47,625 nt of DNA, taken from NCBI GenBank assembly GCA_027315385.1, contig DAHUYD010000139.1:1-47625 (forward strand), read 5' to 3'. Origin of the DNA: Acidobacterium sp. Its GTDB lineage: Bacteria > Acidobacteriota > Terriglobia > Terriglobales > Acidobacteriaceae. The first letter of the stretch is position 1; each line of letters opens with the position of its first letter. Below, in pieces: positions 1 to 47,625 of this stretch. Position numbers and translations under genes: made by a program. The notes below the pieces were generated by a model. That model saw only the letters and a list, made by a program, of their open reading frames with translations. It was not told the DNA's origin and did no database searches.

Positions 1-60
1 GCTCTGCGCGGACAGCAACCCCGCGGAGACAAAGGCCAGGAGTGCGGCGGCAATGCGCAT
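1..60 (-). CDS. Start of a secreted protein, cut by the window edge
   Basis: Reading leftwards from an ATG at 58-60, the 20 visible codons give MRIAAALLAFVSAGLLSAQS. This is a typical Sec signal peptide: a basic residue, a hydrophobic stretch and an S-A-Q cleavage-like end. A GGAG precedes the ATG by a few bases. The frame stays open upstream through GTG codons, so a slightly earlier start is possible. The mature protein lies outside the window and cannot be identified. It follows the FG-GAP lipoprotein gene on the same strand after about 110 bases. Confidence 0.55.
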   Translation of the reverse strand, partial: MRIAAALLAFVSAGLLSAQS

Positions 61-170
61 GCCACTCCGCAGGAACGAGGGCTTCACGATGAGTTCGGAC
101 ACCACGACATCGTAGACACTGCCGCCAGGTTCGTCAAAAACTCGAGCGAACCCCTGGCGGCGCCGCCCGC

Positions 171-2156
171 CTACTGCTGCAGCAGGATGGAGACCGATCC
201 GTCTGTCAGAACAACGGCGAGATCCAGCTTTCCGTCGCCGTTGAAATCCGCAGCCGCGAGGGCGAAAGGTCCTTTGCCTGTCGCGTACGGCGAACCGGAC
301 GCCTCGGTAAACGTCCCATCGCCGTTCCCCAGTAAAAGCGTCACGGTGTTGTCGCTGTAATTAGCGACAGCAAGATCCAGCTTCCCGTCGTTGTTGAAAT
401 CTCCCTCGACGATCCCATCCGGCTCATGGCCCACCGGGATCGTAAGGGGCGCCTGAAACGTGCCGTCGCCATTTCCCAGGAAGATGTCCACGGCATTGTT
501 GCCCGTCACCGCAAGGTCCAGCTTTCCGTCGTCGTTGAAGTCGCCCACCACCATCGTCCCCGCACCAACGGGAAGTGGTGGTTCAGGCGCCTGCGTGAAC
601 GTCCCATCTCCATTGCCGAGCAGAATGGCGGAACTGGTTGCCACATCGAGCTTGCCGTCGCCATTGAAGTCCCCGGCAGCGGAGAAATTCCCAGTCTCGA
701 GATTTTCCTGCGGCACTTGATTGAACGCACCGTCGCTGTAGCCCAGCAGGATATTGGGCCCGTACACTCCGTCCGCGAACAAATCCAGGTTTCCATCTCC
801 GTTGAAGTCTGCCGCGGTGAGCGTCAAGGATGCGGGTCCGTCCTGCGCCAGTGTGTTCGCATAGCTGAACGTACCGTTTCCGTTCCCGAACAGAATCGAC
901 GCTGCTCCGTTCAGCCATAAGCCGACCGCCAATCCAGGATGACCGCTGTGATTGAAGTCGCCCACCGCCAACGGTCCTGTGTACGGTGATGCCAGGTCGT
1001 CGTACGGCGGGCTCGGTATCGAAACCGGAGATCCCACCGCGGGCGTAAATGTACCGGCCCCGCTTCCGAGCATCACGTACAGCCGAACGTTCGCTACGAT
1101 TGCCAGATCCGCATTGCCATCCTGATTGAAGTCCGCTACCGCCACTCCGGTCGGTTCGGGAACCTGTAGCGGAGAGCCCGGAGCATTCGCAAAGCTCACC
1201 GTCGTCTCTGGAGCGCCCACCTGAAAATAGTCCGTATTCGACGCGCCTCCGCCGGGGGCCGGATTCATGACCGTGATTGAGGCGGTCTGCGCTTTCGCCA
1301 CATCCGTTGCCGGTACCGTCGCGCTCAAATGCTCGCTGTCCACGAAAGTGGTCGTCAGCGGCGCGCCGTTGAAGTCGACCGTCGCGCCTGAGACGAATCC
1401 CGTTCCGCTCACCTGCAGGGTCAGTCCAGGACCACCCGGCGCAACGGCAGTCGGCGCCAGCGGCTGGTTCAGGAACGGTATTGGATTAGCCTTTGAGGAA
1501 CTGGCTGGATTGATCTGTATGCTGAGGAACCCGTCGTAAGCCAATTGATTGTCCGCATCCACGGCAGTCGCTTCAAAATACCAGGTTCCTGCCGCAGTCG
1601 GCGTTCCGGTAATCATGCCGCTGCTCGCATCCAGTGACAATCCGTCCGGTACCGAGCCGCCCACCTCCCAACCTGTGTCGATTGGCCCATCGTAGACGCT
1701 CCACTGAAACGGCCCGGTCCCGCCCGTCAGCGCGATTGGCTGACTGTAGGACAAGCCCACCGTTCCGCTGGCGAGCGTCTGCGAAATCGGCATGAACGGG
1801 TACGGATCCACCGTAATGGTCAGCGAAGCGCTCTTTGTCGGATCCGCCACCGAAGTCGCTGTCACCGTCGCCTGTTCTGCACTCGTGATGGACGTAGTCG
1901 GGGAAAGATAACTGGCTGAGCCGACCGCTCCTGCCGTTTGCAGAGACCCTGGCCCGCTCAGGCTCCACTTGACCCCTCTGGAATGACTATCGTTGGTCAC
2001 TGTGGCTGTGATGGCAATCGTCAGACCCTGATCGGTGGCGGCGGAAGTTGAAGGAGAAAGACTGACCGAGATGGGCGGCGCGGAACCGGCACACCCGCCC
2101 AGAATCGTGGCCACGGCCACAGGCACCACCAGCCAGCAGGAACGCCGCCTGAACAT
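171..2156 (-). CDS. Lipoprotein with Ig-like modules and a seven-repeat FG-GAP/VCBS propeller
   Basis: This 661-residue protein begins with a lipoprotein signal (basic MFRRR, hydrophobic core, L-G-G-C with Cys22), so it is probably anchored in the membrane with its body outside the cytoplasm. Residues about 29-117 resemble a bacterial Ig-like domain. About 118-215 form a putative-Ig (He_PIG) domain with GLSLDASSGMITGTP. About 220-312 resemble an IPT/TIG domain. From about 335 to the end there are seven repeats built on DFNGDGKLDLAV, the FG-GAP/VCBS type of calcium-binding beta-propeller blade. The second repeat (DFNHSGHPGLAV) has lost the acidic loop residues. The start is supported by GGAGG just upstream. 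Such proteins are usually surface adhesins or carbohydrate- or protein-binding scaffolds. No catalytic site is visible and the ligand is unknown. Confidence 0.85.
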   Translation of the reverse strand: MFRRRSCWLVVPVAVATILGGCAGSAPPISVSLSPSTSAATDQGLTIAITATVTNDSHSRGVKWSLSGPGSLQTAGAVGSASYLSPTTSITSAEQATVTATSVADPTKSASLTITVDPYPFMPISQTLASGTVGLSYSQPIALTGGTGPFQWSVYDGPIDTGWEVGGSVPDGLSLDASSGMITGTPTAAGTWYFEATAVDADNQLAYDGFLSIQINPASSSKANPIPFLNQPLAPTAVAPGGPGLTLQVSGTGFVSGATVDFNGAPLTTTFVDSEHLSATVPATDVAKAQTASITVMNPAPGGGASNTDYFQVGAPETTVSFANAPGSPLQVPEPTGVAVADFNQDGNADLAIVANVRLYVMLGSGAGTFTPAVGSPVSIPSPPYDDLASPYTGPLAVGDFNHSGHPGLAVGLWLNGAASILFGNGNGTFSYANTLAQDGPASLTLTAADFNGDGNLDLFADGVYGPNILLGYSDGAFNQVPQENLETGNFSAAGDFNGDGKLDVATSSAILLGNGDGTFTQAPEPPLPVGAGTMVVGDFNDDGKLDLAVTGNNAVDIFLGNGDGTFQAPLTIPVGHEPDGIVEGDFNNDGKLDLAVANYSDNTVTLLLGNGDGTFTEASGSPYATGKGPFALAAADFNGDGKLDLAVVLTDGSVSILLQQ

Positions 2157-2235
2157 TTCTTGCCTCCGAACGATTGCAGCCTCAGTTAGCGGACCAGTGG
2201 CCGCCCATCGGGCTATACGGCCTCCGCTTATCCAA

Positions 2236-2280
2236 AATGCCGATAATCGGCCATTCTAAACTGGTAAACTTCAGCCCAAA
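2236..2280 (-). promoter_or_regulatory. Candidate promoter with dyad for the FG-GAP lipoprotein gene
   Basis: On the minus strand TAGAAT (2253-2258) is a good -10 hexamer, with a weak -35 candidate TTTGGG (2275-2280) 16 bases upstream. Directly downstream, where transcription would start, lies the dyad GCCGATAATCGGC (2239-2251). It could be an operator. The predicted leader would be about 90 bases. Confidence 0.3.
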
Positions 2281-2299
2281 CGAAAACCTGTAGCCGTTC

Positions 2300-2314
2300 G
2301 GGATTAAGAATCCC
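2300..2314. repeat. Small inverted repeat
   Basis: GGGATT and AATCCC flank a three-base loop AAG. It has no T-tract on either side, so it is not an obvious terminator. Confidence 0.3.
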
Positions 2315-2339
2315 TTCGCGTGAAGAGCCACGGACTCAT

Positions 2340-2358
2340 CCGCGGGACTGCCCCGCGG
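2340..2358. repeat. Perfect 7-bp GC hairpin
   Basis: CCGCGGG (2340-2346) and CCCGCGG (2352-2358) pair around ACTGC. There is no T-tract. It lies about 50 bases before the promoter-like TTGACT at 2406. Confidence 0.35.
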
Positions 2359-2405
2359 CTGCGAACGCTCTATTACCTCGGTACCGTCGCGGGGCGCGAT
2401 CTTTC

Positions 2406-2434
2406 TTGACTGAGATATCTGGGTGGCATAACTT
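2406..2434 (+). promoter_or_regulatory. Candidate sigma-70-type promoter
   Basis: TTGACT (2406-2411) is followed after exactly 17 bases by TAACTT (2429-2434). It points toward dapF, but the start site would fall only a few bases before the terminator-like hairpin at 2448-2474. It may therefore be attenuated, or it may be a chance match. Confidence 0.3.
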
Positions 2435-2447
2435 AAACTTCAGGGAA

Positions 2448-2474
2448 GCTCTGTGTCACGGCACAGGGCTTTTT
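2448..2474 (+). terminator. Intrinsic-terminator-like hairpin
   Basis: An 8-bp stem with one G-U pair (2448-2455 with 2462-2469) closes a six-base loop TCACGG and is followed directly by TTTTT (2470-2474). It has the layout of a Rho-independent terminator on the plus strand, about 350 bases ahead of dapF with no plus-strand gene before it. Confidence 0.5.
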
Positions 2475-2622
2475 CATTTGCTACCCCTTTTCGGCCGGGC
2501 GATAACCGGCCCTCGGTCCCGCCCAGGCGGTGCCCTCTCGCTCTTTGACATCCTTTTTCCGCGCCTCTTGTCCTTTCCCGTGCAGACCTCTTTTTAAGCT
2601 CTGCGCCCGGTACCCCCAGGTC

Positions 2623-2636
2623 GTGCCTTCGGGCAC
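2623..2636 (+). repeat. UUCG tetraloop hairpin in the dapF leader region
   Basis: GTGCC-TTCG-GGCAC folds as a 5-bp stem with a cUUCGg loop, a very stable RNA motif, followed by AAAA. It lies about 185 bases before the dapF start. Function unknown. Confidence 0.3.
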
Positions 2637-2822
2637 AAAACGGGAGTCTTGCCCTGTTGTCGACTCCGTCAACATTTTCATCTCGAACGGAATCAGGTAC
2701 TTGCAATAGCCTCTCCCCACGGACTTTTCTCCTTTCCGGGCTAACGCCCCGTTTGGACCGTCCCTTTCGCCCGTCCTGGCGGCTGAACGCTCTCCCCTGT
2801 ACCCTGTCTTGGGAGGAAGCTC

Positions 2823-3620
2823 ATGCGTTTTGCCAAGGTGCATGCCTGCGGCAATGATTTTCTGATTGCCGAAGGTCCATGCGATCCGCAGTTGGCCAAA
2901 AAGCTCTGCGAGCGCCATTCCGGCATCGGCGCCGATGGCGTCGAATTCCTGGAACGCACCGGGCCCCGCGCCGGACGCATTCGCCTCGCCAACGCCGACG
3001 GCTCCATCGCGGAAATCTCCGGCAACGGCACGCGTTGCGTCGCCGCCTGGATGGCGCACACTGAAGGCGCCGTTCCCGGAGATGAAATTACCCTCGACAC
3101 CGACGCGGGGCCGCGCACCTGTCGCATCGTCGAAGCCGCCGGCAGCCATTTCCTCATCGCCGCCGGCATGGGCGTTCCCCGCATTGAGCCCGCCCAGGTG
3201 ACCCTTGCGGACAAGACCCTGGTCCGCGGCACCTGGGTCTCCATGGGCAATCCTCATTTCGTCATCGTCGTCGACGACCAGAACTTTCGCGCCCACAGCC
3301 GCGGCTGGACCGAACTGGGCCGCGAGATCTGTTTCCATCCGCAATATCCCCAGCAGATCAATGTCCTCTTTTTCCGCATGATCCGTGCCGATGAAATCGA
3401 GATTCGTATCTTCGAGCGAGGCGTCGGCCCCACCACCTCCTCCGGCACCGGAACCTGCTCCTGTGCGGCTGCCGTCATCGCATTTTGCGGCGGAAAATCT
3501 CCGCTCGCAATCCACGCTCCAGGCGGCACGCAGCGCGTCGAGTGGTCCGGCCCCGGCACGGAAATGATCCTGACCGGCCCTGCCGGCCTCATCGCCGCCG
3601 GAGAGACGCTCCTTGGCTAG
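2823..3620 (+). CDS. dapF: DapF-family diaminopimelate epimerase homologue with Ser in place of both catalytic Cys
   Basis: This 265-residue protein has the diaminopimelate epimerase fold signatures: N-terminal ACGNDF, SGNGTRC, SMGNPHFV and ERGVGPTTSSGTG. DapF interconverts LL- and meso-diaminopimelate for lysine and peptidoglycan synthesis with two cysteines acting as acid and base, in QCGNG and ACG(S/T)G. Here those positions are Ser66 (ISGNG, codon TCC) and Ser207 (SSGTG, codon TCC). Other cysteines lie nearby (Cys9, Cys72, Cys212, Cys214) but not at the catalytic positions. It may be a lineage variant, a slow epimerase or an enzyme with another substrate. GGGAGG precedes the ATG. It overlaps ldcA by 8 bases and heads a dapF-ldcA-mpl-plsC operon, which supports a role in DAP or wall-peptide metabolism. 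Confidence 0.85.
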   Translation: MRFAKVHACGNDFLIAEGPCDPQLAKKLCERHSGIGADGVEFLERTGPRAGRIRLANADGSIAEISGNGTRCVAAWMAHTEGAVPGDEITLDTDAGPRTCRIVEAAGSHFLIAAGMGVPRIEPAQVTLADKTLVRGTWVSMGNPHFVIVVDDQNFRAHSRGWTELGREICFHPQYPQQINVLFFRMIRADEIEIRIFERGVGPTTSSGTGTCSCAAAVIAFCGGKSPLAIHAPGGTQRVEWSGPGTEMILTGPAGLIAAGETLLG

Positions 3621-4566
3621 TGCGGTCCTCAAGCCCCCCGCCGTCGCTCCCGGCGCGCGCATCGCCGTCGTCGCACCGGCCAGCAGCGCCAATCCCCAGC
3701 GCATTGCGCGAGGCATCGAGGCTCTCCGCGCGCTCGGCTACGACGCTGTGGCCGCCGAGCATCTCTACGGCAGGCATCCGCCCTTCTTCTCCGGCGCCGT
3801 CGAAGACCGCCTCGCCGATCTGCACCGCGCCTTCGCCGACCCCGAAGTCGCCGCGATCGTCTGTGCCCGAGGCGGTTACGGATCGAACTATCTCCTCGCC
3901 GGTCTCGATCTTGACCTCATCCGCGCCCACCCCAAACCGTTCTTCGCCTACAGCGATATGACCGTCGTGCAGACGTGGCTTCTCGATCGGACTGGCCTGG
4001 TCGCCTTTCACGGTCCCATGGCCGCGGCGGATTTCTGCGTCGGGAGTGGCGTCCATCTTCCCAGCTTCCAGGCCGCTCTCAGCGGCGGCCTGGTGCAGGC
4101 GGGCGCGGGGCAGGGAATTCGCACCCTCCGCCCCGGCCGCGCACGCGGACGGCTCTGCGGCGGCTGCCTCAGCCTTCTCGCCTCCGCGCTCGGCACGCCC
4201 TATGCGCCTCAACTCGAAGGGAAGCTGCTCTTCCTCGAAGATCAGGGCGAGAAGCCCTACCGCATCGATCGTCTGCTGCGGCAAATGATCCTGGCAGGGA
4301 AGTTCGAAGGCGTCCGCGGATTCGTCTTCGGCGAGATGCCCGGATGCGAATCAAACGGCGTCTCTCCTGTGCTCCTCGACCGCGTCATCCTCGACGTCCT
4401 CCGCGATTTCGACGTGCCTGTTGCCATCGGCTTGCGCTCGGGCCACGTTTCCGCTGGCAATGTCACCCTGCCTCTGGGAATCGAAGCAGAGCTGATTCTG
4501 GACAACGATGAGCCGCTGCTACGATATCTGGAGCCCGCTGTCTTCGGCCCTTCTCATGCAGGATAA
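3613..4566 (+). CDS. ldcA: LD-carboxypeptidase (peptidase S66)
   Basis: S66 enzymes cut the terminal D-Ala from murein tetrapeptides in the cytoplasm, making tripeptides for recycling. The 317-residue protein shows the Ser-Glu-His triad: Ser91 in ARGGYGS, Glu209 in LEDQGEKPYR, and His278 in GLRSGHVSAGN. The start is a TTG at 3613 that overlaps the dapF stop by 8 bases, which suggests translational coupling. The reading starts MASAVLKPPA, giving the usual family N-terminus (ARIAVVAPAS). It overlaps mpl at its 3' end. Its product is the natural substrate of Mpl, the next enzyme. No signal peptide is seen, consistent with a cytoplasmic enzyme. Confidence 0.88.
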   Translation: MASAVLKPPAVAPGARIAVVAPASSANPQRIARGIEALRALGYDAVAAEHLYGRHPPFFSGAVEDRLADLHRAFADPEVAAIVCARGGYGSNYLLAGLDLDLIRAHPKPFFAYSDMTVVQTWLLDRTGLVAFHGPMAAADFCVGSGVHLPSFQAALSGGLVQAGAGQGIRTLRPGRARGRLCGGCLSLLASALGTPYAPQLEGKLLFLEDQGEKPYRIDRLLRQMILAGKFEGVRGFVFGEMPGCESNGVSPVLLDRVILDVLRDFDVPVAIGLRSGHVSAGNVTLPLGIEAELILDNDEPLLRYLEPAVFGPSHAG

Positions 4567-5989
4567 GAAGCATATCCACCTCATCGGAATTTGCGGCACC
4601 GCTATGGCATCCCTGGCAGGCATGCTGCTGGTCAAAGGCCACCGCGTCACCGGCTCAGACCAGGCGGCGTATCCGCCTGTGTCGGATTTGCTCCGCTCCC
4701 TCGGCATTCCCATTGCGGAGCCCTTTTCGCCCGCGAATCTGCTGCCCGCTCCTGACCTCGTTATCGTTGGCAATGCCATCTCGCGCGGCAATGTGGAACT
4801 GGAAACCGTCCTCGACCAGCGCATCCCCTTTGCGTCGATGGCCGCCATCCTCCATCAGGAGTTCATCGCCGGGCACGAATCGCTCGTCGTTGCCGGCACA
4901 CACGGCAAGACCACTACCACCAGCATGCTGGCCTGGATCTACGAGGTTGCCGCGCGCCGCCGGCACGAGCTCGCCCCGTCGTTCCTCATCGGGGGCATCG
5001 CCGAAAACTTCGGAGCCAGCTTTCAATTGCGCCCTGGAAAACCCTTCATCGTCGAAGGCGACGAGTACGACACCGCGTTCTTCGACAAGGGTCCCAAGTT
5101 CATGCACTATTTTCCCGACGCGCTTATCCTTACGCACGTCGAGTTCGACCACGCCGACATCTACCCCGACCTGTCCTCCGTTAAAACCGCTTTCAAGCGA
5201 CTGGTGAACCTGGTTCCTCGCCGTGGCCGCATCGTCGCCTTCGACGGAGCCGGCAACGTGACGGAGTGCGTCAGCCGCGCCTTCTGTGCCGTCGAACGCT
5301 ACGGCTTCAGTGCGGATTCCACCTGGAGGCTCGCGAAGCTGCGGTTCGAGGAGGGAACCAGCCGCTGGCATATCCTCCATGGCGACCAAGCCTGGGGTGA
5401 CGTTACGCTGCCAATGGCTGGCGAGCACAATGCCCTCAACGCCACAGCCGCCGCGGCCCTCGCTGCCGGCCAGGGTGTGCCCCGGGAAGCTATCGTTGAG
5501 GCCCTGGCCACGTTCCGCAGTGTGCGCCGCCGGCTCGAAGTCCGCGCTGAAGTCAACGGCATTACGATTATTGACGACTTCGCCCATCACCCTACCGCAA
5601 TTCGCGAGACTCTCCGCGCCCTGCGTGTGGCTTATCCGGGACGCCGGCTCTGGGCCGTCCTCGAGCCGCGCTCCAATACCCTCCGCCGCAATGTCTTCGA
5701 GCGAGAACTGGTCGAGAGCTTAGCTCTCGCCGATCGCGTGGCGCTGTCCGGAGTCTTCCACTCGGAGAAGATTCCCGAATCCGAGCGCCTTCATCCGGAG
5801 AACGTTGTGGCAGCCCTCGCCGCTTCCGGCCGCGACGCTGTCCTGCTCGCAGACGCCGACGCCATTGTCGCCAGTCTGGTCTCCCGCCTCCGCTCCGGCG
5901 ATGTGGTGGCCATTCTCTCCAATGGCGGCTTTGATGGTATCTACAACAAGCTTCCGGTCGCGCTCCAAAAGGCCGAGCGGAAACTCTGA
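4556..5989 (+). CDS. mpl: UDP-N-acetylmuramate:L-Ala-gamma-D-Glu-meso-DAP ligase
   Basis: Mpl joins recycled murein tripeptide to UDP-MurNAc using ATP, bypassing MurC, MurD and MurE. The 477-residue product has the Mur-ligase order: N-terminal Rossmann part (HLIGICGTAMASLAGM), ATP-binding GTHGKTTTTSM, EGDEYDTAFFD with LTHVEFDHADIYPDL typical of Mpl, GEHNALNATAA, and the C-terminal DDFAHHPTAIRETL. I chose ATG 4556 because MQDKKHIHLIGICG matches the usual family start. An in-frame ATG at 4508 would add 16 unlikely residues inside ldcA. It overlaps the ldcA stop by 11 bases and is followed 3 bases later by plsC. Together with LdcA it forms a complete tripeptide salvage step. Confidence 0.92.
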   Translation: MQDKKHIHLIGICGTAMASLAGMLLVKGHRVTGSDQAAYPPVSDLLRSLGIPIAEPFSPANLLPAPDLVIVGNAISRGNVELETVLDQRIPFASMAAILHQEFIAGHESLVVAGTHGKTTTTSMLAWIYEVAARRRHELAPSFLIGGIAENFGASFQLRPGKPFIVEGDEYDTAFFDKGPKFMHYFPDALILTHVEFDHADIYPDLSSVKTAFKRLVNLVPRRGRIVAFDGAGNVTECVSRAFCAVERYGFSADSTWRLAKLRFEEGTSRWHILHGDQAWGDVTLPMAGEHNALNATAAAALAAGQGVPREAIVEALATFRSVRRRLEVRAEVNGITIIDDFAHHPTAIRETLRALRVAYPGRRLWAVLEPRSNTLRRNVFERELVESLALADRVALSGVFHSEKIPESERLHPENVVAALAASGRDAVLLADADAIVASLVSRLRSGDVVAILSNGGFDGIYNKLPVALQKAERKL

Positions 5990-5992
5990 GCC

Positions 5993-6709
5993 ATGTTCGC
6001 CGCGTTCGTCCTCTTCGCCACGTGGATCGCGCTGGGTATTCCCGCCGCGATCGCCGGTATCCCCTGGACGGTCCTTACACGCGACATCACACGGTTGTAC
6101 GGCTGGGCCATGACCATCCTGCGCACGGGTCTGCGCCTCAGCGGCATCCGCGTTCAACCCGAATGGCGCGTTCCTCTCGAGCCGCTCCATACCTACATCT
6201 TCCTCTCCAACCATGTCTCGAATCTGGACCCTCCGGTGCTGTTCCCGCTGCTGCCCGGGCGTGCCGCCGCATTCGTCAAGCGCTCGCTCATGAAGATTCC
6301 CGTTCTCGGCTATGGAATGAGGCTCGGCAATTTCATCCCGGTCGATCGCGATGGACGCCTGGAGAGCGCGGTGGAGAGCGTCGAGGCGGCTGCGCGGGTT
6401 CTTGCCTCGCGCGTGCACGTGCTCTCCTTTGTCGAAGGTACGCGCTCCCGCACCGGGCGCCTGCAGCCCTTCAAGAAGGGTCCATTCTTCCTTGCCATGA
6501 GCACCGGAGCACCCGTAGTTCCGGTTTCGATCCATGGAACCGAGGCCATGATGCGCAAGGGCAGCCTGAAAATCTTTCCCGGCGCGGCCCACGTCACTTT
6601 CCACGCGCCGCTGTACCCGCGGGATTATGCCCGCCGCGAAGATCTGATGCAGGCCGTGCGCGAGGCCATCGCCTCAGGCTTGCCGGAGTGGATGAGGGCT
6701 AGCGGATAA
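5993..6709 (+). CDS. plsC: 1-acyl-sn-glycerol-3-phosphate acyltransferase (PlsC family)
   Basis: PlsC acylates lysophosphatidic acid to phosphatidic acid at the inner membrane. The 238-residue protein has one or two N-terminal hydrophobic segments (about residues 1-45), the catalytic NHVSNLD (HX4D), GNFIPVDR, the glycerol-phosphate-binding FVEGTRSRTG, and VVPVSIHG. All four family motifs are present. The ATG lies 3 bases after the mpl stop, so it is the last gene of the dapF operon. Its 3' end overlaps the convergent SPOR gene by 11 bases. The substrate acyl donor (acyl-ACP or acyl-CoA) cannot be told. Confidence 0.88.
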   Translation: MFAAFVLFATWIALGIPAAIAGIPWTVLTRDITRLYGWAMTILRTGLRLSGIRVQPEWRVPLEPLHTYIFLSNHVSNLDPPVLFPLLPGRAAAFVKRSLMKIPVLGYGMRLGNFIPVDRDGRLESAVESVEAAARVLASRVHVLSFVEGTRSRTGRLQPFKKGPFFLAMSTGAPVVPVSIHGTEAMMRKGSLKIFPGAAHVTFHAPLYPRDYARREDLMQAVREAIASGLPEWMRASG

Positions 6710-7442
6710 CCGCGTTATAGCCGTCGGAGAGCAGTCGTCCCCGCATGGCCTGTGCCTGCGCCCGCGATGCAAATGGCCCAATCTGGATGTGAAGCAGTTG
6801 ATCGCTCGGCTCGTGACGCACCACGGCCGGATAGCCACGCTGCCGCAGCGCGGCTACCAGAATATCCGCATCCTGCGGGATGCTCACCGCCGCTACCTGC
6901 ACCATCAGATTTGCCGCCGCCGGCGAAGTCGCAATCGTTCTCTGCACAGCCGGGACTGCAACCGGTGCCGCCGCCGGCGTCGTGACCGGATTCGAGGGAA
7001 ATACCGTTGTTGTCCTAACCGGTGCAGCCGGCGTTGTCGGTGTCGTTGCCGCTGCCGGCAATGCTCCGCCCGGGAGGGCCGCCGTCGCCGGCGTCCCGGG
7101 CGCGCCCGGCGTGGGAACGACCGCCGTCGTTCCGCCCGAAGCAGGTGTTGTATCCGGCGGAGTCTGGTTCACCGCTTCCTGGGGCGATGGCTTCGTCAGA
7201 GAAGTCGTTGGCGGGGCAGTCGAATCCGCCACCGTTGGGCCAATCGCGCGCGCGCTCACCCGTCCCACCGAATACCCCAGCCCGAAAAAGATGCCGCAGA
7301 TCAGCACCAGCCCGAAGAAGATCCCCAGCAGCGAGCGTGTGCCCAGGGTAATCTCGCGATCGTCCTCGACAGCCTGCCGCCCCAAACCGCGTCCCCGCTT
7401 CGGCGCGTCCGTCTCTTCGTCGCGGTCCACAGCATATCTCAT
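6699..7442 (-). CDS. SPOR-domain membrane protein
   Basis: The 247-residue protein has a charged cytoplasmic N-terminus, a single transmembrane segment at about 37-58 (LLGIFFGLVLICGIFFG), a Pro/Ala/Thr-rich linker of roughly 110 residues, and a C-terminal SPOR domain (about 175-247). The SPOR signatures include LMVQVAAVS, DADILVAALRQRGYPAVV and IQIGPFASRAQAQAMRGRL. SPOR domains bind septal peptidoglycan stripped of stem peptides, so this is probably a bitopic periplasmic protein linked to division or wall remodelling. It is the last gene of the TolB/TPR-NfeD-slipin run, 15 bases after the slipin gene, and overlaps plsC tail to tail. Confidence 0.85.
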   Translation of the reverse strand: MRYAVDRDEETDAPKRGRGLGRQAVEDDREITLGTRSLLGIFFGLVLICGIFFGLGYSVGRVSARAIGPTVADSTAPPTTSLTKPSPQEAVNQTPPDTTPASGGTTAVVPTPGAPGTPATAALPGGALPAAATTPTTPAAPVRTTTVFPSNPVTTPAAAPVAVPAVQRTIATSPAAANLMVQVAAVSIPQDADILVAALRQRGYPAVVRHEPSDQLLHIQIGPFASRAQAQAMRGRLLSDGYNAVIR

Positions 7443-7457
7443 GTGTGCTTCAGATCC

Positions 7458-8267
7458 TCACTGCTGAGAATTTGTTTCGCTCGGCGTTTGTACGGGTGCC
7501 CCGCTCGTCCCGGTCCCCGTCGCCATGCCTTTGCCGAGCAGCGATATCAGCTCCATCGGCAGCGGAAACACGATTGTCGTGTTCTTCTCAACTCCAATAT
7601 CGATCAGGGTCTGAAGATACTTTAGCTGTAGCGTATAGGGCTGCCTCGCCAGCAGGTCTGCCGCTTCCACCAGTCGCTGGGCGGCGGCGAACTCGCCTTC
7701 CGCGTTGATGATTTTCGACCGCTTTTCGCGTTCCGCCTCGGCTTGCCGCGCCATTGCCCGCAGCATGGAGTCCGGCAGGTCCACCTGCTTCACTTCCACG
7801 CTCACTACCTTCACGCCCCACGGTTCGGTGCGCTGATCGATGATGGTCTGGATGCGCTGGTTCAGCGCGTCACGGTGCGACAGCAGCCCGTCCAGTTCCA
7901 CCTCGCCCAACACGCTCCGCAGCGTGGTCTGCGCGAATTGCGAGGTCTGGTAAACGTAATTTGAGACTTCGATAACCGCCTTGGCCGGGTCCAGCACCCG
8001 CATCGTGATCACCGCGTTCACCTTAATGGTGACGTTGTCTTTGGTGATCACGTCCTGCGGCGGCACTTCCATCACTTCCTGACGCAGGGAAACCCGAACG
8101 ATCTGATCGAATGGCCGGAAGACGAAGATGACTCCCGGTCCTTTGGGCTGGGGCAGCGCTCGGCCCAGTCGGAAAATGACGCCCCGCTCGTACTCCCGCA
8201 GGATCTTAATGCAGTTCAGCAGATAGAGGATAACAATGGCGAGGAATACAAGAACAGGAATAGTCAT
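7458..8267 (-). CDS. Slipin (SPFH/band 7, stomatin-like) membrane protein
   Basis: The 269-residue protein has an N-terminal hydrophobic hairpin (about residues 3-20), then [20 protein letters not shown] and the SPFH domain with [38 protein letters not shown] and [19 protein letters not shown]. Coiled-coil [15 protein letters not shown] follows. Slipins form membrane microdomain-type oligomers and commonly sit beside an NfeD serine protease that cleaves them. Here the NfeD gene lies 60-odd bases upstream on the same strand. The predicted NfeD substrate, a hydrophobic C-terminal segment, may be [21 protein letters not shown]. Role: membrane organisation or quality control, by family analogy. 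Confidence 0.9.
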
Positions 8268-8329
8268 TATGCCGGGGTCCCTTACGCCCGGCCCGATTGT
8301 AACTCACGGCCGCGCAGGATCAGAGCAAA

Positions 8330-9697
8330 TTATCGCTGCGAAACACTCTCATGTACCGGCTCTACCAACAACGTCAGCCCCTGTACCGCCCGCACGCGCA
8401 CGTGATCTCCCGCAGCCACCGGCGTGCTGGACTCGGCGATCCAGAGTTCCCCATGCACCAGCACCTGCCCCCTGGGCGCTATGGGCTGCTGCGCAACCGC
8501 CTCGGCTCCCACCAGCGCCTCAGGTCCGAGTAATTGCTTATTGCGTTGCGCTCGCCATGCCAGCCGCACCAGCAGCGTCGTAATCAGGCCAAACGCCAGC
8601 CCCGTCGAAATCGCGGTCGCCATCTGCACCCGCATTTCCGGGATCGGCCCCGCCACCAATGTAAGCGTCCCCAGAATCAGCGCCGCCGTTCCCGTCAGCG
8701 CCAGAATCCCGTGACTCGGAAACTTCGCCTCCAGCACCATCAGGATCAGCGCCGCCACAATCAGCGCCAATGCCGTGTATCGCACCGGTAGCATATTCAG
8801 CGAGAACAGTGCCAGCAGGACCAGCAGCGTGCCCACGGCCCCTGGCACAATCGTTCCGGGATTGTGAAATTCCAGGTAAATCAGCAGTGCGCCGGCCAGC
8901 AGGATCAGCACGGCCACATTAGGATTCATCAGCGCGCCCATGATGGACTCGCGCAGATCCGGATCGACCGTCACCAGTTGCGCGCCCTTCGTGTGCAGCA
9001 CCACGGTACTGCCGTTGAAGCGCTTCACTGTGCGCCCGTCGATATCGCTCAGCAGCGTGGGAATATTCGGAGCCACCAGGTCGATGAGGTGCAGTTGCAG
9101 AGATTCATCCGCTGTGTATGACTTCGAGTGCGTCACCGCCTCCTGCGCCGCATCCACGCCACGCCCCCGCACCGAGACGTACGACCGCAGAAACGCCAGC
9201 GCGTCGTTCAGGATCTTCTCCTTCATCGTGTTGGAGACGCTGCCAACCTCAATCACCGGGTGCGCCGCGCCCGCTTCCGTCCCCGGCGACATCGCCGCCA
9301 GATCCGCTGATTCCATGATGAAAAAGCCCGCCGATCCGGCACGCGCACCCGAAGGCGCCACGTAGACAATCACCGGAGCCGGCGATGCCAGGATATCGGC
9401 CACCATTTGGCGCATGGAATCCAGAAGGCCGCCCGGCGTATCCATCACCACCAGCACCGCTTCCGCGTGCATGTCGCTGGCGCGTTCGATCCCGCGCTTC
9501 AAATAATCGGCGCTGATGGGCTGGACCGTGTCATCCAGATGAAGCACCACAATGGGGCGGCTCTGCGCCCGCGCGGTTCGCGGCATGCCGATCGCTGTCA
9601 GCACCGCCAATGCTGTCGCGGCTGCCAGAACCCATACCACCCCTCCGGTCCCCGCGCTCCGCCTCATGCACTCTTTGTCAGGTTCTCGCCGGTCCAT
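8330..9697 (-). CDS. NfeD-type membrane-bound serine protease (ClpP class)
   Basis: After a signal peptide, the protein has a ClpP-like protease domain (about residues 48-230), a multi-spanning membrane region (about 260-390) and a C-terminal NfeD OB-fold (ALVGAEAVAQ..., GELWIAESS..., VRVRAVQGLTLLVEP). The catalytic Ser122 sits in GARAGSAGFFI, and the general-base Lys is probably in MKEK (about 159-161), giving the Ser-Lys dyad known for PH1510-type stomatin peptidases. I use ATG 9697. ATG 9667 also gives a good signal peptide and has a weak AAAGAG ahead. An earlier start at 9742 would run into the upstream TPR gene. It is paired with the slipin gene, its probable substrate. Confidence 0.88.
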   Translation of the reverse strand: MDRREPDKECMRRSAGTGGVVWVLAAATALAVLTAIGMPRTARAQSRPIVVLHLDDTVQPISADYLKRGIERASDMHAEAVLVVMDTPGGLLDSMRQMVADILASPAPVIVYVAPSGARAGSAGFFIMESADLAAMSPGTEAGAAHPVIEVGSVSNTMKEKILNDALAFLRSYVSVRGRGVDAAQEAVTHSKSYTADESLQLHLIDLVAPNIPTLLSDIDGRTVKRFNGSTVVLHTKGAQLVTVDPDLRESIMGALMNPNVAVLILLAGALLIYLEFHNPGTIVPGAVGTLLVLLALFSLNMLPVRYTALALIVAALILMVLEAKFPSHGILALTGTAALILGTLTLVAGPIPEMRVQMATAISTGLAFGLITTLLVRLAWRAQRNKQLLGPEALVGAEAVAQQPIAPRGQVLVHGELWIAESSTPVAAGDHVRVRAVQGLTLLVEPVHESVSQR

Positions 9698-9713
9698 GGC
9701 AATCGCTCGCTCG

Positions 9714-11342
9714 CTACTGACTGCTGTTCTCCCGCTGCTCAACCGCCTGCCGTATCCCCTTCAGCCCGGTATTCTCCGGATCCAGCTGTTGCGCCCGCAC
9801 GATGTCTTGTTGCGCGGCAGTCAGCTGATTTGCCTGCAAATCCAGCTTCGCCAAAACCAGGTAGGCGGGCGCATTGGGCTGAATCCGAATCGAAGCGTTC
9901 GCCTCCTGGCGCGCCGCGCCCGGATTCCCGTCGCGCTCCCACACCGCGGCAAGGCCCGCATGGCCAGGGGCGGAAGCCGAGTCGGCAGCCAGAGCCTCAC
10001 GATACTCCCGTTCCGCCTCCAGCACCAGCCCGCGCTGGAAGAATGCGTTGCCCTCATGGACCAGTGCCGCTGAGCGTTCCGTAGCCGGCATGGAGGCCAG
10101 CCTCATCGCCTGAATCTGCTCCAGCTCGAAGGCCGCCTGGCGGACCTCTGTATCGCTGTAGCTCGCCTTGATCCGCTCCAGCGGTCCCTGCCAGTCCGTG
10201 ATCGCGTGGCCGGGATCCGGATTCGCTGGTGGCGGAGTCTTCAGTTGTGCCTCGAATGCCTGTGCTTCAGCATCGGACGGATGCAGCTTCAGCGTCTCCT
10301 GCAATTGGTCCAGCGCCCCGGACGTATCTCCCTTCCGGGCCAGGGAAACTGCCAGATTGAAGTGGTAGTCAGGATCGCGGGGATCAGCTTCGACCGCCTG
10401 CCGAAACATCCCCGTCGCATCCTTCCCGCGCCGGCTGGCGGCCACGCCCTGGTTGTTCACCACTTCCGGCAGCGCCATACGCCGGCTGTCGAAAGCGAAG
10501 GCGTCCTCAGCCTCGCGATAATTGCCCATGTGGAACAACGCCATTCCCCGGTAGAAATCCGCCTGCAAAGCATTTGGGTCAGTCGTCGGCATCCGGCCCA
10601 GCGTCGCGGCGGCCTCCGGGAACTCCTGGTCCCGGAAGTAGGCCAGACCCAGTTGCAGCCACGCGGGAGCGAACTGCGGATCCAGACGCACTGCCGCGCG
10701 CAGGTGCGTTAGCTGCTCGTCGGGCGTATTCGCCCCGAGCCCCTGAATGTACTGCTCAAACGCATCGGCGTGCAGATCGCCATCCGCTACCAGAAAGGTC
10801 TGCTTGTCGACCGCGAATTGCGGATCGAGTTCCTTCGCCACCTTCCAGGCCAGCCGGTCCAGCAGGGTCACCAGCTGGGTCTGCGGTCCGGTCTCGGTCA
10901 CATTCGCCCCAAGCCGCAGCGCGGGAAGGTCCAGGATTTCGGCCGTCGCCGTCAATTGCTGGTTCTGGTCCACCGTATAGCTGCCGAAGATCACGTAATC
11001 CGCGTCCACCATCTGCGCAATGCGGATGGTCATGGCCCGCGACGGCTGCAGATTCAGCGGCAAACCCAGGTGGTCGAACGCGTACAGCCGGTCTCCCCGC
11101 CCGATCGCCATATAGCCGGAGGAGTTGAGCCGCCGGTTCAGAATGTCAGGGAAGGCCTCGCCAATCCAGTTCAATCCCGCCGCGTTCGTACGATTTGCGA
11201 ACGGAAGCACCAGCAAAAGTCGCCCATGCATCCCCGGTGACCCGGCGGGTTTGGTCTGCGCGGGGTCCTGAGCCAGCGCGCCGCTTGCGGCAACCAGCAA
11301 AATCCATCCGAAAAGAGGGCGAAATCGGCGAAATATGAGCAC
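9714..11342 (-). CDS. Secreted TolB-like/FlgO-like domain protein with TPR repeats
   Basis: The 542-residue product starts at a GTG (11340-11342) and opens with a signal peptide (FGWILLVAASGALAQ). Residues about 38-170 resemble the TolB-like N-terminal domain seen in FlgO/CsgG-type proteins (LLVLPFANRT, GEAFPDILNRRL, ADYVIFGSYTVDQNQQLTATAEI). The rest is tetratricopeptide repeats, for example LRAAVRLDPQFAPAWLQLGL, AVEADPRDPDYHFNLAVSLA and YREALAADSASAPGHAGLAA. No catalytic motif is seen, so it probably acts as an assembly scaffold in the periplasm. It heads the minus-strand operon with NfeD, slipin and SPOR genes, which ties it to envelope organisation. Confidence 0.78.
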   Translation of the reverse strand: MLIFRRFRPLFGWILLVAASGALAQDPAQTKPAGSPGMHGRLLLVLPFANRTNAAGLNWIGEAFPDILNRRLNSSGYMAIGRGDRLYAFDHLGLPLNLQPSRAMTIRIAQMVDADYVIFGSYTVDQNQQLTATAEILDLPALRLGANVTETGPQTQLVTLLDRLAWKVAKELDPQFAVDKQTFLVADGDLHADAFEQYIQGLGANTPDEQLTHLRAAVRLDPQFAPAWLQLGLAYFRDQEFPEAAATLGRMPTTDPNALQADFYRGMALFHMGNYREAEDAFAFDSRRMALPEVVNNQGVAASRRGKDATGMFRQAVEADPRDPDYHFNLAVSLARKGDTSGALDQLQETLKLHPSDAEAQAFEAQLKTPPPANPDPGHAITDWQGPLERIKASYSDTEVRQAAFELEQIQAMRLASMPATERSAALVHEGNAFFQRGLVLEAEREYREALAADSASAPGHAGLAAVWERDGNPGAARQEANASIRIQPNAPAYLVLAKLDLQANQLTAAQQDIVRAQQLDPENTGLKGIRQAVEQRENSSQ

Positions 11343-11430
11343 GACAAGAGAATTATAGGTTGGCGGCCCGCCGCGCCTCCCGAATCCACCCCTCCGAGGC
11401 TCCGCTGCATCTTCTCAAGAGGAGGCGGCG

Positions 11431-11982
11431 ATGAGCGGCGAGAAAAAGCATCATCTGGCCAGGGGTGTGTTGGCCGGCGCGGGGGCGGGCCTGGCGGCGT
11501 CGTGGGTTATGAATGTGTTCATAGCGGGCCCTGGTGCCAAATTGCACCATGCGCTCCAATCGGACGTTGACCGGCGGAAAGAGCGTGAACAGGAGCAGCG
11601 GCGCCAGGACCAGGGCGAACCGAAGGTCGACGCTACCATGAAGGCCGCCGATTCCATCGCCGCTGCCGTTAAAGGCGGCGAACACCTTTCGCTGGAGGCG
11701 AGGCGGAAAGGCGGACCCATCGTCCATTACGGGTTTGGCGGCCTCGCCGGAGCCCTCTACGGCGGCCTGGCCGAGTATTCAAGCCTTGTGCGCACCGGCC
11801 TCGGCGCCGGATTCGGAGCGGCACTGTTTGCCGGAGCCGACCTTGTCGCTGTTCCCGCCTTTCATCTGTCGCCTCCGCTCAAGGAATCTCCCGTCAGGTC
11901 GCTGGCCACTCCCTTCACTGCGCACCTGGTCTACGGCGCAACGACAGAACTGCTGCGGCGGGTGTTTCGGGCGGCAATCTGA
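11431..11982 (+). CDS. DUF1440-like (YagU-type) inner-membrane protein
   Basis: The 183-residue protein has an N-terminal glycine-rich hydrophobic segment (GVLAGAGAGLAASWVMNVFI), a charged hydrophilic stretch (about 50-100), then further Gly/Ala-rich segments (YGFGGLAGALYGGLAEY, GLGAGFGAALFAGADLV) and HLVYGATTELLRR near the C-terminus. This layout matches DUF1440/YagU membrane proteins, linked to acid tolerance in E. coli. The function here is unknown. AGGAGG lies 7 bases before the ATG. Its TGA stop abuts the stop of the convergent FecR gene, the two forming the palindrome TGATCA (11980-11985). Confidence 0.6.
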   Translation: MSGEKKHHLARGVLAGAGAGLAASWVMNVFIAGPGAKLHHALQSDVDRRKEREQEQRRQDQGEPKVDATMKAADSIAAAVKGGEHLSLEARRKGGPIVHYGFGGLAGALYGGLAEYSSLVRTGLGAGFGAALFAGADLVAVPAFHLSPPLKESPVRSLATPFTAHLVYGATTELLRRVFRAAI

Positions 11983-13494
11983 TCAGTGGTGACTCGCGGC
12001 TACCCCGCCTCCGCCAGCCCGCGGTCCCCCGGCGCCCATCGCCGGACCCGGCGCCATCGAAACCCGCCCGGCAAAACCGGTGCCACCCATGTTCGGTACT
12101 CCGCCTGCCATCGCATTTCTCGGGATGAAGCCATCCGCCGACGGCATGACTGGGGGCGGAGCGAACCCACGGTGAATCATAACCGGCGCCAGTTGGCTGG
12201 TCCCTGCGCGGGAAGGGCCTCTCATAGCTCCCCCATCGCGGTCAATGCTCAGGTAGACGGGGGTGCTCGCTGTGCCGCGGCGCAAGCTGACGTGAGAGAA
12301 ATGCCGCAGATTCCCCAGCCCTTCGCGGGGAATGCCAAATCCGGCCGAGTCCTTGCGGAATATGAAGGAGCCCTTCCGGTTGACATCGGAAACCACCAGA
12401 GGCCTTGTCATCACCACCATCAGACCTATGCCTCCTGGAGCCGGTGGGCGCCCCGGCGGACGAGGCAGCTGAGGACGATTGCGAGATACAAGGCCTGTTG
12501 TGCTGACGGCAGGCACATTCCCCAGCCCGTTCCACGCCCCGCCCGGGGCCCATCCCCAGCCGTTGCCCGGGCAATAAGACCACGAACCGTAGTGATAGGG
12601 CATCCATCCCCACGGATACGGCGAAACCCACGAATATCCCGCGTTGCCGTACCACGCCCAAACTCCATTAGCGTACGGAGACCACGCTGCGCCGGAGAAG
12701 TACGGGTACCACATCGTTCCGCAGCCTCCCATATTGTTGAATGCTCCGTAGTAAGCCAAATCGTTCACCCCGTAAGAAGCGGGAGCATTTCCGAAAGCGG
12801 AGAGCAGGGCCACCCGTTCGTGATACTGGGTCGACTGCCGATCCCAGGCGTCGAGCGATTCCGCAGCCACGTCCCTGCTCACTGAGGGATAGCCGGGCCT
12901 GGTGAAGGAAAACGATACAGTTCTCTTGTGCGGAACCGTCACCATGCCGTCGGCCCCGTTCACCTGCACCGTCCCGCCCAGCACTGCAAGCTGCGCTCCC
13001 ATCTCATTCACACTCAGCCGAACGTGGCTCAGGGGCGCCAGCCGCAGCTCCTCCGGCGCGGTTCCGGGTCCGAACATCAACGTGACATCGCTCTCCCGGT
13101 TCTTCACCAGGCTCACATAAGCCATGCCGCGGAGCACGCGCACCTCTGTCACTGGCGTGCCCGACGCGGTCCGCTCCAGCTCGGGAAACTCCACTTCGCT
13201 GTCCGGAGCCACCCGCACCGTGCTGTTGTCCTCGAACTCAATCTCGGCAACCCCGGCTTCGGTCCGGATACGGCTGGATTCAATCACCGGCAGATTCTGG
13301 ATGGCGGGCTCGAAGCCGCGGCCAACGCCACGGTCCATCTGTACGGCGCCTATTAATTCGCTCAGGCGCACTATGCGAACTTTCGACATTCCCGCCGGCG
13401 ATGCGTTAGCCGATATCGTTTGTGCCTCAAGAGCGGGTGCGGCGAGCAGCAGAACGAGAATGTATGCCGCGTTGGGAGCGGAGATCGTGCGCAT
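11983..13494 (-). CDS. Secreted FecR-domain protein with Trp/Tyr/Gly-rich DUF6600-type region
   Basis: The 503-residue protein has a signal peptide (ILVLLLAAPALEAQT). A FecR-like beta domain follows (about 80-200: ESSRIRTEAGVAEIEFED, STVRVAPDSEVEFPEL, VTEVRVLRGMAYVSL). The central region is rich in Trp, Tyr, Pro and Gly (PYANGVWAWYGNAGYSWVSP, WGWMPYHYGSWSYCPGNGWG), as in DUF6600 proteins. The C-terminal 150 residues are low-complexity Gly/Pro/Met-rich and likely disordered. FecR domains usually sense or transmit signals across envelopes, but no transmembrane helix or sigma partner is adjacent, so it is probably an exported structural or wall-associated protein. The role is unknown. Confidence 0.75.
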   Translation of the reverse strand: MRTISAPNAAYILVLLLAAPALEAQTISANASPAGMSKVRIVRLSELIGAVQMDRGVGRGFEPAIQNLPVIESSRIRTEAGVAEIEFEDNSTVRVAPDSEVEFPELERTASGTPVTEVRVLRGMAYVSLVKNRESDVTLMFGPGTAPEELRLAPLSHVRLSVNEMGAQLAVLGGTVQVNGADGMVTVPHKRTVSFSFTRPGYPSVSRDVAAESLDAWDRQSTQYHERVALLSAFGNAPASYGVNDLAYYGAFNNMGGCGTMWYPYFSGAAWSPYANGVWAWYGNAGYSWVSPYPWGWMPYHYGSWSYCPGNGWGWAPGGAWNGLGNVPAVSTTGLVSRNRPQLPRPPGRPPAPGGIGLMVVMTRPLVVSDVNRKGSFIFRKDSAGFGIPREGLGNLRHFSHVSLRRGTASTPVYLSIDRDGGAMRGPSRAGTSQLAPVMIHRGFAPPPVMPSADGFIPRNAMAGGVPNMGGTGFAGRVSMAPGPAMGAGGPRAGGGGVAASHH

Positions 13495-13611
13495 GGTCTA
13501 CCTCCTTCTAAATACGAACGGAAGCAGGATGCTTCGGCGGGCAGGCCGGAACACGATGCGAGCGTATGCTAGCACACTTGTAACTACGCGCGCAGCAGCG
13601 CTTTGCCGCGG

Positions 13612-14379
13612 CTAATGGCTGGACCAGGTCTTGTCCGCCGCATGGCAGAGCGTCTCCAGCGGGCACTCGATGCAACGCGGTTTCCGGGCCACGCAGATCT
13701 GCCGCCCGTGATGAATCAGCTCGTGAGAAAAGCTGATCCAGCGGTCCCGCGGAATAATGCGCATCAGGTCCTCTTCAACCCGCTTCGGATCGCCGGACTG
13801 GCTCAGGCCCAGCCGCTGTGACAGGCGCAGGACGTGCGTATCGACCACCACGCCTTCCGCTTTGTGAAAAGCAACCCCCAGAACAACGTTCCCCGTCTTG
13901 CGGGCAACGCCTGGCAGTGTGAGGAGTTGATCCATACTGTCGGGAACCTTGCCGCCGAAATCTGCTACTACCTTCTTTGCCGCACCGGACAGCGATCTTG
14001 CCTTGTTGCGGAAGAATCCTGTCGAACGGATCTCCTCCTCGATGGCAGGCAAAGACGCCTGGGCAAACGCAGCCGGGGTGGGGAATTTCCTGAAGAGCTC
14101 CGGCGTCACCATGTTCACCCGCGCATCCGTGCATTGTGCTGACAGAATCGTCGCCACCAGCAGCTCCCAGGCGCTCCGGTGATGCAGCGCGCATTCTGCA
14201 TTCGGATAGGCAGCCTGGAGACGGCGTAGAAGTTCGGCGATCCGCGCTGGACCGGCTCTCCGTGAGGATTTGCCGGCATTCGCCTTCTTCGGGCTGTTCG
14301 GGGACTGGGCTGGCTTGCGAGGCCTGGATTTTCCGGAAGCTCTGTTCGGGGCTTTCTTTACGGATTTCTTTGCGGGCAT
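13612..14379 (-). CDS. nth: Endonuclease III (DNA glycosylase/AP lyase) with basic N-terminal tail
   Basis: Nth removes oxidised pyrimidines and nicks at abasic sites. With the start at ATG 14379 the protein has 255 residues. An Lys/Arg/Ser/Pro-rich tail (1-43) is followed by the HhH-GPD core. The core holds the helix-hairpin-helix LTLPGVARKTGNVV with catalytic Lys161, VVVDTHV with catalytic Asp180, and a C-X6-C-X2-C-X5-C 4Fe-4S cluster (Cys229, 236, 239, 245). An in-frame ATG at 14463 would add 28 residues. Neither start has a clear ribosome binding site, and I prefer MPAKKSVKK as the tail. It follows eda closely on the same strand, with no evident functional link. Confidence 0.93.
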   Translation of the reverse strand: MPAKKSVKKAPNRASGKSRPRKPAQSPNSPKKANAGKSSRRAGPARIAELLRRLQAAYPNAECALHHRSAWELLVATILSAQCTDARVNMVTPELFRKFPTPAAFAQASLPAIEEEIRSTGFFRNKARSLSGAAKKVVADFGGKVPDSMDQLLTLPGVARKTGNVVLGVAFHKAEGVVVDTHVLRLSQRLGLSQSGDPKRVEEDLMRIIPRDRWISFSHELIHHGRQICVARKPRCIECPLETLCHAADKTWSSH

Positions 14380-14472
14380 GAAAGGAATTGTAGTGCTCAC
14401 AGATGGATCCAGCACCACAGGAGCGCCGCGCTCCTGGCGCCGTCCGTCCGGGGGTATGGACATGGCGCCGGT

Positions 14473-15126
14473 TCACATCCCTGCGCGGGCCATGGCCACA
14501 ATATTTAGGTAAGCCCGCGCGGTCGCCGTTACGGCCTCGGCATCGCCCCGAGCGATAGCCTGCGCATTCACGAGATCGGAGCCGACCCCCAGCGCGCAGG
14601 CTCCCGCCCTCAGAAACTCAGCCGCCGTCTGCAGCGTAACCCCGCCCGTCGGGATCAGCCGCAGTTCAGGAAACGGCGCAAGCAGCGCTCTAAGGTAGCT
14701 GGCCCCCCCAACAGCCGAGCAGGGAAAGATCTTCACGTAGTCCGCCCCGGCGCGCCATGCGGTGATCGCCTCGGTGGGTGTCAGCGCCCCTGGGATCGAG
14801 AGCTTCCCCCGTGCTTTCGTCGCGGCGATCACTTCCGGGTGCAGGCTCGGCGACACGACGAACTCGGCTCCGGCCACAATCGTCGCCTCCGCGTCCTCCG
14901 CCGTGGTCACCGTTCCCGAGCCCAGCAGCAGCCGGTTGCCGTACTCGGATTTCAGCGCTCGCAGCAGGTCGACGGCGCCGGGCACCGTCATCGTCACTTC
15001 GATGACTGTGACACCCCCGGCAACCAGAGCCTCCACCAGCGCATGGGCTTCATCGCCCGACCGCGCGCGCAGCACAGGGATAATCCCCGAGTGTTCGATC
15101 CTGTCCTTTGTATTGTCTGGCGACAT
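14473..15126 (-). CDS. eda: 2-dehydro-3-deoxyphosphogluconate (KDPG) aldolase
   Basis: This class I aldolase splits KDPG to pyruvate and glyceraldehyde 3-phosphate, the last step of Entner-Doudoroff and uronate breakdown. The 217-residue length is typical. Seen motifs are SGIIPVLRA, the general-base Glu43 in VIEVTMTVPGA, LLGSGTV, VSPSLHPEV, and the Schiff-base Lys132 in GADYVKIFPC, then IPTGGV and ALGVGSDLV. The gene lies 43 bases after the KDG kinase gene, so kinase and aldolase are presumably co-transcribed. Together they take KDG to pyruvate and glyceraldehyde 3-phosphate. Confidence 0.92.
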   Translation of the reverse strand: MSPDNTKDRIEHSGIIPVLRARSGDEAHALVEALVAGGVTVIEVTMTVPGAVDLLRALKSEYGNRLLLGSGTVTTAEDAEATIVAGAEFVVSPSLHPEVIAATKARGKLSIPGALTPTEAITAWRAGADYVKIFPCSAVGGASYLRALLAPFPELRLIPTGGVTLQTAAEFLRAGACALGVGSDLVNAQAIARGDAEAVTATARAYLNIVAMARAGM

Positions 15127-15169
15127 AAAGAGAGCCCTTCCTAAGCTGGTAGGAAATTCCCATGAAAAC

Positions 15170-16267
15170 TTACCGCGCGATTCTCGCCGAGCCGCCCTGC
15201 ATCACGCGCTCGACTTCCGCCAGCGTTGCCATGCTGGTATCTCCAGGTGTGGTCATGGCGAGCGCCCCATGCGCGACGCCGCAGCGCACAGCCCACTCCG
15301 TCCCTTTGCCCTGGAGCAGGCCGTAAATAAGGCCCGACGCAAAAGAATCGCCCCCGCCCACGCGGTCCAGAATTTCGATCTCCCGCTGAGCGGTGTGCGC
15401 AATCTCATCCCCGCACAGCGCCATCGCTCCCCATGCGTTCCGCGTGGCGGTATGCGCGGTGCGCAGCGTCGTGGCGATCAACCGCAGGTTCGGATACGCT
15501 GCGGCGACTTCGCGCAGCATCCGTTCATAGGCGCCGGGGGGTAACTCGCCGAAGTCGTCGGACACGCCATGGGGCGCGATCCCCAGCATGGCTGCGAAAT
15601 CCTCTTCGTTTCCCAACAGCACGTCCGCCTGTCGAACCAGCTCGCGGTTCACTTCCTGGGCCCGCGCTTTCCCGCCGATGGATTTCCATAGCGACTCGCG
15701 ATAGTTCAGGTCGCACGAGATGGGTGTGCCGGCCCGCCGTGCGGCCGCTGCCGCCTCCAGTGCGACCGCCGGCGTGGTTTCCGAGAGTGCCGCGAAAATG
15801 CCGCCGGTATGAAACCAGCGAGCCCCCTTCTGTCCTCCGAATATCTCGTCCCAGGCAAAGTCACCAGGCTTCAATCCGGCGACGGCCGTGTGGCCGCGGT
15901 CGGAGCAGCCGGCCGCGGCACGGACACCGAATCCCCGCTCCGTGAAGTTCAGCCCGTTCCGCACCGTGCGGCCTGCCCCGTCGCAGGGAACCCACCGGAT
16001 CAGCGTAGTATCCACTCCACCCTGGAGCATCAGGTCTTCCACCAGCCGGCCTACGGGATTATCGGCAAGCGCCGTCACGATGCCGGTGCGCAGCCCGAAA
16101 CAGCGGCGCAGGCCGCGTGCCACGTTGTATTCGCCGCCTCCCTCCCATACCTGAAAGTGTCGCGCTGTGTGAATCCGGCCTTCCAGCGGATCGAACCGAA
16201 GCATTACTTCGCCGAGAGAGAGTAAATCCCATCGGGCAGGGCCTTCCTTGAGATGAAGAGCTTCCAT
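15170..16267 (-). CDS. kdgK: 2-keto-3-deoxygluconate kinase (PfkB family)
   Basis: PfkB-family sugar kinase expected to phosphorylate KDG to KDPG. Seen motifs are LLSLGEVMLRFDP, the substrate-side GGGEYNVARGL, the sugar-kinase strand ISCDLNYRESLW, LLGNEEDFAAMLG, and RVGGGDSFASGLIYGLL carrying the catalytic Asp and anion hole. I start at ATG 16267 (MEALHLKEG), 364 residues, with GGGAG about 11 bases upstream. An in-frame upstream start at 16363 would add 32 residues lacking family similarity. The pairing with KDPG aldolase makes KDG the likely substrate. The gene diverges from a sugar isomerase/epimerase gene across about 190 bases. Confidence 0.88.
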   Translation of the reverse strand: MEALHLKEGPARWDLLSLGEVMLRFDPLEGRIHTARHFQVWEGGGEYNVARGLRRCFGLRTGIVTALADNPVGRLVEDLMLQGGVDTTLIRWVPCDGAGRTVRNGLNFTERGFGVRAAAGCSDRGHTAVAGLKPGDFAWDEIFGGQKGARWFHTGGIFAALSETTPAVALEAAAAARRAGTPISCDLNYRESLWKSIGGKARAQEVNRELVRQADVLLGNEEDFAAMLGIAPHGVSDDFGELPPGAYERMLREVAAAYPNLRLIATTLRTAHTATRNAWGAMALCGDEIAHTAQREIEILDRVGGGDSFASGLIYGLLQGKGTEWAVRCGVAHGALAMTTPGDTSMATLAEVERVMQGGSARIAR

Positions 16268-16457
16268 GGGAATATTGTCTCCCGGCCATGCCGCGAGCAG
16301 GGAACTGAATGCCGGTTTGCGCGCTTCTCCCGGCGGCCGATTCGCACCGGATCTCCACCGCACTACATCTTCCCTGCTATAAGGACGGAGGCTGTCCTCG
16401 CGCTATCATGGCAGCCTGCAGCAAACAGATGGCCGCAGGATACTGGAGAACAATGCC

Positions 16458-17417
16458 ATGAAAGTGGGAGTTTTTACTGCCTTATTGTCAAAGCTGCCGC
16501 TGGCCGGCGTCCTGGACAAGCTCGGAGCGTTTGGCGTTTCCGCCGTGGAGCTCGGGACCGGGAATTATCCCGGAGACGCTCACTGCCCGCTCAGCCTTGG
16601 TGAAGATCCCCACATGCGCAGGGCCCTCCAGCAACTTGTGGCAGACCACCGCATGACCATCAGCGCGCTGAGCTGCCACGGCAATCCTCTCCATCCGGAC
16701 CCGTCGCGCGCCGCGCATGACCGCGAGGTCTGCCGGCGCACCGTTCTGCTCGCCGAAAAACTCGGCGTCAGGACCGTCGTCGAGTTTTCCGGCTGTCCGG
16801 GCGACTCCCCCCAGGCGAAGCATCCCAATTGGGTCACCTGCGCCTGGCCTCCCGAATATCGCGACCTGCTCCAGTGGCAGTGGGAGACGGTCGTCACCCC
16901 CTACTGGACAGAGCACGCCAAATTCGCACAGGATCACGGCGTCCGTATCGCCATTGAAATGCATCCGGGCTTCGTCGTTTACAGTCCGGAGACGATGCTG
17001 CGCCTCCGGGGGATCGCCGGGCCGGCGGTGGGCGCGAATCTCGATCCCAGCCATCTGTTCTGGCAAGGCATCGACCCGATTGCTGCTGTCCGCGTCCTCG
17101 GCGACGCAATCTTTCATGTGCACGCCAAGGATACCCGCATGTATCCGGCCAATCTTGCCCGCACCGGCGTCCTCGACACAAAGCCCTACACCGACGAACG
17201 CGGCCGCGGATGGATCTTCAGAACGGTGGGCTACGGCCATGGCGCGGAGTGGTGGAGGGAGTTTGTCTCCAGCCTGCGCATGTACGGCTACGATGGAGTC
17301 CTCTCCATCGAGCATGAGGACTCGCTGCTGTCCGCCGAAGAAGGCCTGAAGAAGGCGGCCTTGTTCCTGAACGGCATCGTCATAGGCGATCCCCCGGGCG
17401 CTGCCTGGTGGGTCTGA
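16458..17417 (+). CDS. Sugar phosphate isomerase/epimerase (xylose-isomerase-like TIM barrel)
   Basis: The 319-residue protein matches the AP-endonuclease-2/xylose-isomerase-like TIM-barrel family. Likely metal ligands are the Glu in IAIEMHPGF, the Asp and His in NLDPSHLFW, the His in FHVHAKDT and the Glu in LSIEHEDSLL. Family members isomerise or epimerise sugars, inositols or keto sugars, often together with an oxidoreductase, which is missing here. GGAGAAC lies upstream of the ATG. It is divergent from kdgK/eda and precedes an MFS transporter by 42 bases, so it probably feeds an imported sugar or sugar acid into the KDG route. The exact substrate is unknown. Confidence 0.78.
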   Translation: MKVGVFTALLSKLPLAGVLDKLGAFGVSAVELGTGNYPGDAHCPLSLGEDPHMRRALQQLVADHRMTISALSCHGNPLHPDPSRAAHDREVCRRTVLLAEKLGVRTVVEFSGCPGDSPQAKHPNWVTCAWPPEYRDLLQWQWETVVTPYWTEHAKFAQDHGVRIAIEMHPGFVVYSPETMLRLRGIAGPAVGANLDPSHLFWQGIDPIAAVRVLGDAIFHVHAKDTRMYPANLARTGVLDTKPYTDERGRGWIFRTVGYGHGAEWWREFVSSLRMYGYDGVLSIEHEDSLLSAEEGLKKAALFLNGIVIGDPPGAAWWV

Positions 17418-17459
17418 CGGAAACCAAAAACCGGCAGCTCGCGTCCTGGGGTCAAAGAC

Positions 17460-18590
17460 TTGATCATCTTCGCGGCAGTGATCGCGATTTTCGTCTACGG
17501 CATGACCGGCTCCATGCTCGGAACGATTCTGCCCGAACTCTCGAAGCGCTTTGACCTTACGCCTCGCCAGAACGGCACGATTGCGCTGGCGCAGGCTCTG
17601 GGGCTCATGCTCGCTTCTCTCTCCGTCGGGCCGCTTCTGGACAATCTCGGAGACAAACCAGGCCTGATCCTCGGGCTCGCGCTCATGACGGCGGCGTTGC
17701 TTGCGTTGCCGCGGGTGCGCGGATTCCACGGCATCGTATGCCTGCTCTTCCTCCTCGGCAGTGGCGGCGGTATTGTCACTACCGGGGCGGACGCACTGGC
17801 CAGCGTGTCCAGCCTCGTTCATCGGGCGACGGTTCTCAACCTGGTCAACATGGGCTTCGGACTGGGCGCGCTGGCCACTCCGTTCCTGGCTGCGAACCTG
17901 CTTCGGCGCAATTGGGTGCGGCTTTGCTATCTGATCGTCGCCCTGACCGTGGTCGCCCTTGCGGTGCAGGCGGCGACCCGCATGCCTCCGGTCGCGCCGG
18001 CGGGCGGCTTTCTTACCCAGGCGGAACCGGCTATGGCGAGTCCGCTGCTGTGGCTGCTCAGCCTGTTCATGTTCCTCTACATCGGGTGCGAAGTCGGGGT
18101 ATGGAACTGGCTGGTGCGCCACCTGATTGCCCAGGGAGTGCCCGAAAATTCGGCTCTCAATATCCTGTCGCTGGGTTTCGCGCTGGGCCTGCTCAGCGGA
18201 CGGATTGGCGTAGTGCCCGTGCTGGCGCATGCTGCGCCGGCAAAGGTGACTCTGGGTGCGTCCATCTGTATCGTGATCGCCACCCTCCTGATGCTCCGCG
18301 CGCGAGGTAAATGGACCGCCGCGGCTCTGGTCTTCGCCTCGGGCCTGTCCATGGCTCCGGTCTTCCCGACAACCCTCGCCATTGTCGGCGGAGCCTTCCC
18401 TCGGATTACCGGGACCGCCATGGGAATCGTGATCACTTTTGGATGGGCCGGCCTCGCGGTCAGTTCACGCGTCATCGGCAGCATCGCCGGCGGCGATCCA
18501 GCCAGGCTGCGCAAGGCTCTCCTGGTAATTCCGGCTTCCGCCGCCCTCATGGTCGGGCTCAATCTCGCGATGCTCGCTGTGATGAAGTAG
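17460..18590 (+). CDS. MFS transporter, probably for sugars or sugar acids
   Basis: The 376-residue protein has about 11-12 hydrophobic segments, beginning IIFAAVIAIFVYG and ending LMVGLNLAMLAV. A typical MFS gate region (LGTILPELSKRFDLTPRQNG) follows the first helix. The start is taken as TTG 17460. In frame, the upstream stop is the TGA of the preceding gene, and no ATG or GTG lies between them. An ATG at 17502 would remove most of the first helix. The lack of a good ribosome binding site, together with the 42-base gap, suggests coupling to the isomerase gene. The substrate is inferred only from neighbours (KDG pathway). Confidence 0.78.
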   Translation: MIIFAAVIAIFVYGMTGSMLGTILPELSKRFDLTPRQNGTIALAQALGLMLASLSVGPLLDNLGDKPGLILGLALMTAALLALPRVRGFHGIVCLLFLLGSGGGIVTTGADALASVSSLVHRATVLNLVNMGFGLGALATPFLAANLLRRNWVRLCYLIVALTVVALAVQAATRMPPVAPAGGFLTQAEPAMASPLLWLLSLFMFLYIGCEVGVWNWLVRHLIAQGVPENSALNILSLGFALGLLSGRIGVVPVLAHAAPAKVTLGASICIVIATLLMLRARGKWTAAALVFASGLSMAPVFPTTLAIVGGAFPRITGTAMGIVITFGWAGLAVSSRVIGSIAGGDPARLRKALLVIPASAALMVGLNLAMLAVMK

Positions 18591-18641
18591 CCAGCACCAC
18601 GGCGACGGGCTCCCATATTGTTAGCAGGCCTGACACTCGCT

Positions 18642-19664
18642 TCAGCCGAGCCACACCGGCTCAGGCTCCAGACGAATCCCGAATTTCTTCTCCACGGCTA
18701 CCACAATCCAGTCGCGCAGTGCCAGAATGTCTTTCGCTGTAGCGCCGCCCCGGTTGATCAGCGCGAGCGTGTGGCGCCTGGAAATGCCGGCGTTTCCCAT
18801 CGCAAATCCCTTGTGGAATCCGCTCTCCTCCAGCAGCCACGCAGCCGGTATCTTCACGAACCCACGCGCTGCCGTGAAGCGAGGCGCTGGATAGCCCGCA
18901 ACCGTCGACACTTCCTCGTACCGAGGCTCCGCGACCACTGGGTTCTTAAAGAAGCTGCCGGCGCTCCGGCAATCAGGCTCCCCTGGAACGATCAGCATCC
19001 CCTTGCCGCGGCGGATCTCACGCACCGCCGCCGCTGCTTCCTCCAGCGAAGGCGGCTTCTCCCGCCCATCGAAGCAGTGCTTGAGGTCGGGATAAGAAAC
19101 GATGGGAAGCGCGCCGGCTCGCAGCCGATATTCCACCCGCGTCACAATGAACCGCTGCTGGTGGCTGGTGTTGAAAATGCTTCGCCGGTAGCCGAATGAA
19201 CAGGCTGCCGCCGGCAGATCGGAAAATGCGAGGCTCTTCAGGTCTAGCACCCGAACCGAGACGATTGCATCGGAGACTTCCTGACCGTAAGCGCCAACGT
19301 TCTGCACCGGAGTTCCGCCAACCGTTCCCGGTATGCCCGCCAGGCACTCGATGCCGCCGAAGCCGAGCGCCACCGCCTGGGAAACAAAGTGATCCCATTC
19401 TTCTCCGGCGGCGACCCTGAACTTGTTTCCTTCCTGCTGAATACCGCGCAAAGCCACGCGCAGTACGACGCCGGGGAAACCCTCGTCCGCGGCAAGCACG
19501 TTACTCCCCCCGCCGAGTACGAACAGGGGAACCTTGCGCTCGCGCGCGAAGGAAACGGCCTCCACTACCGAATCCTCGTTGTCGGTCTCGGCCAGCCAGC
19601 GCGCCGGGCCCCCTATGCCAAATGTTGTCAGCGGAGCGAGCGGTACTTGTTCCCGGAGAAGCAT
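18642..19664 (-). CDS. murB: UDP-N-acetylenolpyruvoylglucosamine reductase
   Basis: MurB is the FAD/NADPH enzyme that reduces UDP-GlcNAc-enolpyruvate to UDP-MurNAc in the cytoplasm. The 340-residue protein shows TTFGIGGPA, the FAD-binding VLGGGSNVLAADEGF, GIPGTVGGTPVQNVGAYG, FGYRRSIFN (catalytic Arg near 160), the proton-donor Ser237 in RSAGSFFKNP, GFAMGNAGISRRHTLALIN, and the C-terminal Glu in LEPEPVWLG (Glu335). It looks complete. Its start codon faces the bacilliredoxin gene across a 93-base divergent region. MurB supplies the UDP-MurNAc used by Mpl at the other end of the window. Confidence 0.93.
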   Translation of the reverse strand: MLLREQVPLAPLTTFGIGGPARWLAETDNEDSVVEAVSFARERKVPLFVLGGGSNVLAADEGFPGVVLRVALRGIQQEGNKFRVAAGEEWDHFVSQAVALGFGGIECLAGIPGTVGGTPVQNVGAYGQEVSDAIVSVRVLDLKSLAFSDLPAAACSFGYRRSIFNTSHQQRFIVTRVEYRLRAGALPIVSYPDLKHCFDGREKPPSLEEAAAAVREIRRGKGMLIVPGEPDCRSAGSFFKNPVVAEPRYEEVSTVAGYPAPRFTAARGFVKIPAAWLLEESGFHKGFAMGNAGISRRHTLALINRGGATAKDILALRDWIVVAVEKKFGIRLEPEPVWLG

Positions 19665-19757
19665 CTAAAAGAGATAGTACAGGTGGTGGCGCAAGCGGAA
19701 TCCCACCCGTACAATATCGATTACGATCCCTTACATGAAAGCGAGGACCCCAGGCGA

Positions 19758-20180
19758 ATGTATCCCGAGATCATGCTGATCCCCATGCGCGAGGAACTGA
19801 CCCGCGCCGGTATTGAAGAAGCGCGCACGGCAGAGGCCGTCGACGCCGCCGTTTCCAGGCCCGGCACCACCATGATTGTCGTGAACTCGGTGTGCGGCTG
19901 CGCGGCTGGCAAGATGCGGCCAGGCGTTCGCCTCGCACTGAAGAATGCAGTCACGCCGGACCGCTCCATCACTGTATTTGCGGGGCAGGACCGGGAAGCC
20001 ACCGATCGCGCGCGCTCCTGCTTTGAAGGCAATCCACCCACTTCGCCCGCTGTCGCAATCCTCCGCGATGGCAAACTGGTCTATCTCATGCAGCGTTTCG
20101 TCATCGAGAACAGCACGCCGCAGGTCATCGCTGAGGAGCTGTCCCGCGCGTTCAACGAACTCTGCGCGCAGACCGTCTGA
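19758..20180 (+). CDS. BrxA/BrxB-type bacilliredoxin (DUF1094)
   Basis: The 140-residue protein is a thioredoxin-fold protein of the YphP/YqiW family: PMREELTRAGIEE, the redox motif VNSVCGCAAGK (Cys46-Gly-Cys48), VTPDRSITVFAGQDREATD and SPAVAILRDGKLV. In Bacillus these proteins remove bacillithiol from S-bacillithiolated proteins. The C-G-C motif is intact. I start at ATG 19758 (MYPEIMLIP), which fits the family length; the frame stays open far upstream but overlaps murB there. Candidate -10 TACAAT lies in the divergent gap. A methyltransferase gene follows 12 bases later. Confidence 0.88.
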   Translation: MYPEIMLIPMREELTRAGIEEARTAEAVDAAVSRPGTTMIVVNSVCGCAAGKMRPGVRLALKNAVTPDRSITVFAGQDREATDRARSCFEGNPPTSPAVAILRDGKLVYLMQRFVIENSTPQVIAEELSRAFNELCAQTV

Positions 20181-20192
20181 GGCACGGATCGA

Positions 20193-20858
20193 TTGGGCCT
20201 GTTCGGCAGGAAACTCAAGCAGGAACATAAGGTGATGCTCCAGGCGGAGCGCGCTGCGGGCGAACTCCTGCCCGAGTATCATCGCGCCACTCCCGAATGC
20301 CCCCAGCCCGGCCGCTGGCGCATGTACGATTCCATGACCGCCGAGTTCGAAGTGCTCGAGTTCCTCCGCACCCTCGTCACCACAGTCAAGCCGCGTCTTA
20401 TTGTCGAGACAGGCGCGTTCCTGGGTGTGAGCACCGTCTGGATGGCGGAGGGTCTCAGGCGGAACGGCGAGGGCCGCATCGTCAGTTGCGAATTCGACCC
20501 CGTGGTCTGCGCCAAAGCGCAGGAGAAAATTTCAGCTTCGGGTCTCGCGGAGTGGATCGAACTGCGCAACGCCTCCAGCCTTGAAATCCAGGTTGACGGC
20601 CCCATCGATCTCCTCTTCAGCGACAGCGATCTCGACATCCGCGAACAGGAAGTGCGTCGGTTCCTGCCGCAGATCGCTCCGTACGGCCTGATCCTGATGC
20701 ACGACGCGAGTTCCCATCCAGGAAGGGTGCGCGACGCGGCGAAGCGGCTGGAGGCGGAGGGGTTGATCTCGCTCCTGCTGCTGCCCACGCCACGGGGACT
20801 GGCCATTGCCCAGAAACGCTCCGCGGCCGGCCCAGGGGAGCCTGCCCGGGCAAGGTAA
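20193..20858 (+). CDS. Class I SAM-dependent methyltransferase
   Basis: The 221-residue protein starts at a TTG (20193), 12 bases after the bacilliredoxin stop. Its central part has the Rossmann methyltransferase layout: motif I LIVETGAFLGVSTVWMAEGL, an acidic strand-2 end in IVSCEFDPVVCAKAQ, IDLLFSDSDLDIREQEVRRF, and GLILMHDASSHPG. The pattern is that of the Methyltransf_24/O-methyltransferase group. The substrate is unknown. Co-transcription with a bacilliredoxin suggests a shared promoter rather than a known pathway. The TAA stop forms one edge of the convergent hairpin at 20858-20874. Confidence 0.75.
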   Translation: MGLFGRKLKQEHKVMLQAERAAGELLPEYHRATPECPQPGRWRMYDSMTAEFEVLEFLRTLVTTVKPRLIVETGAFLGVSTVWMAEGLRRNGEGRIVSCEFDPVVCAKAQEKISASGLAEWIELRNASSLEIQVDGPIDLLFSDSDLDIREQEVRRFLPQIAPYGLILMHDASSHPGRVRDAAKRLEAEGLISLLLLPTPRGLAIAQKRSAAGPGEPARAR

Positions 20859-20874
20859 TCCGCCTTAAGCGGAT
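20858..20874. repeat. Convergent hairpin spanning two stop codons
   Basis: ATCCGC and GCGGAT flank CTTAA between the methyltransferase stop (20856-20858) and the diguanylate cyclase stop (20865-20867). It could slow transcription from both sides, but it lacks a T-tract. Confidence 0.4.
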
Positions 20875-22037
20875 GCGACCTTGTCCTGCCGCGGACTGCG
20901 GTAGAGAGTGACGAGATTGCGCCCCTCCCTCTTCGATCGATACAGAGCTTCGTCGGCGCGGAGAATCAGCTCGTCCGGAGATTCACCGGGCAGGTTCACG
21001 GCGACGCCGATGCTGGCGGTCAGCGTGACGCCCTCCGGCAGGTCTTCGAGCCGCTGAATATCGCAGCGGATGCGCTCCGCGGCGGCGTGCGCGTCGACTA
21101 CGCCGGATTCGCGAAGCAGAATCACAAACTCTTCGCCGCCGTACCGAGCCAGCACATCGGACGGCCGAATGCTCGCCGATAGAGCGGCGCTGATACGGCG
21201 CAGCGCGCTGTCGCCCACCGCGTGGCCGAAGGAATCGTTGATCTGCTTGAAGTAGTCGAGATCGATGAGCATCACGGCAAGGCTCGCGCCGGAGCGGTGG
21301 CTACGCTGGAGTTCCCGCCGCAGGATCGTCTCGAAAGCCCCCCGGTTCAGCAACCCCGTAAGCGAATCGGTCTGGGCCGCCCGCTGTAGTTCCATGCGCT
21401 GCACGCAAAGGGACAGCCACACCAGCGCGCCGACCGCGGCAAGGGCCAGCAGGGTTGCCAGGTAGCTGAATGCCGTGTCGACAACGCCGGGGTGCAGGAG
21501 GCTGAGCTGGACCCGCAAAGCCCAGGGGTAGCCCGCCCACGCAAATTGCAGCACGGCCATGCCCGCGGCCAGCCACGCCGAGCCTCGAACCGCCGCCTTC
21601 GGCGAGGCGTCTCGGTCGTGAAATTGCAGCAGCGCCGCTGCGGTAAAGATCGCTCCGATCACGGCTCCATGGGTCAACAGCCGCATTCTGGCGTTCGGGT
21701 GGACGATGCCGAACCAGTACAGGAATCCCGTTCCCGCAAGGCTGAGAGCGGTCAGCCATCGGATGCCGCCCGGCCGCACGCCCAGGATTTCCGCGGCTGC
21801 CGCATAGAAAAACAGCGGGCCGAAGAGCAGCAGCATGTTGGCCGCCACCACGCTCAGCAGCGCCGGAACGTGATTCCGCGCGGCCAGCAGGAAGGCGGCC
21901 GCAACCCCGCACAGAACAAAAAGGGACAGACGGCGAACACCGCGCAGTTCCGGCATGCTGCGCCGGATGACACCGAACCCGAGGAACACCAGGGTGAGCG
22001 CGAAGGCGTAGCCGATCAGGATGTAGGGAGCATCCAT
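20865..22037 (-). CDS. Membrane-anchored diguanylate cyclase (GGDEF)
   Basis: The 390-residue protein has about six or seven N-terminal transmembrane helices (residues about 5-215: ILIGYAFALTLVFLGFGVI, LLFGPLFFYAAAAEIL, AVIGAIFTAAALLQF and others). A GGDEF domain follows, with DSLTGLLNRGAFETIL, MLIDLDYFKQINDSFGH and the active motif GGEEF (300-304). The inhibitory I-site RPSD (291-294) lies five residues before it, so it should make cyclic di-GMP and be feedback controlled. I start at ATG 22037. A perfect AAGGAGGT lies 15 bases upstream, unusually far, and the frame is open to a TTG at 22118. No PilZ or EAL partner is nearby. Confidence 0.88.
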   Translation of the reverse strand: MDAPYILIGYAFALTLVFLGFGVIRRSMPELRGVRRLSLFVLCGVAAAFLLAARNHVPALLSVVAANMLLLFGPLFFYAAAAEILGVRPGGIRWLTALSLAGTGFLYWFGIVHPNARMRLLTHGAVIGAIFTAAALLQFHDRDASPKAAVRGSAWLAAGMAVLQFAWAGYPWALRVQLSLLHPGVVDTAFSYLATLLALAAVGALVWLSLCVQRMELQRAAQTDSLTGLLNRGAFETILRRELQRSHRSGASLAVMLIDLDYFKQINDSFGHAVGDSALRRISAALSASIRPSDVLARYGGEEFVILLRESGVVDAHAAAERIRCDIQRLEDLPEGVTLTASIGVAVNLPGESPDELILRADEALYRSKREGRNLVTLYRSPRQDKVASA

Positions 22038-22366
22038 GGTCGTACTCAGGAAACCTCCTTGATCCGAACAGTCGCGGCCGACAAAGGTTTCTGTCGGAGC
22101 AGCGGAGCACAGTGCCAATGAGCGATGAGGTCAGGATCGCACAGCGAAGGCAGACAAGTCACGCAATAAGACACGACGGTAACGCGGCGCGTTCACATCC
22201 ACGAATGGCGCTATGATCTTCATCGCGGGCTCGGATTGGCGCTCAGGGCGTTCAGCCTGGCCCGCTGTTCCTGTCGCGGATGCGCCGCCATTTAGAATGG
22301 GGCATCGCAGTCGAAACTTCCTCGTCCCCTTCCGGGCGGTGAAAGCAAAGGCACAGACAGGTACTC
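22038..22366. other. Divergent intergenic region between the cyclase and proS
   Basis: The 329 bases hold the cyclase ribosome binding site, a hairpin CCGACA/TGTCGG (22078-22097, loop AAGGTTTC) and a TAGAAT -10-like hexamer about 75 bases before proS. I see no T-box leader, RNA gene or ORF worth calling. Confidence 0.4.
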
Positions 22367-24145
22367 ATGCATCGCTGGTCGAAGCTCTTTATTCCTACCC
22401 TGCGCGAGGCTCCGGCGGATGCCGAAGTCGCAAGCCACAAGTTCCTGGTCCGCGCCGGATACATTCGGCAACTGGGCGCCGGGATCTACTCCTATCTCTT
22501 TCTCGGGCAGCGGGCGATCAACCGCGTCATCCGGATCGTCCGCGACGAGATGGACAAAATCGGGGAGGAGTTCCTCCTGCCCACCATCCAGCCTGCCGAT
22601 CTTTGGCGCGAAAGCGGCCGCTGGACCATCATGGGCGACAACATGTTCCGCCTGAAGGACCGCAAGGGCGCCGACCTCTGCCTCGGCATGACGCACGAAG
22701 AGGTCATGACCGACATCGCCCGTAACGAGTTGCGCAGCTACAAGCAACTGCCCCAGATCTGGTATCAAATTCAAACCAAATTCCGCGATGAGCCCCGCCC
22801 GAAATCCGGCCTCCTGCGCGTGCGCCAGTTCATCATGAAAGATAGCTACAGCTTCGATCTCGACGAGGCTGGGCTCGATCGCAGCTACCAACTCCACGAT
22901 GCGGCTTATCGCGCGATCTTCACCCGCTCCGGTCTGCGGTTTGTCGTGGTCGAAGCCGACTCGGGCGCGATGGGCGGCTCACGCTCCCAGGAATTCATGG
23001 TCTATACCGACGCCGGGGAGGACCTGATCGCCAGCTGCGCAGCTTGCGGCTATGCGGCAAATCTGGAGAAGGCGGCCTCCCGCCTCTCGCCCGTGAAGGA
23101 GATGGAGCCGACAGGGGATGGCATGCCAGAACTGATCCCCACTCCGGGCCAGGCTGCCATTGTCGATGTCACGAGGTTCTTCGACATCGAGGCCAGTTCG
23201 GACATCAAGTGCGTCGCCTACATGGCGAAGGTCACGGAGAGAGGCGACTCGAAGAAAGAACCGGCTGGGGTTCTCTCCCCGGTTGTGGCCTTCCTCCGCG
23301 GCGATCACTTCGTGAATGAGACCAAGCTGATGGGCGCCGTCGGCGCAACCGAACTGCGCCCCATGGTCGCCGAGGAACTGGAGCACTGGATGCATGGGCC
23401 GGCCGGTTACCTGGGCCCTGTCGGCCTTGAGCCTGCCAGAAATCTGCACGACGGCAAGGTCAACGTCGTGCTGGATTGCGGCCTCGATCATCGCAAAAAC
23501 CTCGTCTGCGGCGCCAACAAACTCGATTATCACTACCGCAATGTCACCCCCGGCCGCGATTTCTCCTGGACCATCGTTGCGGACATCCGCAATGCGGCTG
23601 AAGGCGAAGGCTGCCCCGATTGCGGCATGCCGCTGAAGGTCGCCACCGCTGTCGAAGTGGGCCATATCTTCAAGCTCGGCACCCGCTACACAGAGAAGAT
23701 GGGCTCGCGCGTCCTCGACGCCAACGGTAAGGAAGTCACTCCGATCATGGGTTGCTACGGCATCGGCATCGAACGGATTCTGACCGCCGCAGTCGAGCAG
23801 AATCACGACGCCAGCGGATTCTGGCTGCCGCAATCCATCGCCCCGTTTGATGTGGTGGTGACCATCACCAATGTCGGCGACACTACCCTGAAGACAGCCG
23901 GTGAACAGGCCGCTGCGGCCCTGGAGGCGGCCGGCTTCGACGTGCTGCTCGACGACCGCGACGAACGCGCCGGCGTCAAATTCAAGGATGCGGACCTGAT
24001 CGGGATTCCCTGGCGTGTGACCGTCGGCAAGAAGGCCGCCGAGGGCAAGGTCGAACTCGTCCGCCGCGGGGCCGCGGCAGGACCCCGTGATGTGCCCCTG
24101 GGCGATCTGGCCGCGGAGTTGCGACGCGCATCTGCCGAAGCATGA
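22367..24145 (+). CDS. proS: Prolyl-tRNA synthetase (bacterial type with editing insert)
   Basis: Class II synthetase charging tRNA-Pro. The 592-residue protein shows the N-terminal [20 protein letters not shown], motif 1 region ([10 protein letters not shown]), TH-E loop [11 protein letters not shown], motif 2 [20 protein letters not shown], then the INS editing insert (about 225-395), and motif 3 [20 protein letters not shown]. An anticodon-binding domain follows ([29 protein letters not shown]). The length and insert fit the bacterial ProS form. It stands alone on the plus strand, 132 bases before the PBP gene. Confidence 0.95.
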
Positions 24146-24277
24146 GTAAATTGCGCTGAACCCTTTCCGGAGGGCGCAGATTCAGCATCGCACTGCTGAT
24201 GAATCGCCGCGCCCGCTGGTCCGTGGAGGCGGAGATCTTCTCCGGGGGTCGTCTAAAATGGAAGGCAGGTTCCTGAT

Positions 24278-26920
24278 TTGCCGGTAAAAGTCAAAGTCCC
24301 TCGCGTCGCGGTCAGCGCCACCCGGCGAAAAGTCCTGATCATCGCGGCAATGGTCTGCGTCAGCTGTCTCCTGGTCGGCGGCTTCATCCTTTCCGTCTAC
24401 TGGACGAAGTACGGCAATATCGTCAGCAGCCGCCTCCAGGAGCCGCTCTTCGTCCACACCGCCCAGATCTATGCGGCCCCGCCCGAAATCCGTCCCGGGC
24501 AGAAGGTGACCGCGCAATGGGTCGTGACTGAGTTGCTGCAGGCCGGCTACTCCGAGCAGGGCCAGACGCCCGTTTCCACCATGGGCACCTACGCGGCCGG
24601 CCCCGGAACCGTCACGGTCCGCCCCGGCCCGGAGTCCTACCACGCCCAGGATCCCGCGACCATCAGCTTCGCCGATGGCATCGTCACACAGATCGTCGGC
24701 GGCAATGGCGAACAACTCGCCGCCTATGAACTGGAGCCGCTGCTCGTCACCGGCCTCTCCGATCAGAGTCGGGCCAAACGCCGCCTGGTGACCTACGACG
24801 AACTGCCCCAATACATGGTTCCCGCCGTGACCGCCATCGAGGACCGGCGCTTCTTCGATGAAGGCGCCCTCGACTATCGCGGCATCCTCCGCTCGGCGGT
24901 CAACGACATCAGGCCCGGTCATCACTACCTCGAAGGCGCTTCCACTATCGACATGCTGCTGGCGAAGCTTTTTTTCCTTACGCCCGACCGCACCTGGCAC
25001 AGGAAGTTCCTTCAGGTCGTTATCGCTATGCAGCTCGAACATCGTCTCTCGAAGAAGCAGATCTTCCAGATGTTCGCGAACGAAGTGCCGATGGGAGAGG
25101 TCGGCAGCTACGCTATCGACGGCTTCGGAGAGGCAGCGCAGGCTTACTTCGGCAAGGACATCGGCCAGTTGAATATTCCACAGTGTGCGCTGCTGGCCGG
25201 CATGATCCAGAGTCCCAGCTGGCTCAATCCCTTCCGGCACCCGCAGCGCGCCATCAAGCGCCGCGAAATGGTCCTCGACGCCATGGTCGATACCGGGGCC
25301 ATCACCCAGGAACAGGCGCGGCAGGCCAATTCCGCGCCGCTGGATGTCGTTCCCGGCGCGTTCGATTCAGGCGAAGCCCCGTGGTTCACGGAATTGGTCC
25401 GCGACCAGCTTCGCCGGCGCCTCGACGATCCCAACTACAACGAGCAGGGACTGCGCATCTACACCTCGCTCGATCCCGACCTCCAGCAGGCCGCGCAGAA
25501 CGCGGTCGCTGAAGGCATGAAGCACGTCGACGAAGTGGCCCGTGCTCACTACGCCCACATCGTCAAACTGGATGCGCGCCGCGGCATCTTGCCGCCCCCC
25601 CTTGTTTATCCCCAGGTGGCTCTGGTGGCTCTCAATCCCCATACCGGACAGGTGCTGGCGCTGGTGGGCGGCAGAAATTATGCCTCCAGCCAGCTCGATC
25701 ATGCCACCGCCCATCGGCCCACCGGATCGATCTTCAAGCCGTTCGTCTACGCGGCCGCGTTCAACTCATCGCTCGCCGGCACGCCCCTCACAAATCCCAG
25801 CGGCGTCAGCGGAGTCTTTACCCCGCTCACTGTGCTGCACGATGAACCCACTACTTTCTCCTTCGACAACGGCCAGACCTACTCGCCGCACGATTTCGAC
25901 AACGAGTACTACGGAGATGTGCCGGCGGTGGAAGCCCTCTACCGCTCGCTCAACAATGCCACCATCCAGTTGGCCGAGATGGTCGGCTACGAGAACGTCG
26001 CTAACCTTGCCAAAGCGGCGGGCATTACCTCTGTCCAGCCCACGCCGGCCATGGCGATCGGCTCCTACGATGCGACGCCCATGCAGATGGCCGGTGCGTA
26101 CACCGTCTTCGCCAACGGCGGCGTGAAGCTCGATCCGTGGATGCTGGCCAGCGTCCGTTCCACGAACGGCGACGTCATTGCCGATTATGCGCCGAAGGCG
26201 ACGCCGGTCCTGGATCCCAGGGCGGCGTTCCTCACCGTGGGGCTCATGGAACAGGTGCTGAACAACCGCCACGGCACCGGCGCCAACGTGCGCGGCATGG
26301 GATTCGAGGCGCCCGCGGCAGGGAAGACCGGTACCTCCCACGATGCCTGGTTCGCCGGCTTTACCAGCAATCTCCTGTGCGTCGTCTGGGTGGGTAACGA
26401 CGACTACAGCGATCTCAGCAGGACGATGGGCGCTGAAGCTGAAGGTGATCGCGCCGCCGGTCCGATCTGGGGCGGTTTCATGAAAGCCGCTGTCCAGTTG
26501 CCGCAGTACTCCGATACCAAACCCTTCGTCCCGCCCCCAGGCGTCCTCCAGGTCCAGCTCGACAACAACACTAACCTGCTGGCCGACTCGGCTTGTCCCG
26601 ACGACTGGACGGCGACTTTCCTCGATGGCACACAGCCCACCGATACCTGCGACCATTCGATGGGAGATCAACGCAACATCTTTCAGAAGATCTTTGGATT
26701 CGGCCAGCGGCAGGTGAATCCGCCGCCCCCACCCTCGGTAGCGCAGCCGCAGAAACCCACGCCCAGGCAGGTTGTCCCCGCGCAGCCTGCGCAGGCGCAG
26801 AACCAAAACGGCCAGCAGGCTCCGGAAAAGAAGAAGAAGAAGCGTGGCTTCTGGTCGCGGCTGTTCGGCGGCCACAGGAACGATAAGCCGCGGAGCGACG
26901 ACCAGAACCCGCAGCCGTAG
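24278..26920 (+). CDS. Class A penicillin-binding protein with degenerate transglycosylase site
   Basis: Class A PBPs polymerise and cross-link peptidoglycan. This 880-residue protein has an N-terminal membrane anchor (about 19-41), a region like the PBP1b UB2H domain (about 60-165), a GT51 domain (about 180-350) and a transpeptidase domain (about 445-770) with SIFK (Ser484), SLN (557-559) and KTGT (683-686). A Pro/Gln-rich, Lys-rich disordered tail closes it. The GT51 domain keeps the first catalytic Glu188 (AIEDRRFF). However, Gln246 replaces the second Glu (RKxxE read as RKFLQ), and GGSTxTQQLxKN is GASTIDMLLAKL, losing the conserved Gln and Asn. The start is a TTG at 24278, since the upstream ATG at 24258 reads into a stop. 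Confidence 0.88.
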   Translation: MPVKVKVPRVAVSATRRKVLIIAAMVCVSCLLVGGFILSVYWTKYGNIVSSRLQEPLFVHTAQIYAAPPEIRPGQKVTAQWVVTELLQAGYSEQGQTPVSTMGTYAAGPGTVTVRPGPESYHAQDPATISFADGIVTQIVGGNGEQLAAYELEPLLVTGLSDQSRAKRRLVTYDELPQYMVPAVTAIEDRRFFDEGALDYRGILRSAVNDIRPGHHYLEGASTIDMLLAKLFFLTPDRTWHRKFLQVVIAMQLEHRLSKKQIFQMFANEVPMGEVGSYAIDGFGEAAQAYFGKDIGQLNIPQCALLAGMIQSPSWLNPFRHPQRAIKRREMVLDAMVDTGAITQEQARQANSAPLDVVPGAFDSGEAPWFTELVRDQLRRRLDDPNYNEQGLRIYTSLDPDLQQAAQNAVAEGMKHVDEVARAHYAHIVKLDARRGILPPPLVYPQVALVALNPHTGQVLALVGGRNYASSQLDHATAHRPTGSIFKPFVYAAAFNSSLAGTPLTNPSGVSGVFTPLTVLHDEPTTFSFDNGQTYSPHDFDNEYYGDVPAVEALYRSLNNATIQLAEMVGYENVANLAKAAGITSVQPTPAMAIGSYDATPMQMAGAYTVFANGGVKLDPWMLASVRSTNGDVIADYAPKATPVLDPRAAFLTVGLMEQVLNNRHGTGANVRGMGFEAPAAGKTGTSHDAWFAGFTSNLLCVVWVGNDDYSDLSRTMGAEAEGDRAAGPIWGGFMKAAVQLPQYSDTKPFVPPPGVLQVQLDNNTNLLADSACPDDWTATFLDGTQPTDTCDHSMGDQRNIFQKIFGFGQRQVNPPPPPSVAQPQKPTPRQVVPAQPAQAQNQNGQQAPEKKKKKRGFWSRLFGGHRNDKPRSDDQNPQP

Positions 26921-26948
26921 GTCCCGATCGTCAGGAGGCCCGCTCCCG

Positions 26949-27338
26949 ATGAAGAAGATCACCGTCACCACTCACCGCAAGCGCCAGATTGTGGACATCG
27001 CCGAACAGGTGCAGGGCATGCTCCCCGCGGAATCCGGCATCTGCTGCCTCAATGTTTTGCACACCACCGCCGCGCTCGCCACCGCGGACCTCGATCCGGG
27101 CACCGATCTCGACATGCTGGATGCCTTCGACGCGATGATACCCAGGCTCGACTACCGGCATCCGCACAATCCCGCCCACGTGCCCGATCACATCCTGTCT
27201 TCGCTCATCGGCACTGCGCTCACGCTGCCCGTGCTGGAGGGCGCACTCGTGCTCGGCACATGGCAGCGCGTCATCCTGGTTGAGCTGGACGGCCCGCGCC
27301 GCCGCGAGATCACGATGTACTTCCTTAAAAGCGCCTAA
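26949..27338 (+). CDS. yjbQ: YjbQ family protein (UPF0047)
   Basis: The 129-residue protein matches YjbQ/UPF0047: VLHTTAALATADLDPG near the middle, LDYRHPHNPAHVPDHILSSL, and the C-terminal GTWQRVILVELDGPRRREI. The conserved His in RHPHNPAH and VLHTT are family features. Some YjbQ proteins show thiamine-phosphate synthase activity, but the physiological role is unsettled. GGAGG lies upstream of ATG 26949. It follows the PBP gene by 28 bases on the same strand and overlaps the convergent CDGSH gene by 4 bases. Confidence 0.88.
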   Translation: MKKITVTTHRKRQIVDIAEQVQGMLPAESGICCLNVLHTTAALATADLDPGTDLDMLDAFDAMIPRLDYRHPHNPAHVPDHILSSLIGTALTLPVLEGALVLGTWQRVILVELDGPRRREITMYFLKSA

Positions 27339-27586
27339 ATTTTGGTGGAGAACCCAGGCGGGTTCGATCCCCCTTCTGCGCGCACCGCCGCCTCGGCTGC
27401 CTGAAACCCGATCTTTGAGTGCGTGCCGTCGCAGAATGGCTTGTTGACTGAGGCCCCGCAGCGGCAGAGGGATACGGCCGGCTTGCCGGCCAAATCCCAT
27501 TCGCGACCATCCGCATCGACCAGCTTGATCGGTCCTTCCACCCGGTAAGGCCCGTTGGGACGAACCGTAATCTTCACTTCAGACAT
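27335..27586 (-). CDS. CDGSH iron-sulfur domain protein
   Basis: The 83-residue protein has a zf-CDGSH motif, LCRCGASVNKPFCDGTH, with the C-X-C-X9-C-X3-H ligand set of a redox 2Fe-2S cluster. The N-terminal VKITVRPNGPYRVEGPIKL is also typical of stand-alone bacterial CDGSH proteins. It is likely a small cytoplasmic electron-transfer or sensor protein. The product is complete. Its stop overlaps that of yjbQ on the other strand. Confidence 0.9.
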   Translation of the reverse strand: MSEVKITVRPNGPYRVEGPIKLVDADGREWDLAGKPAVSLCRCGASVNKPFCDGTHSKIGFQAAEAAVRAEGGSNPPGFSTKI

Positions 27587-27623
27587 TGCACAAACTCCTG
27601 GGGACTGAGATTCGGTACGGCCT

Positions 27624-28940
27624 CTAGTCTACCAGGTGCGGCTCCGCCGACGCGATGCCGGGCGAAACCGCGGCAGCTTCCGGCGCAGTTTCGATCGTCT
27701 GGAGCGTCAGCGCGAGTGCCGTCAACGGCGGCAGCAGGTAATCGGAGAAGCTCAGCCCCGCCACCATGCCGGGCACGTGCCCGGTGAGTCCAGTGATCCC
27801 GCCCACCGTGATCAGCACATAATCGAGGCCCAGCTGTGCCAGCGCCAGCACCCGCAGCAGGGAAGCGAAAGTCTCTCGCGGGCGGCTGAAAGCCAGCAGA
27901 ACACACGCCGGCATCAGCAGTATGTAGTTGTAGAGGAGCGCGCCGCTGGTGGGCACAAAGCACACCGTGATCGCCAGCACCAGGCTCACTGCCCGCGCAA
28001 AGTGCAGGTTGCCTGCATCAAAACGGCGCGCCCGCCACAACGGCGCCAGCGCGGCAGCGGCAAGGGCGAGGGTGATCGCCAGCCCTGGCCAGTGCCCGAA
28101 GATATGCTCCAGCGGCATCGCGGTCTTCGTCACCCCTGTGTAATCGCGCAGCGAGGCGCGCCAGCGGGGGAACCATCCCGGAACCAGCACCTCCGCCACT
28201 ATCAGCTGCAAGGCCATCGCCGCCAGGAACGACAGAATCAGCGCCCGCTCACGGCGCACCAACGCCCACACGAACAATGCCAGCAGCAGAGGCAGCAGCA
28301 GTTGCGGCTTCATGGTGGCCAGCGCCAGCAGGATTCCCGCCGGAATCGGCTTCCTGCGAGCCAGCAGATACCAGGCGATGAACACGCAGGCCGCTACCGG
28401 TATAGTGAGCTGTAGCACGCGGAATCCCCACATCGTCGGCCAAGCCACCATCGCCAGCAGCAGAATCACGATCCGTACGCGGAGCGTCCTTTGCAGCTTC
28501 AGAGTCACGATGCACAGCCAGAAACCCAACGCCAGAAGAGGCGCCGTGACCGCCAGAAAAACCAGCCGCGCAACCGGCCACGAGAGTGGCGCAAGAGGCG
28601 CAAGCAGCGGAATCACCGTCGCGGGATAAAGAAAATTCTCCGGATTCTCGGAGTCTCCCGGCGCAAGCGGATGCCCGTAGAACGCAGTCTGAATCTGGCG
28701 CAGCACTGCGCGTGAGTACGGATCCTGCCCGTGAAGTGCGGCGCGCGTGCCGATCCATCGCGGCAGCAGTCCCGTCCGCGCTCCTGGAATCGACCGGTTC
28801 ACGATGTGGATGTACTCGAATGGCGCTGCGACCACAACCGCCAGCAGAATAGCCAGGACGGCCTGCCGTATCCTTCGCGGCGCAGCGTTGTCTGTACCGA
28901 TCGATCTCAAGCGGAAGTCTCGCCGCAAGTATAGAACCAC
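27624..28940 (-). CDS. GT87-like membrane protein, paralogue without the expected loop Asp
   Basis: The 438-residue protein, read from GTG 28940 with GGAG about 10 bases upstream, has roughly ten transmembrane helices. It has the layout of the DUF2029/GT87 polyprenol-phosphate mannosyltransferase family, including the ALHGQDPYS loop motif and MVAWPTMWGFRVLQLTIP. The frame is open further upstream but that part overlaps the previous gene. In the two neighbouring paralogues the first loop carries RDY or RDF, where GT87 enzymes have a catalytic Asp. Here the aligned positions read TGL, so activity is uncertain. It is the last of three consecutive genes on the minus strand. Confidence 0.7.
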   Translation of the reverse strand: MVLYLRRDFRLRSIGTDNAAPRRIRQAVLAILLAVVVAAPFEYIHIVNRSIPGARTGLLPRWIGTRAALHGQDPYSRAVLRQIQTAFYGHPLAPGDSENPENFLYPATVIPLLAPLAPLSWPVARLVFLAVTAPLLALGFWLCIVTLKLQRTLRVRIVILLLAMVAWPTMWGFRVLQLTIPVAACVFIAWYLLARRKPIPAGILLALATMKPQLLLPLLLALFVWALVRRERALILSFLAAMALQLIVAEVLVPGWFPRWRASLRDYTGVTKTAMPLEHIFGHWPGLAITLALAAAALAPLWRARRFDAGNLHFARAVSLVLAITVCFVPTSGALLYNYILLMPACVLLAFSRPRETFASLLRVLALAQLGLDYVLITVGGITGLTGHVPGMVAGLSFSDYLLPPLTALALTLQTIETAPEAAAVSPGIASAEPHLVD

Positions 28941-28981
28941 CGTCGCTGTGCTCCAGATAATACCGTCGGGCCAGCCGATGC

Positions 28982-30169
28982 TCAGGCCGGCGTTGCGGCG
29001 GTTGCCGGCGCAGCACCGCGCACCGAGACGCGGGCGCACACGTACCACACCAGCCAGGCCGGCGCGGTCCACAGATACCATCGGGACGTGACCCCAACGC
29101 TCAGGGCAAACGGCTGTATCAGCACCATCAGGTAGAGCAGGCCGAGCGCGCCGAGGATCTTCCGTGACCGCGTGTAGGCGGCGGCGGCCAGCAGCGCGGG
29201 TAGCGCCAGACACTGGTCCGCGAACCAGCAGTAAGGCGCGGCCGCCAGCGACACCAGAATGAGCAGGTTACCGTCCGTCATCCAGTCCCACGTGCGCCGA
29301 CGACTCCAGAACCACGCAAGCGCCCAGGCCGAGGCCGCCGCCATCGGCACAAAGGCCAGCCACTCCGTGCCGGGACTTACCAGCTCCCGCAGTGCAACGC
29401 TCAGGCATGGAACATACTGGTGCGAGATGCCTGAGGTCCGCGTCCATTCGAGATACTGGGCCCAGCCGTGAGGATCGAGGATTTCCACCACCAGGCAGCT
29501 GGCAGCCATCGCCGCGGCGCCCCCGGCAAGAATGCGCCACGCGCGGGCAATCGCAATCCAGACGAACAGAGCGAGCGCCCACGGCACGAACAGGTGAGGT
29601 TTCAGGGTGCAGAACCACAACGAAGCGCCGGCCCAAAACGGCCGGTTGCGGTGCAGTCGCAGGAACAGAACCAGCCCCAGCAGCGGCAGAACCGAAGTCT
29701 GTCCCATCACCACGCATTGCAGCGCCGGAGGAAAGGCATAACCAAGGCCCCGAACATAATTTCCAGGCCGGCCGAGCATCCTCCACAGCATCCAGGCGGA
29801 AATCCATGCCACAGCCAGCATCAGCAGCGACCATGGCAAAGCTGCGGCCCGCGCCGGCAGCAATCCCAGCGGCAACGCCAGGAACACGCCCCACGGCGGA
29901 TTCCGCATGTAGTACGACCCCCTGGCTGTAAAACCCGCCCCGTGCTCTACCTGGCCCACCATCGCCGGATCCCACGGGTTCAGGTGGTGCAGCAACTGCT
30001 TTCCGGCAGCCCAGTAGAAAATGTAGTCGCGAGAAACAGACAGAGAGCGGATGAAGGGAATCACGCAGAGGTAGAGTGCCGTGAACGCGAAGGCCAGCCC
30101 GCACGCAACGGCAATAATCAGCCCCGCATAATCCGCATCCTGCATCCTGGAGGCTGTGCGCTGCGCCAT
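28982..30169 (-). CDS. GT87-like (DUF2029) membrane glycosyltransferase
   Basis: The 395-residue protein has about ten transmembrane helices and the GT87-like loop SRDYIFYWAAGKQLLHHLNP with Asp48 as the candidate catalytic base. Conserved blocks shared with its upstream neighbour include RNPPWG, ALPWSLL, RPFWAGASLWFCTLKPHLF, LDPHGWAQYLEW and SLAAAPYCWFADQCLALPAL. GT87 enzymes move mannose or similar sugars from a polyprenyl phosphate onto lipids or glycans outside the membrane. The donor and acceptor are unknown. It is separated from the third paralogue by about 60 bases. Confidence 0.78.
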   Translation of the reverse strand: MAQRTASRMQDADYAGLIIAVACGLAFAFTALYLCVIPFIRSLSVSRDYIFYWAAGKQLLHHLNPWDPAMVGQVEHGAGFTARGSYYMRNPPWGVFLALPLGLLPARAAALPWSLLMLAVAWISAWMLWRMLGRPGNYVRGLGYAFPPALQCVVMGQTSVLPLLGLVLFLRLHRNRPFWAGASLWFCTLKPHLFVPWALALFVWIAIARAWRILAGGAAAMAASCLVVEILDPHGWAQYLEWTRTSGISHQYVPCLSVALRELVSPGTEWLAFVPMAAASAWALAWFWSRRRTWDWMTDGNLLILVSLAAAPYCWFADQCLALPALLAAAAYTRSRKILGALGLLYLMVLIQPFALSVGVTSRWYLWTAPAWLVWYVCARVSVRGAAPATAATPA

Positions 30170-30230
30170 TCAGCCGATTCTACCGGTGGGCCCGGCTCCG
30201 GGCGATTCCACTTTGCGGTGACGCATTCCC

Positions 30231-31421
30231 TCAGGCTGGAACCGGGCGTTCCTCTGCCACGCTGCGGCGCGCCGAGGCGCGCGCGAACAAATACCACACC
30301 AGCCACGCCGGCGCCGGCCACAGGTACCATGCCGAATACAGGCGCCCAATAACGAAGACCTGCAGCGCAAGCACCAGGCAGAACGCGCCGAACGTTCCTG
30401 CCAGGCGGCGGGAACGGCTGCCCGACGCCGCGAAGAGAAGAGCCGGAAGCGCCAGGCACTGATCGTTGATCCAGCAATACGGAGCAACCACCAGCGAAAC
30501 CAAAACAAGCAGCCCGCCCTGGTCCAGCCAACTCCAGCACCCGCGCCGCCGCCAGAAATACGCGACCGCCCACACGCACGCAACCGTCGCCGGCACAAAA
30601 TCCAGCCACGCCGCCGACGGCGCGATCCGCGTGCGCAAGGCGACCGCCAGGCAGGGAACCGCTTCCCTCGAGATGCCGGAGTGCTCTGCCCAATTGAGAT
30701 ACTGGGCCCACGCTGCCGGGTCTAAAACTGTGACGAGCAGGGAAGTCGCTGCCAGAGCGGATACCAGGCCGGCCACAATCCAGTAGCCGCGCCTGATCAC
30801 AATCCACAGCAGCAGCGCCGCACCGAATGGCAGCAGCAAATGGGGCTTGAGCGTGCAGAACCACAGCGCGGCTCCCGCCCAAAACGGGCGGCTCCGGTGG
30901 AAATGAAGGAACAAGGCCAACCCGAGCAGGGAAAACAGCGACGTTTGTCCCATGGCTGCGCAAATCAGTGCGGGTGGAAAGCAATAGCCCAGCCAGTCGA
31001 TCGGATTGCGCGGCCGCTCGAAGGTCTTCCAAAGCGTACCCAGCACCACAGCCAGCACGCCAAGCAACAGCAGCGACCACGGAAGCGCGGCAACACGGGC
31101 GCTGAAGAAACCCAGAGGCAGCGTGAGCGGCAGCGCCCAGGGCGGATTCCGCATGAAATACGCGCCGTGCCCCGTAAATCCCGCGGATCGCTCGAGCGCC
31201 CCCATGGCCCTCGCGCTCCACGGGTTCCCGCCATGCAGCAGCTGTCGGCCGGTCGCCCAGTAGAAGGCGAAATCACGGGCGCCCGCGAAACTATGCGCCA
31301 GCGGCAAAATGGCCAGAGCGATCGCCGTGGATGCGAGCGACAGGCCACAGGCAACCACGATCGCGATATCGGACAGGCCCGGTTTCTCGTTCGTGCCCGT
31401 GTCGCGTGCCGGCTCGCTCAT
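30231..31421 (-). CDS. GT87-like (DUF2029) membrane glycosyltransferase, tandem paralogue
   Basis: The 396-residue protein is a close paralogue of the gene at 28982-30169. It shares ARDFAFYWATGRQLLHGGNP (Asp50), FMRNPPWALPL, AALPWSLLLL, RPFWAGAALWFCTLKPHLLL, SLVVAPYCWINDQCLALPAL and APAWLVWYLFARASA. About ten transmembrane helices are visible. The similarity of the two genes points to tandem duplication, while the third paralogue is more diverged. It is the first gene of the run, preceded by the anti-sigma gene after 44 bases, so the glycosyltransferases might be read together with the sigma/anti-sigma genes. Confidence 0.78.
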   Translation of the reverse strand: MSEPARDTGTNEKPGLSDIAIVVACGLSLASTAIALAILPLAHSFAGARDFAFYWATGRQLLHGGNPWSARAMGALERSAGFTGHGAYFMRNPPWALPLTLPLGFFSARVAALPWSLLLLGVLAVVLGTLWKTFERPRNPIDWLGYCFPPALICAAMGQTSLFSLLGLALFLHFHRSRPFWAGAALWFCTLKPHLLLPFGAALLLWIVIRRGYWIVAGLVSALAATSLLVTVLDPAAWAQYLNWAEHSGISREAVPCLAVALRTRIAPSAAWLDFVPATVACVWAVAYFWRRRGCWSWLDQGGLLVLVSLVVAPYCWINDQCLALPALLFAASGSRSRRLAGTFGAFCLVLALQVFVIGRLYSAWYLWPAPAWLVWYLFARASARRSVAEERPVPA

Positions 31422-31465
31422 GCTGCGGATTGTAATGGGCTGGTCGGGGACGGTCAGCTAAAAAC

Positions 31466-31705
31466 TTATTTTCCGCACCCTTTGCACTTCGTCAGGATAG
31501 CCTCGTGCAACCGCTCGCGCAGATCTTCCGGCAGCTCGTAAATCTCGTGCCTGCGGTAGATCTCGATGGTCTTGCGCGTCGTGTTCAGCGTGATTTCGCA
31601 ATGCTCGCAGCAGCGCAGGTGCTGCTGTAGCTCGGCGCGGAGGGGACCCGCAATGGCCGGGTCCAGCATTTCGTCGAGCTGCTGTAGAAATTCCGTGCAG
31701 GTCAC
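31466..31705 (-). CDS. Zinc-binding anti-sigma factor (ZAS type)
   Basis: The 79-residue protein has the anti-sigma zinc-finger pattern: Cys3 near the start and HLRCCEHC (H-X3-C-X2-C), followed by a helical segment ending in LHEAILTKCKGCGK. No transmembrane helix is present, so it is a soluble cytoplasmic anti-sigma factor that could respond to redox or metal state through its zinc site. Its ATG overlaps the stop of the sigma gene by 4 bases, which implies translational coupling and a matched stoichiometry. Confidence 0.85.
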   Translation of the reverse strand: MTCTEFLQQLDEMLDPAIAGPLRAELQQHLRCCEHCEITLNTTRKTIEIYRRHEIYELPEDLRERLHEAILTKCKGCGK

Positions 31706-32343
31706 TTCACACCATCCTGGGCATTTCCGCGGGCCCCTTTCCTGAAGTACCGCGTCAGCCGTTCCCGGAGCTGCAATCGCGCGCGCAGCAGCCTCGATTT
31801 CACCGCCGGGATGCTGAGTCCCAGCGACTCCGCCGTCTCTTCCGTCGAAAGTCCCTCGACGTCCCGCAGCACAAATACAACCCGGAAGCCCGGCGGCAGC
31901 CCCTGAATCGTCTTCCGCAGAATCTCGCCCATCTCCGACTGCCCGTACAGCGCTTCCGGATCGGGACTCCAGTCGGCCAGATCGCGCGGCATGGAGCCTT
32001 CCTCCGTCTCCACATCCTCGTCGATCGAAACCATCCGCCCCGTGCGCCGCTTGCGCAGCCGCATCAGCGATTCATTCACCGCGATGCGCACCAGCCACGT
32101 GTAAAACTTCGAGTTCCCCTGGAACTGGTCCAGCTTCTCGTATGCCTTCAGGAACGCGTCCTGAACCACATCCTCGGCGTCTTCCCGGTTCTGAACGATA
32201 TGCTGCGAGATCCGAAAGACCTGGCGCTCGTACTGCCGCACCAGCTTCTCGAAAGCCGCCATATCGCCCCCCCGCGCACGCTCCACCAGCAGCACGTCGG
32301 GATGAACTTCAGCCGCTCCTTGTGATTGGATGGAAGAGGACAT
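31702..32343 (-). CDS. ECF sigma factor (sigma-70 family)
   Basis: The 213-residue protein has sigma region 2 (about 30-100: YERQVFRISQHIVQNREDAE, DVVQDAFLKAYEKLDQF, WLVRIAVNESLMRLRKRR) and region 4 (about 135-200: QGLPPGFRVVFVLRDVEGLS, TEETAESLGLSIPAVKSRLL). An acidic linker lies between them. This is the RpoE-like extracytoplasmic-function type. It overlaps its ZAS anti-sigma gene. Its ATG (32341-32343) overlaps the start codon of the divergent cupredoxin gene if both are right. A downstream GTG in DVLLVERARGG is an alternative start. Its promoter and regulon cannot be fixed from sequence. Confidence 0.9.
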   Translation of the reverse strand: MSSSIQSQGAAEVHPDVLLVERARGGDMAAFEKLVRQYERQVFRISQHIVQNREDAEDVVQDAFLKAYEKLDQFQGNSKFYTWLVRIAVNESLMRLRKRRTGRMVSIDEDVETEEGSMPRDLADWSPDPEALYGQSEMGEILRKTIQGLPPGFRVVFVLRDVEGLSTEETAESLGLSIPAVKSRLLRARLQLRERLTRYFRKGARGNAQDGVK

Positions 32344-32815
32344 GATTGGCTTCAGAATTTCAGGGTGTGCGTTCCCAGGGCCCGGTCTTCATACTAAATG
32401 GCAGGGGGGAATACGAGCAAAGCGCGGCGCCGCGGCGCTCCTTGCGCTCATCTCCGCCATCTTACTCGCGGGCTGCCGCCATACCCCCACCTACACCGGC
32501 CCCCCCAACCTCGTTATTCATATGGCAATGAAGAAATGGGCGATTGTCCCCAGCCGCGTGGTCGTGCCGCAGGGCGCGAAGGTAGAGCTCATCGTCATCA
32601 CCGGCGACGTCGAGCACGGCATCGCAGTGCCGGGCCTCGCCGTCAACGAGCCCGTCCAGCCGGGCTGGACTACCGTGGTCCGGTTCCTCGCCATCAAGCC
32701 CGGCGTTTATCCCATGCACTGCAGCATCGCCTGCGGCCGCGGCCACGACCAAATGACCGGCGAGATCGTCATTACCCCCGCTTCGGTCCCCCGCGTAACC
32801 CCCGTGCACAAGTAG
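32342..32815 (+). CDS. Lipoprotein with a CuA-type cupredoxin domain
   Basis: The product of about 157 residues has a lipobox (LLAGC, Cys45) after a hydrophobic stretch. A cupredoxin domain follows with His92 (VEHGIAVPG), Cys127, Cys131, His135 and Met138 in HCSIACGRGHDQM. This matches the CuA ligand spacing of cytochrome oxidase subunit II and nitrous-oxide reductase (C-X-E-X-C-X3-H-X2-M), except that Ile129 stands where Glu gives only a backbone contact. No oxidase subunit is nearby, so it may carry electrons or copper in the periplasm. The start is unsure: ATG 32342 lies after AGAGG, and ATG 32330 is also in frame. A long unexplained stretch precedes the lipoprotein signal. Confidence 0.78.
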   Translation: MIGFRISGCAFPGPGLHTKWQGGIRAKRGAAALLALISAILLAGCRHTPTYTGPPNLVIHMAMKKWAIVPSRVVVPQGAKVELIVITGDVEHGIAVPGLAVNEPVQPGWTTVVRFLAIKPGVYPMHCSIACGRGHDQMTGEIVITPASVPRVTPVHK

Positions 32816-32882
32816 GCACTTTTTATCGCGCAGACTGCCTTTGCATCCCCTGTTTCGTCTTACTCTGAATACAGAGGGTGGG

Positions 32883-35462
32883 ATGCTGGTAGCAACGCTG
32901 GACGCGGCAGGCAACGGACGGATTACCCCGGTGCGCAGGGTTGCGGAAGAACAGCACAATGCTGCGGGGCGAAGAAACAAATACTCCTGGACCCGCAGGC
33001 TGATGGCCGCATTGGCTGGCGCCGGGCTGGGGCTCGTCATGCTGCTCCCGGCACACGCGCAGACCACCACCACGGCTCCAAAACCGCAGTCTCACGGTGC
33101 GCATCGGTCCACCGCAAACAAGACGCCGGCGCACAGGAAGCCTTCTCGCGCAGCCGCAAAAACACATGCCGCTTCGTCTTCCGCTCATCGCACGGCCCGG
33201 CATACCACCTACTCCAGGAGGGAACTCGCATCTCGCAGGCGCCATGCGCGCCGCTACTACCACCGCCGTCTTACCTCGCGCGAGCTGGCGCGAAGCCGCC
33301 GCATCCGGCGTGCCTTCATCGCCTCATCGCAGCTGGAACCGATGGCCCAGCAGCTCGCCATGATGCGCACTCCGGCCGCTTATGCCGGAGTGGCTCGCTA
33401 CGCCGGGACGCATCGCGGCGACGCAGCCGCGGCCGCGTATCTCGCCCTCGGGAACGCATATCTCCTCGATCGCCGTTTTTCCGACGCGGTGGCGGCGCTC
33501 CGCCGAGCCCGCCTGGCCTCTGTCAACGGCGTCCTGAATGATTTTGCCGATTACCTCACCGCCCAGGCTTACCTCCAGAGCAATCAGCTCCCGCAGGCCG
33601 AAGCGCTGCTGGCGGGCTTCGATCGGAAATATCCCGACAGCATCTTTGTTGAGAACGTGCCCGTCCTGCGGGCGAATCTCTATCTTCAGGAGGGCGACGC
33701 GCAGCGCGCTCTGCAAATTCTCGACGCCCACGCGGCCGAGGAGATCGCCGGGCATTCGGATTACCAGTTGGCACTTGCAAAGGCAGAGTTCCTGGCCGGC
33801 AACACCGGGCGCGCGACCTCGCTCTTCGAACACGTCTACCTGTCCTATCCGCTCAGTACTGAGGCCGGCTATGCCCGCACGCAACTCCAGTCGACCGGCG
33901 TGCTCGACACATTGTCTCCGGAAGAACTGCGCCGCCATGCTGATGCCCTCTACCAAGCCAGGCACTACGCCGATGCCGCTGAAGAGTATCGCGCGCTGGC
34001 CAGCGAGCCGAAGACCGACGGCGTCTCCCGCGACTGGCTTCTGGTGGCCGCCGCCGAGTGCGACTGGAAGCTTCACCGCCTGTCCGGGCGCGAACTGGAC
34101 AGTCTGCCGGACACCAATGACGACGCCGGGGCGCGGCGGCTCTATCTGGAAATGCAGCTGGCTCGCGACCACAGCGATCCTGCCCGCCAGCAAGCCGTGG
34201 TCGCTGCTATGGAGCAGCGCTTTCCCGACAGCCCCTGGCTCGCGGAGGCCCTGCTTTCCAGCGGCAACATGTACCTGCTGCTGAACGACTATCCGCACGC
34301 GATCCAGTACTACGGTGAACTCGCGCGTCGATTCCCGACCTCGCATTACGCTTCCGTGGCCCACTGGCGCGCGTCCTGGCTGAACTACCGCATGGGCAAC
34401 GCCGCCGAAGCCGCACGGCTCTTCGACCAGCAGATCAGCCTCTATCCCGATTCTGAACAGGCCGTATCCGCGCTCTACTGGCGCGGCCGCCTCTATGCGG
34501 ATCAGCAGCACAACCCCGCGATGGCAGCCGCGTACTACGCGACGATTGTCCGCCTGTATCCGCATTACTACTACGCGCTGATCTCGCGGCAGAGGCTCAC
34601 GGCGCTGGGGCAAATCACCCCTGCGCACCTTCCCGCGCTCGATGCCATGCGCCCCGAGCCAATTCCGGAACTCACCGACGACGTGCCCGAAAACGATCCG
34701 CATGTGGCCGAAGCGAAGCTCCTTGCGAATGCGGGTCTCAACGCCTACATCGCGCCCGAAATTCAGGCCGCCGACGGCAGCCGCGAGTGGGGCGCTTATG
34801 CCGAGGCGGAAATTTACGCCTCTGATGGCGAAGCCTGGCGGGCCATGCGCCTGCTCAAGCGCGAGCTTCCGTTCTATGAGAGTGCTCCACTCGATGCGAT
34901 TCCCGCGGCCTACTGGAAGATTCTGTTCCCGCAGCCCTACTGGTCGTACATTCAGGAGGATTCCGCGAAGAACGGCCTGAATCCCTGCATGGTTGCCGCG
35001 CTTATCCGCCAGGAAACCGAGTTCAACCCTGGCGCCATCTCCGGAGCCAACGCCTATGGCCTGATGCAACTGCTGCCTTCCGTGGGACGCGCCATGGCAC
35101 GCCAGGTGGGGATGCGGCATTTCCGCACCAGCGATCTACTGAACCCGGCGATCAACCTGGAACTGGGAACGCGCTACCTGCGCGAAATGCTCTCCGAGTT
35201 TGGCGGCCAGCCCGAGTACGCCTTCGCCGCCTACAACGCCGGCGACTACCGCGTGACGGCATGGAAAGCCGACGGCACGTATCACGGCATGGATGAGTTC
35301 GTTGAATCGATTCCGTTCACGCAGACCCGCGAATACGTCCAGGCGATCCTCCGCAACGAAGCCATGTACCGCCAGCTCAGTTCTTCGAGTGGCCCAAACG
35401 CGGGCAGTTCCGGGCAATCCGGGAAAGCCGACCACCAGGTCGCCTCCCTTCCGGCGAACTGA
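32883..35462 (+). CDS. Slt70-like soluble lytic transglycosylase
   Basis: The 859-residue protein cleaves murein glycan strands to 1,6-anhydro-MurNAc ends. After a basic N-terminus, it has a signal-like helix (LMAALAGAGLGLVMLLPAHA), a Lys/Arg/Ser/Thr-rich linker (about 60-150), and a long helical repeat (superhelical) region. The C-terminal SLT domain (about 700-830) has the catalytic Glu711 in IRQETEFNPGAISGANAYGL, then MQLLPSVGRAM, LNPAINLELGTRYL and AYNAGDYRV. ATG 32883 follows GAGGGTGGG. A TTG at 32841 would add 14 residues. It is likely periplasmic or membrane anchored. The cupredoxin gene precedes it by 67 bases. Confidence 0.9.
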   Translation: MLVATLDAAGNGRITPVRRVAEEQHNAAGRRNKYSWTRRLMAALAGAGLGLVMLLPAHAQTTTTAPKPQSHGAHRSTANKTPAHRKPSRAAAKTHAASSSAHRTARHTTYSRRELASRRRHARRYYHRRLTSRELARSRRIRRAFIASSQLEPMAQQLAMMRTPAAYAGVARYAGTHRGDAAAAAYLALGNAYLLDRRFSDAVAALRRARLASVNGVLNDFADYLTAQAYLQSNQLPQAEALLAGFDRKYPDSIFVENVPVLRANLYLQEGDAQRALQILDAHAAEEIAGHSDYQLALAKAEFLAGNTGRATSLFEHVYLSYPLSTEAGYARTQLQSTGVLDTLSPEELRRHADALYQARHYADAAEEYRALASEPKTDGVSRDWLLVAAAECDWKLHRLSGRELDSLPDTNDDAGARRLYLEMQLARDHSDPARQQAVVAAMEQRFPDSPWLAEALLSSGNMYLLLNDYPHAIQYYGELARRFPTSHYASVAHWRASWLNYRMGNAAEAARLFDQQISLYPDSEQAVSALYWRGRLYADQQHNPAMAAAYYATIVRLYPHYYYALISRQRLTALGQITPAHLPALDAMRPEPIPELTDDVPENDPHVAEAKLLANAGLNAYIAPEIQAADGSREWGAYAEAEIYASDGEAWRAMRLLKRELPFYESAPLDAIPAAYWKILFPQPYWSYIQEDSAKNGLNPCMVAALIRQETEFNPGAISGANAYGLMQLLPSVGRAMARQVGMRHFRTSDLLNPAINLELGTRYLREMLSEFGGQPEYAFAAYNAGDYRVTAWKADGTYHGMDEFVESIPFTQTREYVQAILRNEAMYRQLSSSSGPNAGSSGQSGKADHQVASLPAN

Positions 35463-35580
35463 GCCGAGCGTCGGAGCCTGGATTGTTGGCTGTGGTTTGG
35501 GCGAAGCCGCATGGCGCAGTCGCGGCCACCAGAATGTAGGCAGTGACGCTGTAGAACGAGTGCCCGAGGCTTCTGCGCAT
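35377..35580 (-). CDS. Candidate small secreted protein, antisense to the end of the Slt gene
   Basis: This 67-codon ORF has an ATG at 35578-35580 preceded, on its strand, by GGGGGAG eight bases away, a strong ribosome binding site. The first 29 residues look like a Sec signal (MRRSLGHSFYSVTAYILVAA then TAPCGFAQ). The mature part, about 39 residues, is Gly/Arg/Ser-rich and overlaps the last 85 bases of the Slt-like gene on the other strand. It may be a real small exported peptide or the intact 5' end of a decayed gene. No relative is known to me. Confidence 0.4.
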   Translation of the reverse strand: MRRSLGHSFYSVTAYILVAATAPCGFAQTTANNPGSDARLSSPEGRRPGGRLSRIARNCPRLGHSKN

Positions 35581-36256
35581 GCTGTGGTCTCCCCCGCTGA
35601 AGTTTTTCCTTGCGAGGATATCGATTCTGGAGGGCGAGGACAAACAAAAGGGTTGGGGATCCTGGCCAAACTCATAGATGGGAAAAAGAAAAAGGTCACG
35701 CTTTGCGCGGCCTTTTCTCTTGATCCGCTGCGACCCGCGCTTCTCCCCACGCTTGCGCGCGGGGGTTTCTCGCTTCTGTTCGCGACAGGCTGCCTGCTAA
35801 CTCGCTAACTTGCCCTGCTCCCCGGAGCTGCCATGCCCGCAAGGTGCTGCACGCGTCATCGAACGCAGTTGATGCCGCTCGCGGCCGCCCGTTGTTCACG
35901 CGCGGCTTCAGTCCCGTCATTGGAGACCCGCTGGTGATCATTCGTGGCCGTCGCGCTTCTGCCCGTGACTCAATCAGATCGCCCCTGCCCGTCCCTCGGC
36001 TGTTCACCTCGCGGCTCTCTGTTGAACAGCCTTGCGGCCGTCTCGCACTTGATACCAATCGAAGAAGTTATCGTCGGCCTCCGGCTCGCCCGCTCCGCCA
36101 ACCGCCTTTGTTTGCCGCGCGGCGTTGGTTCACCCTCGGCAACAAAGGGGTATTCCCTGTCACTCCACCCGTTATGCACAAAGGGCGAGCGACAAGCTGT
36201 AGAAGCTCCCGAGCGCGATTTCCCAACCGGTCATTCCTCGATTTATCTTGGTTCGC
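35463..36256. other. 794-base gene-poor region
   Basis: Between the Slt-like gene and the S10 carboxypeptidase I support only the small secreted ORF on the minus strand (35377-35580) and a bidirectional terminator-like hairpin at 35694-35721. The remainder (about 35722-36256) is GC-rich with short overlapping frames on both strands. None has a good start signal, signal peptide or recognisable motif, and no tRNA or other RNA fold is evident. It may hold degraded sequence or the promoter of the peptidase gene. Confidence 0.5.
35694..35721. terminator. Bidirectional intrinsic-terminator-like hairpin
   Basis: GGTCACGC (35694-35701) pairs with GCGCGGCC (35705-35712) around TTT, with one A/C mismatch and one G-U. 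TTTTCTCTT follows on the plus strand and an A-rich tract (35684-35693) precedes it, which gives a T-tract on the minus strand. It lies 230 bases after the Slt-like gene. Confidence 0.45.
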
Positions 36257-37819
36257 ATGAATAGGAACGTCTCTCACCGCCTCTTCTCATCCCTCACCGT
36301 GCTCGGCCTTGCCGCGCTCTGTAGTCTGCCGGCCGCCGCGCAACGCGATCGCAACGCTCCCAGACCGGAAGCTCCGCCCGCAGCCGTTCCCGCCGCACCG
36401 CCCGCGCCCTCTGGCGACAAGGCCGACTACAACAAGCTGCCTCCGCTGCCGCCCGACAAGAGCGTGGATCAGAGTATCGTTCTCAATGGCAAGACGCTCC
36501 ACTACACCGTCACCGTGGGCACGCTGCCGGTCCGCCAAGCCGACGGAAAAATCGCCGGCGATCTTGTTTACACCGCCTACATCGTCGACCAGCCGGGCCG
36601 CCCTGTAACTTTTGCCGTCAATGGCGGACCAGGCGCTTCCTCGGTCTTTCTCAACTTCGGGGCCATCGGCCCGAAGCATCTCGATGGTATTGGCAACAAG
36701 AATGACAGCGCGTCCGAGCCAATCCACTTCAGCGACAACCAGGGAACCTGGCTCGGCTTCTCCGACCTTGTCTTCCTCGATCCCATCGGCACCGGCTTCA
36801 GCCGCTCGCTCGTCGATCCCGCACAGGCGAAGAAGCTTTTCTTCGGTCCTGTGACCGACGTGAACTACCTTTCCGAGGCGATTTACGACTGGCTCGTGAA
36901 GAACGGCCGCATGACCTCGCGCAAATACATGGTCGGTGAAAGCTACGGCGGCTATCGCGTGCCGCGCATCGTTTATAACCTGCAGTCGCAGCTCGGTGTG
37001 GCCATGAACGGCGAAGTCCTGGTCTCCCCCTACATGAATCCCGCTGTCGGGTCGCAGGCTGATCTCTCCCCGTTGCCCTGGATGCTCACGCTGCCCCCCA
37101 TCACCGCGGCCAATCTGGAACGCCAGGGCAAGCTGACTGCCGAGGCGATGCAGCCCGTCATCGCGTACGACGAGGGCGACTACGCCACAGCGCTGATCAA
37201 GGGCAACTCCGACCCGGCTCTGCAGCAGGCCATGATCCAGAAGGTCACCGACCTTACCGGCCTCGATCCGACCTTCGTCAAAGAGTCAGGCGGCCGTCTC
37301 GAGACTGAAGCGTACCTCCGCGAAGTCTGGCGAGAGCAGGGCAAAGTCGGCTCTGTCTACGACTCCAACGTCACCATGTACGACCCCTTCCCGTGGTCGC
37401 CCTGGCCCAAAGCCAACGATCCGCTGCTGGCCAGCATGGTCGGGCCTACGACCACCGCCATGGTGAACTTCGTCACGCAAACCGTGGGCTGGAAGACCGA
37501 AGCCCAGTACTACGCGCTCTCCTACGCCGTCAATGCGGCATGGGATCGCAGCAACCCGGCCATGCGCCAGGGATCCGTTACCCAGCTCCGCGACGCGGTT
37601 GCAGCCGATCCCGAGTTCCGCGTCGTCATCGCCCACGGATGGGACGACCTGTCCTGCCCCTTCATGGGCTCGGTCCTCACCGTGAACGAGATGCCCGTCA
37701 TGGGCGACCCAACCCGTGTCTCAGTCCATGAATTCCCAGGCGGCCATATGTTCTACACCCGCGAATCCAGCCGCGTCGCGTTCCAGAAAATCGTGGAGGA
37801 CATGGTCAGCAAGCACTGA
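36257..37819 (+). CDS. Secreted serine carboxypeptidase (peptidase S10)
   Basis: The 520-residue protein has a signal peptide (LFSSLTVLGLAALCSLPAAA) and the S10 alpha/beta-hydrolase layout: oxyanion region VNGGPGASSVFLN, DLVFLDPIGTGFSRS, nucleophile Ser229 in VGESYGGYRVPR, the Asp in AHGWDDLSCPF and His in GGHMFY near the C-terminus. S10 enzymes remove C-terminal residues from peptides, usually at acidic pH, and are rare in most bacteria. ATG 36257 is chosen; a TTG three codons earlier is also in frame. A strong terminator follows (37839-37875), separating it from the glutaminyl cyclase gene, which works on the other end of peptides. Confidence 0.9.
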   Translation: MNRNVSHRLFSSLTVLGLAALCSLPAAAQRDRNAPRPEAPPAAVPAAPPAPSGDKADYNKLPPLPPDKSVDQSIVLNGKTLHYTVTVGTLPVRQADGKIAGDLVYTAYIVDQPGRPVTFAVNGGPGASSVFLNFGAIGPKHLDGIGNKNDSASEPIHFSDNQGTWLGFSDLVFLDPIGTGFSRSLVDPAQAKKLFFGPVTDVNYLSEAIYDWLVKNGRMTSRKYMVGESYGGYRVPRIVYNLQSQLGVAMNGEVLVSPYMNPAVGSQADLSPLPWMLTLPPITAANLERQGKLTAEAMQPVIAYDEGDYATALIKGNSDPALQQAMIQKVTDLTGLDPTFVKESGGRLETEAYLREVWREQGKVGSVYDSNVTMYDPFPWSPWPKANDPLLASMVGPTTTAMVNFVTQTVGWKTEAQYYALSYAVNAAWDRSNPAMRQGSVTQLRDAVAADPEFRVVIAHGWDDLSCPFMGSVLTVNEMPVMGDPTRVSVHEFPGGHMFYTRESSRVAFQKIVEDMVSKH

Positions 37820-37838
37820 GAGAAACCCATTTCAACCC

Positions 37839-37875
37839 AATGGGCTCCGCCGCCGTGGCTGGGCCCATTTTCTTT
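37839..37875 (+). terminator. Intrinsic terminator after the S10 peptidase
   Basis: AATGGGC (37839-37845) pairs with GCCCATT (37863-37869) around a 17-base GC-rich loop and runs into TTTTCTTT. It lies about 20 bases after the peptidase stop. Confidence 0.65.
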
Positions 37876-37892
37876 CGGCCGGCAACACCCGG

Positions 37893-37918
37893 CTCGTGCG
37901 GCGCCCAATCCGCACGAG
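37893..37918 (+). promoter_or_regulatory. Perfect 9-bp inverted repeat just before the glutaminyl cyclase gene
   Basis: CTCGTGCGG and CCGCACGAG flank CGCCCAAT, ending 16 bases before ATG 37935. It could be an operator or an RNA hairpin near the ribosome binding site (GGGGTGG). No T-tract follows, so it is not a terminator. Confidence 0.45.
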
Positions 37919-37934
37919 GTACTCTGGGGTGGCG

Positions 37935-38690
37935 ATGCGACGACTCTTCCTGGCAGCTCTGGCGGTCGCAATGGTGCTGGCCATTGCCGCCGTTGTTTTT
38001 GCGGACGAAGGTTACCGCTTAATCCATACGTATCCCCACGATCCCAACGCCTTTACCCAGGGCCTCATCTACGAAAGCGGGCATCTCTACGAGAGCACCG
38101 GTCTCTACGGCCACTCATCCCTCCGCGAGGTCGATCTGCAGACCGGTCGCGTCATCCGCAAACATGACCTGCCCAGCCAGTACTTTGGCGAGGGGCTCGC
38201 GGATTGGGGCAACACCCTCGTTCAGATCACGTGGAAATCCCATACTGGATTTGTCTGGACTCGCGACTCATTTCACCTCCTGCGCACGTTTCACTACTCC
38301 GGCGAAGGCTGGGGCCTCACCCAGGACGGACACGACCTCATTCTCAGCGACGGCTCCTCGACGTTGCGCTACCTCGACCCCAACACCTTCGCCAGAGTCC
38401 GCACGCTGGATGTGAGCGACCACGGCAACCCCGTCGACCAGATCAACGAGCTGGAATATATCCACGGCGAGATTTTCGCGAACATCTGGATGTCGAACAG
38501 GATCGCGCGCATTTCGCCCAAAGATGGTCACGTGATCGATTGGATCGATCTGGCCGGCATCATTCCCGATGTCGAGCTGCGGCAGAACGACGCCGTGCTC
38601 AACGGGATCGCCTGGGACGCACAAAATCGCCGCCTCTTTGTTACCGGCAAGCTCTGGCCAAAGCTGTTCGAGATTCAGATCGCGCCCTGA
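37935..38690 (+). CDS. Glutaminyl-peptide cyclotransferase (beta-propeller type)
   Basis: The 251-residue protein, with a signal peptide or N-terminal helix (LFLAALAVAMVLAIAAVVF), matches the plant/bacterial-type glutaminyl cyclase family (COG3823). Signatures are HTYPHDPNAFTQGLIYESGH, YESTGLYGHSSLREVDL, FGEGLADWGN, EGWGLTQDGHDLILSDGSS, INELEYIHGEIFANIW and VLNGIAWDAQNRRLFVTGKL. The enzyme turns N-terminal Gln of peptides and proteins into pyroglutamate. It likely acts in the periplasm or outside. It sits next to the S10 carboxypeptidase, but the terminator between them suggests its own promoter. Confidence 0.87.
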   Translation: MRRLFLAALAVAMVLAIAAVVFADEGYRLIHTYPHDPNAFTQGLIYESGHLYESTGLYGHSSLREVDLQTGRVIRKHDLPSQYFGEGLADWGNTLVQITWKSHTGFVWTRDSFHLLRTFHYSGEGWGLTQDGHDLILSDGSSTLRYLDPNTFARVRTLDVSDHGNPVDQINELEYIHGEIFANIWMSNRIARISPKDGHVIDWIDLAGIIPDVELRQNDAVLNGIAWDAQNRRLFVTGKLWPKLFEIQIAP

Positions 38691-38726
38691 CGAAGTCGCC
38701 TGCATACTATCCTCTCTACCCTGCCA

Positions 38727-41162
38727 TTAAGCGGTCTTCTGCAGCACCTCGTCGCGCACCTCATCGTCGTGGTGCTCCTCCGCAGTGGTTCGCGGCAGAG
38801 CCACCGCAAGAACATCGTCGATGCTGCTGGCGTAGTGGATGCTGACATTGTCGATTTGATCCGGCATCAGATCTTCCTCGACATTCAGCTTGTTCTCCGC
38901 AGGCAGAATGATGTCGCAAACGCCGGCCCGCTTCGCCGCAAGGAACTTCTCCTTGATGCCACCGACAGGGAGCACATTGCCGCTCAGAGTGATCTCGCCC
39001 GTCATCGCCGTGAGCGGCCGAACCGGCCGATCCGTCAGCAGCGAAACCAGCGCCGTCGCCATGGTCACGCCGGCGGATGGCCCGTCCTTCGGGATCGCGC
39101 CCGACGGCACGTGGATGTGGATGTCCGTGTCCTTCATCACGTCCTCGTCCAGCCCCAGAGCCTTTGCGTTCGACCGCACCCAGGTCAGCGCGGCCTGCAT
39201 CGATTCCTGCATCACTTCGCCGATCTGGCCCGTCATCGTGAAGCCGCCCTTGCCCTTCATCCGGTTCGCTTCGATAAAGAGCACGTCGCCGCCCGCGGGC
39301 GTCCAGGCCAGACCCACCGCCACTCCGGCGCGCCTGGTCCGCTCCGCAATTTCGGTGTCCACCCTCACCTTCATCCCACCCAGAAATTCCTGAATGATTT
39401 CTTTCGTGACCACAAGCTTGTCCGTATTCCCCTCGGCGATCCGGCGCGCCTTCTTGCGGCAAATCGTGCCGATCTGCTGCTCCAGCTTGCGCACCCCGGC
39501 CTCGCGCGTGTAGTGACGCACGATGTGCAGGACCGATTCTTCGGGAAACTCGATGTTGTCTGCCTGAATACCGTTTTCCTTGATCTGCCTCGGTATCAGG
39601 TACCGGAACGCGATGTGCTTCTTCTCCTCCTCGGTGTACCCCTGCAGCTCGATGATCTCCATGCGGTCGCGCAACGGCTCCGGTACAGTGTCCAGCATGT
39701 TGGCCGTGCAGATGAACAGGACCTTCGACAAATCGAACGGCTGATCGAGATAATTGTCGCGAAAGGTGTTGTTCTGCTCCGGATCGAGAATTTCGAGCAG
39801 CGCGGACGCCGGATCGCCCCGGAAATCCCGGCCCAGCTTGTCCACCTCGTCCAGCATGAACACCGGATCGTTGGCCCCCGCCCGCCGCAGGTTCTGGATG
39901 ATCTGCCCCGGCAGCGCGCCGATGTAGGTCCGGCGATGCCCTCGGAGCTCCGCCTCATCGTGCATCCCGCCCAGCGAAATCCGCCGGAATTCCCGGCTCA
40001 GAGCTCGCGCAATGCTCCGTCCCAGCGACGTCTTGCCCACCCCAGGAGGCCCCACGAAGCACAGAATCGGCCCCTTCATGTCCGCCTTCAAACGCCGCAC
40101 GGAGAGAAAGTCGAGGATCCGATCTTTCACTTTCTTCAAATCGTAGTGGTCCTCGTCCAGAATCTCTTTCGCCTTGACGATATCCACGGCGCTGCCGGAC
40201 GACTTGGCCCATGGCAGCACTGCCAGCCACTCGATATAGTTCCGCGTCAGGGAGTAGTCGGCCGCCATCGGTGACATCCGCGAAAGCCGGTTCAGCTCCT
40301 TCAGCGCTTCTTTTTTTGTCTCCTCCGGCATTCCCGCCGCTTCGATCTTCTCCCGCAGCTCCTCGATATCCTTCTGGCCCTCGTCCATTTCCCCGAGTTC
40401 CTTCTGGATGGCCTTCAGCTGCTCCCGCAGATAGTAGTCGCGCTGCGATTGTTGCACCTGGTCCTGCACTTCTGACTGGATCTTGTTCCGCAGTTGCTGG
40501 ACTTCCAGCTCCTTGGCAAGATGCTTGTTGATCCGCTCGAGCCGCGCCGCCACGTCGGGCGTCTCCAGCAGTTCCTGCTTGTCGCCCGTGGCCAGGAACG
40601 GCAGGGAAGCCGCGATAAAGTCAACGAGCCGCCCGGGATCGTCGATGTTCATCGCAATCGTCTGCAGCTCGTCCGATAACGTCGGCGAGGCTGAAACGAT
40701 CTGCTGAAACTGTGTGATCACGTTCCGCTGCAGCGCCTCAATTCCCGGATCCTGCGCCGCCGGAACCTCCGGAATCGTCTCTACCGCGGCCACCATGAAT
40801 GGCTCGATCTTGGAGAACTCCCCGAGACGAACCCGCTCCGTACCCTCCGTGAACACGAACAAGCTCTGGTTCGGCATCTTCACCACCTTGTGCACCGTCG
40901 CGAGCGTGCCATAGGTGTGCAGATCCTGCGGTTGAGGAGCATCGACGCGAGCGTCGCGCTGCGCCACCACCACGATGCTCTTTTCCTCCCCAAGGGACTG
41001 GATCAATTGGATCGAGCTTTCCCGCCCGACCGTCAGAGGCAAAACTGCGTGCGGAAACAGTACCGTGTCCCGGACAGGCAGAACGGGAAGAATGCGGCTT
41101 GCTCCGCCCTCTCGTCCACGCGGATCGCCGGGTTCAATAACGCTAATAAAATCGCTGGCCAT
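38727..41162 (-). CDS. lon: ATP-dependent protease Lon
   Basis: Lon degrades damaged and regulatory proteins. The 811-residue protein has the N-terminal LAN domain (about 23-210: LPVLPVRDTVLFPHAVLPLT), a coiled coil, the AAA+ module with Walker A GPPGVGKT and Walker B VFMLDEVDK, GGMHDEAELRGHRRTYIGAL, and the protease domain with catalytic Ser696 in PKDGPSAGVTMA and Lys739 in LPVGGIKEKFLAAKRAG. It is complete. AAGGA lies five bases before the ATG. The gene converges with the glutaminyl cyclase gene. The upstream region (41163-41260) is clearly AT-richer than its surroundings and likely holds the promoter. I see no CIRCE or clear sigma-32 box. Confidence 0.96.
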   Translation of the reverse strand: MASDFISVIEPGDPRGREGGASRILPVLPVRDTVLFPHAVLPLTVGRESSIQLIQSLGEEKSIVVVAQRDARVDAPQPQDLHTYGTLATVHKVVKMPNQSLFVFTEGTERVRLGEFSKIEPFMVAAVETIPEVPAAQDPGIEALQRNVITQFQQIVSASPTLSDELQTIAMNIDDPGRLVDFIAASLPFLATGDKQELLETPDVAARLERINKHLAKELEVQQLRNKIQSEVQDQVQQSQRDYYLREQLKAIQKELGEMDEGQKDIEELREKIEAAGMPEETKKEALKELNRLSRMSPMAADYSLTRNYIEWLAVLPWAKSSGSAVDIVKAKEILDEDHYDLKKVKDRILDFLSVRRLKADMKGPILCFVGPPGVGKTSLGRSIARALSREFRRISLGGMHDEAELRGHRRTYIGALPGQIIQNLRRAGANDPVFMLDEVDKLGRDFRGDPASALLEILDPEQNNTFRDNYLDQPFDLSKVLFICTANMLDTVPEPLRDRMEIIELQGYTEEEKKHIAFRYLIPRQIKENGIQADNIEFPEESVLHIVRHYTREAGVRKLEQQIGTICRKKARRIAEGNTDKLVVTKEIIQEFLGGMKVRVDTEIAERTRRAGVAVGLAWTPAGGDVLFIEANRMKGKGGFTMTGQIGEVMQESMQAALTWVRSNAKALGLDEDVMKDTDIHIHVPSGAIPKDGPSAGVTMATALVSLLTDRPVRPLTAMTGEITLSGNVLPVGGIKEKFLAAKRAGVCDIILPAENKLNVEEDLMPDQIDNVSIHYASSIDDVLAVALPRTTAEEHHDDEVRDEVLQKTA

Positions 41163-41363
41163 GAGTGTCCTTATATCAAATAATTACTCATTGGATTCAT
41201 CAGATTCGAAAAAGTCTCATCGGCAGGATCGGAGTGGTCTCCAGCACAGCTCTATTTCCGTTCGATGCCCCGTGTGCCGGGCTGGTCCTCCCCCCGGTGC
41301 TTTATCGGCAAAGCCGACCCTCCGGTTCAGCGGCCGCCCCGGGCCAGGAACCCGCAGGATTAC

Positions 41364-42176
41364 CTATGCGGCTCGATACCGCCCCAGTTCCCGCACCATC
41401 GAGCAGTGCCCGGAAAGCATTCTGAGCGCTTCCTCCGCAGCTTGCGGCCGCGACAGCTGATAGTCGGCATAAAACACGTATTCCCAGGGCCGCCCCGGCA
41501 CCGGCCGCGACTCCAGCCTCGTCAGATTCGTGCCCAGGCCCGCAAAGACCTCAAGCGCCTCCACCAGGCTGCCCGGCCGGTTCTCAACACTGAAAGCAAG
41601 GCTTACCTTATTCGACTCCGGTTGCGGCTCAACCTCTCCCCGGCGCCGGATCAGAAAGAATCGCGTGTAGTTCTCCGGATTGTCCTCGACGCCGGAAACC
41701 AGGATTTCTCCGCCGTACTGCTTCGCGGCCTGGGCGCTGGCAACTCCTGCGATCGACGGATCCCGCAATTCCATCAGCTGCTTCACGCTCCCCGCCGTGT
41801 CATAGCTCGCGCTCGCGGTAATCCCGGGGTGCTGCGCGAAAAACCTCCGGCATTGGGCAAGAGCCACCGGATGGGAATACGCAGTCCGGATGCGGCTCAG
41901 TTCCGTGCCCGGCATTCCGATCAGATTGTGCCGGATCCGCACCAGCCACTCGCTCTCCACCGCGACGTCATGGGCCAGCAGCAGATCGTAGTGCTCCACC
42001 ACCGAGCCCGCGAGGGAATTCTCGATCGGGATCATCGCGGCATCGGCGGCGCTCCGGACAACCGCGCCAAATGCGTCCGCGGAGAGCGCGCAGGGCAAAA
42101 GGGTTGCTTGGGCGTCGGCCAGAAGAGCCGCTTCATGGCTGAAGGAGCCGGGTTCTCCCTGAATAGCAATGAGCAA
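41364..42176 (-). CDS. pheA: Prephenate dehydratase with ACT domain
   Basis: Converts prephenate to phenylpyruvate in phenylalanine synthesis. The catalytic domain has IQGEPGSFSHEAAL, MIPIENSLAGSV, GVASAQAAKQYG, and NYTRFFLI with the Thr-Arg-Phe signature. A C-terminal ACT domain (KVSLAFSVENRPGSLVEAL) suggests feedback control by phenylalanine. No chorismate mutase domain is present. I start at TTG 42176, 270 residues, because GGGGAGG lies 10 bases upstream. A TTG at 42215 is also in frame and would add 13 residues. The nearest upstream gene diverges, so it is monocistronic here. Confidence 0.9.
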   Translation of the reverse strand: MLIAIQGEPGSFSHEAALLADAQATLLPCALSADAFGAVVRSAADAAMIPIENSLAGSVVEHYDLLLAHDVAVESEWLVRIRHNLIGMPGTELSRIRTAYSHPVALAQCRRFFAQHPGITASASYDTAGSVKQLMELRDPSIAGVASAQAAKQYGGEILVSGVEDNPENYTRFFLIRRRGEVEPQPESNKVSLAFSVENRPGSLVEALEVFAGLGTNLTRLESRPVPGRPWEYVFYADYQLSRPQAAEEALRMLSGHCSMVRELGRYRAA

Positions 42177-42290
42177 AAGTCGCGGTCCTCCCCTCCATTT
42201 GTACTCCAACGGCAACCCGGCGCAGGGCTGCCCGCACCCAACTCATGGGCCCGGCGGATGAGACCCGGTCCGGAAAGGATATGACAAGGG

Positions 42291-42440
42291 ATGCTTTGGA
42301 CACTATTTGTAATTCTGTTGATCGCATGGCTGATCGGGTTGGTGGGCTTTCACATTGTGGCGTGGTATATCCACATCCTGCTTGTGCTGGCGCTGGTGGT
42401 GCTCATCATCCAGCTCATCAGTGGACGAAGAGTGGCGTAA
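42291..42440 (+). CDS. Small DUF5670 (lmo0937-type) membrane protein
   Basis: A 49-residue ORF reading MLWTLFVILLIAWLIGLVG and continuing HIVAWYIHILLVLALVVLII to the end. It has two hydrophobic helices and little else. This matches the lmo0937/DUF5670 family of tiny membrane proteins found with stress genes. AAGGG is just ahead of the ATG. The CsbD-like gene follows after 42 bases, which supports the call. Function unknown. Confidence 0.8.
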   Translation: MLWTLFVILLIAWLIGLVGFHIVAWYIHILLVLALVVLIIQLISGRRVA

Positions 42441-42482
42441 GCAATATAGGAGCAAGACATCTTAACCCCAGGGAGACAATCG

Positions 42483-42797
42483 ATGAACTCGGACCAGGTA
42501 AAAGGGAAAGTGACCAACATGAGCGGCAAGGTGAAACAGGCAGCCGGTGAGGCCACGGGCAACGAAGGCATGGCCAATCGCGGTGTTGCCGATCAGGCAA
42601 AGGGCGCCGCCCAGGAGACGTGGGGCAACATGAAGGATGCGGCGAAAGAAGCAGGCAAAACCCACGAAGCCGAGCAGCACGAGCGCAACGCCGAGACCCG
42701 CGAACGCGTCTCGGAGAAGATCGACCACACGAAGGACCGCGCCAACGAGAAAATCGACGAGGTGAAGGAGCGCGAGAAGCTACGCCGGCCGGCGTGA
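42483..42797 (+). CDS. CsbD-like stress protein
   Basis: The 104-residue, highly charged, Lys/Glu-rich protein starts with VKGKVTNMSGKVKQAAGEAT, the CsbD repeat pattern, and continues with GVADQAKGAAQETWGNMKD and helical EKIDHTKDRANEKIDEVKER. CsbD proteins are small cytoplasmic proteins induced in general stress in Bacillus; their function is unknown. The coding sequence is preceded by the DUF5670 gene and closed by a strong terminator at 42818-42857, so the two genes likely form one unit. Confidence 0.85.
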   Translation: MNSDQVKGKVTNMSGKVKQAAGEATGNEGMANRGVADQAKGAAQETWGNMKDAAKEAGKTHEAEQHERNAETRERVSEKIDHTKDRANEKIDEVKEREKLRRPA

Positions 42798-42817
42798 GCA
42801 TCGGACGCACCCAACGG

Positions 42818-42857
42818 AAAGGCTCGCGGACTCGCTCCGCGGGCCTTTGCTGTTTTT
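42818..42857 (+). terminator. Strong intrinsic terminator after the CsbD gene
   Basis: AAAGGCTCGCGG (42818-42829) pairs with CCGCGGGCCTTT (42837-42848) over 12 bp with one T-G pair, loop ACTCGCT, followed by GCTGTTTTT. Confidence 0.8.
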
Positions 42858-42946
42858 GCGCGCTGCCGCGATCGTGCGGCATGGCGTCTGCTGCGAACTT
42901 TCCGCGCGGCCCTCAGAAATTTAACAGCAGCCACTAGAATGACTTT

Positions 42947-44020
42947 ATGCTGCTCGAAGGCATCTTCCCGGCCATGACCACGCCGTTCTACCCCGACGGC
43001 CGCTTGTACCTCCGCAAACTGGAACACAACGTGGAACGCTATTCCCGTACCGTCGCCGCGGGCATGGTCGTCCTCGGTTCCACCGGCGAACCCGTGATGC
43101 TCAGCGACGAGGAAACGCGCGGGGTTCTTCGCACCGTCGCCCGGAACGCCGCCCCGGAAAAAGTTCTCCTCGCCGGCGTCGGTCGCGAGAGCCTGCGGGA
43201 AACCCTGCGGTTCGCCGAATTCGCCGCCGCCGAACAGTTCGACGCCGTGCTTGCCCGCACTCCGCATTTCTACGGCCCGCAAATGCAGCCGCTGGAGCTG
43301 CTCACTTACTACCGCGCCCTCGCCGATCGGTCGCCGCTCCCGGTCGTGCTCTACAGCATTCCAAAATTCACTCACCTCGAGTTGCCGCTCGACGTTGTAG
43401 CTGAGCTGGCCCAGCATCCCAACATCGCCGGTATCAAGGATTCGAGCGGAAACCTCGAACGCCTCGCCGCCCTGGTGGCCGCCACCCGCGGCGCGCCGAC
43501 GCGCTCTGTCGAGGTGACGCCCGTCTTTGAGGCGGTCACCGCACGCATGACGCTTGCCGAGGCTGAAGCCGAAGCAGCTTTGGCTGCCAGCCTGATTCCA
43601 GTCGCTGCCCTCGGCGCCGAACCCATCAGCCCGGTCATGCTTGCTCCACGGCGCAAGCTCCTCGCCACTCGCAAAAGGGAAGTGGGCTTTCAGGTCATCA
43701 CCGGCTCAGCCGGTAACCTCCTGCCCGCCCTCGAAGCCGGAGTCTCCGGTGCAATCCTCGCCTTCGCTTCGCCCGCTCCTCAGGCCTGTCAGGAGATCTA
43801 CACAGCCTGGAAGGAAAACGATCCCGTGGTCGCGGCGGAAAAGCAGCGGCGCATCGCCGAACCTTCCAGGGTCGTCGCCAACAAATACGGGGTTCCGGGA
43901 CTCAAATATGCCTGCGATCTCAACGGCTACTACGGCGGAGTTCCTCGTGTTCCGCTGCTGCCCCTGAATGCCGAGCAGAAGGCCGAGGTTGCGTCGGCCA
44001 TGACGGATGTTCGAAACTGA
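42947..44020 (+). CDS. DapA/NanA-family lyase with an inserted segment
   Basis: Class I aldolases of this family condense or cleave pyruvate with sugars or aspartate semialdehyde. The 357-residue protein keeps VLGSTGEPVMLSDEE, Tyr136 (VLYSIPKF) and the Schiff-base Lys164 (GIKDSSGNLERL). The family is about 300 residues long. Here a stretch of about 60-70 residues (roughly 172-246), rich in Ala and Glu, is inserted between the Lys motif and the next conserved strand (VGFQVITGSAG). The reading frame is clean, so it is not a frameshift. The substrate cannot be assigned from neighbours: CsbD upstream, TonB-C protein downstream. It could be a hydroxy-keto-acid lyase or a DHDPS relative. Confidence 0.75.
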   Translation: MLLEGIFPAMTTPFYPDGRLYLRKLEHNVERYSRTVAAGMVVLGSTGEPVMLSDEETRGVLRTVARNAAPEKVLLAGVGRESLRETLRFAEFAAAEQFDAVLARTPHFYGPQMQPLELLTYYRALADRSPLPVVLYSIPKFTHLELPLDVVAELAQHPNIAGIKDSSGNLERLAALVAATRGAPTRSVEVTPVFEAVTARMTLAEAEAEAALAASLIPVAALGAEPISPVMLAPRRKLLATRKREVGFQVITGSAGNLLPALEAGVSGAILAFASPAPQACQEIYTAWKENDPVVAAEKQRRIAEPSRVVANKYGVPGLKYACDLNGYYGGVPRVPLLPLNAEQKAEVASAMTDVRN

Positions 44021-44116
44021 CATGCGGCCCGTGTCGATGCTGCCTCGTTCTCTGCAATGCGATGCGAACAGGCGGGACACTCTGAAGCCGGCATCTCATC
44101 GTGGTGGGAGGCCCCC

Positions 44117-44584
44117 ATGTTTCACCGATTGCTCTCTGCAATGCTCTTCATCGGATTGTTCGCCGCGCCCGCCATTGCCCAAACTTCCTCAACCCCGGTG
44201 CCGCCGCCGAAAGACGGGCCTGCATATCCCCTGCGCCATGCTCATGTAACTGCCTCGATCAAGAGCGGCGCGGGCCCCGCTGACAGAAACCTGCTGAACC
44301 GCCAGTGGCTGATGGGTGTTCGGCAGAAGTTGCTGATGAGCCTCCGTCCGCTCATTCCCGACACGGATCGCCCGCCGGCCGTCGAGGCAGGCACCGCCGT
44401 CCTGATCGTGCGCCTCAGCCCAAACGGCATCGTCCGCCACGTTCGGGTTTCCCGGTCGACTGGCAGCGAGGCGTTACTCAGGGCAGCCGAAGGAGCCGTG
44501 CGAAGTGCAAGCCCCTACCCTCCGTTTCCGAGCGGAATAAAGGCCGGCGTTCTCCGGCTACAGATCACCTTCCTCTATGACTAG
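44117..44584 (+). CDS. Secreted TonB C-terminal domain protein without membrane anchor
   Basis: The 155-residue protein starts at ATG 44117 (GGGAGG upstream) with a signal peptide (LLSAMLFIGLFAAPAIAQT) that appears cleavable, so it would not stay in the inner membrane as TonB does. The C-terminal 80 residues match the TonB-C fold: AVLIVRLSPNGIVRHVRVSR, STGSEALLRAAEGAVRSASP and GVLRLQITFLYD. There is no proline-rich linker and no ExbB or ExbD nearby. It may act as a periplasmic binding domain. GCCCGTCG repeats facing each other (44586-44613) follow the stop. Confidence 0.75.
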   Translation: MFHRLLSAMLFIGLFAAPAIAQTSSTPVPPPKDGPAYPLRHAHVTASIKSGAGPADRNLLNRQWLMGVRQKLLMSLRPLIPDTDRPPAVEAGTAVLIVRLSPNGIVRHVRVSRSTGSEALLRAAEGAVRSASPYPPFPSGIKAGVLRLQITFLYD

Positions 44585-44585
44585 A

Positions 44586-44613
44586 GCCCGTCGTTGACTT
44601 TCTCGCGACGGGC
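44586..44613 (+). repeat. 8-bp inverted repeat after the TonB-C gene
   Basis: GCCCGTCG (44586-44593) and CGACGGGC (44606-44613) flank 12 bases. It starts one base after the stop codon and lacks a T-tract, so terminator activity is uncertain. Confidence 0.4.
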
Positions 44614-44744
44614 GACAAACCTTCGCAGGGGACTTCCCCGCGCATCCGTGCTGCGCTGAACCGAATTTTCTACGACCCCGCATCTTTTCCGGCCTATCGC
44701 CGTCTCTCCGGCGTAATCTCTGATCACCGCCCAGGAGCGCCACC

Positions 44745-45200
44745 ATGCTGAAGCGTCTCATCCGGATGGACTGGCTCCCCGCCAGCCACGACCTTGGCCT
44801 GCTCGTACTCCGCCTCCTCGTGCCCATCGCGCTCTTCATGAAGCACGGCACAGAAAAGATCTTCCGCTTCCACGCCATGGCCGGAAATTTCCCCGACCCC
44901 CTCCACATCGGATCCATCTCCAGCCTCGTCATCGCTATGATCGCCGACGCCGTCTGTATGCCCTTGCTTCTCCTTGGGTTCGCCGCCCGCTGGGCCGCGC
45001 TCTGGTCATTCGGCAATCTGCTCGTCGCCTGGATCTTCGTCCACCACTTCGCCTTCTACGGGCCAGGCGGCGATCACGGAGAACTCATCGTGGCCTACAT
45101 GGCTGTCATGCTCGCCCTCTTCATCGCCGGCCCCGGTCGCTTCAGCATCGACGCTCAGCTGGCCGCACCGCCTACCCGCGATGCCGTACAGGTCCACTGA
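44745..45200 (+). CDS. DoxX family membrane protein
   Basis: The 151-residue protein has four hydrophobic helices and the DoxX pattern: LGLLVLRLLVPIALFMKHGT, KIFRFHAM, the second helix around SLVIAMIADAVCMPLLLLGF, and the Gly-rich loop FAFYGPGGDHGELIVAYMAV. DoxX proteins are linked to redox and thiol stress, but their function here is unknown. It reads alone, 160 bases after the TonB-C gene and 70 bases before the MFS gene. Confidence 0.85.
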   Translation: MLKRLIRMDWLPASHDLGLLVLRLLVPIALFMKHGTEKIFRFHAMAGNFPDPLHIGSISSLVIAMIADAVCMPLLLLGFAARWAALWSFGNLLVAWIFVHHFAFYGPGGDHGELIVAYMAVMLALFIAGPGRFSIDAQLAAPPTRDAVQVH

Positions 45201-45270
45201 CCGCCACAGCAGCGCAATCGGCAAGCAGTACGCAGCACACCGGAACGCCTTACACTGACCACTGAAACCT

Positions 45271-46503
45271 GTGAAACCCCTCCGCACCGCCGGCCTGGCT
45301 CTCTTCCTCCTCGCCAGCCTCAACCTCTTTAACTTCATCGACCGCTATGTCCTGCCCGGCGTCCAGCCCCTCATCCAGCGCGAGTTCCACATCGACTTCG
45401 CCGAGGCCGGCACTCTCACTTCCGCCTTCTTCCTCACCTACATGCTCATCGCGCCCCTCACCGGATGGCTCGGTGACCGCCTGCCGCGCAAGCCCCTCAT
45501 CGTTGCCGGAGCGCTGCTGTGGAGCGCCGCCACCCTCTCTACCGCACTCGTGCACAGCTATACCACTCTGCTCATCCGCCACTCCATTGTCGGAATCGGC
45601 GAGGCCACCTTCTCTATCTTCGCCCCCGCCATGCTCGCCGATTTCTATCCGGAAGAAGAACGCAACCGCGTCCTCACCATCTTCTATCTCACCATTCCCG
45701 TCGGCGGCGCCCTGGGGTACATCCTCGGCGGCGCTCTCGGTCAGTCTTATGGATGGCGTGCTCCGTTCTACGTTGCCGCCGCCCCCGGGGTCCTCATCGC
45801 CCTTTTCTTCTGGCTTTTCATCCGCGAACCCCGGCGCGGGGCGGCCGACACGCTGGCCTCTACTCACTCCCGCGCCAGCTTTTTCGGCCTCTTTTCTAAC
45901 CCCGCCTACTGGACCGCGACTCTCGGCATGGCCATGTGGACCTTCGCCGTCGGCGGCATCTCCGCATTCCTGCCCACTTTCTTTCAGAGCATGAGCCACA
46001 TAACTCTGGCTCACGCCGATCTTGCCGCCGGCGAGATCACCGCCGCCGACGGCCTCTTCGCCACCATTGCCGGTGGCTGGATCGCCCAGATCTGGCTTCG
46101 CCGTAATCACCGCGCCCTCTACTACGTCTCCGCCTGGAGCGCTCTCCTCGCCATTCCTTTTGGCGTCCTCGTCTTCTTCGGCCCCATGCACTGGATGGTC
46201 CCCGCCGCCTGGCTCGCCGAATTCTGCCTCTTCCTCAACACCGGCCCCCTCAACACCGCCATCGTCAATTCCGTCTCCGCGCCCATCCGCGCCACCGCCA
46301 TTTCCGTCAACCTCTTCTTCATCCACCTGCTCGGCGATTTTCCGTCGCCGCACCTCATCGGATGGGTCGCCGACCGTCACGGCCTCAGTGCCGGCCTCGG
46401 CATCACTCTTATCTCGCTCGCTTTCTCCGGGCTGATCCTCTTCGCGGGAGCCCGCTTCGCTCCGCGCCTGCCCTATCTCGAAGCCGCGCGCCGCGGCCAC
46501 TGA
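45271..46503 (+). CDS. MFS transporter (Spinster/hexuronate-type)
   Basis: The 410-residue protein starts at a GTG and has about 12 transmembrane helices. It shows NLFNFIDRYVLPGVQPLIQR, the loop-2/3 MFS motif GWLGDRLPRKPLIVAG and GEATFSIFAPAMLADFYPEE. The Asp-Arg in the first helix (FIDRYVL) and GEATFSIF are typical of Spinster-like and related bacterial MFS carriers. A possible solute is a lipid or sugar-acid-like compound, but no substrate can be fixed. It ends 5 bases before the GT2 gene, so the two are probably one operon. Confidence 0.85.
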   Translation: MKPLRTAGLALFLLASLNLFNFIDRYVLPGVQPLIQREFHIDFAEAGTLTSAFFLTYMLIAPLTGWLGDRLPRKPLIVAGALLWSAATLSTALVHSYTTLLIRHSIVGIGEATFSIFAPAMLADFYPEEERNRVLTIFYLTIPVGGALGYILGGALGQSYGWRAPFYVAAAPGVLIALFFWLFIREPRRGAADTLASTHSRASFFGLFSNPAYWTATLGMAMWTFAVGGISAFLPTFFQSMSHITLAHADLAAGEITAADGLFATIAGGWIAQIWLRRNHRALYYVSAWSALLAIPFGVLVFFGPMHWMVPAAWLAEFCLFLNTGPLNTAIVNSVSAPIRATAISVNLFFIHLLGDFPSPHLIGWVADRHGLSAGLGITLISLAFSGLILFAGARFAPRLPYLEAARRGH

Positions 46504-46508
46504 ACCCA

Positions 46509-47625
46509 TGCTCTGGTTCACGCTCTCCTCCACGCTGCTCTGGATCATCGCCGCTTTCTGGTTCATTTGCGGCCTCACCTCTTTGCGCGGACTCCGCCGC
46601 GTCCCCAATCTTTGGAACACTCTCGCGCCCCCCGCCGATGGCGACTCTCTCACCAGAATCACCGTCATCATCCCTGCCCGCAACGAGGCCGCTGCCATTG
46701 AGCAGACCCTGCTGTCGCTGCTCGCCCAGACCATCCCTCTCGAAATCCTCGCCGTTGACGACCGCTCCACTGACGCTACCGGCGCCATCATGGACCGGAT
46801 CGCCTCGGAATCCTGCCCGTCCGGCAAATCTCTGCGGGTCCTCCACGTCCACGAGCTACCGGAAGGCTGGCTCGGCAAGCCCCACGCGATGGCCTTCGCC
46901 GCTCGTCATGCCGCCACCCCCTGGCTGCTCTTCACCGACGCCGACGTGATCTTCGCCCCTGACGTCCTGGCCCGCGCCCTGCGCTTTGCCGAAGAATCCG
47001 CGGCAGACCACCTCGTCCTCATGCCCACGCTCATCCTGAAATCCGCGGGAGAGCGATGTATGGCAACTTTCTTCCAGGCCTTCTCGCTTCTCTGGTGGCG
47101 TCCCTGGCGCATCGCCAGCCCGCGCACCCGCGACTCCATCGGCATCGGCGCCTTCAACCTCATCCGCGCTGACGTCTACCGCGCGGTCGGAGGATTCGAG
47201 GCCCAGCGCTTCCAGGTCCTCGACGACGTGCGCCTTGGCGTGGAAGTCAAACGTGGAGGCTATCGCCAGCGCATCGCCTTCGGCAGGGAACTGATCCGCC
47301 TCCACTGGGCTCCCGGCGCGCTGGGCATGGCCCGCAACCTCACCAAAAACCTCTTCGCCGGCTTCGGCTTCAACCCAGCGCTCCTCCTCGGAGCCTGCCT
47401 CGGCCTCGCGCTCATCTGCTACGCACCGCTCGCGGGACTTTTCTTTTCCTGGCCGATCCGCTGCGCCGCCCTTCTTTCTCTCGCCATGATCGCGCTCCAC
47501 TACCACCTCGCCGGGCGCTACTTCAGCGGACTCAGCTTTGCCTGGGCATTCACGCTGCCGGTCGCGGCCGTGCTCGTCCTCTACGCCATGCTCCGCTCCA
47601 TGGTCGTCACCCTCGTCCGCCGCGG
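46509..47625 (+). CDS. Membrane GT2 glycosyltransferase, 3' end outside the window
   Basis: Starting at ATG 46509, 372 codons are visible with no stop. It has an N-terminal helix (TLLWIIAAFWFICGLTSL). The GT-A domain has VIIPARNEAAAIEQTLLSLL, AVDDRSTDATGAIMDRI, the Asp motif LFTDADVIF, GIGAFNLIRADVYRAVGGFE and LDDVRLGVEVKRGGY. Two or more C-terminal helices follow (ALLLGACLGLALICYAPLAG, VAAVLVLYAMLRSMVVTLV). The pattern matches HpnB or carotenoid/ceramide-type GT2 enzymes. I see no classic QxxRW. The substrate is unknown. It sits right after an MFS gene. Confidence 0.8.

Follow-up and report, generated by a model that had tools for sequence, protein, structure and literature searches.

DapF, the diaminopimelate (DAP) epimerase of cell-wall and lysine synthesis, is a model for cofactor-free racemisation, with a chemistry regarded as centred on its pair of cysteines. 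A locus from Acidobacterium sp., a soil bacterium, raises the question of whether a protein of this family can be a DAP epimerase with neither cysteine in place. In the window (the whole 47,625-nucleotide stretch of DNA analysed here), the gene at 2823-3620 (+ strand) translates to a 265-residue DapF homologue, containing NADGSIAEISGNGTRC and ERGVGPTTSSGTGTC, in which Ser66 (within ISGNG) and Ser207 (within SSGTG) stand at the two catalytic positions that are Cys in other DapF proteins. Both serines are encoded by TCC (codons at 3018-3020 and 3441-3443, + strand), and the translation, the codons and the phmmer alignment described below all agree with the initial annotation, which had pointed out this double substitution.

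By whole-protein HMM score, the window protein belongs to the DapF sequence family (TIGR00652/PF01678): it scores 180.2 bits against TIGR00652 (cut-off 114.65), the sole NCBIfam family above cut-off, and 147.6 bits against PF01678 (DAP_epimerase; cut-off 34.7), the sole Pfam family found, and neither the Pfam nor the NCBIfam results include a proline racemase or hydroxyproline epimerase family. In phmmer, 17 solved sequences matched, and in the four alignments inspected Ser66 and Ser207 fall on both catalytic cysteines; the protein therefore does not have the Cys at both catalytic positions that marks the two-cysteine, cofactor-independent class of DAP epimerases. The curated NCBI model names the protein DapF by score although both catalytic residues differ; homology makes it a DapF, whereas its aligned catalytic residues set it apart from the two-cysteine DapF proteins. 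The closest relatives found that carry a name all belong to Acidobacteriaceae, and they are the basis for calling the phylum Acidobacteriota: identity is 91% to a MAG, 77 to 79% to MAGs labelled Acidobacterium and 69% to Paracidobacterium acidisoli. Viral contigs, when scanned, contained no relative. In the genome from which the window comes, 91% complete and in 194 contigs, PF01678 detects a single gene, which appears as two half-domain matches; a second, ordinary DapF with both cysteines, which the initial annotation had thought worth looking for, was not detected by the PF01678 search of this assembly.

The Ser/Ser pair is by no means peculiar to this genome. We aligned the DapF proteins of genomes with P0001 or TIGR00652 matches picked for retrieval, a non-random sample that outside the window's class consists mostly of one genome per family and in which, where a genome had several matches, usually the best one was taken. 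In the window's class, P0001 matched in 220 of 299 genomes, and 90 of these together with one further genome (G027, see below) give 91 aligned genomes (11 family codes, 59 genera, the window's own genome included), all 91 of which are Ser/Ser, a degree of conservation that, on these alignments, is beyond chance. The 95 aligned genomes from other classes of the phylum comprise 60 Ser/Ser, 32 Cys/Cys, two Cys/Ser and one (G607) with both kinds, so that the phylum total of 186 is made up of 151, 32, two and one, respectively. After merging of near-identical copies there are 215 distinct aligned sequences, 169 of them Ser/Ser; three extra copies of the window's own locus and a fragment from G481 (L212, in which the first position is a gap and the second Ser) were left out of the counts. 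Outside the phylum, 10 sequences sampled from 102 plasmid-collection records were Cys/Cys in nine cases and Cys/Ser in one, a Rhizobium plasmid homologue. Across the phylum, TIGR00652 matched in 384 of 396 genomes (class members included), with a score over cut-off in 350. P0001 found nothing in 79 class genomes; a TIGR00652 search of 30 of them gave a single match, a divergent Ser/Ser protein in G027. The suggestion in the initial annotation that relatives have similar SSGTG sequences is thus borne out; its suggestion of a lineage-specific epimerase holds in that an epimerase is favoured (see below), and was too narrow in that Ser/Ser is found in most aligned genomes of the phylum. In the titles, abstract openings and passages that made up our partial coverage of the literature, we found neither a description of a Ser/Ser DapF nor measured wall chemistry for bacteria that carry one.

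Some less common arrangements were seen in the same alignments. Mixed Cys/Ser pairs occur in L149 (G304), L197 (G358) and the Rhizobium plasmid sequence (L268), the Ser/Ser and Cys/Cys proteins of G607 (L137 and L138) are found in one genome, and in some genera of family f7 the Ser/Ser motif reads SGNAMRC (L057, L067, L073 and L076).

A trivial explanation would be that the alignment is out of register and that a nearby cysteine, Cys72 or Cys212/214, occupies the structural catalytic position. The AlphaFold model of the window protein (22 sequences; mean pLDDT 91.7, pTM 0.86) predicts the DapF two-domain fold, with the two catalytic positions at the N-terminal ends of two central helices (residues 67-81 and 208-221) that begin immediately after Ser66 and Ser207; in enzymes with a DapF-type fold, the catalytic residues have been placed at the ends of two central helices (PMC11602996). 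The best PDB matches of the model in Foldseek are DapF structures (E. coli DapF, 6d13: probability 1.00, TM-score 0.85 over the query); among the 50 matches listed, ranks 1-26 are DapF and O-ureidoserine racemase, and the first hydroxyproline epimerase appears at rank 31. Cys72 is the ordinary Cys of GNGxRC, found in 157 of the 169 distinct Ser/Ser proteins and in 38 of the 43 Cys/Cys ones, and six of the 169 Ser/Ser sequences have no Cys at all within residues 54-80 or 194-220. Because the helices start right after the serines and these six homologues lack a Cys near either site, a register error is excluded. The shift that the initial annotation had named as fatal to its reading therefore does not hold, and its statement that the fold is otherwise intact is in line with both the model and the Foldseek matches.

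The window dapF is under purifying selection, with dN/dS values of 0.054 to 0.146 against five relatives of 68 to 91% identity; together with the presence of Ser/Ser in every aligned genome of the class, this rules out a pseudogene or a sequencing error. At the first site, 144 of 173 Ser/Ser sequences use a TCN codon and 29 an AGY codon, and at the second site the numbers are 168 and 5. Because TCN and AGY codons are not one step apart, the use of both implies that Ser has been kept or regained through change. In a quick tree of 136 representatives, built with the two catalytic columns blanked, Ser/Ser sequences form a main group of 84 rows, with five more rows grouped apart and a lone row (L191), among mostly Cys/Cys sequences. 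The three groups on the tree mean that Ser/Ser may have arisen more than once, and this is only a suggestion because a single Ser/Ser clade is not rejected by the AU test (p-AU 0.315).

We take the DAP contacts in solved DapF structures to be N11, N57, N143, N180, E198 and R199, with G67 and N68. The six side chains are present in the window protein, and among the 169 distinct Ser/Ser sequences N57, N180, E198 and R199 are found in all, N68 and N143 in 168 and N11 in 167; position 209 in Ser/Ser proteins is Thr (147) or Ser (22). The presumed contacts are in fact kept better in Ser/Ser than in the 43 Cys/Cys proteins, in which position 143 is mostly Val (30). Comparison of the Ser/Ser alignment with seven ordinary Cys/Cys homologues revealed no new conserved base near the serines that might replace Cys. 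Besides positions 66 and 207, Ala75 is the only query position that is shared by at least 80% of Ser/Ser proteins and absent from those seven homologues: in the main Ser/Ser group position 75 is Ala in 151 of 162 sequences and Arg or Lys in none. Ala75 is nevertheless dispensable for the Ser/Ser state, since the seven minor Ser/Ser rows carry Arg (5) or Gln (2) at this position.

The surrounding pathway was examined by profile searches. The window's own genome has DapA (290.3 bits) and LysA (471.9 bits), both over cut-off, and LysA is over cut-off in 16 of 20 searched Ser/Ser genomes, the four without a match being G114, G015, G382 and G299; G114 (family f7) has a Ser/Ser DapF (L057), and G607, with both kinds of DapF, likewise gave no LysA match. 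As to other routes to meso-DAP, a dehydrogenase route can be rejected, meso-DAP dehydrogenase being over cut-off in none of 28 genomes searched, the window's own included (one weak partial match there, 27.8 bits). Nor does the window's own genome have a DapL, plant-type or direct, over cut-off, the best match being a protein that passes the NCBIfam cut-off for alanine transaminase; the two alternative enzymes mentioned in the initial annotation, DapL and Ddh, are hence both without an above-cut-off match in this assembly, and the profile searches did not identify the LL-DAP-forming step there, the best aminotransferase being the same alanine transaminase. MurE is over cut-off in 26 of 28 genomes, and was not found in G009 or in the window's own assembly; in the latter a missing contig is a likely cause, because the contig with a murD-like gene (by ORF reading) ends about 0.5 kb beyond that gene. 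The motif DNPR, presumably the mark of a meso-DAP-specific MurE, is present in 25 of 26 retrieved full-length MurE proteins, 18 of the 26 coming from Ser/Ser genomes, and the remaining one, from the Cys/Cys genome G536, has DNPK. There are also genomes of the class in which no DapF was detected: none of 22 re-searched genomes of family f7 matched TIGR00652 or the divergent Ser/Ser protein of G027, two of this family (G005 and G022) having LysA and a DNPR MurE, and G275, a 98% complete genome from the window's own family, gave no match with P0001, TIGR00652 or the divergent protein. These cases imply that the class may possess an additional route to meso-DAP and that, going by the genome searches, the Ser/Ser protein could be more dispensable than it appears.

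Gene context points in the direction of the cell wall. Downstream of dapF on the same strand lie an ldcA-like gene for a muramoyltetrapeptide (LD-)carboxypeptidase (3613-4566; PRK11253, 147.4 bits, below the cut-off of 378), whose TTG start, as listed, overlaps the end of dapF by 8 bases (the true start may differ), mpl, for UDP-N-acetylmuramate:L-alanyl-gamma-D-glutamyl-meso-diaminopimelate ligase (4508-5989; TIGR01081, 409.3 bits, cut-off 388.7), and a plsC-like gene for a 1-acylglycerol-3-phosphate acyltransferase (5993-6709; TIGR00530, 79.3 bits, below the cut-off of 102.95), all three assignments being supported by synteny. The coupling of dapF to ldcA and mpl noted in the initial annotation recurs beyond the window: the order dapF-ldcA-mpl is seen in 19 of 22 named loci, the exceptions being L099, which ends inside ldcA, and L109 and the Cys/Cys locus L114, which lack it, and the plsC-like gene is the downstream neighbour in most of these loci. 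Around dapF genes of the Ser/Ser, Cys/Cys and Cys/Ser kinds, 40 segments of 9.1 to 13.9 kb were searched with murE, dapL, dapA, ldcA, mpl and an ORF of the LysA locus. Three contained a queried partner (mpl in L298; ldcA and mpl in L303 and L308, both class members), the 20 Ser/Ser segments from other classes contained none, and clustering of the neighbours in the 40 segments, in which clusters carry no annotation, gave no recurrent gene recognised as belonging to the DAP pathway. In G027, of the same class as the window, the divergent Ser/Ser dapF (73.6 bits against TIGR00652, below the cut-off of 114.65) stands directly between murE (361.4 bits, cut-off 257.3) and dapL (TIGR03542, 614 bits, cut-off 364.7) on one strand, adjoined on the opposite strand by dapA (350.8 bits, cut-off 206.15) and a lysA homologue (293.7 bits, just under the cut-off of 297.9; loci L213, L251, L255 and L314). 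Read from gene order, this murE-dapF-dapL cluster is the strongest context evidence for a Ser/Ser protein serving DAP.

Two other genes of the window may be mentioned. Upstream of dapF on the other strand, 171-2156 (-) encodes a large, secreted-looking protein with many repeats (DFNGDGKLDLAV), which we take to be FG-GAP-like, and at 42962-43486 (+) there is a second homologue of the DapA (aldolase) family, with a score of 113.7 bits, below the dapA cut-off.

Taken together, the conserved presumed contacts, the occurrence of the protein as the sole detected DapF beside DapA and LysA, and the gene context are the reasons for favouring a DAP epimerase. We consider it likely that the window protein is a working LL-/meso-DAP epimerase, with both opposed catalytic bases predicted to be serine hydroxyls; Ser66 and Ser207 are most likely the opposed acid/base groups of an otherwise ordinary DapF architecture. 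LL-DAP would bind as in ordinary DapF and the enzyme would close around it, with exclusion of water; one Ser, acidified by its helix N-terminus, would then take the alpha proton, and the other would deliver a proton from the opposite face, the resulting meso-DAP presumably feeding LysA and MurE.

How this compares with better-known enzymes can be seen at several levels. The window protein is like DapF (TIGR00652, PF01678; E. coli 4ijz, H. influenzae 1bwz, C. glutamicum 5m47) over its whole length and in its two-domain fold, and has in common with ordinary DapF the catalytic positions at helix starts, the presumed DAP contacts and neighbours from the meso-DAP wall pathway; it differs in having Ser for both catalytic cysteines, and the main Ser/Ser group lacks a basic residue at position 75. 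The engineered DapF variants C73S (2q9h) and C217S (2q9j) have the same fold and one Ser at one of the same two positions, but are single mutants made in the laboratory, whereas the window protein represents a natural double Ser that the majority of the sampled phylum genomes share. In the proline racemase superfamily, which has a related fold and includes both epimerases and dehydratases, Ser occurs naturally in place of the first catalytic Cys, a Ser/Cys pair supporting 4-hydroxyproline epimerisation and a Ser/Thr pair going with dehydration (PMC4113996); these enzymes act on other substrates, their second position is Cys or Thr, and the sections of that account used here contain no Ser/Ser pair (PMC4113996). 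The histidine racemase HisR (9cr1, 9cr6) has a DapF-like fold and, as in the model of the window protein, a catalytic residue at the end of each of two central helices, but is Cys/Cys in the wild type, unlike the window protein, and single Cys-to-Ser changes greatly lower its turnover (PMC11602996). DapF has been discussed as an antibacterial target, and the C. glutamicum enzyme is inactivated by hydrogen peroxide, a disulfide between the catalytic cysteines closing the site (PMC5296763); by analogy, one might speculate that the benefit of a Ser pair lies in the loss of this oxidation switch, that is, in resistance to oxidation.

Other readings of the serines have to be set against a Ser/Ser DAP epimerase. 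It is very improbable, in our estimate, that a displaced cysteine (Cys9, Cys72, Cys212 or another) provides thiol chemistry, so that the two serines are of smaller importance than they seem: positions 9, 100, 146 and 212 are more often Cys in Ser/Ser proteins (fractions of 0.42, 0.46, 0.53 and 0.57, n = 173, Cys212 thus being present in about 57%) than in Cys/Cys proteins (0.07, 0.02, 0.07 and 0.16, n = 43), but no candidate Cys is universal, Cys29 and Cys72 are common to Cys/Cys enzymes too, six Ser/Ser sequences are without Cys around either site, and four of the 169 have just two Cys over the aligned length. The serines might instead mark a changed reaction or substrate, with the protein acting on another amino acid or on a cell-wall peptide as epimerase, dehydratase or eliminase; the initial annotation had allowed for another substrate. 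In favour of this, the Ser/Thr and Ser/Cys pairs of the superfamily go with dehydration and epimerisation, respectively (PMC4113996), the substrate has changed among relatives with the DapF fold (the close matches include O-ureidoserine racemase), a predicted DapF turned out to be a histidine racemase (PMC11602996), and four Ser/Ser genomes have no LysA match. Nevertheless, this option gains no support from the window protein and its relatives and strikes us as unlikely, since each presumed DAP contact is present in 167 to 169 of the 169 Ser/Ser sequences, no other DapF was detected alongside DapA and LysA in the window's own genome, and the G027 gene lies between murE and dapL.

Whether the protein works at all is a separate matter, and here mutants provide counter-evidence. 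Catalysis is severely weakened in Ser mutants engineered in this fold (PMC11602996; PMC12039745), Cys-to-Ser changes having been made on purpose to hinder catalysis for crystals of DapF-type enzymes (PMC12039745), and in chlamydial DapF Cys-to-Ala changes abolish complementation as a glutamate racemase (PMC5885031). The Ser/Ser protein might then be dead or vestigial as an epimerase (for example, DAP-binding or regulatory), with another enzyme making meso-DAP, which would suit G005 and G022, with LysA and MurE and no detected DapF, the Ser/Ser and Cys/Cys copies of G607, and some f35 genomes with two or three TIGR00652 matches, one of which was retrieved. In a dead enzyme, however, drift would be expected at both sites, yet both serines are invariant and the presumed contacts nearly so, dN/dS is low, and a Cys/Cys copy stands beside Ser/Ser in only one of 152 aligned Ser/Ser genomes (second copies having been sought in part). 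We accordingly regard a dead enzyme as quite improbable, and the inactive partner considered in the initial annotation is disfavoured by the sole detected copy and by purifying selection.

A working Ser/Ser epimerase thus being the preferred reading, its occurrence as the only detected copy and in most relatives suggests, at the level of aligned sequences, that a common DapF enzyme can work without sulfur. We lean toward the view that most Acidobacteriota make meso-DAP by a cofactor-free, thiol-less epimerase in which two Ser hydroxyls would take and give the alpha proton. A natural, conserved Ser/Ser DapF would mean that removal of the alpha proton has to be explained anew: if the proposal is true, the thiol/thiolate pair is one solution to DapF chemistry and not a requirement for it. 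Ser/Ser DapF proteins also bear on the annotation of DapF by profile score, and would provide ready-made enzymes in which Ser and Cys bases may be compared in one fold.
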